Below are positions 1 through 40,089 of a stretch of DNA of 40,089 nucleotides, piece after piece. This DNA comes from a virus. The notes beneath the pieces are model-generated. The model searched no databases and was not told where the DNA came from. It saw only the letters and a list, made by a program, of their open reading frames with translations. The translations under genes were made by a program, and so were the position numbers. Position 1 is the stretch's first letter; each line of letters starts with the position of its first letter. The stretch lies in IMG/VR virus record IMGVR_UViG_3300021962_000008, positions 1 through 40,089 of that record. One strand, written 5' to 3'.

Positions 1-127
1 ACCGCATTGCCGGTTGACTCGGATTTGATGCGAACGATCGGATCATCTTGACTGCCGATCCGAGTGACGCTACCACCGCTGCGCGTGGGTATGGTCGCCC
101 GTTCGCCGCCGATGCTGGTGATGATGC
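1..127. repeat. Terminal redundancy, left copy
   Basis: Bases 1-127 are identical to 39963-40089. A repeat of exactly 127 bp at both contig ends is what a de Bruijn assembler with k=127 leaves on a circular or circularly permuted molecule. It is therefore more likely an assembly overlap than a true packaging repeat. A coding sequence reads without interruption through the joint, which supports circular closure. Confidence 0.95.
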
Positions 128-179
128 CATAGGCGCGGGCGCCTTGATACATCCAGCTCACACGGTCACCGCGTTTCAT
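1..179 (-). CDS. Tudor-like small protein (HVA1/DUF2945 type), 5' part, continues across the joint
   Basis: The gene starts at the ATG at 179 and runs leftward through base 1, continuing at 39962 to a stop at 39920, for 73 residues in all. It begins MKRGDRVSWMYQGARAYG and later carries SQDDPIVRIKSESTGNAV followed by KKQSEL. This matches the layout of the family called hypervirulence-associated protein TUDOR domain (DUF2945): a G-D-x-V-x-W opening, then DDP and TG-x-A-x-x-K-x-S-E-L near the end. The start overlaps the stop of the upstream gene in an ATGA. Its own stop overlaps the next start the same way, so it belongs to a coupled leftward chain. Its role in phages is unknown. Confidence 0.75.
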   Translation of the reverse strand, partial: MKRGDRVSWMYQGARAYGIITSIGGERATIPTRSGGSVTRIGSQDDPIVRIKSESTGNA

Positions 180-532
180 CGCCGTGCTCCACGTTTTGTA
201 GCCGACCTTCCGCCAAGTCGCGCTTTGCTTGCCGCAAGCTGTGCTTTCAGATCAGCCATACGAGCCTTGCTGGCTTCTAGTTTCTTGGTGGCTTCTGCTT
301 TTTTAGCACGCGCACCTGCTAATCCAGCTTTTGCTGATGCCACTTTGGCACTAGGAGCACTGGCCTTGAGCTTTGTTACTTTAGCTTCAAGTGCTTTCTG
401 CTCTTTATTGAGTTTGTTTGTTTCACGCTTTGCTGCGCGCCTGTCTGAATCTCTATCGCTGCGGTTGCCATAAGTGACACCACCGCCTCCAGAGAATCTT
501 CCAACGCGATCACGAATGTAACGACGTGCCAT
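176..532 (-). CDS. Basic coiled-coil small protein, unknown function
   Basis: This 118-residue protein opens MARRYIRDRVGRFSGGGG, an R-D-x-x-G-R-F start that I associate with small cyanophage proteins. Residues about 25-110 are almost entirely Lys, Ala, Glu, Arg and Leu and should form a long basic helix or coiled coil. There is no cysteine, signal peptide or membrane segment. It sits between the DUF6496-like gene, with which it shares base 532, and the Tudor-like gene, with which it overlaps by 4 nt. A nucleic-acid-binding or virion-internal role would fit the charge, but that is a guess. Confidence 0.7.
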   Translation of the reverse strand: MARRYIRDRVGRFSGGGGVTYGNRSDRDSDRRAAKRETNKLNKEQKALEAKVTKLKASAPSAKVASAKAGLAGARAKKAEATKKLEASKARMADLKAQLAASKARLGGRSATKRGARR

Positions 533-720
533 TATTTTGCTCCTTTGCGAGTTTTGCGGGATTTGCCGGCTTCAGACAGTGCGATCGCAATGGCCTGCTT
601 ACGGCTTTTGACCTTTGGACCCTTGCCGGGGCCGGGTTTGCCGCTTTTGAGTGTTCCGGCTTTGTACTCGCCCATCACCTTGCCGATCTTCTTCTCGGCC
701 TTGGTTGCTTTTTTGGCCAT
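532..720 (-). CDS. DUF6496-like small basic protein
   Basis: This 62-residue basic protein contains KKIGKVMGEYKAGTLKSG and then KVKSRKQAIAIALSEAGKS. I recognise that pair as the DUF6496 family, common in phages and bacteria but of unknown function. The Gly/Pro/Lys linker between the two blocks is typical. The gene lies in the run of small basic genes after the head protein. Its first two thirds are also covered by the out-of-frame 3' end of the gene at 599-892. A HIP1 octamer (581-588) lies inside it. Confidence 0.8.
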   Translation of the reverse strand: MAKKATKAEKKIGKVMGEYKAGTLKSGKPGPGKGPKVKSRKQAIAIALSEAGKSRKTRKGAK

Positions 721-892
721 AACGCCATTCGGTCACTGGGGTCAGCGTAACCATGTCCGTTGTTGCCCAATGCACATCACCGTTGGGTGCATGGCATAAA
801 ACCGCCGTCACCCATGCTTCACCGACAAGCGCCTCAACCGGATCGCTGTAGATATAACCGTTGCTGAAATGCCTAAGGCCTGGGAGTTCCAT
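599..892 (-). CDS. Hypothetical protein overlapping the DUF6496-like gene
   Basis: The frame encodes 97 residues. The first 57 or so (MELPGLRHFSNGYIYSDPVE onward, including HWATTDMVTLTPVTEW) look like a normal folded protein and fill what would otherwise be a 150-nt gap. After about residue 57 the frame enters the DUF6496-like gene in another phase and becomes an Arg/Gln/Lys-rich shadow. The start overlaps the end of the head-morphogenesis gene by 20 nt. Either the proteins truly overlap by 122 nt, or the ancestral gene ended near 720 and lost its stop. I do not recognise the family. Confidence 0.55.
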   Translation of the reverse strand: MELPGLRHFSNGYIYSDPVEALVGEAWVTAVLCHAPNGDVHWATTDMVTLTPVTEWRYGQKSNQGREEDRQGDGRVQSRNTQKRQTRPRQGSKGQKP

Positions 893-2063
893 AGCGCGCC
901 CGGAGTTGATCCAAGGTTAGTTCTGATCCATCATCGCGCACTAGTTTCGCGATGGCATCCTTGGGACCGTACTTTTCCGACAGCTTGCGGAAATACGGCA
1001 CCTTGTTAGCGCCCAATGCTTTAGCCTGCGTCGCTAAATCTTGCTTAGCTAGCCATTGGCCATAGGATTCATTGATCGGCACCTGTCCTGCAGCGCTGGC
1101 GCGTGTTGCAGTGGTTGACGGCGGCAGAATGTCTGGATCAATAATCGGCACTGTTGTGCTGCGACAGTTGAAATGCTGCGGCGGCATTGGGCCTTTACCG
1201 TATTCAAATTCGCGGCCGTCCAGTGCTGCACAGATTGCGCTAGTGCGCGTGTCCAGTGTGGCCACATAGCGGTAACGCTTGGTTACATCTTGATTAGCCT
1301 CGTACACCTGTTGACTGGCGGTGTTAGCAACTTGGTTGACACTGGTGCGCACTAGCGCAAGGATCTGATTGTCGGCTACGGATGTGGCTTGACCGCCTGC
1401 TGCTGCTAGCTGCTTGACGGTTTTAGCACGCTCGCCAAATTGCAATGATCCGATCAGGCGCTTGGCGATATCAGGCGTTGGCTCACCCGTCAGCAGTCCC
1501 TGCCGTACCACTTGGTTGAAACGCTCGGCTTGATCGACGGCGATGCCGCGGAATGCTTTTTGTACTACCTCGCCATTGGGCAGCGTGATGGTGGCACCTT
1601 GCGCAGCAGTGAGGCTGAATGTCTGTGGTGCGCCTTGCACGGCGGCCACAAGATCATCGCTTAATGCCACCACGTTGATCTGCGTCGGATCAGTTGTAAC
1701 CACCGATTGCGCAAACTGCGGGCTGATTTCAACAGTGCGTACTGCATCGCGCTGGCCTGCTGGCAGCACACGCCGTAATTGATCCTCGACAAATTCAGAT
1801 TGCAGCTGCGCAATGCCCTGCAGTTCGATTGCTGTTAGCTCGGTGCTGTCGCCAGCCCATGTATCGAGGCTGTCCTTGAGTTGCGCAAGAATGCCACGAA
1901 GCCGTGCCGCCTTGACTGGAGCCGCTAACTCATCAATGGCGCGCAGTTGGTTGACCGCATCAATGATGATGTCGTTGTAGGCATTAATGATGCGCCGAGC
2001 AACGCTATTGCTGAACCTGTTCAGGTCGATCGCGTTGCGGTATAGCGCTTCTGGTGTTGCCAT
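873..2063 (-). CDS. Phage head morphogenesis protein (Mu gpF / SPP1 gp7-like)
   Basis: This 396-residue minor head protein should sit at the portal vertex inside the capsid. Its family signature is at residues 265-307: RYRYVATLDTRTSAICAALD followed by PPQHFNCRSTTVPI, with the conserved D271, T272, C278 and the H-F-N-C-R block. The N-terminal 250 residues are mostly helical, as usual for gp7-like proteins. It lies downstream of the portal and the terminase, the normal order for this module. The start shares base 2063 with the stop of the small gene upstream (TGATG). The family is secure; the exact role, ejection or head assembly, varies between phages. Confidence 0.9.
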   Translation of the reverse strand: MATPEALYRNAIDLNRFSNSVARRIINAYNDIIIDAVNQLRAIDELAAPVKAARLRGILAQLKDSLDTWAGDSTELTAIELQGIAQLQSEFVEDQLRRVLPAGQRDAVRTVEISPQFAQSVVTTDPTQINVVALSDDLVAAVQGAPQTFSLTAAQGATITLPNGEVVQKAFRGIAVDQAERFNQVVRQGLLTGEPTPDIAKRLIGSLQFGERAKTVKQLAAAGGQATSVADNQILALVRTSVNQVANTASQQVYEANQDVTKRYRYVATLDTRTSAICAALDGREFEYGKGPMPPQHFNCRSTTVPIIDPDILPPSTTATRASAAGQVPINESYGQWLAKQDLATQAKALGANKVPYFRKLSEKYGPKDAIAKLVRDDGSELTLDQLRARYGTPRP

Positions 2064-2272
2064 CAGATGATGCCAAGCTGATCGGGCCGATACTGCGATC
2101 TGATGCTTACATCGGCGCCACGGGCAAGGGCACCGCGGACTGCTGCGGCAAATGCGTCGAAACCATTTTGGCCATCTTCCATGATCACCATCTCGTCTAC
2201 CTCAGCAGCCTTGCCATTTTTGTAATACTTCATGCGCACTACGGCCAGCACCTCATCAGGTAGCTCGCACAT
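2063..2272 (-). CDS. Hypothetical protein between portal and head protein
   Basis: I place the start at the ATG at 2272, just after the portal stop (2280-2282), giving 69 residues that begin MCELPDEVLAVVRMKYYKNG. The frame is open further upstream to 2380, but that part is a shadow of the portal C-terminus. The protein has mixed composition and no membrane segment. Its stop overlaps the next start as TGATG, which suggests coupled translation. The family is not recognised. Confidence 0.65.
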   Translation of the reverse strand: MCELPDEVLAVVRMKYYKNGKAAEVDEMVIMEDGQNGFDAFAAAVRGALARGADVSIRSQYRPDQLGII

Positions 2273-2279
2273 GGTGTAA

Positions 2280-3725
2280 TCAAGTCCCGGCCTCCTCGGC
2301 TTCTTCGGCTCCACCAAGATCATCAGCATCACTAACCAGTCTGTCAGCACGTCCAGCGCCCTGTAGATCAAGCCCGCCATTGGACGTTGCCTCTAGTTCT
2401 TCTTCTACGTCAAAATTATCGCCAAGGACATCACCTTCGGCCAGTTCGGTGAGCAGCGTTTCTTGCGAGATCGTGCCAGCGGTGTAGAGCGACAGTAGCG
2501 CTTGAATGTCCTGCGGTTCAAGGCGTGCGCCAAGGAAGTCACGGTTGACATAGGCGCTGCCGGCCGCGGCCTCATTGCCAAGGTACTGCGCATGAAACTG
2601 CAGGCTGTTATCAATCATGTCCTGCACGTTCTGCGCGATCACCATCATGGTGCTATCGCCTTGGCTGCGATCAATGCGTTTTGCCTCGGCGGTCTCTGCG
2701 GTCAGCTTTTGGCCAAGCACTGCCGACAGGCCAAGTTCATTGATCTGCAGCGCTAGTTGTTCAAGGCGGCGAAACTGCGCTTCAAAGCTCTTGCCTGCTG
2801 GTTCGATGTATTCAGCACGGCCATCAGCAGGAAAAGCGATCGCCTCGCCAGGGCCAGCGCTGACCTCTTCTGCTGCAGACGGGAAACCATAAAACGCCAG
2901 CATCGGCACAGCACTGATGTGTAGCTGATTGTCGAGGTCTGACTGGATCTGGTAGGTCTTCAGGTTCAACTCGGCAATGTCTTCAAGCGGCGGGCGCGAC
3001 TCCATAAAGCCATGCCGCTGGGCGTAAGCAACGCTGAACGGAATTTCGCTAAGGCTGGTGCGGCCTTCATCAACGACGGCAAACTCGCCGCTGTCTTGCC
3101 GCTGATGCAAACGGTATTCGCCTGGCGTTAGCACACGGATCTGCTCAACTGCCTTTTCGCCGTATTCACCATCCGGCACGATCACGGTTTCCTGCAGCCG
3201 CAACTGCGTTAGTACCTGTGCGCCTTCTTTTGTTTCAGTGCGCCAGCCAAGAATCTGCCTAGGCGTGTAGGTCACCCAATAGGGCCTACCCCCATCAGCC
3301 GGTGCATCCACCAAGACACCAACGTGGCCATAGCGGACCATTTTGCGTGCGGTTTCGTAGGTCCAGACATTGAGGTCATTGCCTTGCAGGTCTACATCGA
3401 ACAGTTGCTCGCGGATAACGTCAGCGGTGTCATCCAATCGCACCGGCTTACGGGTCAACATGCCAGCCAACATGCGCTCTAGGCGGATGTAGTACGGCGG
3501 GCACACGCTGCGTGCTAGGCGATTGTCATAGGACTCGTCCAGTTCGCGTGGTTCTTGCGGCAGGTAACGGCGATGCTTGCGGCGCATCCCGTAAGTGCCT
3601 TGCAACAGGTCCTCGATCAGGATCCAATGCGGCTCTTGCGCGTACCATGCCGTATTGGGATCGTTGACCTTTGAAACGGTCCGCTGCGCTAGTGGGCGAT
3701 CGTATGCGTTGTATCCGGAATACAT
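2280..3725 (-). CDS. Portal protein (DUF4055 family)
   Basis: This 481-residue protein is the dodecameric portal through which DNA enters and leaves the capsid. DUF4055-type features are the N-terminal YAQEPHWILIEDLLQGTYGM, the block RPYWVTYTPRQILGWRTE at about residues 150-167, and the stem/wing segment TYQIQSDLDNQLHISAVPML. The C-terminus is acidic (DADDLGGAEEAEEAGT). The length is normal for the family. It follows the terminase and three small genes and precedes the Mu gpF-like protein, the usual packaging-head order. A HIP1 octamer lies at 2836-2843. Confidence 0.92.
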   Translation of the reverse strand: MYSGYNAYDRPLAQRTVSKVNDPNTAWYAQEPHWILIEDLLQGTYGMRRKHRRYLPQEPRELDESYDNRLARSVCPPYYIRLERMLAGMLTRKPVRLDDTADVIREQLFDVDLQGNDLNVWTYETARKMVRYGHVGVLVDAPADGGRPYWVTYTPRQILGWRTETKEGAQVLTQLRLQETVIVPDGEYGEKAVEQIRVLTPGEYRLHQRQDSGEFAVVDEGRTSLSEIPFSVAYAQRHGFMESRPPLEDIAELNLKTYQIQSDLDNQLHISAVPMLAFYGFPSAAEEVSAGPGEAIAFPADGRAEYIEPAGKSFEAQFRRLEQLALQINELGLSAVLGQKLTAETAEAKRIDRSQGDSTMMVIAQNVQDMIDNSLQFHAQYLGNEAAAGSAYVNRDFLGARLEPQDIQALLSLYTAGTISQETLLTELAEGDVLGDNFDVEEELEATSNGGLDLQGAGRADRLVSDADDLGGAEEAEEAGT

Positions 3726-3758
3726 TAGATCGCCCGCGCAGGCCTTATCGGCTTTAGT

Positions 3759-3902
3759 TTACGGCTTCAGGTTGGGATGACAGGCGGGATGGTTGTGATG
3801 AGCTTGAACGGCTTGGTCACGGCCAGCAGCAATGCCAGCGCAATAGATCATGAACAGCAGCACAAGAGCGGCGACGCTGTTCCAAAAAGGATTGCGGATC
3901 AT
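3759..3902 (-). CDS. Small single-span membrane protein
   Basis: This 47-residue protein starts at the ATG at 3902, which overlaps the stop of the upstream gene in an ATGA. One hydrophobic helix (FWNSVAALVLLFMIYCAGIA, residues 5-24) is followed by a short His- and Pro-rich tail. The longer frame to 4001 is a shadow of the upstream gene. It could be a small inner-membrane accessory protein. Its position beside the portal rather than the lysis genes argues against a holin. The function is unknown. Confidence 0.6.
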   Translation of the reverse strand: MIRNPFWNSVAALVLLFMIYCAGIAAGRDQAVQAHHNHPACHPNLKP

Positions 3903-4189
3903 GGTAGTGGTGGAATGGTTTGGATTGACATTTCGGATCGCGGAACCCACCACAGCCGTGTGGTGCGTACGCCGTCGGTGGTCATGATGTCTTGCTCCCA
4001 TGCGACGTAGACAGCGGAATCTTCGCGGATCCAGATGTCGCCTTCCGCAAATGGAGAGGACGACGGAATGTAAATGGCGCCCTTGCAGGGCTGATAAAGC
4101 CCTAGGGCGTGATACTCGGCTTCGGTAAACTTTGCAAAATCGGGGGCTTGCGCCCCCTGTTGAGGTTCAGCTGACGGCATGGTTGGCAA
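3899..4189 (-). CDS. Hypothetical protein
   Basis: The protein has 96 residues, with a short Pro/Gln-rich N-terminus and then a compact beta-rich section (KGAIYIPSSSPFAEGDIWIR, SAVYVAWEQDIMTTDGV, TTRLWWVPRSEM). There is no membrane segment. It overlaps the upstream gene by 23 nt and couples to the small membrane-protein gene by a 4-nt overlap. I do not recognise the family. Confidence 0.7.
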   Translation of the reverse strand: MPTMPSAEPQQGAQAPDFAKFTEAEYHALGLYQPCKGAIYIPSSSPFAEGDIWIREDSAVYVAWEQDIMTTDGVRTTRLWWVPRSEMSIQTIPPLP

Positions 4190-4433
4190 TCATGGTGTCG
4201 GCGGTTGTCAGGCGCTGCATCAGCTTGGGCAGGATGTGAAAGTGACGCTCGCGCTTGGCAGTCTCGATCATGTCGAGGGTTTCAGCGCGAAACTCCTTCC
4301 ACTCTTGACGCTGTGACTTGTGAGCGGGCTTGCGAGCAGGTGTAATCACCACGGTCTCAGCAAGTTGAGCGAGATTCTGAGCCTTGAAGGCAGCAATCTC
4401 GGCAGCGGTGCGGGTGGGGTTAAAGCGGGTCAT
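4167..4433 (-). CDS. Hypothetical basic helical protein
   Basis: The ATG at 4433 gives 88 residues beginning MTRFNPTRTAAEIAAFKAQN. A TTG at 4448 would add five residues. The protein is helical and rich in Lys, Arg, Ala and Glu, with a C-terminal segment FHILPKLMQRLTTADTMIAN. It is the first gene after a promoter-like sequence at 4470-4498, so it probably heads a transcript that includes the portal. The family is not recognised. Confidence 0.65.
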   Translation of the reverse strand: MTRFNPTRTAAEIAAFKAQNLAQLAETVVITPARKPAHKSQRQEWKEFRAETLDMIETAKRERHFHILPKLMQRLTTADTMIANHAVS

Positions 4434-4469
4434 GGGTGGGATTTGCAATGCCCTCTCGGGCGTGATCCA

Positions 4470-4498
4470 ATAATGGCACCTTATGCCGCCGTGGTCAA
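4470..4498 (-). promoter_or_regulatory. Sigma-70-type promoter before the portal operon
   Basis: Reading leftward, TTGACC (4498-4493) and CATTAT (4475-4470) are separated by 17 bp. This fits a consensus promoter with transcription starting near 4463, just upstream of the gene at 4433. The -35 region is embedded in GGTTGACCACGGC, which also occurs at the rightward promoter at 15564. Confidence 0.6.
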
Positions 4499-4504
4499 CC
4501 CCCC

Positions 4505-5854
4505 TTAATAGAGCCTGATGCCAGTGCCGCGACCGGCACCAGCGTGTAGCGGGTTGAACTCGCGCCAGATCAGGTAGCCCAGTGCGTCGTTCATGTGGTC
4601 AAAGCCGGCGTCCTTATCCGGCTCGCCCCGGTCGGTGTAGCACTGCAGCTCTAGGCACTCGATTACCCGTTTGCAGCGTTCGGCTACTTGCAACCTGACC
4701 TGACCTTTGCCGTTTTCCAGCAAAGCCTGAACAGCAGCCACCCGATCACGAACGGGAGGATTGGCACGCGGCGACTGGTTTGACATGCCATAGGACTCAA
4801 GGATCTGCACATCGGTTTGGCTTGCATTAGTGCTGCGGTTGCCGCCACTGGCATCTGGGTAGGCATACATGCGCCGCTCGGGGTAACGCCTGACGATCTC
4901 CTGCGCCAGTGCGTCGGTGTCATGGGCGCCACTGATCTCATCAATGACCAGCAGGCTGCTGCCAAGCCTGACGGCGATCACCGCCGACATGTTGCCAACG
5001 TTGAAGTCAACGCCGATGCGCAGCGGCTCGCGGTCGGTATCAGGTAACTCGCTGACCACATGCTTAGCGCGGTCAAAGCGGTCATAAACCTGTCCAGTTG
5101 TCAGGTTGACGAACTCGCCGTCGAGGTATGCCCGCAACAGGCTCGGGTCGTAGTTGGCTTCTAGCCGTTCGATGAAGTCCGGCGGCAGGTGCGGGTTGTC
5201 AACGGTGCGCATCTTGATTAGATGCCGATCAGGCCTTGCCTTGGCTTCATCGCTGCCGAAGGTGTTCCACATCCAGCGGAAGCCCTCAGGCGTCGATGCA
5301 GCGCCAAACTGCCTGACATTGCCAGCACGCAAGCGGCCAAGGATCTTAGGGAATGCCTTATTGGCAATGCTGGGCGTCACGGTGTCGATCTCATCTGCCA
5401 GCACCCATGCCAGGTTCAAACCGATAATGCGGGACCAGTTCTCAAAGGATCGGCACAGGATTTTTGTATCACCGCCCGGCAGGTGCAGCATGTACTCCGG
5501 CAACGGGCTTGCTCTGAAGGTGTATGGGATCTCGTACGCCTCTAAAAAAAACTCGAAGTCCGTCTGCCAAATGTCGCGGATCAGCGGGCCGGTCGGCTCC
5601 ATCACCGCGCCTATAAAGCCCTGATTGGCCGCGGCGAGCATCACGGCCTTGGCGCATAACGCCCGTGTCTTGCCAGCGCCATAACCAGCGCTGATGCCCA
5701 ATATCTGCGTGCTGGTGTCATCAACGAAAGCAAGCTGCCCAGGGTGCAGGTCTGCGCGGATTCTCTCTAACAACTCTGCAGTGTCCTGCTGCGTAGCAGT
5801 ATTCATAAACCCAAGCAGGGTGCCAGGTTCGCAGATGCCGTTGAGCAGGCTCAC
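4505..5854 (-). CDS. terL: Terminase large subunit
   Basis: This 449-residue ATPase/nuclease packages DNA through the portal. The ATPase half has Walker A GYGAGKT (residues 57-63) and Walker B VLADEID (151-157), with ASTPEG (186-191) as the coupling motif. The nuclease half has an RNase H-like site: GVDFNVG with D283, YPDASGG with D334, and DHMNDALGY with D423. The start at 5854 overlaps the small-subunit stop as ATGA; an internal Met at 17 is less likely because of this coupling. It is full length. Confidence 0.95.
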   Translation of the reverse strand: MSLLNGICEPGTLLGFMNTATQQDTAELLERIRADLHPGQLAFVDDTSTQILGISAGYGAGKTRALCAKAVMLAAANQGFIGAVMEPTGPLIRDIWQTDFEFFLEAYEIPYTFRASPLPEYMLHLPGGDTKILCRSFENWSRIIGLNLAWVLADEIDTVTPSIANKAFPKILGRLRAGNVRQFGAASTPEGFRWMWNTFGSDEAKARPDRHLIKMRTVDNPHLPPDFIERLEANYDPSLLRAYLDGEFVNLTTGQVYDRFDRAKHVVSELPDTDREPLRIGVDFNVGNMSAVIAVRLGSSLLVIDEISGAHDTDALAQEIVRRYPERRMYAYPDASGGNRSTNASQTDVQILESYGMSNQSPRANPPVRDRVAAVQALLENGKGQVRLQVAERCKRVIECLELQCYTDRGEPDKDAGFDHMNDALGYLIWREFNPLHAGAGRGTGIRLY

Positions 5855-6174
5855 GACATCTCAAACCGCAGCAACTTTGCTTGATCCTCTAGCGCCTTAA
5901 TAGCAATGCTGAGGTTGCCCTTTTCGCGTGCCTGACGCTCGTAATCGGCCAAGCGCGCCACAGCAGCAGCAAGCCATTGCGGGCGCTCTAGCTCAGCATC
6001 CAGTTGCATTAACTGGCGGGCGCGGGACATATAAAGCTCAGCCTGCCGTTCAGATACGTCCCACGTTTCTGCGGCATAGCGAAGAATTTGCGTTCTGCTG
6101 TAAGCACGCAAAAGGAGATCGTAAACGGTATTTACCCGTTCATCGATCTCCACGTTGGTGCTCTTTTTAGCCAC
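5851..6174 (-). CDS. Terminase small subunit-like protein
   Basis: This 107-residue protein is likely the DNA-recognition partner of the terminase. Residues 12-55 (VYDLLLRAYSRTQILRYAAE then WDVSERQAELYMSRARQL) form a helix-turn-helix resembling those of small terminase subunits. Residues 60-107 are helical and could make the oligomerisation core. It lies directly before the large subunit with a 4-nt overlap, as expected. The DNA site it recognises is not identified. Confidence 0.85.
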   Translation of the reverse strand: MAKKSTNVEIDERVNTVYDLLLRAYSRTQILRYAAETWDVSERQAELYMSRARQLMQLDAELERPQWLAAAVARLADYERQAREKGNLSIAIKALEDQAKLLRFEMS

Positions 6175-6178
6175 CTAC

Positions 6179-7219
6179 TTAATTGCGAATTTGAACCGGC
6201 ATAACGAGATATGTCTGCCCTTTTACGTTAGCCGGGGTCAACACTACAGGAGTTGTAGCAGCGTTGGCGTGCAGTGTAACCGATTCATGGCCTTTGAAGG
6301 CTTTAAGGCCGTCGAGCAGGTAATGCACGTTGAATGCCCAAGTGCCAGTAGCGGTGCCGTCTATGTCTAGCTGCTCCTTGCCGTTGTTGGCATCGGCTTC
6401 GGCGGTGATGGTGAGTGTGCCATCAGCAACGGTGAGCTTAACGATCGAGTTGTGCGCTTCTGCGATGAGTGCCACGCGCTCTAGGCAACGGGCTAGGCGA
6501 TGACGGTCTGCGGTGATGGTGTGCTTGAACTTTGGCGGGATGAGTGCCGCGACGTCTGGGTATTTGCCATCAAGAATGCGGCTGTAGATGGTGATGCCAT
6601 CGGCAGTGGTGATAACGGCCTGACCACTAGCGTGCGCGATCGTGACGGCTTGATCTTGAAGTAGCCGCATGGTGCTGGCTGGTAGCACCAGGTCAATGCC
6701 ATCGGGCAGGTCTACGGCATAGCGCATCAGGCGATGGCCGTCTGTTGCCTCCATGTGACCACTGGCGAGGTGGATGCCTTGCAGCATTGCTTTGCTGATA
6801 TCGGTGCTGGTGCATGGCAGGCAGGCGCGTACACCGGCTGACAGCATCAGTTCGGTGCAATCGGCCTCAACTACAGGCAAGGCGGGGTAATCGGCCGCAT
6901 CCTGCACAGCAAGCCCGTAGGAGGCCCCAGAAGCCACGAGAGCGCCATCCGAGAGGGTCAGTACCTCGCCATCCTCAAAACGGCTCACAAGGCCTGCTAG
7001 CAGCCTATGAGGCAATGCAACGGTGCCGGCTGCTTCTACTGCTGCTGGCACGCTGACGCTGATGCCAAGGTCCAGGTTGAAGCCGGTGATGGTCATGCGG
7101 CCATCAGCAGCGGCAACCAGCGCGCAACTCAGGATCGGGTGACTGGTGCTGGTGGCGATAGCGGGCGCCACGGTACGCAGCGCATAGGCGAGATCGCCTT
7201 GGGTGGTGATGAGTTTCAT
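6179..7219 (-). CDS. dnaN: DNA polymerase III beta subunit (sliding clamp)
   Basis: The ATG at 7219, which overlaps the stop of the DUF3310 gene as ATGA, gives a 346-residue protein beginning MKLITTQGDLAYALRTVAPA. Family features are STSHPILSCALVAA in domain 1, KAMLQGIHLASGHMEATDGH with the conserved ATDGHRL in domain 2, and ILDGKYPDVAALIPP in domain 3. The C-terminus YLVMPVQIRN matches the usual YLVMPVRL ending. It is slightly shorter than host clamps (about 365-385) but has all three domains. No phage DNA polymerase or clamp loader is visible, so it presumably engages host Pol III. It lies with the terminase genes, not the rightward replication genes. Confidence 0.93.
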   Translation of the reverse strand: MKLITTQGDLAYALRTVAPAIATSTSHPILSCALVAAADGRMTITGFNLDLGISVSVPAAVEAAGTVALPHRLLAGLVSRFEDGEVLTLSDGALVASGASYGLAVQDAADYPALPVVEADCTELMLSAGVRACLPCTSTDISKAMLQGIHLASGHMEATDGHRLMRYAVDLPDGIDLVLPASTMRLLQDQAVTIAHASGQAVITTADGITIYSRILDGKYPDVAALIPPKFKHTITADRHRLARCLERVALIAEAHNSIVKLTVADGTLTITAEADANNGKEQLDIDGTATGTWAFNVHYLLDGLKAFKGHESVTLHANAATTPVVLTPANVKGQTYLVMPVQIRN

Positions 7220-7428
7220 TGATGCAGGTGAGTGAGATACCAAACGGCTTTAGCCAGATCCTGATCGCCACCCTTAAGCCGTTCGCGCCAGAGATATTTC
7301 ATTGCATTGCCTTTGATGTATCCGCGCCATTCGTCTGGTGTGAGTGCTGCGCGGATGGCATCAATGCATTCAATGCTGCTGGCGGTGTAGTGGTCAGGGT
7401 GATTAACAGGATCAGACACTAGCTGCAT
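7216..7428 (-). CDS. DUF3310 family protein
   Basis: The ATG at 7428 gives a 70-residue protein beginning MQLVSDPVNHPDHYTASSIE. The family pattern is plain: V-N-H-P-x-H-Y, then E-C-I-D, then GNAMKYLWRERLKGG followed by DLAKAVWYL. DUF3310 proteins are common in phages and are sometimes annotated as SaV-like or nucleotide-kinase-associated; their biochemical role is not established. The start overlaps the upstream gene by 17 nt and the stop couples to the sliding-clamp gene by 4 nt. Confidence 0.88.
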   Translation of the reverse strand: MQLVSDPVNHPDHYTASSIECIDAIRAALTPDEWRGYIKGNAMKYLWRERLKGGDQDLAKAVWYLTHLHQ

Positions 7429-7615
7429 GGGTGAGGTAATCGATGATGCGATCGAAGTCGCCTTGAAAATTGGCGACCAGTTCAGCGGGGATGGGCTGAC
7501 CATCATCGGTGGCATTGTCCATGACCGCGGCGGCGCACGCAAGGGCCATGTCGGTGATGTCGCTCAGTCGATCGATGACGGGTTGCTGTTTGGTTGAGAC
7601 GAGGATGGGATCCAT
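7412..7615 (-). CDS. Hypothetical protein
   Basis: This 67-residue, acidic, mainly helical protein starts MDPILVSTKQQPVIDRLSDI and ends FDRIIDYLTHAASV. It overlaps the ribbon-helix-helix gene by 52 nt and the DUF3310 gene by 17 nt. It could act with the upstream regulator, for example as a partner, but nothing in the sequence proves this. The family is not recognised. Confidence 0.6.
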   Translation of the reverse strand: MDPILVSTKQQPVIDRLSDITDMALACAAAVMDNATDDGQPIPAELVANFQGDFDRIIDYLTHAASV

Positions 7616-7848
7616 GTAATGACAAAAGCGACAAGCTGCTCAACCAATCGACGGGGAATATCGCCGCGCAGGTAAGCAGTTGCGGCAGACGTTAGTCGGT
7701 GATAGTCAGCAACGGTAAGTCCATTGTCGCAATTCAACACAAGCGCCCGGCTACGAATGAGTTCTGCACGCGACATGCCAGCCACTGCCGCCTGCTGGTC
7801 GAGCGCCACCAGGTCAGCCTCATCAAACCGGACTTTAATTTCACGCAT
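7564..7848 (-). CDS. Ribbon-helix-helix DNA-binding protein (MobC/CopG-like)
   Basis: The ATG at 7848 gives 94 residues. MREIKVRFDEADLVALDQQA then GMSRAELIRSRAL is a ribbon-helix-helix fold: a beta strand (EIKVRF), helix A, a turn (GMS) and helix B. A second helical part (LTVADYHRLTSAATAYLRG, then RRLVEQLVAFVI) resembles the tail of plasmid mobilisation-type RHH proteins. The last 17 residues overlap the next gene. Its upstream region is the GGACGCAA repeat array, so it may bind these repeats as an autoregulator or origin factor; the PrimPol-helicase is the other candidate ligand. Confidence 0.75.
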   Translation of the reverse strand: MREIKVRFDEADLVALDQQAAVAGMSRAELIRSRALVLNCDNGLTVADYHRLTSAATAYLRGDIPRRLVEQLVAFVITWIPSSSQPNSNPSSID

Positions 7849-7865
7849 TTGGTTGCTAGAGGGGG

Positions 7866-7957
7866 TCGGACGCAAAATCCTAGTCCCTGACTGGGTTCGG
7901 ACGCAAGTGAGCTGTTGTCGGACGCAAAAAACCTAGTCGTAGCAAGGGAGGACGCAA
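7866..7957 (+). repeat. Iteron array, left cluster (TCGGACGCAA)
   Basis: Copies start at 7866, 7897 and 7918, with a variant (GAGGACGCAA) at 7948. The spacings are 31, 21 and 30 bp, close to three, two and three helical turns, so all copies face the same side of the DNA. Two copies extend into a longer repeat, GGACGCAAAAtCCTAGTC (7868) and GGACGCAAAAAACCTAGTC (7920). Read leftward, TTGCGT can act as a -35 with TAGGAT or TAGGTT about 16-18 bp downstream. Confidence 0.85.
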
Positions 7958-7960
7958 AAT

Positions 7961-8052
7961 CGGCATTTTTCCTTATCCCCCCCTATTAATCCACAATGTT
8001 CACCTTGTTACATTTCCTCTCTTTTTTTCTTTTATTGATTTTTTACCCCTAT
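7961..8052. other. AT-rich core between iteron arrays
   Basis: This stretch is rich in A and T with strong strand asymmetry: long pyrimidine runs on the + strand (TTTCCTCTCTTTTTTTCTTT around 8014-8034) and TTATTGATTTTTTACC near 8033-8047. It has no open frame and no repeat copy. It is a candidate DNA-unwinding element. Confidence 0.55.
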
Positions 8053-8148
8053 TAGCGTCCGAAAGGGTAAAAAGAAAGATAGGGACAGGGTTTTTGCGTC
8101 CGAAATTTGCGTCCGACTTGCGTCCGATCGGACGCTAGTTGCGTCCGA
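8053..8148 (-). repeat. Iteron array, right cluster (TTGCGTCCGA)
   Basis: Written on the + strand, TTGCGTCCGA occurs at 8094, 8107, 8118 and 8139. There is a variant TAGCGTCCGA at 8053 and an inverted variant TCGGACGCTA at 8128-8137. The last five copies step by 13, 11, 10 and 11 bp, about one helical turn each. The pair at 8118/8128 makes a perfect palindromic centre (CGTCCGATCGGACG). This is tighter packing than in the left cluster. Confidence 0.88.
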
Positions 8149-8150
8149 CA

Positions 8151-10529
8151 TCATGTCCATGGATCCAACTTGAGACCCATGATGAGACGCTCACGGGACT
8201 TGCCAGAGCCGCGTTCGGACGCAAGTTTCGGGAAGATCTGGCGCAGTGCAGGGACCAGAAGCCGCCTTGCCTTGACCGTTCGATCGCCTGGAGGATCAAC
8301 TAACCAGCGATCATTTTTGTCCAGATAGCCTTCTTCTCGATACCAAGATTGCAAAGCGTCGTAGACACGCCCAACACTCACTTGTGATCCTGGCTCAAAG
8401 GTAAGGCCAACAGCATCGCAGAACTCCCATAGGTGACAACTAGCGCGCCTGACATCTTCCATTGCCTGCCTGCCTGAGCTGTAATCGATACCATCACCAA
8501 CGGCAAGCATCAAGCCTTCTAGCAGCCAATTAAGAAATGCAGGACAAATCATTTGCTGAATAAAGGCAGGATCATCCTTTAATCTTGGATCGGCTTGTAT
8601 GTGGTTGGATTCAGTTGGTGTCGCCATAAATGTCTTGCGAAACTTAAAAACATGAAAACGAGTTTCGATGGCAACCTGATCACCAGCCAGCGATGGGTCT
8701 TTGTTTAGGTTGAAGACAAACAAAGCAGATGGCACGAACTGGGATTCCTGAACGCCCTTCAATTCGTAGCTCAATTCCTCACCGCTGATTGCAGCTTTAA
8801 GCGACTGCAAATTGTCAATATGGACAAACTGACTGTTTTCGCTACTCCAGTTAACGGAGGCGCCACGAAGCGGCGCGATAGGGAATTTGCGGCCTGTGTC
8901 GTATTGACGGAAATCGGCCAATGTGCAGGACGTGAAATTACGGCTGCCGAGCGTGTCGCGTAATGCAGTGCGGATGGTGTCCTTGCCGTTGCTGCCCTCA
9001 CCGATCATGAGGACTGCGCGTGGCCTACCGCGTGTGGCGCGGTATTTGGCTAGATCAAGCCCGCTGCCGAGAATGCGCTGCAAGGTGTCGCGGTCGCCAG
9101 GCTCGACTGCCTCTAGCAGGCGCCAAAGGTGTTGCGGGTTGGCTTCGGGGTCGTAGTCGTAGGCCGTGACATAGGTAAAAGCGCGGTCGGGGTGATGCGG
9201 CTCGAATATCACCTGCACCTTGCGGTGATCCCATGACCAGCTGACTACGCCATTACGGCAGTTGATCGCGGTGTGCGGGTTGACCTCAACCGGTGGCAGC
9301 AGACGCCGCATCCATGCCAGGGCTTCATCCACATATTTCGGCCGCTTCCATGGGTGCTCTGGTGTGCCGCTGTTGCTGTTGATCACGTACACCATCGACA
9401 GGAATGCTGCGATCTGCGGCGTCAGTTCCTCATCGGGGCATGGCTTGTAGTGCTTGCCGTCCCAGCAATGCAGGATGCCGTCAACGCAGATCCACCGCTG
9501 CTCGGGGTAATGGAACACATGCCGAACAACCAGATCTAGGTATTCGGTGCCGGTTTTGCTGTAGAGCTGCAGGTTGACTGCTTCGTCTGGGTCTGCAGCA
9601 GCGGTCGGCCGACGCGATGGCAGCGTGGCAAGTGCTGGCGAGCGGTATCCGTGATGCCTTGCCCAGTACCAGAACGTGCCTGGATTGATCTGATCGCCGC
9701 CGGACAGCGCCACCTGCCGCACATTCCATCCGCTAACGCCTGATGGGCTGTGCGCTTCCATCAGCGCAATGGCCTGATCGTCACCGACGATGGCTTTTAG
9801 CGACCACAGAATATTGCGGTATTTCTCGTAGGTATTGCCGCCTGGTTCGCGTGGCGGGATGCATGCCAGCGCTTCGCGGATGTCTTCAGGGCTGGCGGGG
9901 TCGTAGGACTCGCGGCGTGCTTTGGCTTGATGGACATAGAAATCTTCTTCTGGAAGGCAGGCTTCAATGTCTGATACGGCATAACGCTTGCCGGTAAACC
10001 CGACAATGCTGCACATGTCACCTAGCTGGCCATCAGCACCGGCGTGGTAGGTGCCGGGCAGCCGCATGACACGGGCAAGGTTTTTGGTTGTGCGATCTGC
10101 GTCGGCGTAGTCCAGCAGCCGCGACTGAAGTAGTTTCCAATGCTCAGTGGTGATCGCGTCCGATAGCACCCAGTAGTTGTGGATCGACTTGCCGCCGGTT
10201 GATACCTGCATCGTCGGCTCTGGCAGCCCAAGCTCTTGCCATGCGGTCAGTTGCCATTCGACGGGGCGGTTGTCCCATTCGCAAAAGAACGCACGGCATG
10301 TGGCGATCTCAGCGTCTTTGTCGCCGCCGTCATTGATGACGACATAAACGCCGCGGCCTTCGTGCTGCCACTGGTTGATCAGGATGCGCGAGAACCCGCC
10401 CTTGCGGCCTGCGTCGCTGGCCTTTGATGGGTGCTCTTTATGGAGAAAAGCACGCAGGCGCACGCCACCAGCGGGCTTACCAAGCGCATCAACAAACCGC
10501 TTGGCCTCGGTGAAATCAATCGCCTTCAT
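8151..10529 (-). CDS. PrimPol-type primase / SF3 (D5-like) helicase
   Basis: This 792-residue replication initiator/primase-helicase has an N-terminal AEP-type primase-polymerase domain: acidic FFCEWDN (81-87), STGGKSIHNYW (110-120) and RVMRLPGTYH (153-162). A PriCT-2-like linker spans about 214-294 (PEDIREALACIPP to GTFWYWARHHG). The C-terminal helicase has Walker A GEGSNGKDT (510-518), a Walker B-like strand ending in NWSSEN (560-565), and an arginine-finger region ETRFHVFKF (622-630), as in P4/D5 helicases. It stops right at the iteron region and carries one iteron copy in its last codons. Its start overlaps the small regulator gene by 4 nt. With no phage polymerase visible, it is the core replication protein. 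Confidence 0.92.
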   Translation of the reverse strand: MKAIDFTEAKRFVDALGKPAGGVRLRAFLHKEHPSKASDAGRKGGFSRILINQWQHEGRGVYVVINDGGDKDAEIATCRAFFCEWDNRPVEWQLTAWQELGLPEPTMQVSTGGKSIHNYWVLSDAITTEHWKLLQSRLLDYADADRTTKNLARVMRLPGTYHAGADGQLGDMCSIVGFTGKRYAVSDIEACLPEEDFYVHQAKARRESYDPASPEDIREALACIPPREPGGNTYEKYRNILWSLKAIVGDDQAIALMEAHSPSGVSGWNVRQVALSGGDQINPGTFWYWARHHGYRSPALATLPSRRPTAAADPDEAVNLQLYSKTGTEYLDLVVRHVFHYPEQRWICVDGILHCWDGKHYKPCPDEELTPQIAAFLSMVYVINSNSGTPEHPWKRPKYVDEALAWMRRLLPPVEVNPHTAINCRNGVVSWSWDHRKVQVIFEPHHPDRAFTYVTAYDYDPEANPQHLWRLLEAVEPGDRDTLQRILGSGLDLAKYRATRGRPRAVLMIGEGSNGKDTIRTALRDTLGSRNFTSCTLADFRQYDTGRKFPIAPLRGASVNWSSENSQFVHIDNLQSLKAAISGEELSYELKGVQESQFVPSALFVFNLNKDPSLAGDQVAIETRFHVFKFRKTFMATPTESNHIQADPRLKDDPAFIQQMICPAFLNWLLEGLMLAVGDGIDYSSGRQAMEDVRRASCHLWEFCDAVGLTFEPGSQVSVGRVYDALQSWYREEGYLDKNDRWLVDPPGDRTVKARRLLVPALRQIFPKLASERGSGKSRERLIMGLKLDPWT

Positions 10530-10702
10530 GCCTGATCCCTGTTGCCGGTAGCAGGCAGGATGCCGTCACGATGCAGGCGCAGTGCCTGCTCAAGCAGCAG
10601 CCTGATGGCAGTGGCGCGGTTCATGCGGTCACCACGCCAGGAATCGAGACCCTGCAGCAGTTCTGGGCTGAGCCGTATATGGGTTGGATGGCTTAGGCGC
10701 AC
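10526..10702 (-). CDS. Small ribbon-helix-helix regulator
   Basis: This is a short gene with a GTG start at 10702 (58 residues); an in-frame TAG lies about 18 codons upstream. The protein reads THIRLSPELLQGLDSW, then RMNRATAIRLLLEQALRLHR, a strand-helix-turn-helix pattern of RHH regulators. Its stop overlaps the PrimPol-helicase ATG as ATGA, so the two are probably co-translated. It is the first gene of the leftward transcript and sits beside a 65-bp divergent promoter region, so it is well placed to regulate both directions. It has no ATG start. Confidence 0.65.
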   Translation of the reverse strand: MRLSHPTHIRLSPELLQGLDSWRGDRMNRATAIRLLLEQALRLHRDGILPATGNRDQA

Positions 10703-10719
10703 TTCAATCAGCGAGAGGC

Positions 10720-10748
10720 TTGCGCAGTGTAGCCACCGCTGCTACGGT
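10720..10748 (+). promoter_or_regulatory. Putative rightward promoter of the replication/recombination block
   Basis: TTGCGC (10720-10725) and TACGGT (10743-10748) are 17 bp apart, giving a start near 10755 and a leader of about 15 nt before the ATG at 10769. The match to consensus is moderate. It overlaps a leftward promoter, so the two could be mutually exclusive. Confidence 0.4.
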
Positions 10749-10753
10749 TGCAA
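10726..10753 (-). promoter_or_regulatory. Putative leftward promoter of the regulator/PrimPol transcript
   Basis: Reading leftward, TTGCAA (10753-10748) and TACACT (10731-10726) are 16 bp apart, with a start near 10719, 17 nt before the GTG at 10702. The overlap with the rightward promoter implies competition for RNA polymerase. Confidence 0.4.
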
Positions 10754-10768
10754 GGCCATCACCGGCCT

Positions 10769-13027
10769 ATGACCTACCAAGACTTCTTAAAAACAAAATC
10801 AACCGCTGCGCCTGTTGCTGGCTTTGATCCACAGGCATTCACGGCGCCGTTGTTCCCGTTTCAGCGGGACATCGTGACCATGGCTTGCCGTGTTGGCAAG
10901 TTCTGCATCTGGGCTGATTGCGGTATGGGCAAGACCGCCATGCAGCTTGAGTGGGCGCATCAGGTGCATCTGCACACTGGGGGCAATGTGCTGGTGTTGG
11001 CTCCGCTGGCTGTGGCGCATCAGACCGTGCGCGAGGGTGGCAAGTTCGGCATCCCGTGCGCATTTGCTGCCACGCAGGCTGAGGTCAAGCCCGGCATCAC
11101 GATCACCAACTATGAAAAGCTGGCGCACTTTGACACCAGCAGCTTTGACGGTGTGGTACTGGATGAAAGCAGCATCCTCAAGGCATACACCGGCAAGATC
11201 CGCAACCAGATCGTTGAGTCATTCAGCCTGACGCCATACCGCTTGGCTTGCTCAGCCACACCAGCGCCCAATGACCACATGGAGCTGGGCAACCATGCTG
11301 AGTTCATTGGCGTCATGACCCGCACGGAGATGCTGGCCATGTTCTTTGTGCATGACGGCGGCGATACGGCTAAGTGGCGGCTCAAGGGTCATGCGCGCAG
11401 CAAGTTCTGGGAATGGGTTTGCAGCTGGGCGGTGACCATTCGCAAGCCGTCCGACCTTGGTTACGAGGATGGCAGCTTCATCCTGCCCGAACTGCGCATC
11501 CAGGACTGCACTGTTGAGACGCCGCGTGATGCGATCACCGACGATGCTGGCCAGATGGCTTTATTTGCCATGGAAGCCCGCACATTGAGCGATCAGCGGC
11601 AGGTGCGCAAGGCCAGTTTGCAACTGCGGGTTGATGCAGCAGCGCGGCTAGCTAATGGCAACACCGAGCAGTGGCTTGTGTGGTGCGATCTCAACGATGA
11701 GTCAAAGGCTCTGACCGCTGCCATTGATGGCGCGGTTGAGGTGTGCGGCAGTGACAGCGACGACCACAAACGGCAAGCGGCCATTGACTTTCAAGATGGC
11801 AAGATCCGCGTGCTGGTCAGTAAACCCAGCATTTTTGGATTTGGCCTCAACTTTCAGGGTTGCCACAATGTCGCCTTTGTCGGCCTGTCACACAGCTATG
11901 AGGCGTTCTATCAGGCCATCCGCAGGTGTTGGCGATTTGGTCAGCAGCAGCCTGTCAATGCTCACATCATTTATGACGTGGCCGAAGGGCGTGTGATCGA
12001 CAACATCCGCCGCAAGGAGGCGGACAGCATCCAAATGGCTGAATCAATGGTTCAAATCATGAAACAAACCACCATGGAACATCTCAAGAAGATTCAAAAG
12101 CAAGTGGCGCCGCATGTCACTGAGCACAAGTCCGGCGACGGGTGGGACATGTACATGGGCGATTGCGTTGAGAGCATCAAGAAGCTGGATGATAACTCCA
12201 TCCACTACAGCATCTTCAGCCCGCCATTTGCGTCGCTTTATACCTACTCCAATAGCGACCGCGACATGGGCAATAGCCGCACTGAGCAGGAGTTCTTTGA
12301 TCACTTCTCGTTCTTGGCTACTGAGCTGCACCGGGTGATGATGCCAGGTCGGCTGATCAGTTTCCACTGCATGAACCTGCCGAGCAGCAAAGAGCGCGAT
12401 GGATTCATCGGCGTCAAGGACTTTCGCGGCGACATGCTGCGCATCTTCCAGGCTGCTGGTTTCGTATTTCACAGCGAGGTATGCATCTGGAAGGATCCGG
12501 TGACCGCGATGCAGCGCACCAAGGCGATCGGATTGTTGCATAAGCAGGTGCGTAAGGATTCGGCGCTTAGCCGTCAGGGCATCCCCGACTATCTGGTGAC
12601 TGTGCGCAAGCTGGGCGATAACCCGGAGCCGGTGGCTGGTCCGTTCACTGAGTTTGCAGGTGAGAATCCACCGCCGAAGACCAAGGATCCGATCAAAGAT
12701 TCGATCAACATCTGGCAGCGGTATGCCAGCCCGGTGTGGATGGATATCAACCCATCCGACACGCTGCAGTACCGAAGCGCACGCGCCAATGAGGACGAGC
12801 GGCACATCTGCCCGCTGCAATTAGAGGTGATCCGCCGCGGCCTGCAGCTGTGGAGCAATCCAGGTGATGTGGTGCTGTCACCATTTGCGGGCATCGGATC
12901 AGAGGGTTACTGCAGCATCCAAGCAGGACGCCGCTTTGTCGGCTTTGAGCTGAAGCCTTCATATTTCAACTGCGCAGTCAAGAACCTCGCATCCGTGGCC
13001 AGCAATAAGCAGGGAGAGCTTGTGTGA
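10769..13027 (+). CDS. SNF2-like helicase fused to a DNA methyltransferase
   Basis: The ATG at 10769 gives 752 residues; an upstream TTG at 10748 is less likely. Residues 1-430 form an SF2/SNF2-type translocase: Walker A GMGKT (52-56), a DExx variant LDESS (131-135), SAT (162-164) and motif VI QAIRRCWRFGQ (382-392). Residues 455-752 form a class beta amino-methyltransferase: GDCVESIKKL, catalytic motif IV SPPF (484-487), and a C-terminal motif I SPFAGIGSEG (704-713), followed by GFELKPSYF. No nuclease domain is visible, so it is not a complete restriction enzyme. It may modify phage DNA against host restriction, with the translocase moving along DNA. It is the first gene of the rightward block. 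Confidence 0.9.
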   Translation: MTYQDFLKTKSTAAPVAGFDPQAFTAPLFPFQRDIVTMACRVGKFCIWADCGMGKTAMQLEWAHQVHLHTGGNVLVLAPLAVAHQTVREGGKFGIPCAFAATQAEVKPGITITNYEKLAHFDTSSFDGVVLDESSILKAYTGKIRNQIVESFSLTPYRLACSATPAPNDHMELGNHAEFIGVMTRTEMLAMFFVHDGGDTAKWRLKGHARSKFWEWVCSWAVTIRKPSDLGYEDGSFILPELRIQDCTVETPRDAITDDAGQMALFAMEARTLSDQRQVRKASLQLRVDAAARLANGNTEQWLVWCDLNDESKALTAAIDGAVEVCGSDSDDHKRQAAIDFQDGKIRVLVSKPSIFGFGLNFQGCHNVAFVGLSHSYEAFYQAIRRCWRFGQQQPVNAHIIYDVAEGRVIDNIRRKEADSIQMAESMVQIMKQTTMEHLKKIQKQVAPHVTEHKSGDGWDMYMGDCVESIKKLDDNSIHYSIFSPPFASLYTYSNSDRDMGNSRTEQEFFDHFSFLATELHRVMMPGRLISFHCMNLPSSKERDGFIGVKDFRGDMLRIFQAAGFVFHSEVCIWKDPVTAMQRTKAIGLLHKQVRKDSALSRQGIPDYLVTVRKLGDNPEPVAGPFTEFAGENPPPKTKDPIKDSINIWQRYASPVWMDINPSDTLQYRSARANEDERHICPLQLEVIRRGLQLWSNPGDVVLSPFAGIGSEGYCSIQAGRRFVGFELKPSYFNCAVKNLASVASNKQGELV

Positions 13028-13137
13028 TGAACCTCCGCCCCTACCAACAACAACTCATCACCGACATCCGCCTGCAGTACCAGCTAGGGCATAAATCAGT
13101 CCTAGCTGTGCTGCCCACTGGCGGGGGCACATGCTAA
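13027..13137 (+). pseudogene. Truncated first copy of the downstream helicase N-terminus
   Basis: The ATG at 13027, overlapping the preceding stop, opens a 36-codon frame ending at TAA 13135-13137. Residues 1-34 match residues 6-39 of the helicase at 13667 (by hand, 23 of 34 identical), including LRxYQQQL, DIR, QYQLG and VLAV-PTG. The match ends inside the Walker A motif (PTGGG here, PTGSGKT in the intact gene). This is the original 5' end of the helicase gene, cut off by insertion of the HNH gene that begins at 13131. Confidence 0.88.
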
Positions 13138-13691
13138 AATCTTGCCTATCCTCCGCCTGTAAGACCTTGCCGCAGCAATGCTCTATTGATGGATGTGACA
13201 AGCCGCGCAGTTCTCATGGAATGTGCGGAATGCACGCTCAACGCGTGCGCCGCTACGGTGACCCGCATTACATCACGCCAGAGCAAAAGCGCCGAGCCAA
13301 TAACCGTGCAGCACAGCTTGCACGGTTTGATGTCATCAAGGAAACGACTTACCGCAAGCGACATGGGAGGCACGAGCATCGCGTTGTGGCCGAGCAGATA
13401 CTTGGCCGACCGCTTCAACGCGGTGAAATTGTGCATCACATTGATGGCGACAAGCACAACAACGATCCCAGTAACCTGCAGGTCATGACGCAAAATGACC
13501 ACGCCCGCGAGCATTTTGCGCCACAAGCTCAACCCATCGAGTGGAATGGCAAATCTCTATTTCCACGCGAATGGGCTGAAGAGCTTGGCATGAGTTATTC
13601 CAATTTTTACCAGCGCTACACAAAAGGCTGGTCTATGGAGCGCATTGCAAGCACGCCAGTAAGAAAATGGATCAGAAAACAATCCAGCTAA
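13131..13691 (+). CDS. HNH homing endonuclease inserted in the helicase gene
   Basis: This 186-residue protein has a possible N-terminal zinc site (C17, C22, C32, H35). The HNH core is at residues 81-128: HEHRVVAEQILGRPLQRGEI, then VHHIDGDKHNNDPSNLQVM, with H102/H103, D105, the Asn pair and H124/H128. The C-terminal segment (REWAEELGMSYSNFYQRY, then KGWSMERIASTPV) is the DNA-binding repeat seen in many phage HNH proteins. The ATG at 13131 overlaps the stop of the truncated helicase fragment, and its own end overlaps the intact helicase start by 25 nt. It looks like a free-standing homing endonuclease, not an intron ORF, as no intron-sized RNA flanks it. Confidence 0.9.
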   Translation: MLKSCLSSACKTLPQQCSIDGCDKPRSSHGMCGMHAQRVRRYGDPHYITPEQKRRANNRAAQLARFDVIKETTYRKRHGRHEHRVVAEQILGRPLQRGEIVHHIDGDKHNNDPSNLQVMTQNDHAREHFAPQAQPIEWNGKSLFPREWAEELGMSYSNFYQRYTKGWSMERIASTPVRKWIRKQSS

Positions 13692-15214
13692 GGCAATACC
13701 AGCAACAGCTAGTGAACGACATTCGCTTTCAATACCAACTAGGAAAGCGCAATGTTCTTGCTGTTATGCCTACCGGGTCTGGAAAGACAACTTGCTTCAC
13801 CCATATCGCCCAGCAGGCCGCCAAGAAAGGCAACCGCGTCTGCGTGCTGGTCCATAGGCAGGAGCTGCTCGATCAGGCCAGCCGTGCCATGCCGATGCCG
13901 CACGGTTGCATACGTGCAGGCCACAGCATGGACCTAAGTCATGGCGTGCAGGTGGCCAGTGTGCAAACGCTTGCCCGCAGGCTGCACCTAATACCGCCGG
14001 ACTTTTTTCAGCTGTTAATTATCGATGAGGCGCACCACACCAATGCCGGCACATGGCGCAAGGTGATCGAACACTTCCAGCAAGCCCACCTGCTAGGCGT
14101 TACGGCTACGCCATGCCGGACCGATGGCCGCGGCCTTAGCGAGTGGTATCAGGCCATGGTGCAGGGACCGTCAGCGCAATGGCTGACGGATAACGGCTAT
14201 CTGGCCAATGCCCGTGTGCTGGCACCGCCAGGGTTCGATGCCAAAGGCTTGCGTAAGCAGATGGGCGACTATGCGCCAAAGGAAGCAGAACAGCGCGTTG
14301 GCACCATCATGGGTGACATCGTTGGCCACTACCGCAAGCACCTGTCAGGCCAGACGGCTATTGCGTTCTGCTGCAGCGTTGCCCATGCCGAGGCCGTGGC
14401 TGCGCTATTTACAAGCCATGGCATTGCAGCCGCCAGCATTGATGGCACCATGGGGAGCGAGCAACGCAGCGACCTGCTGACAGCGCTTGGTACCGGCAGG
14501 CTAAAGGTGCTTACGTCATGCAGCTTGATTGGCGAGGGCGTGGATGTGCCCAGCGTCGGGGGTTGCATCCTGCTTAGGCCAACAGCTAGCGAGAGCCTGC
14601 ATCTGCAGATGATCGGCAGGTGCCTCAGGCCATCAGGCGCCAAGGTGGCAGTGGTGCTTGATCATGTTGGCAACACGCTGCGGCTTGGCCACCACTTAGA
14701 GCATCGCGACTGGAGCTTAGACGGGCTAGCTCGCAAAGACCGCGACCAGGCACCAAGCGTCAAGGTGTGCCCGGTTTGCTATGCCACCAGTCCAAGCGCC
14801 GCGCAAGTCTGCCGCGACTGCGGGCATGTATTTGCACCAGAGGAGCAACGCGAGCTGAGGCAGGTTGAGGGTGAGTTGGTGGAGATGGCGGCCAAAGGCA
14901 TAACTGTTGGATGTAAAGTTGCATTGAATTCTCCGGACAGGCACAAAGGTCCATACATAGTGCAAGATATTTGTATAAGAAATGAGCCAATGATGCGTTT
15001 TAAGGTAGTTGGATTAGACGATTGCAAAGGTTCTGGATATTTTCTTGCCGATTTAGATGAAATAAAGCCTTGGGCCACAGAAGCCAAACGCGAGCAAGGC
15101 AAGGCCAGCAGCCTTGAAGCCCTCCGCGAGCTAGCGCAGCAACGCGGCTACAAACGCGGCTGGGCGGAACGGGTGTATCAGGCTAGGTTGGCTAAAAGAC
15201 ACGGCATGGTTTGA
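13667..15214 (+). CDS. SF2 DEAH-box helicase (ResIII/RadD-like)
   Basis: This 515-residue ATP-dependent DNA helicase probably serves recombination or repair. It has Walker A MPTGSGKT (34-41), DEAH (120-123), TATP (146-149), motif V GEGVDVP (289-295) and motif VI QMIGRCLRP (314-322). A four-cysteine zinc ribbon follows (C368, C371, C382, C385). Residues 411-470 are an AT-rich insert. The tail (RELAQQRGYKRGWAERVYQA) is typical of phage members. Its first 40 codons are unlike the truncated copy upstream at nucleotide level, so this 5' end appears to have been replaced together with the HNH insertion. It overlaps the next gene as TTGA. Confidence 0.92.
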   Translation: MDQKTIQLRQYQQQLVNDIRFQYQLGKRNVLAVMPTGSGKTTCFTHIAQQAAKKGNRVCVLVHRQELLDQASRAMPMPHGCIRAGHSMDLSHGVQVASVQTLARRLHLIPPDFFQLLIIDEAHHTNAGTWRKVIEHFQQAHLLGVTATPCRTDGRGLSEWYQAMVQGPSAQWLTDNGYLANARVLAPPGFDAKGLRKQMGDYAPKEAEQRVGTIMGDIVGHYRKHLSGQTAIAFCCSVAHAEAVAALFTSHGIAAASIDGTMGSEQRSDLLTALGTGRLKVLTSCSLIGEGVDVPSVGGCILLRPTASESLHLQMIGRCLRPSGAKVAVVLDHVGNTLRLGHHLEHRDWSLDGLARKDRDQAPSVKVCPVCYATSPSAAQVCRDCGHVFAPEEQRELRQVEGELVEMAAKGITVGCKVALNSPDRHKGPYIVQDICIRNEPMMRFKVVGLDDCKGSGYFLADLDEIKPWATEAKREQGKASSLEALRELAQQRGYKRGWAERVYQARLAKRHGMV

Positions 15215-15567
15215 GCGAGCAACGCATCCAGCAAGAGATCCGCATTGCCTGCAGCCGTGGTGATACGCGCTTATTCCGCAACAACACCGGCACGCTGCGC
15301 GACCAGCACGGCAGACCCGTCACCTTTGGCCTGTGCAAGGGCAGCGCTGACCTGATTGGCTGGAAGCGCGTCACCGTGACCCCCGATATGGTTGGCAGCA
15401 CGGTGGCTGTGTTCCTGTCCATTGAGGTCAAGACCCCAACAGGCAGGCTTAGGCCCGAGCAGCAGCAATGGCTTGATGCCGTGCAGGCAGCAGGTGGTAT
15501 TGCAGGCGTGGCACGGTCGGTCGAGGATGCTGAAGCACTGTTGCAGAGTGTGACCGCACAGGGTTGA
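15211..15567 (+). CDS. VRR-NUC domain nuclease
   Basis: The 118-residue frame has no ATG before the conserved part, so the likely start is the TTG at 15211, which overlaps the helicase TGA. It fits the small stand-alone phage VRR-NUC (PD-(D/E)xK) family: EIRIACSRGDTRLFRNNTG, GLCKGSADLIGW carrying the catalytic Asp, SIEVKTPTGRLRPEQ carrying E-x-K, and WLDAVQAAGGIAGVARSVED. These nucleases cut branched or flap DNA and usually sit beside an SF2 helicase, as here. It is full length. Confidence 0.88.
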   Translation: MSEQRIQQEIRIACSRGDTRLFRNNTGTLRDQHGRPVTFGLCKGSADLIGWKRVTVTPDMVGSTVAVFLSIEVKTPTGRLRPEQQQWLDAVQAAGGIAGVARSVEDAEALLQSVTAQG

Positions 15568-15591
15568 CCACGGCTGACCACGGTGTAAGAT
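15564..15591 (+). promoter_or_regulatory. Sigma-70-type promoter for recombination genes
   Basis: TTGACC (15564-15569) and TAAGAT (15586-15591) are 16 bp apart, and the start would be near 15598. The element contains GGTTGACCACGGC, shared with the leftward promoter at 4498, and TGACCACGG is repeated within its spacer. A GGAGG/CCTCC hairpin (15600-15618) follows in the leader. Confidence 0.65.
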
Positions 15592-15646
15592 ATGGGGACA
15601 GGAGGCAAACGGTCCTCCACTCGTCAGCCCAGAGGCTGCGATTCAG

Positions 15647-15877
15647 ATGCTGGACATGGCAGGCAACGAGCTAATGGTTGGCCAAAAGGTCTGGGCTGAA
15701 AACGCCTCGCACCTGTTCGCTGAAGGCTCTTTCCGAGCTGAGGTGATTGAAGGTCACCGCGCTCCGCAGCCCGGCATGATCTGGCTTCGCCAACTCCCTA
15801 CCGTCGCTCAGCCTTATGTAGGCGAAGAGGGCGGCTGGGTCACCGAATGGTACGCCAAGGACTGCCTCGGGCGCTGA
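15647..15877 (+). CDS. Hypothetical protein
   Basis: The protein has 76 residues, starting MLDMAGNELMVGQKVWAENA. The pattern of small beta segments (VGQKVWAEN, FRAEVIEGH, GMIWLRQLP, GGWVTEWYAKDCLG) suggests a small SH3/Tudor-like barrel. It is the first gene after the promoter at 15564, with a 5' leader of about 50 nt. The family is not recognised. Confidence 0.6.
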   Translation: MLDMAGNELMVGQKVWAENASHLFAEGSFRAEVIEGHRAPQPGMIWLRQLPTVAQPYVGEEGGWVTEWYAKDCLGR

Positions 15878-15914
15878 CCTTACGCGGCCAGCCGGAGCCG
15901 CACCCAATCCGGCA

Positions 15915-15942
15915 TAAAAAAGGCGGCCTCACCAAGCCGCCT
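15915..15942 (-). terminator. Hairpin with U-tract on the leftward strand
   Basis: A 7-bp GC stem (AGGCGGC 15921-15927 with GCCGCCT 15936-15942) has an 8-nt loop and a run of A on its left, so the U-tract would be on leftward RNA. All nearby genes run rightward. It could stop antisense transcription or act as a weak attenuator after the gene ending at 15877. Confidence 0.5.
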
Positions 15943-15963
15943 CAAAACTCACCACTCCAATCT

Positions 15964-16164
15964 ATGACCGACTCAGATCGCTATTGGACTTTTGTAACCG
16001 CACAACAATACGCCGGCAGTTTCTTTAAAGCGCTGGCCGAAGCAGGCCTCAAGGCTGACCCGATCAACCGCGAGCGGCTGCTACTGGCATTCCCTGAGGT
16101 GTACGCCACCTACGGTCCAGCCAGCCGTCTGCATCGCCGTCTACGCGAGGGCATTGAGGCATGA
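15964..16164 (+). CDS. Hypothetical protein upstream of the exonuclease
   Basis: The ATG at 15964 gives 66 residues beginning MTDSDRYWTFVTAQQYAGSF; the longer frame from 15847 runs through the upstream gene and the hairpin and is not credible. The protein is helical and ends [14 protein letters not shown]. Its stop overlaps the exonuclease ATG, so it is probably co-translated. Small genes of this type often precede RecE-like genes in phages, but the function is unknown. Confidence 0.65.
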   Translation: MTDSDRYWTFVTAQQYAGSFFKALAEAGLKADPINRERLLLAFPEVYATYGPASRLHRRLREGIEA

Positions 16165-16952
16165 CCATCACCAATGCCGACTACCACGCCGACCCAGCCG
16201 TTAGCGCCAGCCATCTCAAGGAAGCTATGCGCAGCCCATACCACTATTGGGCGCGCTACCTCGACCCTAACCGCAAGCCAGTAGAGCCGACTGCTGCAAT
16301 GCGCCTCGGCTCGTTGGTCCATACGGCCGTGCTGGAACCAGACGAGCTGCTGCAACGCTATGGCGTCTGCGGACCACGCAACACCAAAGCAGGCAAGGAG
16401 CAAGCCGAGCGCATGGCCGCTGAGGGACTTGAATCCGTCAGCGAGTCAGACATGGCGCTTGCGCTAGGCATGGCCGCCAGTGTCCGCAACCATCCTGCCG
16501 CTGCTGCATTGCTTGCCAAAGGCAAGGCTGAGCAATCCTTTTGGTGGGATGACCTGCCGACTGGGTTGCGCTGCAAATGCCGCCCGGACTGGTATCAAGG
16601 CAGCACCATCGTTGACCTGAAAACCTGCCAAGACGCAAGCCCTGCAGCGTTTGCCCGTAGCGTGGCCAGCTTCGGTTACCACGTGCAGGCAGCGCACTAT
16701 CTTGCCGGCCTGCATGGCGCTGAGCGGTTTGTGTTTATCGCAGTTGAAAAGACGGCACCCTACGCCGTTGCTGTCTATGAACTTGATGCGGCTGCCATGG
16801 CAGCAGGGCGGACCATGCGCGACAATGCACTGGACGTGATCGCCACCTGCAGGGCTGCCGACTCGTGGCCCGGCTATGGCGACACCAGCGTGCAAATGCT
16901 CAGCCTGCCGAACTGGGCGCTCACATCCACCATCTCACCCATTGAGTTCTGA
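16161..16952 (+). CDS. RecE-like (exonuclease VIII-type) PD-(D/E)xK exonuclease
   Basis: This 263-residue 5'-3' exonuclease would make 3' single strands for the annealing protein encoded next. It fits the PDDEXK-like family of phage exonucleases (DUF3799/RecE C-terminal type): [20 protein letters not shown] near the start, [10 protein letters not shown] (49-58), and the catalytic set D143 (CRPDWY) with D152 and K154 (IVDLKT). The supporting QAAHYLAG is at 176-183. The length matches the catalytic domain of RecE. It shares base 16952 with the next start. Confidence 0.9.
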
Positions 16953-17710
16953 TGTCTACCGCAATCACCACTTGGACGCCTGATCAGCAGCAACTGATCA
17001 GCAGCACCATTGCACCAGGTTGCAGCAATGACGAGCTAAGACTGTTCGCCTATGCCTGCCAGCGCACTGGACTGGATCCATTTTCAAAGCAGATTTACGC
17101 GATTAAGCGTGGCGGCAAGATGACCATTCAAGCCGGGATTGATGGCTTGCGTGCCATTGCAGAGCGCACCGGCCAGCTTGACGGCAGCGAGACCTATTGG
17201 TGCGATGATGAGGGCCAATGGAAGGACGTATGGCTCTCTAGCAAGCCACCTGCCGCGGCCAAGACAATCGTGCATCGCAAAGGCAGTCAGCATCCATTTG
17301 TAGGCGTTGCGCGCTTTGCTGACTACAACGCTGGTCAAGGGCTGTGGTCCAAGATGCCAGCGGCCATGATCGCCAAATGCTCAGAAGCACTGGCATTGCG
17401 CAAGGCGTTTCCAGCCGACATGTCCGGTGTCTACAGCACCGACGAAATGGATCAGGCCGAGCCTGTCACGATCACGCCAATCGAACCCGCTAATCTGCCC
17501 GCTACCACCAAGGTTGACAGCAGCAAAACCTTTACCGCTGGCAAGGCAGCAATCGCCAAAGCCAAAACGCTCAAAGACCTCGAAGATTTGCAGCCGCGCA
17601 TGACAGCACGGCTTGAAGCGGGTGAGATCACGCAAGAACAGCACGATCAGTTGCTGCAACTCATGCTCGAAAAGGAGACCGAAATTGACGGAACCGTATC
17701 TGACAACTGA
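16952..17710 (+). CDS. bet: Single-strand annealing protein (Bet/RecT family)
   Basis: This 252-residue annealing recombinase pairs ssDNA made by the exonuclease. Residues 28-75 ([40 protein letters not shown]) and [20 protein letters not shown] are the Bet-family signature. The C-terminal 70 residues are a charged, Lys/Glu-rich tail. It is paired with the RecE-like gene, as usual. A 13-bp direct repeat (16980-16992 and 16994-17006) near the start encodes DQQQLISS. Its 3' end overlaps the following small gene. Confidence 0.92.
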
Positions 17711-17897
17711 GCAATTGGCTGAACGTTGGGGGCTGCGGCCAAGCTCAATAAAATCTCAACGTTTACGCAAGCAAGGGCCTAGCTATTACACCGTAAACAA
17801 GCTAGGCTTAGCGCTCGGTCAATCCCGCGTCAGGTATCCACTGTCAGCGGTATTGGCCTTTGAACAAACACATTCCATCACACCAATCAAACCATGA
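17685..17897 (+). CDS. Excisionase/AlpA-like helix-turn-helix protein
   Basis: The likely start is the TTG at 17685, eight bases after an AAAGGAG ribosome-binding site inside the annealing-protein gene, giving 70 residues. [20 protein letters not shown] followed by KQGPSYYTV and [14 protein letters not shown] is the winged-helix pattern of HTH_17 (excisionase/AlpA-type) proteins. With no integrase in the genome it is more likely a transcription regulator than an excisionase. It overlaps the upstream gene by 26 nt and the SSB gene by 4 nt. Confidence 0.72.
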
Positions 17898-18241
17898 GTT
17901 TGTATGCGTCTGGCGTAATTCGCATCATCAGCGAACCGCAAATTAAATTCTTTGATTCTGGCACTTCTGTTTGCAACTTTGGTGCTGGTATCAGCGAAGG
18001 CAAGGACAAGGAAGGCAATTACATCAACAATGCCATTGATGTAGAAGTCTGGGGTAAGGGCGGCGAGATGATTGCTGACAACTGTAAGAAAGGCGACAGC
18101 ATCATGGTCACCGGCGGCATTCGTCGCCAAGAGTGGCAGGACAAAGAAAGCGGCAGCAAACGCTACAAGCACGTCTTAAGTGTGACGCGGTTTGAATATC
18201 TGCCGCGTGCCAAAGCCGAACCCGAATTGCCTGCATTCTGA
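17894..18241 (+). CDS. ssb: Single-stranded DNA-binding protein
   Basis: This 115-residue OB-fold protein coats ssDNA in replication and recombination. The fold is visible as [51 protein letters not shown] and GDSIMVTGGIRRQEW. It is shorter than bacterial SSBs, with no long Gly/Pro linker; the tail ends EPELPAF, a weak version of the usual acidic tip. It lies next to the RecE/Bet pair, as in many phages. The start overlaps the preceding stop and the stop abuts the next start. Confidence 0.92.
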   Translation: MSLYASGVIRIISEPQIKFFDSGTSVCNFGAGISEGKDKEGNYINNAIDVEVWGKGGEMIADNCKKGDSIMVTGGIRRQEWQDKESGSKRYKHVLSVTRFEYLPRAKAEPELPAF

Positions 18242-18393
18242 TGAACCAGACCACCCTTGAAGCTGCATTTAAGGAGTGGTGGGAGGCGTCCTATGGGCGC
18301 CCCCCTGGCACTCATGCGGTAATGACACACGTCAGCTTTGCTGAGCACATCTTGAAACTGATGGAGTTGATCAGTGACAAACCCGATTCTTGA
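18241..18393 (+). CDS. Small hypothetical protein
   Basis: This is a 50-codon frame starting at the ATG right at the SSB stop: MNQTTLEAAFKEWWEASYGR, PPGTHAVMTHVSFAEHILKL. It is acidic and helical. The tight spacing to SSB and the 20-nt overlap with the next gene support translation. It resembles small helper ORFs of phage recombination clusters but I cannot name a family. Confidence 0.55.
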   Translation: MNQTTLEAAFKEWWEASYGRPPGTHAVMTHVSFAEHILKLMELISDKPDS

Positions 18394-18538
18394 CCAGCAG
18401 CGGCAGGATTATCTTGAGTGGCTATATCAGCAATCTGGCCGCACCTGCTGCACCTATACCGGCCTGTATCAGCAACGCATTGCTGAGTTGATTGAGTGTG
18501 ACATGCGGGAGGCGCTGGCCAGTGGCCAATGCCAATGA
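18374..18538 (+). CDS. Small hypothetical protein
   Basis: A GTG start at 18374 gives 54 residues (MTNPILDQQRQDYLEWLYQQ, TCCTYTGLYQQRIAELIECD). It is acidic and helical, with a Cys-Cys pair. It overlaps both neighbours by 17-20 nt. The family is unknown and the evidence is context and composition only. Confidence 0.5.
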   Translation: MTNPILDQQRQDYLEWLYQQSGRTCCTYTGLYQQRIAELIECDMREALASGQCQ

Positions 18539-18806
18539 CCGCAGCCCTAGAAATAAAGGCCGCAATTTTACCGTCAACATCAGGATGAGCCGCGAAGAGA
18601 TCGAGGCAGCGCGTAAATTGGGTGACGGCAATATATCCATGGGCTTCCGGCACGCGATCCGTTATGCCTGCTGGAAAGACATGCGGCCGATCACCCTGAG
18701 CGCCATGCTGCGTTCTGCTGCTTATATGGCCCAAGAACTCGAAGAGCGATGCCAGCAGTCCACACCAAATGCCCCATGTGCGCAGGTTGTAAAACGTTTG
18801 TTGTAA
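18522..18806 (+). CDS. Ribbon-helix-helix-like regulator
   Basis: A GTG at 18522 gives 94 residues. RNFTVNIRMSREEIEAARKL then GNISMGFRHAIRYAC fits strand-helix-turn-helix of the RHH/Arc type, with a basic N-terminus. The C-terminal half (ITLSAMLRSAAYMAQELEER) is helical. It is the third RHH-type protein in the genome, here in a cluster of regulators ahead of the sigma factor gene. It overlaps the zinc-ribbon gene by 58 nt. Confidence 0.58.
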   Translation: MANANDRSPRNKGRNFTVNIRMSREEIEAARKLGDGNISMGFRHAIRYACWKDMRPITLSAMLRSAAYMAQELEERCQQSTPNAPCAQVVKRLL

Positions 18807-19045
18807 TGACCAACAAACTAGACGATGGCACTATTATTAGACGCCGACGTTGCGAAAGCTGTCAATGCCGCTGGTACACGCAGCAATCACCAGAGACGAT
18901 TGTCAGCAAATACAGTTTGCAATGGTCTTCGGCTAAAAACGTAAGCGGCAAACGCGTTATCTCAATCAAAACCGATGATTCTCTCAGACCACGAAATTCA
19001 AGATTTAATCCGCGATTGCTCAATGGTGCAGGATTACGATCCTGA
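18749..19045 (+). CDS. Small zinc-ribbon protein
   Basis: The frame has 98 residues, with a C-x-x-C pair (KCPMCAGC, C8/C11) and a second pair 25 residues later (RRRRCESCQCRWYTQQ). This recalls NrdR-type or Ogr/Delta-type zinc ribbons in small transcription regulators. After about residue 75 the frame runs into the dCTP deaminase gene in another phase; the last 24 residues are probably not selected. A transcriptional role is inferred from the fold and the neighbours. Confidence 0.6.
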   Translation: MPAVHTKCPMCAGCKTFVVMTNKLDDGTIIRRRRCESCQCRWYTQQSPETIVSKYSLQWSSAKNVSGKRVISIKTDDSLRPRNSRFNPRLLNGAGLRS

Positions 19046-19529
19046 ATTGATCAATCCAGCCAGCCTTGACTTGCGGCTTGGCAATTCGATCATGCTTGAA
19101 TCGGTCCAAGGGCATCAGATGATCCCTTTAGACATCAACCGATACTCAGTCGAGCATCCATACGAATTGGTGCCGGGGCAGTTCATCCTTGCGCAGACTA
19201 TGGAAATGTTCAATATGCCTGAGGACATTGCAGGTTTGTTTTTTCTCAAGTCAAGTCGCGCACGAGAGGGCTATGAAAACCTGCACGCCGGTTATGCCGA
19301 TCCCGGCTGGCACGGCAGCAGTCTGACACTGGAGCTAAAAAACGCTCGCCAGTTGCAGCCGTTGCCTATCTATCCCGGTCTCAAAATCGGTCAGATGGTG
19401 TTCTGGCGCATGAGCCAACGACCGGCAATCAGTTATGCCATCACCGGCAGCTACAACGGCGACAAGCTAGTCACGGCCTCCAAGCAATTCCTTAGCCGCG
19501 GCCAAATGCCAATCTTGGATGCTGCATGA
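18975..19529 (+). CDS. dcd: dCTP deaminase / dUTPase-family enzyme
   Basis: This 184-residue trimeric nucleotide enzyme would feed dUMP/dTTP synthesis or remove dUTP. Family motifs are MILSDHEIQDLIRD at the start, PASLDLRLGNSIM, a Ser-Ser-Arg-Ala-Arg block (KSSRAREG), HAGYADPGWHGSSLTLELKN containing the D-P-G-W-x-G core and E-L-x-N, and GLKIGQMVFWRM. The length matches bacterial dCTP deaminases (about 190). It lies upstream of the sigma factor. Deaminase cannot be separated from bifunctional deaminase/dUTPase by eye. Confidence 0.88.
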   Translation: MILSDHEIQDLIRDCSMVQDYDPELINPASLDLRLGNSIMLESVQGHQMIPLDINRYSVEHPYELVPGQFILAQTMEMFNMPEDIAGLFFLKSSRAREGYENLHAGYADPGWHGSSLTLELKNARQLQPLPIYPGLKIGQMVFWRMSQRPAISYAITGSYNGDKLVTASKQFLSRGQMPILDAA

Positions 19530-19709
19530 TCTCATGGCTTCTGCTGCTAACCATTTAATCTGCGACCGCTGGCTGGCTTCTTGCTCGGCCAGCAGCAAGC
19601 CATATTCCAGTAATGCGTTCCAATCTTTTGCAGCGTGTAACTGCCGCAGCATGTTAGCGTTGGCTGCGCCATGGAACTGTGCTTCCATTGTGTGAACCAG
19701 TGGATTCAT
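19467..19709 (-). CDS. Possible antisense small helical protein
   Basis: This leftward frame of 80 residues (start 19709) fills the 180-bp gap between the dcd and sigma genes, where no rightward frame exists. It overlaps the dcd 3' end by 63 nt. The sequence (EAQFHGAANANMLRQLHAAK, WNALLEYGLLLAEQEASQRS, IKWLAAEAMR) is a plausible amphipathic helical protein. It would be the only leftward gene in the rightward block. If not a gene, the stretch may be a leader of the sigma gene. Confidence 0.45.
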   Translation of the reverse strand: MNPLVHTMEAQFHGAANANMLRQLHAAKDWNALLEYGLLLAEQEASQRSQIKWLAAEAMRSCSIQDWHLAAAKELLGGRD

Positions 19710-19710
19710 C

Positions 19711-20724
19711 ATGGCTGACAGCATCAAAGACTATCTCAACAGTATTGCTAAATATCCACTGTTGACAGCGCAGCAAGAAATACAACTAGGCAGGCGTGTA
19801 GCCAGATGGCAACAATTAAAGGATTTAGATAGAAAGTTAACCAATGCAGAGCGGCGCGAATATCGCAGTGGCGAACGCGCACGGCAGCGGTTTATCCAGT
19901 CCAACCTGCAACTTGTAGTGCATGTTGCCCGCAAGTATGACAAGCGCAACAATAAGACCCTTGAATTTATGGACCTCATCCAAGAAGGCAATATCGGCCT
20001 TGCGCGTGCTGTGGAGCTATTTGACCCATCACGCGGCTACAAGTTTTCGACCTACGCCTATTGGTGGATTCGCCAAGGCATCACTAGGGCATTGATCCAG
20101 AGCGATGCCATGATCAAACTGCCATCAAGTTTGCATGAGACGTTATACAAGCTAAACCGTACTGTTCAGCAGCTAAGCCATGATCTAGGTAGAGCGCCGT
20201 CGATCATGGAAACCGCAACAGCAATGGAGATGGCACCAGAGCAGTTGTCGTATTTGCTGAAGCAATCGTATCGCGTCACAAGTTTGGATCAAAAGATTTC
20301 CGATGCTGAAAGCAGTTGCATTTCTGACACCATTGCAGATCCTAATTCGTTTGATGATTCAGTAGAAATAAAACAAGAAATACGCGACATGATGGATTGC
20401 TTTGAAAAATATTTAGACGAAACCACCAAACAAGTATTAAAGGCCAGAATGCTTGCTAGGCCTACGAGCTGGGCAGAACTAGAAAAACTCCTAGGCATCC
20501 CAAGAACCAGATTGCAAAACTACGAAAAGCGTGGCATCAGCCGCCTGCGTATGCTGATGAGCAATCCCCTAGACAATACCCCGCTTGGCCATGCCGGAAC
20601 CAACGATGTACAAAATGGAGGATTCTTATCGCGTGTGCCTGAATGGTATGTGCATCGAACACAAACAGGCATGGCAGGCGTTAATTTTTTATCATCAGAT
20701 GCTCAATCAAGCAACCAATCCTGA
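19711..20724 (+). CDS. Sigma-70 family RNA polymerase sigma factor
   Basis: This 337-residue sigma factor keeps the main regions: 1.2 (DSIKDYLNSIAKYPLLTAQQ, residues 3-22), 2 (QSNLQLVVHVARKY, EFMDLIQEGNIGLARAVELF, YKFSTYAYWWIRQGITRA, 63-127), 3 (LHETLYKLNRTVQQLSHDLG onward) and 4 (SWAELEKLLGIPRTRLQNYE, 253-272). The core-binding region 2 is close to primary and group 2 sigmas of cyanobacteria, so it should engage host polymerase and redirect it to phage promoters. The last 50 residues overlap another gene and look unselected. The gene is AT-richer than the structural genes, suggesting separate acquisition. Its promoter is not identified. Confidence 0.92.
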   Translation: MADSIKDYLNSIAKYPLLTAQQEIQLGRRVARWQQLKDLDRKLTNAERREYRSGERARQRFIQSNLQLVVHVARKYDKRNNKTLEFMDLIQEGNIGLARAVELFDPSRGYKFSTYAYWWIRQGITRALIQSDAMIKLPSSLHETLYKLNRTVQQLSHDLGRAPSIMETATAMEMAPEQLSYLLKQSYRVTSLDQKISDAESSCISDTIADPNSFDDSVEIKQEIRDMMDCFEKYLDETTKQVLKARMLARPTSWAELEKLLGIPRTRLQNYEKRGISRLRMLMSNPLDNTPLGHAGTNDVQNGGFLSRVPEWYVHRTQTGMAGVNFLSSDAQSSNQS

Positions 20725-20767
20725 ATCTTTAGAACGCGCTCTACAGACCAAGAATTTTGACGGCTGA
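20591..20767 (+). CDS. Small hypothetical protein overlapping the sigma gene
   Basis: The ATG at 20591 gives 58 residues: MPEPTMYKMEDSYRVCLNGM, then KQAWQALIFYHQMLNQATNP. It has realistic composition for a small helical protein, whereas the sigma frame in the same stretch does not. It is the last rightward gene and converges on an HNH gene, with a 65-nt tail-to-tail overlap. The function is unknown. Confidence 0.55.
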   Translation: MPEPTMYKMEDSYRVCLNGMCIEHKQAWQALIFYHQMLNQATNPESLERALQTKNFDG

Positions 20768-21002
20768 ACCATTCCCGCCAATCTTCGCTGCCTTTTTTGC
20801 GATTGCAATTTTGACACGCTGGCACCAAATTTGCAGCGATAGTAGCACCGCCCTTATGGCGTGGTTTGACGTGATCCAAGGTGTCGGCTACTGCATCGCA
20901 ATAGGCGCATTGATGGCTCCATGCTTCAAAGATTTGTTGCCTGAACTGATGCTTTGCATTGCGTTTGTGGATAAGGTTTGAGCCGTCAATCAAGTGATCC
21001 AC
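20703..21002 (-). CDS. HNH endonuclease
   Basis: A GTG at 21002, 17 nt inside the upstream gene, gives 99 residues; the frame is open to 21053. The HNH/zinc core is HQCAYCDAVADTLDHVKPRH followed by GGATIAANLVPACQNCNRKK: two C-x-x-C pairs bind structural zinc, and D-H-x-x-P plus N-x-x-x-x-C form the active site. KKGSEDWREWFSRQ is the usual tail of this phage/cyanobacterial family. It may be a mobile nuclease or a packaging-type HNH. Its place at the end of the late block, far from the terminase, favours mobility. Confidence 0.85.
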   Translation of the reverse strand: MDHLIDGSNLIHKRNAKHQFRQQIFEAWSHQCAYCDAVADTLDHVKPRHKGGATIAANLVPACQNCNRKKGSEDWREWFSRQNSWSVERVLKIQDWLLD

Positions 21003-21168
21003 GCAGTTCCGGTATCGGTAGCACCTGGACACTGAGGCCCAGGATGTGGTCATTAGATGGCGCTAACTCAGTGAGCCGCGCCACGAAATTGTCCGATACC
21101 GCCTCTGGATCATCCTCTTCTGACTCCACCACGATGGTGTACTCAATCTCTAGGACGTACTGCTTCAT
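20986..21168 (-). CDS. Small acidic hypothetical protein
   Basis: The protein has 60 residues, MKQYVLEIEYTIVVESEEDD, followed by AVSDNFVARLTELAPSNDHI. The strand-helix-strand look and high acidity could suit a DNA mimic or a small binding protein, but no family is recognised. It overlaps the phosphoesterase stop by 4 nt and the HNH start by 17 nt. Confidence 0.65.
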   Translation of the reverse strand: MKQYVLEIEYTIVVESEEDDPEAVSDNFVARLTELAPSNDHILGLSVQVLPIPELRGSLD

Positions 21169-22019
21169 ACGGTTGGGCTGCAGGATACATCAACGCCGCC
21201 GCGCTTTCGTGGCTGCAGCGTCAACCAAATCCCGCCAAGGCTTTTTGGCATCACAATCCGCTCAATTGCCCAGCCGCCAGTAGCGCCAAACTCCTGCTTG
21301 TAGGTGCCGGTCTGCAAATGCCAGCGTTGCTCAATCCATGCTTTGCCGTTGGCATTGATGCGATAGCACGGATGCGCCACCATGCTGCGCTCGTGGTTGT
21401 GCCCATTGAGCACAATGTCAGCATCAGGCGCAATCTGCGAATAGCGACCGCCGCCCATGGTGCCCTTGGTGACGATGCCGCCCCATGCGCCATGGTGGAA
21501 GAATAAAGTACAAGTCCTGACGCAACCTTGCTCTTCTTGATGGAAGACAAACCGCACAAAGCCCTGATAGCCCATATGCTCGGTGACCGCACCATCGTTG
21601 CGCATCAACCGAACCATATTTTCTAACGGGTCGATTTCTTGATTGTTCAGGACTGCTGTTTCGTGGTTGCCGTCGCCCATCATCAGAATCATGTCGCCAT
21701 AAGGCTTAAGCAGATCAGCGCATTCGCGGAAGACTAGATCAAAATAATTCCCACCAAGATGCTCAGGTCTGATGTCGCCCTTGCTGCCGCGCCGATCTTT
21801 CTTGCCTTGCATCAGGCACAAGACATCACCAAAAAAAAGCGCCTTGCCATCAATGGCTCGGCACTCATCTAGATGCTGCAGAAAAAGTTTGCGGTCGCAT
21901 TTCGGATTATCCAGGTGAATATCCGATGCAAGCAAAAATGTTGAGGAATCCTTAAAGCTGTGATACGGTATGCGTATCTCAATCAGCTCTGGCGATAGCC
22001 GTGTTGCTGTTATCGCCAT
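21165..22019 (-). CDS. Calcineurin-like metallophosphoesterase
   Basis: This 284-residue enzyme has the metal-binding series of the superfamily: DIHLD (33-37), FGDV (63-66), GDGNHE (115-120), FFHHGAWGG, and GHNHE with the last His pair. A second glycine-rich loop (TMGGGRYSQIAPDADI) lies between. The substrate cannot be told from the motifs; phage members include nucleases and phosphodiesterases. It sits after the endolysin rather than with replication genes. It is full length, with no signal peptide. Confidence 0.88.
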   Translation of the reverse strand: MAITATRLSPELIEIRIPYHSFKDSSTFLLASDIHLDNPKCDRKLFLQHLDECRAIDGKALFFGDVLCLMQGKKDRRGSKGDIRPEHLGGNYFDLVFRECADLLKPYGDMILMMGDGNHETAVLNNQEIDPLENMVRLMRNDGAVTEHMGYQGFVRFVFHQEEQGCVRTCTLFFHHGAWGGIVTKGTMGGGRYSQIAPDADIVLNGHNHERSMVAHPCYRINANGKAWIEQRWHLQTGTYKQEFGATGGWAIERIVMPKSLGGIWLTLQPRKRGGVDVSCSPTV

Positions 22020-22046
22020 GCCGTCGGTAGCGGCTGCTACGTCATT

Positions 22047-22643
22047 CTAATAGTCCCATCTCACATTGGGCCTACCTTTTCGTATCCCAAGATGCACAAA
22101 CCCCTTTGGCGCGCCGTAGCCAAGGCTATAGGGCCAGTTCTTATCGCACCAATCCTGCACTTCATTGATGTCAGCGCCGCTGATATAAAAGTCAACTGCA
22201 CCGCACCCCTTTTGATATAAGTGTTCCGAGCTGCTAGCGCCACCAACCTGCAAATTGATGGCAGGTGGCCTGTAGCCACTTGTAATCACGACTGGTTTGC
22301 CGCCAAAAGCCTTGCGCGCACGTTCCATGAACTCGGCAAGTTCAGCGGCAATGTCGATCTGATCCTGCCTTGTAAAGCGCCGCGCTTCTTGATTAAGTGC
22401 AAATTCACCGAGCGTGATGTGCGGTGTAAGGCGGCTGCTGAATGGACTGCCGGGTGACAGCTTTGCGGGTTCTTGTTGCTTGCCGGCTTGGCTCCATGTT
22501 TTAAACCATGCCTGATCTCTATTAAAGAGATCTGGCACTCGCTTTAATAGCTCGGCCTCCAATTCAACGATGGCCGCCATCTGGTGCGGCGATCCGTGCT
22601 TGTAGTACCTAAACAGGTCTGATGGCTTTACTGGCGTTCCCAT
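22047..22643 (-). CDS. Endolysin, peptidase M15 (D-Ala-D-Ala carboxypeptidase-like)
   Basis: This 198-residue cell-wall peptidase acts in lysis. The zinc ligands of the M15A family are clear: SSEHLYQKGCGAVDFYI with H141 and D151, and GFVHLGIR with H184. VITSGYRPPAINLQVGGASS precedes them, as in other members. The N-terminal 75 residues (MGTPVKPSDLFRYYKHGSPH) may bind the wall. There is no signal peptide, so export should depend on the holin. It lies just after the holin-like gene; the holin frameshift extension ends 16 nt inside it. Confidence 0.9.
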   Translation of the reverse strand: MGTPVKPSDLFRYYKHGSPHQMAAIVELEAELLKRVPDLFNRDQAWFKTWSQAGKQQEPAKLSPGSPFSSRLTPHITLGEFALNQEARRFTRQDQIDIAAELAEFMERARKAFGGKPVVITSGYRPPAINLQVGGASSSEHLYQKGCGAVDFYISGADINEVQDWCDKNWPYSLGYGAPKGFVHLGIRKGRPNVRWDY

Positions 22644-22968
22644 GGCGCATGAATGCTGATAGGGCCGCCTAGCAGTCGGCTTTCGCCAGTCTGCAAGGCA
22701 TCGTCAATTGGATGATGCACAATGATTGGCTCTGGATCCTTGGGCTGCGCTGCGTGCCATTCGGCCTCAGCCCGATCTAGCTTGGTTGGCAGGGTTAGTT
22801 CAAACCACCACTGACGCCAGCCAACCTCTAGCGCTTTTTTGCTTTGAGCAGATTCAAGATCTGAAACACAAGCTGGATGACGCCATTGCTTTTGAGCGGG
22901 CTAAGTGCGATCAGCTCAGATGCAGCAGCAACGATGATCCAGAAGGCGGGGTGGGAAAGGAAGTCCAC
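22628..22968 (-). CDS. Candidate -1 frameshift product: holin-like protein with C-terminal extension
   Basis: Translation starts at the GTG at 22968, slips back one base on A AAA AAG (22840-22834) and continues in the -1 frame to TAA at 22630-22628. The product has 113 residues: 45 from the small membrane protein plus 68 new ones (ALEVGWRQWWFELTLPTKLD, EPIIVHHPIDDALQTG, LLGGPISIHAPWERQ). The extension has no ATG, GTG or TTG between its upstream in-frame stops and its first 35 codons, yet it looks like a real protein and fills the gap up to the endolysin. The extended form could tune lysis timing, in the way of a holin/antiholin pair. Confidence 0.72.
22784..22840 (-). promoter_or_regulatory. 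Programmed -1 frameshift signal (A AAA AAG plus stem-loop)
   Basis: On the leftward strand the zero frame reads GCA AAA AAG CGC TAG, so the heptamer A AAA AAG (22840-22834) is in the correct phase. After a 7-nt spacer (22833-22827), GGTTGGC (22826-22820) can pair with GCCAACC (22790-22784). An inner GGTT/AACC pair (22806-22803 with 22796-22793) has a 6-nt loop. Spacing and phase fit known bacterial -1 signals. Confidence 0.75.
22828..22968 (-). CDS. Holin-like small membrane protein, zero-frame product
   Basis: A GTG start at 22968, four bases after the upstream stop, gives 46 residues (MDFLSHPAFWIIVAAASELI, ALSPLKSNGVIQLVFQILNL). One clear membrane helix (8-22) and a second, shorter hydrophobic stretch (29-41) are followed by a basic tail (LLKAKKR), a common holin layout. 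It lies between a membrane-anchored coiled-coil protein and the endolysin. The frame ends just after a slippery heptamer. Confidence 0.72.
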   Translation of the reverse strand: MDFLSHPAFWIIVAAASELIALSPLKSNGVIQLVFQILNLLKAKKR

Positions 22969-22971
22969 GGC

Positions 22972-23220
22972 TTAGCGATGTGGGCGTGCTTCCAGCGTAG
23001 CGACACGCTGCTCAACTCCACTAATGCGTTGAAATGTCTCGCGGCGATCTTCTTTGATGTCAACATGCAGCACCTCTAGCTGCGTGGCAATGTGCTCTAC
23101 AGCAGCGGTCAACCTAATAACAGCATCACGCGCTTCGTCGTTGCGTTTGCTGAAGCCCATAGCTCCCATCGCCGCAACGCTGATGGACGCCCCAGCAATA
23201 GCAGCGATGACCTCGATCAT
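22972..23220 (-). CDS. Membrane-anchored coiled-coil protein (Rz/spanin- or holin-like)
   Basis: The protein has 82 residues. An N-terminal hydrophobic helix (MIEVIAAIAGASISVAAMGA, 1-20) is followed by a long charged helix (AVIRLTAAVEHIATQLEVLH, DRRETFQRISGVEQRVATLE) with heptad spacing. This layout suits an inner-membrane spanin (Rz-like) or a holin accessory. It immediately precedes the holin-like gene in the lysis cassette. The assignment rests on topology and context, not a family motif. Confidence 0.68.
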   Translation of the reverse strand: MIEVIAAIAGASISVAAMGAMGFSKRNDEARDAVIRLTAAVEHIATQLEVLHVDIKEDRRETFQRISGVEQRVATLEARPHR

Positions 23221-23229
23221 GGCTCCAGT

Positions 23230-23367
23230 TTATCGACCTTGGCCACGCAAAGGCTTTTTGCCTCGACGGCGTGGACGTGAATGTTGCCCAAAGCCTTGCC
23301 GGGTTGACTTGGGCGGTCCCGGTTGATGCTCAATTCGGGCAGCACCTTGCTTGCTCTTAACCGCCAT
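23230..23367 (-). CDS. Small basic protein of cyanophage type
   Basis: This is a short frame of 45 residues: MAVKSKQGAARIEHQPGPPK, STRQGFGQHSRPRRRGKKPL. The block H-x-P-G-P-P-K-S-T-R-Q-G followed by a P-R-R-R-G-K-K tail is familiar to me from small cyanophage proteins of unknown function. The ATG shares base 23367 with the stop of the upstream gene (TGATG), supporting coupled translation. It could bind nucleic acid given its charge. Confidence 0.7.
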   Translation of the reverse strand: MAVKSKQGAARIEHQPGPPKSTRQGFGQHSRPRRRGKKPLRGQGR

Positions 23368-23858
23368 CAGCCCTCCTCGCTATCGACAGCAACAGGAGCA
23401 TTGGGGTCACTGGGCCAAGCGGAATAATCAGCACCAGTAACGTAGGCAGCCAAACCGGCGGTGTCGGTGGTCTGTTGGATCTCGAACACTTTGCTGCCGG
23501 CAGCCAATCGTACGGTTTCGCGCCAGGTGCGCCAGTCAGCAGGCACGGCGATACCGTTGTCCGCTTCGCGAATCACCATCCAGTCGCTTGGCGTCAGCAA
23601 CGTGCCGGCGGTGGTACGGGTCTGGTTAGTCCACTGCTCGACGAGTTGGGCGTGATCTTTCGGGATGAGGGCGCCGTCGGCGTCGTAGCCCCAGTAAAAA
23701 CGCTGATCGTACGGTTTCGGATCAGGCACCTCGGTGATGCCAGCAGCTTCGCGTTCTTCCACGCTGGCAAGCCTGAGCCAGTTGGCCGGGCGCTGGATGT
23801 CGTTGATGTCGATGAACGCCACGTCCGGCGACAGTGGCGCGTTGCGGAGGATGAACAT
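23367..23858 (-). CDS. Tail fibre assembly-like protein
   Basis: The protein has 163 residues. The central part (PSDWMVIREADNGIAVPADW, RTWRETVRLA) resembles phage tail-fibre assembly/DUF4376-type proteins, where a P-S-D-W-x-x-x-R-x-x-D block is followed by W-x-x-W-R-x-x-V. The N-terminus (MFILRNAPLSPDVAFIDIND) would be the attachment part. It lies directly after the large tail fibre gene, the common place for an assembly helper. A structural fibre tip is an alternative. Confidence 0.62.
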   Translation of the reverse strand: MFILRNAPLSPDVAFIDINDIQRPANWLRLASVEEREAAGITEVPDPKPYDQRFYWGYDADGALIPKDHAQLVEQWTNQTRTTAGTLLTPSDWMVIREADNGIAVPADWRTWRETVRLAAGSKVFEIQQTTDTAGLAAYVTGADYSAWPSDPNAPVAVDSEEG

Positions 23859-23911
23859 GGCAGGAGGTCCGGTTGGTTACATGGGGCTAGGCCCAGAAGT
23901 CGTGTTCACTA

Positions 23912-26350
23912 CTAGCGGGCGCGGCTGTAAGCGAAAGGCGATTCAGCGAAGGCTGCCCACACGTATGTGCCACCATTTGCGTTTGTTTCGGAACCGCCGG
24001 CATCTTTTATTTTGAATCCATTGCTCAAAATATCAATATCAGCTTGAGTGCTTTCAGCATTAGACAAGTTTGCAAACAAACCGGAGTTTGCCGTATTGTA
24101 AGAGTTTCTAGCCGAGTCACGCATATTCCAATTGGTTCCACTCGTGTCAGATCGCTTGATTAACAACCACCTTGGCCTAAACCCGGTATAAACAAACGGC
24201 CCATCTGTGCTGCCATTGCCTGTATAAGAGCCGAAACTAGAGTACCCGGCTACTGGGGCGAAGCAGTAGGCAACAAATGTGCCGCCGTTTCCGTTCATGC
24301 TCGTTTCAGTGCCGAGCGTAAACACGGTTGAAGTAGGTGACGTGTTATTCCACGCGGCCGAAGTGGTTGAAATGGCAGCAGTTGTGTTTAACCCTTCGAA
24401 TACTTTTGTCCATCCTTGGGATCCATGTCCAACAAACCAGTTGACAGCACTATTGCGGCGCTTAATGATGATCATGCCGTTGGCAAGATTAACTAGTCCG
24501 CCGTGACCGACAGTAGCTCCACCTGTCCCATTACCCGTATAAGTAACAATCGAGAACCCCGCACTGGCATTCGCCCTCACACTAGAAGTGATGGAGCCTT
24601 GTGTGTTCGTGACGGTGGAGCTGCCGGCGTCCCAGGTCCAGGCGACGTAGGAGCTACCGCTACCATTCACCTCATTGGTATTACCAACGGAAAAGCCATT
24701 GGAGTTAAACGAGGTCAAGGTTTGGGCGTTAGTCGCCTCTGCGTTGGTTGAGTTGCTAAACAGGCGAGTGGTTGCGCCAACAATCGTATTGAACAGAGCG
24801 TGCCAATCAGTGCCGTTGCGCTGCTTGATCCACACAAGATCAGGGCTAAATCCGCCAGGCAAGGTGATGCTCTGAGAGCTGCCATTGCCTGTCCACAAAA
24901 CCGTATCGAAAACCGTCGAAGGCTTTGTGACTACTGGGGCGGGCAGGTTTGCCGTGCAAAGCGCCTTGAAGCCGCTGGGGGCGGTGTAGGCGAAGGGACG
25001 TTGGCCGAAGTTGAACGAGCCACTGTAACCCTCAGAGTTGTTACCTTGCCCGAAGTAATAAGAATCCGCAGGGATACCAGTGAAGGCTGTTCCCTGACTT
25101 ACGCCATTCTTGTAATAGGTCAATGTACCAGCATCAGTATCAAATGCGAGTCCGATAACGTCCCCAATGCTTCCATATGTAGCGCCGTAGCTTGAACCCG
25201 AGCCGTTGTTGTATTTCAAACCATTTGCCGCATAGCCATAGGATTTTGAAGTAGAGCCAAAATAGTTCGATGATGGCGACTCAGATGCGCTTGCGATTCC
25301 AATAACCATCGCAGCATTTGTGGCATTAACGGTATGCTCTATATACCACTTTCCACTTGAAACATAAATTGTGGATATGCAGCGGTTGTTGGTGCTGGTG
25401 CTGGCCTGCGAATAATCTAGATTACCATTTGAAAGGTTAATGCTGGTGCCTTTGTTTAGCGGATTTAAAGTCGCATAATTCCCCCTCACCTGCCCGCCAC
25501 TTCCCGTATCAACCTCGCTGCCATTAGTGGGAACGTCTACGAGGGAATCGTTGCCTGCACCAGACGACACGCTGAAGTTTGTGGGCGTCCAGTTGTTGCC
25601 GCCCGCTGCGTCTTTACCGAGCGTGGTGGCCGTGGCTGCGGAGTTGTCGCTGAAATCCAGGCGGAAACCGTTGGTGCCGTAGGTGCCGGTGTACGCCTTG
25701 GGCATCCACACGCCGGTGGTGGCGGAGAACTCGCCGAAGCTGGTGGGGTCTAACGCTTGGCCGTCGATGAAGTGGATGTCGGCGAGGAGGCCGTTGAAGT
25801 AGTTTGCGTATGAGGTGGTAAAGTCAACACCAATGTTTGTATTTCTGCCGCTGATGAATGTTGTTGGCTGATACCCTTGGGTTGGCCACGAGGCGCTAGA
25901 AGTAGCCGTAACACGAGTGCCATTCACGTAAAGCCTAATGCGATCTGAGTTGGTCGCATTATCAGTATCAATGACAATGACGACGTGATACCAAGACGAA
26001 GGATCGCGGAAAGAAGGGGCAAACGTGACGCCGAAGTCAGACGCGCCCCCTAGGCTCATTGACAATTTACGCCCGTTCGCTTCGCTTAGAAAGTTCCAAT
26101 ACAGAGCATACGGCCCCACGTTGTCATAGCAACTAAGGACAGTATTGGATCCCTGCGTGCCTGCTGAGTTCCTGCAATCCAGTTTCATCCAGAAAGCGTA
26201 TGTTGAAGCTTTCCTGTTTGTAGAGGAGGCACTAGGCGTCCTGGACAAGTAGGCACTGTCACTACTGTTGAAGCGAAGGCTTCTGGAGACCTGGTATTGC
26301 GTTACGGCACTGCGCAGCAATAGTGGATTGGCCGAACCGGGGACAATCAT
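23912..26350 (-). CDS. Large tail fibre / receptor-binding protein (LamG plus SPRY-like)
   Basis: The protein has 812 residues. An N-terminal concanavalin/LamG-like domain (about 25-215) includes TYAFWMKLDCRN, SWYHVVIVIDTDNATNSDRI and GLLADIHFIDGQALDPTSFG. A SPRY-like domain (about 325-455) has GKWYIEHTVN, GDVIGLAFDTDAGTLTYYKN and GVSQGTAFTG. After that come two or three related blocks with the pattern SYTGNGSTDGPFVYTGFRPRW, WLLIKRSDTSGTNW or KQRNGTDWHAL, and GGTYVWAAFAESPF. These are sugar- or protein-binding modules, so host recognition is likely. It is Ser/Thr/Asn/Gly-rich and AT-richer than its neighbours. The start overlaps the upstream stop. Confidence 0.82.
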   Translation of the reverse strand: MIVPGSANPLLLRSAVTQYQVSRSLRFNSSDSAYLSRTPSASSTNRKASTYAFWMKLDCRNSAGTQGSNTVLSCYDNVGPYALYWNFLSEANGRKLSMSLGGASDFGVTFAPSFRDPSSWYHVVIVIDTDNATNSDRIRLYVNGTRVTATSSASWPTQGYQPTTFISGRNTNIGVDFTTSYANYFNGLLADIHFIDGQALDPTSFGEFSATTGVWMPKAYTGTYGTNGFRLDFSDNSAATATTLGKDAAGGNNWTPTNFSVSSGAGNDSLVDVPTNGSEVDTGSGGQVRGNYATLNPLNKGTSINLSNGNLDYSQASTSTNNRCISTIYVSSGKWYIEHTVNATNAAMVIGIASASESPSSNYFGSTSKSYGYAANGLKYNNGSGSSYGATYGSIGDVIGLAFDTDAGTLTYYKNGVSQGTAFTGIPADSYYFGQGNNSEGYSGSFNFGQRPFAYTAPSGFKALCTANLPAPVVTKPSTVFDTVLWTGNGSSQSITLPGGFSPDLVWIKQRNGTDWHALFNTIVGATTRLFSNSTNAEATNAQTLTSFNSNGFSVGNTNEVNGSGSSYVAWTWDAGSSTVTNTQGSITSSVRANASAGFSIVTYTGNGTGGATVGHGGLVNLANGMIIIKRRNSAVNWFVGHGSQGWTKVFEGLNTTAAISTTSAAWNNTSPTSTVFTLGTETSMNGNGGTFVAYCFAPVAGYSSFGSYTGNGSTDGPFVYTGFRPRWLLIKRSDTSGTNWNMRDSARNSYNTANSGLFANLSNAESTQADIDILSNGFKIKDAGGSETNANGGTYVWAAFAESPFAYSRAR

Positions 26351-27585
26351 CAGGTGACGTTGGTAAGCAGTTGTGCGGTAATCCGGCTGGCGCTTTCGAC
26401 GTAATACACCAGCACTGAAACGCTGCTAAGGCCGGTGCTCATCGTTGGCGTGCCGCCGGAGAATTTCCAGTTGCTGCCGTAAGACACAGTGTAAGCAGTG
26501 CCACTGCCCTGCGTAATCACAATGGCGCCACTTTGCCCGGCCGTCTGATTGCTGGGGTTTGCAATCGTCAGCGAGTGCGCCAGCGTGAGGCTGAAATTGT
26601 TGGCAACAGCAAAATCTGGGGTCACCGTTGTAGCACTGGTAAGTGCCGAGACTGTGCCGCGCTGAGCAGCAGTAAACGTCTGAACCGTGGCCAATGCCGC
26701 AAAGGCAGCCCAGCTCAGTGTTCCGGTGCCGTTGGTGCTGAGGGCTTGACCGCTACTGCCATCAGCGCTGGGCAGAGTCCATGTGACATTGCTGCTAACT
26801 GTCGCTGGGGCCTGGAATGCGACCCAGTTGCTGCTGTCGCTGTCGGCAAACCGCAGGTCTGACTGCGCATTAAGCGTGATATCGCCGCCGACGGTTAAAC
26901 CGCTAAGGGTGCCAACGCTGGTAAGGCTGCTGCTGACAACACCACTGCCGAGACTGGTCGCATCCAGCACTTTGGTGCCATTGATGCGGTATTCCTTGCC
27001 GCTAGCAATGCTGACGTGTTCGCTCAGTGTCCACGCATCGGTGCTGTCGATCCAGGTGATGGTCTTATCTGTTGCGCCCTTGAGCGTGATGCCGCCACCG
27101 TCGGCGGTGGAATCGGAAGGCGTGGTTACATCACCGAGGATGACGTTTTTGTCCTCGACTACCAGATTGGTGGTGTTGATGTTGGTTGTCGTGCCGTTGA
27201 CTGTTAGGTCGCCGGTGATGGTGACCGAGCTGTCAAACGTTGCCGCACCAGTGACATCCAGCGTGCCAGGGATGTCGATGTTGCTGGCCCATTCGACATC
27301 GGTGCCATTGGCAGCGGTCTGCAGCAGTTGGCGGGCAGAACCATCGGCCAGTTTGCTGACGGCAATCTCGGCCGTAGCGCTGATGTCGGCGTTGGTGATC
27401 TGGGCGCCAAAAGGCTGGTAGGCAAGGCTGCTCCAAGCAGTGCTGCCGTTGCCGATCTTGATTTTGCCGGTATCGGTCTCGCGGCCCAGTTCGTTGGCCA
27501 GCAAGACTGGATTATTGGCAGTCCAATTTGCTGCAGTGTCGGCACGCAACTGCAGGCGGACTTGGACTGTGGTTGCGCTTGTCAT
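26350..27585 (-). CDS. Tail fibre protein with Mtd_N-like N-terminus
   Basis: The protein has 411 residues. The first 60 (LQLRADTAANWTANNPVLLA, ELGRETDTGKIKIGNGSTAW) match the tail-attachment domain named after the N-terminus of the major tropism determinant. The middle is a repetitive beta-helix-like shaft (TGDLTVNGTTTNINTTNLVV, then EDKNVILGDVTTPSDSTADG). The C-terminal 120 residues form a globular tip rich in Ser/Thr. I see no reverse transcriptase or template repeat nearby, so no diversity-generating system. It overlaps the next tail gene by 4 nt. Confidence 0.8.
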   Translation of the reverse strand: MTSATTVQVRLQLRADTAANWTANNPVLLANELGRETDTGKIKIGNGSTAWSSLAYQPFGAQITNADISATAEIAVSKLADGSARQLLQTAANGTDVEWASNIDIPGTLDVTGAATFDSSVTITGDLTVNGTTTNINTTNLVVEDKNVILGDVTTPSDSTADGGGITLKGATDKTITWIDSTDAWTLSEHVSIASGKEYRINGTKVLDATSLGSGVVSSSLTSVGTLSGLTVGGDITLNAQSDLRFADSDSSNWVAFQAPATVSSNVTWTLPSADGSSGQALSTNGTGTLSWAAFAALATVQTFTAAQRGTVSALTSATTVTPDFAVANNFSLTLAHSLTIANPSNQTAGQSGAIVITQGSGTAYTVSYGSNWKFSGGTPTMSTGLSSVSVLVYYVESASRITAQLLTNVT

Positions 27586-28109
27586 GAAGAAGCGGCGCCT
27601 CCGCCCTGCAAAATCAGTGTAGCTGCGGGACTGTTTGGATTTGCAGTACCAGCATTCAGAATAAACGGCGCTGTGCCTTTGAACACTAGAGTCGAGACTT
27701 CAGTCAATGGACGGTTGCTCACCGAGCCGCAATCCAAGATGTAAAGCAGGTTTGTGCCAGCGGTAATCCGTAAGACAATCTCGACGTTGTAATACAGACC
27801 CATGTGCGCTTCAGCCGGTGGCGCGGCATAGCGATAGGTCGAGTCGCTGGCAACAGCGGCATAACGACCCCAGACAATGCTGGGCACGGTGAAATAGGCA
27901 TGTGTGCCACCGCTTTCGACATAGTGCTGCCGAAACTGATTGACTTGCGCTTGCGTTAGGCCGGTGTAGCTGATATTGATTGCGTGCCCATTGACCAGGC
28001 TCGAATGTCTAAATCTGACTGGGCCGCCGAACGTTGAGACCTCGCCAATGTTTAGTCGGCCCAGGTCGTAGCTGATGCGGTTAGGCGCTATGGAGGGAAA
28101 TACAGTCAT
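27582..28109 (-). CDS. Minor tail protein, paralogue of the next gene
   Basis: The protein has 175 residues. RISYDLGRLNIGEVSTFGGP, VRFRHSSLVNGHAINISYTG and VNQFRQHYVESGGTHAYFTV define a beta-rich unit that recurs in the neighbouring 122-residue protein (IRTYTPAEYPNT, VRHTNGKINTILRLAFAG, DIIAHYSFHARFASFDL). The extra 50 C-terminal residues are Gly/Ala/Ser-rich. The position between the tail tip gene and the fibre suggests a tip accessory protein. The family name is not certain. Confidence 0.65.
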   Translation of the reverse strand: MTVFPSIAPNRISYDLGRLNIGEVSTFGGPVRFRHSSLVNGHAINISYTGLTQAQVNQFRQHYVESGGTHAYFTVPSIVWGRYAAVASDSTYRYAAPPAEAHMGLYYNVEIVLRITAGTNLLYILDCGSVSNRPLTEVSTLVFKGTAPFILNAGTANPNSPAATLILQGGGAASS

Positions 28110-28474
28110 AGCGTCAACGGCAAAACCATCTCCAGCTCAACGCTAGCCGTAATCACGCCCGGCACCTCTTCAAAAGCAGGCGGGCCTACATAAATCCACT
28201 GATAGCCAGCTGGTACGGTGATACCAGAGCCAAGCAATGTTGTGGCGGTTAGATCAAACGATGCGAAGCGTGCATGGAAGCTGTAGTGAGCAATAATGTC
28301 ATCTTTTGTGTCCTGCGAAATGCCGGCAAATGCAAGGCGCAAAATAGTATTAATCTTGCCGTTGGTGTGACGCACGCCAATCTCGGCGCTATCCATTGGC
28401 GCAATAGGCGTGTTTGGGTATTCCGCTGGTGTGTAGGTGCGGATCTGCGGGTTTAGCGCGGGAAAGTCAGCCAT
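28106..28474 (-). CDS. Minor tail protein
   Basis: This 122-residue protein shares the unit described for the adjacent 175-residue protein: an R-x-Y start, a strand-helix with I-L-R-L-A-F-A-G, then D-I-I-A-H-Y and a final strand (GVITASVELEMVLPLTL). The two genes probably arose by tandem duplication. It lies two bases after the tail tip gene stop and overlaps the next gene by 4 nt. A structural role near the tail tip is inferred from position. Confidence 0.65.
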   Translation of the reverse strand: MADFPALNPQIRTYTPAEYPNTPIAPMDSAEIGVRHTNGKINTILRLAFAGISQDTKDDIIAHYSFHARFASFDLTATTLLGSGITVPAGYQWIYVGPPAFEEVPGVITASVELEMVLPLTL

Positions 28475-28476
28475 CG

Positions 28477-31068
28477 TTAAATAGGTTGATCAAGGTTTTC
28501 GATTTGAACATCTTGGCCGTACCATGGCTTTGCGGTCTTGCCGGGTTTGCTGAGAATGAAATACCCGCTGATTTGCGCATACTGAGTAGTATTTGGACCG
28601 CCGCCCGTAAAAGTATGAGCCGGTATATCCATCGCACCAGGGCAATTTGCCGTTCCTCCTATAATTGCTGCCCCGCCCGATGTATTGGCATCATTTGTGA
28701 ATCCTCCGGTAGCCGATGCCGCCCAAGGACCAGATTCCCTAGAACTGCCCCACAAATTACCTGTTAATGCAATGGGAGCGCCAGAAACAGTGCTGCCAAC
28801 CCCGGCCACGCGAGGAGCAGTGCCACCTGGAGTCCAACCGCCGCCCACCGTAATTGGGATTACTTGCCCGGATTGTGTATAAATCGCTCCGACCCATTGC
28901 CAAGATGTGTAATCATCGATATCTGGCTCCACAGGTTCGGTATATCCTGCAGGAATCGGCTCGTCGCTGCCGGGGCAAATATATTCGGCATAAATAATGT
29001 AATCAATATCGTCGGTTGTAATAGCCAGGCTGCCGCCGCCGCTGTCATACGGGCCACGACTTGTTTCGATGGCTTGGCTGTAATCCTTGATTTCTCCGGT
29101 TGTCGGATCCCAAGTATCTGGGGTTTTGGGGATGCGATACCAGATGACGATTGGATTTGAACACGGTGGCACAGGCACTGTTGCCGTGTCGCCTTCTTTG
29201 GCAGGACCAAGCGGCGCTGGTGCGGGTTGACCGATTGGATCGGATGGATTCGGGATCTCCTGTTGCGGCGGGCTTTCTTCTGGACCGCCGGATGGAATTG
29301 GGACAGCAGTCGCTCCACTGCCTGGCAGATTCGGCAGATTGCCGCCGCTGATGCCGACCGGCTCCGACGATGTGTTCTGATTACAGGAAAAGTCCGAGCG
29401 GCCAGTAGGCAGCAATTCGCCGGCGCCAACAGCAGCATCAACGATCTTGGCAACAAGGCTGCGGTTTTGATTGTCGATTGGAAAGTGCATCAAATCCAAC
29501 TCGACCACACCGCTGATGGCCTTATCGATACGCTCGACCTCATATAGGTAGTCGTGCCATGTGACGACGTTCGCTTGGGTTTCACGCTTCAGCCGGACCC
29601 GCACAAGATCACCGAGCGCCAAGGTGCTATTAAAGCTGTCAGGCTTGACCCGCAGGCGCAGGCTATGAGTGATGTATTTGCGGCGAGCAACGATGTATGC
29701 GCCAAACTTAACGGCGTGGTTTTCGGTTGTGCAGAATTGGCTCAGATCGTGTTGTTCGTATGGGCCGTTTTGAGCCTCATTGTCAATGCGGACTTCAGCA
29801 GTGCGGACAACGCCCACATCGCTATCAGGTTGCTGGCGCCAAACCACCAAGGCAGTGATCGGCTTGCGTTCGCTCAGCTCGATGTAATCAATCTCAAAGC
29901 CATCGGGCAGTACGTGCTCTTCGGTAAATGTGAAGACCCACGTAACGGCTGTGGTTTTGATCGTGTGGTTGGCATTAGTTGGCAGCAGCGGACGCAGGCC
30001 TTTTTTGCCGTTTTTCTCGGTAAGACGCAGTAAGAATTTTGGCGCGATGTCTTGCAGCCAGTCTTCTAAGTTGCTGGATTCTTTGAACTCGCCGTTGTAT
30101 AGGAACGAGTTGGTATTGGTAAAGTTGGCGGCAGCAAGTAATGCGGTATTGTCCAGCAAGCTAGATGGCAAGCGGCCAGACTGCGTAATCAGATATTTGA
30201 CGAGATCGACGATATTGTTGCTGGAGCCGTAAACATTATCGAGTGTGCGAGTGACCTGCATTCCATTGCGGATGAAGCAATGGACTTGGCGGTCCCACTT
30301 GTCATCGCCGTTCGGGAATGCCCAGCTAAAGCTGAGCGTTGACATGTTTGTGTAATGGCCGCTGGTTCCGCAATGGAACGGCAGCTTTTGCATCTTGAAT
30401 GTTTCGGCCGTGACAATCCGTGTTTGCCGGACAGGGCCGAGCGGACCAGGAGCACCAGTGCCGGGGTAGTAGTGCTTATTGCCGCTGACAATAAAATCCC
30501 AGCCGCCGATATTGTTCTTGGTTGCGTTATACCAAGTTGGGCTGGCTGTGCCTGGTGCATCAAATGAGAATTGAACCAGATCGACAAGATCGCTTGGCAA
30601 CGTGACAAAATTGCCGGGCAGCCAGTTATGAGCGCGGGCGTTGTAATTTTGCAGGTAAACGCCGATTTTGCACGGCCCCTGATACAAGTCGTTCAGCGGG
30701 ATTGCAGGCAACTCGCCTTCGCTCAGCACCAGTTGGTAGTAAACGCTAAGGTCGTTATTGTTGTTGTTCTCGAAGCGGGCTTCGGTTGCGCCAGGAGAGA
30801 TAAATACACCGCCGTTATTGTTGACGCGTCTGCAAAAGACGATTGGCACGGGCTCGCCGATACCGATCGGCCGCTGACGGACATCTAAATCTTGCGTGCC
30901 ACGGGCAACGAACTCTTTGCGTGGAGTATTGATGCGGCCAGTCAGGTACGGCAGCAACTCAAGCGGCGCAATTTCCGTAAAAGCCTGCTTGCTCCGCCCT
31001 ATGAAAAATCCACCGCCAGTGCCGGCGCGCAGTGGACCAGACGCAAAGGAACTGCCTGAAATTGTCAT
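28477..31068 (-). CDS. Tail tip / central fibre protein (gpJ-like)
   Basis: The 863-residue protein follows the tape measure and one small tail gene, the lambda gpJ position. The N-terminal half has gpJ-like baseplate hub features: PRKEFVARGTQDLDVRQRPI, GIGEPVPIVFCRRV, NNIVDLVKYLITQSGRLPSS and LEDWLQDIAPKFLLRLTEKN. The ring part (GDLVRVRLKRETQ, YEVERIDKAISGVVELDLMH) follows. Residues about 560-660 are a Pro-rich linker, and the last 200 are a Gly/Ser-rich beta domain. This protein likely closes the tail and starts host contact. Confidence 0.85.
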   Translation of the reverse strand: MTISGSSFASGPLRAGTGGGFFIGRSKQAFTEIAPLELLPYLTGRINTPRKEFVARGTQDLDVRQRPIGIGEPVPIVFCRRVNNNGGVFISPGATEARFENNNNNDLSVYYQLVLSEGELPAIPLNDLYQGPCKIGVYLQNYNARAHNWLPGNFVTLPSDLVDLVQFSFDAPGTASPTWYNATKNNIGGWDFIVSGNKHYYPGTGAPGPLGPVRQTRIVTAETFKMQKLPFHCGTSGHYTNMSTLSFSWAFPNGDDKWDRQVHCFIRNGMQVTRTLDNVYGSSNNIVDLVKYLITQSGRLPSSLLDNTALLAAANFTNTNSFLYNGEFKESSNLEDWLQDIAPKFLLRLTEKNGKKGLRPLLPTNANHTIKTTAVTWVFTFTEEHVLPDGFEIDYIELSERKPITALVVWRQQPDSDVGVVRTAEVRIDNEAQNGPYEQHDLSQFCTTENHAVKFGAYIVARRKYITHSLRLRVKPDSFNSTLALGDLVRVRLKRETQANVVTWHDYLYEVERIDKAISGVVELDLMHFPIDNQNRSLVAKIVDAAVGAGELLPTGRSDFSCNQNTSSEPVGISGGNLPNLPGSGATAVPIPSGGPEESPPQQEIPNPSDPIGQPAPAPLGPAKEGDTATVPVPPCSNPIVIWYRIPKTPDTWDPTTGEIKDYSQAIETSRGPYDSGGGSLAITTDDIDYIIYAEYICPGSDEPIPAGYTEPVEPDIDDYTSWQWVGAIYTQSGQVIPITVGGGWTPGGTAPRVAGVGSTVSGAPIALTGNLWGSSRESGPWAASATGGFTNDANTSGGAAIIGGTANCPGAMDIPAHTFTGGGPNTTQYAQISGYFILSKPGKTAKPWYGQDVQIENLDQPI

Positions 31069-31523
31069 ATGTTCAACGGGGAGCCGACCAGGTAGCTGGT
31101 GAATTTACGCGGTGGCACTTGCGCGCCGACAGGAGCCAAACTGGAGCCTACCGTCACGCTAAGGGTAGTGAACGATCCGCTGATTTTGATGACCTCACCA
31201 AGAAAGGAGCCAATCAGCACCTGGGAGCTGGGCGGCGCGGTTTGACCCACGCGGGAATCAAACTCATACATCAAAATCTCGCACAGCCTATTCAGATCGA
31301 GTGCGTCGGTAAAAGCTGAGACAACCGTCTGGGTGGCGGGGATTTCAATCACCACATCATTGCTGCTAGCGGAGCCGTCGATGGCGCCGCTTGCCATGAA
31401 CGGGTGATAGCTCCAACTGGCGCTAGAGAGCGTGACGGTTTGATTGACGTAATAGCTCTGCAGGCGCTTGTAGGTGCCAGTGTCATCAAAAATCCGCAGG
31501 TATTGGGCTTGCGATCGATTCAT
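31065..31523 (-). CDS. Minor tail protein
   Basis: This 152-residue, beta-rich protein contains NDVVIEIPATQTVVSAFTDA and LCEILMYEFDSRVG, and ends RKFTSYLVGSPLNI, an ending typical of minor tail proteins that cap the tail tube before the tip. It lies between the tape measure and tip genes with short overlaps on both sides. By position it corresponds to lambda M/L-type distal tail proteins, though sequence alone does not prove it. Confidence 0.7.
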   Translation of the reverse strand: MNRSQAQYLRIFDDTGTYKRLQSYYVNQTVTLSSASWSYHPFMASGAIDGSASSNDVVIEIPATQTVVSAFTDALDLNRLCEILMYEFDSRVGQTAPPSSQVLIGSFLGEVIKISGSFTTLSVTVGSSLAPVGAQVPPRKFTSYLVGSPLNI

Positions 31524-33742
31524 CAGGCGACCCCGGTGAAGCGGCGGCTGCTATAGCTGCGGCCATTGCTAAGGACGGCGCTTGCCACGGCGCGGAGACC
31601 AGCTTCCATGTCCTGCATTGTTACATAGTTCTGGCCGTTTTGCTGCATGACCGGGCCGGTTGTGATGTTGATTGTTGGTGTTTTTGCGCCGCCGCTGATC
31701 GCTCTAATGCCACGAGCGCCGGACAGGTAATTTGCCGCAAAATTAGCAGCCTTGGCAGCGGGCACGATATATTCAGCACCGGCCTCACCAACCATGGTCG
31801 CCGTTGGGCGACTGATGTAGCCGCCAGATGCGTTATGTACTTTAATTGCGTTGCCGGTTGCGGGCATTGCATTGCCACTGCGGACAATCTGAATAGCGTT
31901 TGCCGCTCTTTCGGAGTTATATGCGACGCCTTCCATCACGTTCTTAAGTGCCATTGCTTCTTGCACGCCACGCGATAATGCACCGGATAGCTTGGATGCT
32001 TCGCGTTGCGACATGCCGATTCGATCGCTTGTTAGCTTGGTCTCATAGGCAATTCCCGCAGCCAGCACTTTTGATTGGTATTGCGCTTCTGCGGACTGGG
32101 ATTGATATTTTGCTAACTGCTGTTGCGCTTGCGTTGCCTCATCGCTGCTTATCACGACTTGACGTTGAGCGTCTAACGCTTTTTCTAATTGCTTACGCTT
32201 GTTGGCTTCTTCGTCAGCATTTTTTGCTTCAAGAATTGCAAGATCACCTGCTGCTTGAATTTCCGCTAGTTTGTAGGTTGCAGCTTGCTTTTGCAACGCA
32301 GTTTTAACTTTTTCCAGTTCAATGGTTGCCAGTGCTTGTTCGTATTCAATTTGTGCTGCACGGACCTGATTGCCAAATATCTGTGTTGCAATATTTAGTC
32401 GCTGCTGTGCAGTTTGCGCCAATTCGTATTGACGTTCAAGCTGCTGGCCCTGCAGATCATTGATCGCTTTTTCTGCATCAAGTCTTGCCGACGCAACCGA
32501 TGCCCCACGGTCGAGAGAGGACATTTGGGCTTCAACTGCCAATTGTCCCTTTTGCGCCGCTGCTGCCATATCTTTAACGCCATCCGTGGCTGGTTTTATT
32601 TTTCCTGGGATGCCATCAACAGTGCTTGCAATCTTAGCAAATTCATTTTTTGCCTTTTCGGCTTCTGTTTTTTGTTTGGTGATCTCTGCGCTGACATTTT
32701 TAGAAATATCCCCAAGTGTTTTATAAGCTATTGCCGATGCGCTGGCTGCTGCAGCAATCATTGCAAGGCCTTTGGGACCCTGTAATGCCATGATGAATGC
32801 CTGCGTGGCGGCTACTGCTTTGCTGATGGCCTGCCATGCCTGATAAGCCTTAACTACAACAAAAATGCCGGCAGCAATGGGACCAACTGCTTTGGCGATG
32901 GCAACAAAACCTTTGGCAAATCCAGATATAGAACGCTCATTTTCCTTAAACCAATTTCCGATGCCGAGCAATGCCGCTGCAAATTTTTGAACAATCGAAG
33001 TAATAGATGGGCCAAACGCTTCAGCAATACGCTCTTTTAATTCTTTGAAAGTTGTTGCTAATTGATCAGACGCAGTTTGCATCGGTGCATTTGCCTTTGC
33101 CATCTTTTGTGCCGCCGCAAAAACAATATCTGCAGTCAATTTTCCATCAGCGCCAAGTTTTTTTAGGTCAGCGCCTGTGCCATTTACTGTCAAGCCAAGA
33201 CGATCTGTTTCTTTTGTCATTGCTTGCACTAACGCAGGCATGTACTCAAGAACAGAGGTTAAATTTTCACCCTGCAGAACACCAGAGGCTAGACCTTGCT
33301 TCAGCTGAAGCATTGCCGCTGCAGTTTCTTGTGCGCCTGCGCCAGAAAGTCTTGCTGCCTTTGTGAGTCCAACGAACAATACTTCGAGTTGCTCGGTTGA
33401 TACGCCGGTAGACCGCAGCGCCGCATATAGCTGACCATATCCCTCTCGCGCCTCAATAGTGCTGATTCCCAGCATTTTTTGGATTCTTGTAATAGATTCA
33501 GTCGCCTTGTTTAATTCGCCATACTGAGCTGTTAATGATTGAAGAAATATCTTGCTCTTCTGTGACTCATTCCCTACATCGGCAATTGATTTAATGGCCA
33601 TGCCCAGGCCAAGCGCTGCTACTGCAGCTTTTAACGCGCCAAATGTTTGGTTGAGTTCGCCGGCGGCATCGTTGACCTTGTTAAGCTCTTTGGCCGCGCC
33701 ACGAGCGTCAACGTTAATCGCAACATTGGCTACGACTGACAC
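31523..33742 (-). CDS. Tape measure protein
   Basis: The protein has 739 residues. The N-terminus (VDARGAAKELNKVNDAAGEL, SIADVGNESQKSKIFLQSLT) and the block GVLQGENLTSVLEYMPALVQ are characteristic of phage tape measures. Hydrophobic segments (GPIAAGIFVVVKAYQAW, GLAMIAAAASASAIAYKTLG) lie at about 285-345, and long Ala/Gln/Glu/Lys coiled coils fill 350-600. At roughly 0.15 nm per residue the tail would be about 110 nm, in the siphovirus range. It follows the tail chaperone pair, as expected. Confidence 0.92.
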   Translation of the reverse strand: MSVVANVAINVDARGAAKELNKVNDAAGELNQTFGALKAAVAALGLGMAIKSIADVGNESQKSKIFLQSLTAQYGELNKATESITRIQKMLGISTIEAREGYGQLYAALRSTGVSTEQLEVLFVGLTKAARLSGAGAQETAAAMLQLKQGLASGVLQGENLTSVLEYMPALVQAMTKETDRLGLTVNGTGADLKKLGADGKLTADIVFAAAQKMAKANAPMQTASDQLATTFKELKERIAEAFGPSITSIVQKFAAALLGIGNWFKENERSISGFAKGFVAIAKAVGPIAAGIFVVVKAYQAWQAISKAVAATQAFIMALQGPKGLAMIAAAASASAIAYKTLGDISKNVSAEITKQKTEAEKAKNEFAKIASTVDGIPGKIKPATDGVKDMAAAAQKGQLAVEAQMSSLDRGASVASARLDAEKAINDLQGQQLERQYELAQTAQQRLNIATQIFGNQVRAAQIEYEQALATIELEKVKTALQKQAATYKLAEIQAAGDLAILEAKNADEEANKRKQLEKALDAQRQVVISSDEATQAQQQLAKYQSQSAEAQYQSKVLAAGIAYETKLTSDRIGMSQREASKLSGALSRGVQEAMALKNVMEGVAYNSERAANAIQIVRSGNAMPATGNAIKVHNASGGYISRPTATMVGEAGAEYIVPAAKAANFAANYLSGARGIRAISGGAKTPTINITTGPVMQQNGQNYVTMQDMEAGLRAVASAVLSNGRSYSSRRFTGVA

Positions 33743-33767
33743 GATGACGCCTCCCTATAGCGCCATT

Positions 33768-34297
33768 CTACCGATGCTTGGCCTTGCGCATTGCTTCGTC
33801 ATGCTCCTTGCCTTCGATTTCGTACAACATGGCCCACAGTCGCAACTCCTCAATTGTGATGCGCTGACTTAACTCCATGACGGTATAGCCCAGATCGCGG
33901 GCAAGCCGCATCATGAGCCGCATGTAAATGTCACGCTTCAGCTCTTTTTTGCGTCTTCCTCTGCTACGTCATTCTTGTCGGTGATGACAGCCAGCATTAG
34001 CGCTTGCAGGTCTTCATCACGTACCTCATTCTTAAGTTCAGCCACTTCGCCAGCGCGAAACAACGGCTGGCCTGCATCGTCCTTAGCTTTTTGGATCAGC
34101 AGTTGCAATGCAAATGCTGTAGCCTCTTCGCTGCCTGCATCTTTCTGCGCCTTTTCGCGCTCTGCCATGGTCAACGGCGTGCAGTAAAACTCAAATTCAG
34201 TGCCATCGCTCAGCGTGACGCACTTTTTGATGGGCACGAGATGCGCGGCCTTCTTTAGGCGATCAAGAGCACGCATTGATGATTGGATGTTTGGCAT
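33768..34297 (-). CDS. Tail assembly chaperone, G-T frameshift fusion
   Basis: A -1 slip at A AAA AAG (33950-33944) joins the first 118 residues of the zero-frame protein to 58 residues of the -1 frame (ELKRDIYMRLMMRLARDLGY, TVMELSQRITIEELRLWAML, YEIEGKEHDEAMRKAKHR), 176 in all, ending at TAG 33770-33768. This is the classic lambda gpG/gpGT arrangement just before the tape measure gene. The T-part motif (ITIEELRLWAM) resembles other siphovirus GT tails. The fusion recruits tail-tube subunits onto the tape measure; it is not in the virion. Confidence 0.88.
33938..34297 (-). CDS. Tail assembly chaperone, zero-frame (gpG-like)
   Basis: The protein has 119 residues and is mostly helical and charged, with VTLSDGTEFEFYCTPLTMAE near the start and acidic/lysine residues at the end (DVAEEDAKKS). 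The zero frame stops one codon after the slippery site (AAA AAG AGC TGA). It should be made in excess over the fusion form. It lies between the terminator after the major tail gene and the tape measure gene. Confidence 0.85.
   Translation of the reverse strand: MPNIQSSMRALDRLKKAAHLVPIKKCVTLSDGTEFEFYCTPLTMAEREKAQKDAGSEEATAFALQLLIQKAKDDAGQPLFRAGEVAELKNEVRDEDLQALMLAVITDKNDVAEEDAKKS
33944..33950 (-). promoter_or_regulatory. Slippery heptamer A AAA AAG of the tail chaperone
   Basis: The zero frame reads GCA AAA AAG AGC TGA, so the heptamer is in the right phase for a -1 shift. No strong stem-loop stands out just downstream. The three-codon context GCA AAA AAG is identical to that in the holin-like gene. 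Confidence 0.85.
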
Positions 34298-34314
34298 ATC
34301 AGAAATCTAAGCAC

Positions 34315-34342
34315 AAAAAAGCCCCAGCGCAAGGGCCGGGGC
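34315..34342 (-). terminator. Intrinsic terminator after the major tail protein gene
   Basis: On the leftward strand GCCCC and GGGGC form a stem (34342-34338 with 34325-34321) around a GC-rich loop, followed directly by six U (34320-34315). It lies 11 bases past the major tail protein stop. It should lower expression of the chaperone and later tail genes relative to the capsid and tail tube genes. Confidence 0.85.
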
Positions 34343-34352
34343 ATTAAATGTA

Positions 34353-35123
34353 TCAGACCGACTTGCTGAAGTCGAAAGTAGGAGCAGCCGCCGGGCGGAA
34401 TGCAATCTCAACCATTTGAGCATCGTCGGGGTTAACGGTCAGGCTGGCCGAGGTCAGCACTGCTTCAAACTCAATGCTGCGGCTTGATGCAGCGCTAGGG
34501 CTGCCGCCACTCAGCACGCGGTCGATATACAGCTTGAATGCTGCGCCAGTTTGCGTGGACTGGATCACGTCCTGCACCATGCGGTTGGCCAAGTTGCTGT
34601 CATCATCAGTGATGTACACCATGGCCGACCCTTCGCCATCGGCAAAGCCCGTGATGTAACGGCGGAATGGCGCGTACTGTGCAGCAGTTTGGCCAATAGC
34701 GGTCACATCAATCTCTTCGCGGGTGATCTCAAAGGACCATTCGCGCACATCACCTACCGCCGCATAGTCGGCATAGGCAACCTGGAAGGCATTAGGCGTA
34801 ACAGCCGTGCCGTCATCGGTGATTGCAACCGTGGAGCCACCAGCAGTAGCGGATACCTGCATCACGCCAGTCGATGCGGTGTATCCAATGACGTAATAGG
34901 TCGTGCCAGCAGTGATGCCGGAAGGCAGGGTGCCGCTGCCAGCAGCGCCGGTTTCTGTATTGACAACGCTGAATTTGACAGGATCGCCTACCTTGAAGTT
35001 GAGGTAGGTGGCGACGGTGATTTCATCGTTAGCAACGCTGACATTGGCTTCAGCAAATGTGGCCTTTGTGCCAGCGGGCTTGTAGTAGAGAGCGCCGGAC
35101 GTACCGGACAGAACAGTTGCCAT
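34353..35123 (-). CDS. Major tail (tube) protein
   Basis: The protein has 256 residues. The tail-tube fold is suggested by WSFEITREEIDVTAIGQTAA, YRRYITGFADGEGSAMVYIT-type segments (FRRYITGFADGEGSAMVYI) and VQDVIQSTQTGAAFKLYIDR. Residues about 30-115 form an inserted Ig-like domain (FKVGDPVKFSVVNTETG, AGTTYYVIGYTASTGVMQVS), common on the outside of siphovirus tails. It lies between the tail terminator-like gene and the tail chaperone, and has its own downstream terminator, as befits a highly expressed gene. Confidence 0.88.
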   Translation of the reverse strand: MATVLSGTSGALYYKPAGTKATFAEANVSVANDEITVATYLNFKVGDPVKFSVVNTETGAAGSGTLPSGITAGTTYYVIGYTASTGVMQVSATAGGSTVAITDDGTAVTPNAFQVAYADYAAVGDVREWSFEITREEIDVTAIGQTAAQYAPFRRYITGFADGEGSAMVYITDDDSNLANRMVQDVIQSTQTGAAFKLYIDRVLSGGSPSAASSRSIEFEAVLTSASLTVNPDDAQMVEIAFRPAAAPTFDFSKSV

Positions 35124-35156
35124 GACTTGAACGGTAGTTGGCTAGCAGTAGTCTAG

Positions 35157-35576
35157 CTAGTTCAGGTAGGCCTCAAAAGTGATATTGATTTGCGTCTGAA
35201 AATAGGCCTCAGGTGCTGCAGGCGTCACCTGCGCCGGTCCTGATGCTGCATCAAAGATGATCTGTGACACGGTGCGGCGATCAAATAAATCCTTGACGCG
35301 TTCGGCGATGGCGTAATTTGCAGCAGCGCCAACGCCGATGGGGGTAAAGATATTGATCGTCAGCGTGCCGTTTTGTCGGTTCATGCCAGTGGCAGGCCCC
35401 AGCAGGGTGGCGTAGGCATTGTCGCCAAAGCGGATAAATACCTGCAGCCATGGGCTGTTGTTGACCGGCACGTAAGGCGCATTCTGGTAGCTGACCGGAT
35501 ATGCCGGCGCTGCAGCCATCTCGGTTGCAATGCGGCCCTCGATGGCAGCGCGAACATCGTTGTAGGTGCTGCTCAT
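35157..35576 (-). CDS. Tail terminator-like protein (DUF4128 type)
   Basis: This 139-residue protein likely caps the tail tube at its head-proximal end. It has the DUF4128/tail terminator pattern: DVRAAIEGRIATEM, YVPVNNSPWLQVFIRFGDN, NGTLTINIFTPIGVG, AIAERVKDLFDRRTV and FQTQINITFEAYL. The order connector, HK97 gp10-like, terminator-like, tube is the standard one. Its start overlaps the gp10-like stop by 4 nt. Confidence 0.83.
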   Translation of the reverse strand: MSSTYNDVRAAIEGRIATEMAAAPAYPVSYQNAPYVPVNNSPWLQVFIRFGDNAYATLLGPATGMNRQNGTLTINIFTPIGVGAAANYAIAERVKDLFDRRTVSQIIFDAASGPAQVTPAAPEAYFQTQINITFEAYLN

Positions 35577-35971
35577 GATTCCCTGCCGATTTTGGCCGCT
35601 GCTACGCGCACCCTAGTCTGCACGTCTTTGGCAACGCCCTGCACCCAGCCAGGTGGTGATTGCTTGCTGCTGCCATTGGCAAGTGGCTCAGCATATGGCA
35701 AGTTGTTATGCACGCTGTAGATGTTACCGACGCGCTCTTGCGTGTAGCCAAGGCGCTCAATGCCCGGCGTTGTTGAATAGTCGCCGTCTGGCTTTTGGCC
35801 GCCAGGGGCCGAGTTCTCGCCCACCTGCCAACTAGCGCGAAACCTGCCAGTATCAACAGGGCTGGCCTGCTTAAGCAGACTGTCGGTTTCTAGCACTGAT
35901 GCACGCAGCAACTTCTCAAATTGCTGCTCGACATAACTGCCAATATCCTTGACCAAAATGTTGCGCGCCAT
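35573..35971 (-). CDS. HK97 gp10-like neck/tail completion protein
   Basis: The protein has 132 residues. The signature of the HK97 gp10 family is a helix followed by SPVDTGRFRASWQVG, then NNLPYAEPLANGSSKQSPPG and VQGVAKDVQTRVRVAAAKIG. It acts at the head-tail joint. It shares base 35971 with the preceding connector stop. Confidence 0.87.
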   Translation of the reverse strand: MARNILVKDIGSYVEQQFEKLLRASVLETDSLLKQASPVDTGRFRASWQVGENSAPGGQKPDGDYSTTPGIERLGYTQERVGNIYSVHNNLPYAEPLANGSSKQSPPGWVQGVAKDVQTRVRVAAAKIGRES

Positions 35972-36330
35972 CAGTCCCTCAAGATCAGCTCGTAGGTGAT
36001 GGGTTGATTGTCTTGCTCAATCGTATCGACGCGGATGATTTGCAGCACACGGCCGCTGATAACCACCTTGTCCGCTGTGGTTGGCACTGTGCCATTAAGA
36101 TCTTGGGCCGCAATGATCAGCCTCTTGTCGCCAGCCTGCACAAGGTCGCTGACTTCGCGCTTGCTGACGTCCTCAAGAACACCTTTGATACCGGTATCGG
36201 TTGAGTTTTCGACAACGGTGCCAGTGCTGGCGTTATAAGCACCGGTGACGATTCGACGAAAAGTCACATCGCCGCCAAATTTGTTGACCACCTTACTGGC
36301 AACTGATCGCAGCGATGTGGATAAGGCCAT
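35971..36330 (-). CDS. Head closure / head-tail connector
   Basis: The protein has 119 residues and a small beta-barrel pattern: DVTFRRIVTGAYNASTGTVV, GIKGVLEDVSKREVSDLVQA, KRLIIAAQDLNGTVPTTADK, VVISGRVLQIIRVDTIEQDN. The phrase D-K-V-V-I-S-G-R-x-x-x-I-x-R-V near the end is typical of head-closure (Hc1/stopper) proteins. Position between the adaptor-like gene and the gp10-like gene agrees. It shares base 36330 with the previous stop. Confidence 0.8.
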   Translation of the reverse strand: MALSTSLRSVASKVVNKFGGDVTFRRIVTGAYNASTGTVVENSTDTGIKGVLEDVSKREVSDLVQAGDKRLIIAAQDLNGTVPTTADKVVISGRVLQIIRVDTIEQDNQPITYELILRD

Positions 36331-36557
36331 CAGAGGCGATAGGCAACGACAGTGCCACTGGTCAACGTGATGCTGGTAAAGACGCCTTCGATCTCGGTGC
36401 TGGCCTTAAAGGGGATGGCCGTCAGCGCATTGCCGGTCCAGTCCTGAGCCGTCAGGCTTGCGATGACAGAATCTTCAAGTGCCACGATCTTGCCAAAGCG
36501 GCCAGCATGGGCAACCGTGTCATCGATGAATTCGGCACCGGGATACATGTAGCCCAT
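36330..36557 (-). CDS. Small head-associated protein
   Basis: This 75-residue, beta-rich protein contains FIDDTVAHAGRFGKIVALED and ends EGVFTSITLTSGTVVAYRL. I recognise this ending from small proteins beside head-tail connector genes in other siphoviruses. It could be a decoration or cement protein, or a minor connector. Context is the main support; it lies between the head-tail adaptor and the closure protein. Confidence 0.65.
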   Translation of the reverse strand: MGYMYPGAEFIDDTVAHAGRFGKIVALEDSVIASLTAQDWTGNALTAIPFKASTEIEGVFTSITLTSGTVVAYRL

Positions 36558-36560
36558 TGA

Positions 36561-37124
36561 TCAGCTCCGGCGAATTGAAAAGTTGCCTGGTCCACTAATT
36601 CTAAGCCCTGTCAGGTATCGCTCCATCAATGGCGGCACGCGGTCGGCACCAACAGCTCCGTAGCCAAGGTTCGGCGTCACGTCAAGGCTGCCGATTTTGA
36701 CGTTCTTGTAATCCTCAAGGCCGCTAAGGTCAAGGCCGCTGGTGTTGCTGTGCAGGTAAACCGCTAGCAGTGCCTGCGCATATTTGATCTGCTGCGGGAT
36801 TTCGGTATCGGTGAAATAGTCCGTCGTGATCCGAAATGGAAACCCTACGGCATAGGTGTTGATATAGGTATCAGGCTTGCGCACGCCGGTACGCGGCCAC
36901 TGCAAGGCTTGCGTATCAGTGGCACGAGCGCCTAAAAACCGCTCACGATCTAGCCGCTGCGTTGCAGTGAATAATGCACGGTTGCGGCTATCGGTGTTGC
37001 CGCTGTTCCAGTGCTGCACATCTGGATTCTCGACAAAGCCATCAATGATGGCCTGCGCTTCATTCAGCGTCAGATACGAGTTTGCGCTTGCCGACCCGAC
37101 GGTGGCTACGATTACGACTGCCAT
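36561..37124 (-). CDS. Head-tail adaptor (DnaT-like fold family)
   Basis: The protein has 187 residues. SANSYLTLNEAQAIIDGFVE, ALFTATQRLDRERFLGARAT, ALQWPRTGVRKPD and TEIPQQIKYAQALLAVYLHS form the pattern of the phage family labelled putative DnaT-like ssDNA-binding protein, which in this gene position works as the portal-proximal head-tail adaptor. The C-terminus (VPPLMERYLTGLRIS) is also characteristic. It overlaps the preceding small gene by 65 nt. Confidence 0.83.
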   Translation of the reverse strand: MAVVIVATVGSASANSYLTLNEAQAIIDGFVENPDVQHWNSGNTDSRNRALFTATQRLDRERFLGARATDTQALQWPRTGVRKPDTYINTYAVGFPFRITTDYFTDTEIPQQIKYAQALLAVYLHSNTSGLDLSGLEDYKNVKIGSLDVTPNLGYGAVGADRVPPLMERYLTGLRISGPGNFSIRRS

Positions 37125-37239
37125 CGTTGGGTGGCTCCTGTGGTTCTAGTGTAGGCGCAGGCTCTGGCATAGAAAGAGAGGCCGCCGCGTTAGCAGCAGC
37201 CTCCTTTTCACGTTGCCTGCGAAAGGCAAACAGACCCAT
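37060..37239 (-). CDS. Small basic head-region protein
   Basis: The ATG at 37239 opens a 59-residue frame: MGLFAFRRQREKEAAANAAA, SLSMPEPAPTLEPQEPPNDG, then a basic tail (SRNRSHRRVGKRK). Small proteins starting MGLFAFRR- or MGLFAFKK- lie after decoration and capsid genes in several phages I know. It fills the gap between the decoration-like and adaptor genes, and its 3' third overlaps the adaptor gene. The role is unknown. Confidence 0.62.
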   Translation of the reverse strand: MGLFAFRRQREKEAAANAAASLSMPEPAPTLEPQEPPNDGSRNRSHRRVGKRKLVSDAE

Positions 37240-37241
37240 GA

Positions 37242-37610
37242 TCAGGCCTCGGCGCCCTTGATGATGGCGTAGTTCAACACCAGTGCCTCACCTGCGGTAG
37301 TGCCGAGGTTTGACAGGGTGACGGTGAACGAGCCAGCAGCAACGGCACTCACGCTGGCAACATAAGTGCCAGTGGTAGCGCCAGAGCGGACAGCGACTAC
37401 GGGAACATCATTGAGGCCAACAAAGGAGTTGGTCACAACAAAGCTCACCTCAGCGCCACCCGCAAGGGAGGCGTCATGAGTAGTGATCTCGCCAGCGGGC
37501 TTGTTCAGGGTGACCCCTGTAGCCTTGCTGGTTTCCTGGACGACAGCGCCGCCAGTGCCTTCGGGATAGCCGATCGCCTTGCCGGCGACTGCTTCAAATA
37601 CAGATGCCAT
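37242..37610 (-). CDS. Head decoration-like protein
   Basis: The protein has 122 residues. SKATGVTLNKPAGEITTHDA, GGAEVSFVVTNSFVGLNDVP and GSFTVTLSNLGTTAGEALVL then NYAIIKGAEA form a beta-sandwich-like protein found right after capsid genes in many phages. It probably coats or strengthens the capsid surface. It lies 15 bases after the capsid gene stop, with a purine-rich ribosome-binding site. It is rich in Val, Ala, Thr and Gly. Confidence 0.75.
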   Translation of the reverse strand: MASVFEAVAGKAIGYPEGTGGAVVQETSKATGVTLNKPAGEITTHDASLAGGAEVSFVVTNSFVGLNDVPVVAVRSGATTGTYVASVSAVAAGSFTVTLSNLGTTAGEALVLNYAIIKGAEA

Positions 37611-37625
37611 GGTTAGTGCCTCCTA

Positions 37626-38654
37626 TCAATCCATGTTGGAAACGTTAGTGGCACGCACCACGCCGATGTTCTTCAGCTCATACACCTTGGACCAGTTGCC
37701 CACGGTTTCAAGCTGACCGCGAGTCGGGTTGACCGTAGTCACGCCCCACTTAGCGCCAACGGGGTGGTAGCAATAGTGCAGGTCAATCGACATGGCATCG
37801 CTCTTGGCGAGGATGTCACGATCGGTTTCGGTCTGCATTGCCAATTGCTCGCCGCTTGCGACTGCACCTTGGGTGAAGAAGTAAGTGGCGTACTCGGTGC
37901 TGCTGCCGGAACCGGCAGTTTGCACATCATCCGACACGATCACACGCAGGCCGCAGAACGTGGGGACGTTCACATCACCGCCATAGGCAGCAACCATCGA
38001 GCCTCCCGATTGGGTGGTGGTGGTGCCACGAGCTTCGGCAGTGCTGACATAATCAATCGCCTTGCGCTCAACCAGGTCGTAATAGACCTTGGAGTGCACG
38101 GCCAGAGCGGTCAGTTTGTCGCCTTGATCGCCGAGAAGAGCCTTGGCTTCGGCAACGTGACGGGGGCTCAGGGTGGTCGGGGTGTCAGCGGACTCGGAGT
38201 CAATGGTCAGGCCAAAGAAAGCCGAGCTGCTGGTATTGGCATTCAGGCTGCCGAACACACCCTGCAGGCAAGCCAGCAGGTCTTTTTGACGCTGGTTAGC
38301 GACGTAATCAGCGATCTTGGCGCCGATAGCGGCCATGGGGTCAGAGCCAGCAGCCAGAGCAGCCAGATCACGAGCCTCAAAGGCGCGGCCACGGTGCAGG
38401 ATGACGCCGACTTGCTTGCCAGCTTCAATTTTGCCGGGGGTCAGCGAGCTGCTGTCAGACAGCACCTCAAAGTCGCCAGACAGGTTGGCCTTCCAGAAAG
38501 GCACATTGATAAAATCACCACCCTCAGTAGCGTTCAGCTCAGCCATGGGCTGCACCACACCGCTAGCCAAGAAGGCATCACGCAGAGTGGTTTGCTCAAT
38601 GACATAAGGCGTAAAAACCTCTGGGATGATGATGTCAGAGCGAAGAGTCGCCAT
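37626..38654 (-). CDS. Major capsid protein
   Basis: The protein has 342 residues. The start (MATLRSDIIIPEVFTPYVIE, QTTLRDAFLASGVVQPM) and EGGDFINVPFWKANLSGDFE are typical of the phage coat proteins that follow a scaffold gene. VILHRGRAFEARDLAALAAG then DPMAAIGAKIADYVANQRQK is the long-helix region, and YYDLVERKAIDYVSTAEARG with VPTFCGLRVIVSDDV is the A-domain. HK97-type fold is inferred. The codon use is strongly GC-biased, as in highly expressed genes. Confidence 0.92.
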   Translation of the reverse strand: MATLRSDIIIPEVFTPYVIEQTTLRDAFLASGVVQPMAELNATEGGDFINVPFWKANLSGDFEVLSDSSSLTPGKIEAGKQVGVILHRGRAFEARDLAALAAGSDPMAAIGAKIADYVANQRQKDLLACLQGVFGSLNANTSSSAFFGLTIDSESADTPTTLSPRHVAEAKALLGDQGDKLTALAVHSKVYYDLVERKAIDYVSTAEARGTTTTQSGGSMVAAYGGDVNVPTFCGLRVIVSDDVQTAGSGSSTEYATYFFTQGAVASGEQLAMQTETDRDILAKSDAMSIDLHYCYHPVGAKWGVTTVNPTRGQLETVGNWSKVYELKNIGVVRATNVSNMD

Positions 38655-38725
38655 GATGAATCACCAAATGGGTTAACGGATGTGGGCGCAGCCCTGAGAT
38701 AACCAGCGCAGCCGGTAGCAATAGC

Positions 38726-39409
38726 TTAACGATTAGCCATTGCTTTGAGTCGATCATACAAGTCGCGGTCGGTCTTAAACAATCGCGCTTGTTCGGTCAA
38801 ATTAAATGAATCGCGATTGAACGGATTGGTCATGCCAGCCGGAATGCCGCTGCCGCCATTGCCGCCTGATGGTGCGCCGCTGCCTTGTGGCTTGGGTTGC
38901 TTTTGCATCCATGATGGCAGTGACTGCTTAGCCCATTCAGCAACTGGCTTGCGTTCATAGCCATCGACCACCACGACGGTGCCGTCTGGCTCACGTTCAA
39001 TTTGCTCGGCGTTGAGCTTTGTTTTGAGCACCATGTCAGGGTCGTGCACGATGTCCGCCAGTGCCGTCACTGCTGGTGTCACCAGTTCCAATTCGCGCAC
39101 GCGGGATTCCAGTTCTGCGATGCGTTGGTCTTTGGCGGCAGCTGCTTCGCGGAATTGCTGCTCTAGCTGCTGCCGTGCTTCGGTGTACTTGCCTTGGGAT
39201 TCAAGCTGCTGTTGCTCGTAGCTGCGTTTGAACTCCAGCAGTTCATCAATATTCACGCCGTCTGGCACTGTTGGCGTCTTTTTGGCTGCGCGTAATTCCG
39301 CAATCAGTTCTTTGTTTTTGCGTTCAAGTGCCTCAACACTGCGTTGCAGTGCTTCGTTATTGTCGCTCCCGGTAGCCGCAGGCTCCTGAGCTTGTGTTTC
39401 ATCAGACAT
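38726..39409 (-). CDS. Capsid scaffolding protein
   Basis: The protein has 227 residues. The N-terminal half is an extended coiled coil (ALQRSVEALERKNKELIAEL, EQQQLESQGKYTEARQQLEQ, RIAELESRVRELELVTPAVT). The C-terminal part has a Gly/Pro linker and ends DSFNLTEQARLFKTDRDLYD then RLKAMANR, a short helix likely to bind the coat protein. This is the standard architecture of scaffolds, and it is followed by the capsid gene. It is the first gene after the promoter at 39439-39467. Confidence 0.9.
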   Translation of the reverse strand: MSDETQAQEPAATGSDNNEALQRSVEALERKNKELIAELRAAKKTPTVPDGVNIDELLEFKRSYEQQQLESQGKYTEARQQLEQQFREAAAAKDQRIAELESRVRELELVTPAVTALADIVHDPDMVLKTKLNAEQIEREPDGTVVVVDGYERKPVAEWAKQSLPSWMQKQPKPQGSGAPSGGNGGSGIPAGMTNPFNRDSFNLTEQARLFKTDRDLYDRLKAMANR

Positions 39410-39438
39410 GGATAAGCCGCAGGCTTAATTACGCTGTC

Positions 39439-39467
39439 ATCGTAATAGGCACACCGCGCCATGTCAA
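39439..39467 (-). promoter_or_regulatory. Sigma-70-type promoter of the head-tail block
   Basis: Reading leftward, TTGACA (39467-39462, a perfect -35) and TACGAT (39444-39439) are 17 bp apart. The start would be near 39432, about 22 nt before the scaffold ATG. It overlaps the first codons of the rightward gene at 39461. It is the best match to consensus that I found and is well placed to drive the late genes. Confidence 0.7.
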
Positions 39468-39727
39468 AGCGGGAATGGAATACGCCTATACGTCAACCAT
39501 GGAACCCGCTAATTAAGCAGGTGCTAGATGCGATCGATCGGCATGAGCACTTGTATCGCCAAACCGGCAACGGCTGGCACGCGGCTAGGGCGCATGAGCT
39601 TAGGCGTTATGTATGCGACTTGAAGACATGGATACACCAGCAGGAGCAGATTACCACTTCGTGCGATCCGCCCAAAATGCCGCCGACAGCTTGCCTTTGG
39701 CGATATTGTCGGCATGACGAGCCTTGA
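39461..39727 (+). CDS. Small hypothetical protein of cyanophage type
   Basis: The protein has 88 residues. NPLIKQVLDAIDRHEHLYRQ then WHAARAHELRRYVCDLKTWI and HQQE look like small cyanophage/cyanobacterial proteins I know only as hypothetical (a helix, then Y-V-x-x-L-K-x-W-I-H-x-x-E). It is a lone rightward gene between two leftward blocks. Its last 25 residues overlap the opposing gene at 39651 tail to tail and are probably not selected. Confidence 0.65.
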   Translation: MSKREWNTPIRQPWNPLIKQVLDAIDRHEHLYRQTGNGWHAARAHELRRYVCDLKTWIHQQEQITTSCDPPKMPPTACLWRYCRHDEP

Positions 39728-39923
39728 ATGATGCCCGCCTGGCCTTTTCTGCTGCTGATTCTCCTTTTCGTGGCGGCGAGCCAGATACGCCCTGCTGACC
39801 GAATCTGATCAGTTTGACCGTATCGCCGTCTTTTGCCAATACCGCGTGCGATTTGGTCGGATGCTTAGGCGTTCGCTTGGGCTTGTTGTAGCCCTCAAAT
39901 TGTTCGCCGCGGTAGGTGATCAT
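39651..39923 (-). CDS. Conserved phage hypothetical protein
   Basis: The protein has 90 residues. MITYRGEQFEGYNKPKRTPK, SHAVLAKDGDTVKLIRFGQQ, GVSGSPPRKGESAAEKARRA and SFKARHADNIAKGKLSAAFW form a pattern I know well from small proteins of marine and freshwater phages, often ending K-x-S-A-A-x-W-A. The function is unknown; the basic, Gly-rich composition suggests nucleic acid or virion contact. It ends the leftward chain that crosses the joint, and its start overlaps the Tudor-like stop as ATGA. Confidence 0.8.
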   Translation of the reverse strand: MITYRGEQFEGYNKPKRTPKHPTKSHAVLAKDGDTVKLIRFGQQGVSGSPPRKGESAAEKARRASFKARHADNIAKGKLSAAFWADRTKW

Positions 39924-40089
39924 CGCTTTGGTTCCCGCTTCAGCTCGGATTGCTTTTTGATCACCGCATTGCCGGTTGACTCGGATTTGATGCGAACGAT
40001 CGGATCATCTTGACTGCCGATCCGAGTGACGCTACCACCGCTGCGCGTGGGTATGGTCGCCCGTTCGCCGCCGATGCTGGTGATGATGC
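39920..40089 (-). CDS. Tudor-like small protein, 3' part of the gene that crosses the joint
   Basis: This is the continuation of the gene that starts at 179. Bases 39963-40089 repeat window bases 1-127, and 39920-39962 hold the unique 3' end (KKQSELKREPKR and stop). In the circular genome it is one intact 73-residue gene; the split is only an effect of where the contig was opened. Confidence 0.75.
   Translation of the reverse strand, partial: IITSIGGERATIPTRSGGSVTRIGSQDDPIVRIKSESTGNAVIKKQSELKREPKR
39963..40089. repeat. Terminal redundancy, right copy
   Basis: This is identical to bases 1-127. Removing one copy gives a circle of 39,962 bp. Confidence 0.95.

Follow-up and report, generated by a model that had tools for sequence, protein, structure and literature searches.

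We identified a small membrane-protein gene in the lysis region of a cyanophage that we interpret as a programmed −1 ribosomal frameshift cassette, with a probability of roughly 0.93. Most ribosomes would produce a protein of 46 residues, while slippage one codon before the stop would fuse the same N-terminal part to a 68-residue extension encoded in the −1 frame. Sequence comparison demonstrated a conserved slip site, a conserved phase and protein-level selection on the extension; slippage, its rate and the fused protein are inferred.

A slip site in the lysis-type cluster

The analysed window is a 40-kb virus record (40,089 nucleotides) from a Synechococcus-type cyanophage, with Synechococcus phages S-CBS3, S-H1 and KBS-S-2A among its relatives. 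A lysis-type cluster on the minus strand comprises, in order, an 82-aa protein, the 46-codon gene, an open −1 frame and a peptidase M15 endolysin (Table 1). The initial annotation had noted A AAA AAG in the correct phase near the stop of the 46-codon frame, and we located this heptamer at 22840–22834. The 3′ end of the ORF reads GCA AAA AAG CGC TAG, with CGC as the only sense codon between the heptamer and the stop. A −1 slip on A_AAA_AAG changes the reading to AAA AAA GCG CTA GAG, and the predicted fusion product comprises 45 + 68 = 113 aa. The −1 frame runs uninterrupted from 22900 to a TAA at 22630–22628, with 68 codons following the slip. It reaches the endolysin start as described earlier, the endolysin ATG being located within the end of the extension (16-nt overlap). 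The absence of a usable start codon before the conserved part was likewise borne out: the sole start-type codons, GTG and TTG, lie 36 and 44 codons past the 0-frame stop, and both fall inside the conserved part.

Among 21 other long ORFs in the window (7,812 codons in total), none contains the in-phase heptamer. The tail chaperone gene, for which the initial annotation had claimed the same heptamer and codon context, reads GCA AAA AAG AGC TGA at 33950, and a −1 ORF follows. The context common to the tail chaperone and the holin-like gene is GCA AAA AAG NGC stop. The −1 extension of the tail chaperone reads KKELKRDIYMRL...

The 82-aa protein upstream consists of an N-terminal hydrophobic segment followed by a charged C-terminal part, and its sequence (23220–22972) shows weak similarity to Rz-like spanin models. 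A pair resembling the 82-aa protein and the small membrane protein is also found in P60 (gp38/gp39) and S-CBP42.

Table 1 Features of the frameshift cassette, its neighbours and the tail-chaperone control
Feature	Position	Strand	Basis
Holin-like membrane protein, 46 aa (short product, 0-frame)	22828..22968	−	ORF list, PHROG 22542 match, hydropathy
0-frame start GTG and stop TAG (one sense codon past the slip site)	22968 (start); 22830–22828 (stop)	−	
Slippery heptamer A_AAA_AAG, 0-frame phase	22834..22840	−	Conserved in relatives, wobble constraint
−1 frame extension, 68 codons + TAA	22628..22834	−	Homologues, dN/dS, AlphaFold2
Possible stimulatory stem, GGTTGGC (22826–22820) with GCCAACC (22790–22784)	22784..22826	−	Folding
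Endolysin (peptidase M15_3)	22047..22643	−	ORF list, family matches
82-aa protein, PHROG 26178 (upstream lysis-cassette candidate)	22972..23220	−	ORF list, PHROG, hydropathy
Tail-assembly-chaperone-like gene, heptamer 33950–33944, −1 extension	33938..34297	−	Internal positive control

Conservation of the slip site across relatives

Using the extension as query, we obtained 51 IMG/VR loci, and the small protein of phage WH11-B as query yielded 80 loci. Together with the cultured phages S-CBS1, S-CBS3, S-EIVl, KBS-S-2A, 7B11-B, WH11-B and S-B28, 128 loci were readable at the junction, originating from sipho- and podovirus-type cyanophages, cultured isolates among them. In every one of these, the extension lies in the −1 frame after the small protein, with the slip site 0–1 codons before the 0-frame stop. 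The check proposed initially, that the small membrane protein and a slip site in −1 phase always precede homologues of the extension, was therefore passed by 128/128 loci in this clade. The sites comprise 122 A_AAA_AAG, 4 C_CCA_AAG, 1 G_GGA_AAG and 1 G_AAA_AAG; an exact X_XXY_YYZ heptamer of one of three types is thus present in 127 loci, the remaining locus (L007) being G_AAA_AAG. Because the cultured phages S-CBS1, S-CBS3, KBS-S-2A, 7B11-B, WH11-B and S-B28 agree, the arrangement is not the error of a single assembly.

The residue preceding AAA AAG varies among Ala, Pro, Gly, Thr, Val, Gln, Glu and Arg, while the last base of its codon is always A wherever the heptamer is A_AAA_AAG. Since the loci are not independent and closely related contigs are over-represented, we counted changes by parsimony, using a tree built from 92 distinct sequences; the underlying alignment spans only 36 codons, so that the counts are approximate. 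The codon before the site underwent ~23 amino-acid changes versus only 3 wobble changes, whereas the mean for the other codons is 16.7 wobble changes and 5.6 amino-acid changes. On this tree, the last four bases of the heptamer did not change at all. A wobble base held constant while the amino acid varies indicates that selection acts on the heptamer rather than on the residue. From codon usage, xxA AAA AAG is expected by chance about 0.05 times per gene.

Site and extension occur together in 70 of the 80 loci from the small-protein scan. The other 10 have neither and all belong to one podovirus clade (MSFLAEPW / MDFLSEPW, including MedDCM-OCT-S37-C6), in which the gene ends with CCA AAG AA(A/G) CAG, without heptamer and without extension.

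Two further loci (L264 and L265, at about 1000–1344) have a holin-like frame and an extension-like frame, in −1 phase to each other, around AAA TCA AAG TAG. Neither an X_XXY_YYZ heptamer nor a usual start was found there, and the extension opens at ATC behind a purine-rich stretch. These two loci are unexplained exceptions to the slip-site rule.

Coding evidence for the extension

The initial annotation had judged the −1 frame to encode a realistic protein and had suggested Ka/Ks as a check; purifying selection was detected in this frame only. Pooled dN/dS is about 0.16 (182 pairs), with values <0.5 in 25/25 disjoint pairs. The same DNA read in the other two frames gives 1.1 and 2.1, and those frames are interrupted by stops in 92/94 and 94/94 unique extensions. 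Substitutions are distributed over the three −1 codon positions as 1263, 660 and 2865. Five loci (L030, L031 and L048–L050) lack ATG, GTG and TTG throughout the extension frame.

AlphaFold2 predicted a helix (residues 2–28) and two strands (37–40 and 59–62) for the extension (pLDDT 89, pTM 0.44). The predicted structure matches S-PM2 Q5GQH8 (TM 0.58), and sequence and fold searches of the PDB with the extension gave no meaningful match. The conserved C-terminal end occurs as PISIHAPW, DLHIRAPW or GWSISLTSPW and looks, by inference, like an interaction motif.

In the deposited records examined, the extension is missed or called a truncated separate ORF, pointing to a systematic annotation error. 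S-CBS3 (L054, 1986–2153) and S-EIVl (L055, 1971–2207) each have it annotated as a truncated gene starting inside the conserved part. Prochlorococcus phage P-RSP2 (L157, HQ332139) contains an unannotated ORF at about 860–1120 that is broken by an apparent one-base homopolymer deletion, likely a sequencing error in the deposited record.

The extension as a separable module

The C-terminal module is homologous to PHROG 6464 / T4-GC410 proteins of cyanomyoviruses, which are of unknown function (hhalign probability 96%, E = 3.5e-9, 46 columns); direct PHROG 6464 matches were obtained for 5/41 extensions. Unlike the extension, these stand-alone proteins have a start and N-terminal helices of their own and are not fused to a small membrane protein; the extension of the window's clade fails the family's criterion of a stand-alone ORF with its own start. 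Stand-alone homologues comprise T4-GC410, Prochlorococcus-phage-like contigs (MIFGFFKKLIKYYIDK...) and the downstream genes of S-CBS2 and S-CRES3. In S-CBS2-type phages, the holin-like gene is followed by the module in the same −1 phase, with a GTG of its own overlapping the stop (GTGA/TAGTG). The small protein and the module of S-CRES3 are separate ORFs, and the T4-GC410 and Prochlorococcus-phage-like forms each start at an ATG of their own.

An extension with its own start had been named at the outset as an observation that would refute frameshifting. Such forms do exist, in S-CBS2, S-CRES3, T4-GC410 and the Prochlorococcus-phage-like contigs, but only among distant relatives. They identify the extension as a separable module and do not refute frameshifting in the window's clade. 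Judged from these sequences, the module is normally separate, and the window's clade attaches it by frameshifting, one solution among several; its position next to a small membrane protein likewise takes several forms. In T4-like cyanophages, the module occurs although the small protein has no recognised counterpart there, so the module may not be holin-specific and could have a wider role. The cassette offers a lead towards the function of PHROG 6464 (T4-GC410), whose role is unknown although the gene is conserved in cyanomyoviruses.

Alternatives to ribosomal frameshifting

The extension could be a separate gene, translated by termination-reinitiation at the stop of the small protein without any fusion, as the overlapping GTG of S-CBS2-type relatives and the ATG of the T4-GC410 and Prochlorococcus-phage-like forms might suggest. 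However, the window and its close relatives have no start codon at or near the stop, and five loci are without any start-type codon in the extension frame. Nor would reinitiation call for a heptamer that keeps its wobble base as the amino acid varies; we consider it very unlikely. Transcriptional slippage, which would add a base to the mRNAs, is compatible with the six consecutive A of most sites. Such a stretch is short for slippage by bacterial polymerase, and the C_CCA_AAG and G_GGA_AAG variants lack a long homopolymer but preserve tandem tRNA re-pairing, with which all sites are consistent. On the basis of these variants, we rejected transcriptional slippage, leaving it only a very slim chance. 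A homopolymer indel, sequencing error or decayed gene would imply that the true gene has one more A and encodes an in-frame fusion. P-RSP2, which reads six A where its relatives read seven in frame, illustrates such a case. Yet the 128 loci, which come from cultured isolates and from many separate sequencing projects, include no in-frame version; both reading frames are conserved, purifying selection acts on the extension and the stop always lies within one codon. This explanation is contradicted by the missing in-frame version, and we rejected it as having next to no chance of being correct.

Identity of the small membrane protein

The 46-aa protein matches PHROG 22542, a family of unknown function (E = 1.1e-23). 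Its hydrophobicity peaks at 1.85 over 17 residues despite a conserved Ser-Glu, and helices at residues 7–22 and 29–41 were predicted for a relative (L003). The holin criterion of a small protein with at least one transmembrane segment is met. The gene is directly upstream of the endolysin in the window, S-CBS3, S-CBS1 and KBS-S-2A. Neither the small protein nor the extension matched a Pfam or NCBIfam holin family, and a PDB sequence search with the small protein gave no match. The earlier label 'holin-like' is thus supported by size, hydropathy and position beside the endolysin or before the small terminase, but by no family model.

The frameshift could be real and the gene not a holin, the small protein serving instead as a membrane anchor for a module with a role in host takeover, virion assembly or a different late step. 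Besides the missing family match, this would fit the position of T4-GC410, which in several cyanomyoviruses has either gp3 (a tail gene) and uvsY or nrdB as neighbours, and the 82-aa neighbour could itself be the holin. Gene order speaks against this: the siphovirus gene lies between the tail genes and the endolysin, the podovirus gene (WH11-B, S-B28) immediately ahead of the small terminase, the position of the holin in T7, and P60 and S-CBP42 encode similar small proteins near the endolysin. A non-holin role is rather unlikely, although it cannot be set aside. That the small protein is a holin is probable, a judgement resting on size, hydropathy and gene position; permeabilisation is untested.

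Our genome scan returned one match, apparently phage DNA within a binned genome. A contig labelled as a Phycisphaerae MAG (L154, PBAY01000002) encodes, at 2501–2593, a holin-like small protein without a slip site and also carries a ferredoxin-like gene; the contig is probably misbinned cyanophage DNA.

Proposed mechanism and comparison with known systems

In the mechanism that we propose, most ribosomes would make the 46-aa membrane protein, probably a holin or holin partner. A minority would slip back one base with tRNAs on AAA AAG (CCA AAG or GGA AAG in relatives), bypassing the stop one codon on. The resulting 113-aa product would consist of the same membrane part and a C-terminal module with a long helix, two short strands and a PISIHAPW-type end. 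Both products are inferred to reside in the inner membrane, and the positive-inside rule would place the Lys-rich junction, and hence the module, on the cytoplasmic face. The slip rate would fix the minor-to-major ratio, as in tail chaperones, and mixed assemblies would display the module, whose most likely role, again inferred, is to tune holin triggering or to recruit a partner. It is a tentative proposal that the cassette acts as a lysis switch, widely distributed among marine and freshwater cyanophages: the frameshift rate would set the ratio of holin to extended isoform and thereby time lysis. In such a switch, it would do so in place of dual start codons or a separate antiholin gene.

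To our knowledge, the tail chaperone is the recognised conserved case of −1 frameshifting in dsDNA phages. As in lambda G/GT, an X_XXY_YYZ slip close to where a short ORF ends yields a C-terminally extended minor product; here, however, the gene encodes a membrane protein in the lysis region, and the extension is unrelated to tail proteins. The dnaX gene of E. coli frameshifts at A_AAA_AAG_UGA, where the shifted product is shorter and an upstream Shine-Dalgarno-like sequence acts as stimulator. Our site has the same heptamer with a stop immediately downstream, but its shifted product is longer, and no Shine-Dalgarno-like stimulator is evident by eye. Lambda S105/S107 is a dual-product holin gene with two start codons and an N-terminal difference between its products. 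It resembles the cassette in that one small lysis gene gives two isoforms whose ratio could set lysis timing, whereas the difference here comprises 68 C-terminal residues made by frameshifting. Recoding is also tied to a phage lysis gene in MS2, in which translation of the lysis gene is reported to depend on termination-reinitiation after a frameshift in the coat gene (cited in PMC5009743, PMC10885494) and no fused lysis protein is made.

The initial annotation knew of no described holin with this arrangement, and we found no matching report of a holin or antiholin with programmed frameshifting in the open-access literature; a report elsewhere is not excluded. If confirmed, the cassette would be a second case of −1 frameshifting in dsDNA phages, in a lysis-region membrane gene common to sipho- and podovirus-type cyanophages, and a novel route by which a phage could produce two holin-like isoforms at a set ratio. 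Cyanophage lysis is poorly characterised, yet it matters for marine carbon cycling.

RNA structure downstream of the slip site

The initial annotation had proposed a stem downstream of the heptamer. Its pairs exist at the distance given, 7 nt after the heptamer (−17.4 kcal/mol), but the fold is not unusual for the composition and support is weak: z is only −1.4, with 17/200 shuffles folding equally well, and −0.7 with more flank. By eye, L003 keeps the stem through a compensating T-A to C-G exchange, and L005, L008 and L151 break one or more of its pairs. No stem shared and conserved across the family was found; the sequences fall into several unrelated-looking groups. The case for a conserved stimulatory hairpin is limited to a structural trend at the family level, and a downstream stimulator is plausible but not shown. 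In a set of 37 dereplicated loci, RNA is more structured over the 60 nt that follow the site, with a mean z of −1.29 compared with −0.11 to −0.79 upstream and further downstream (p = 0.006).
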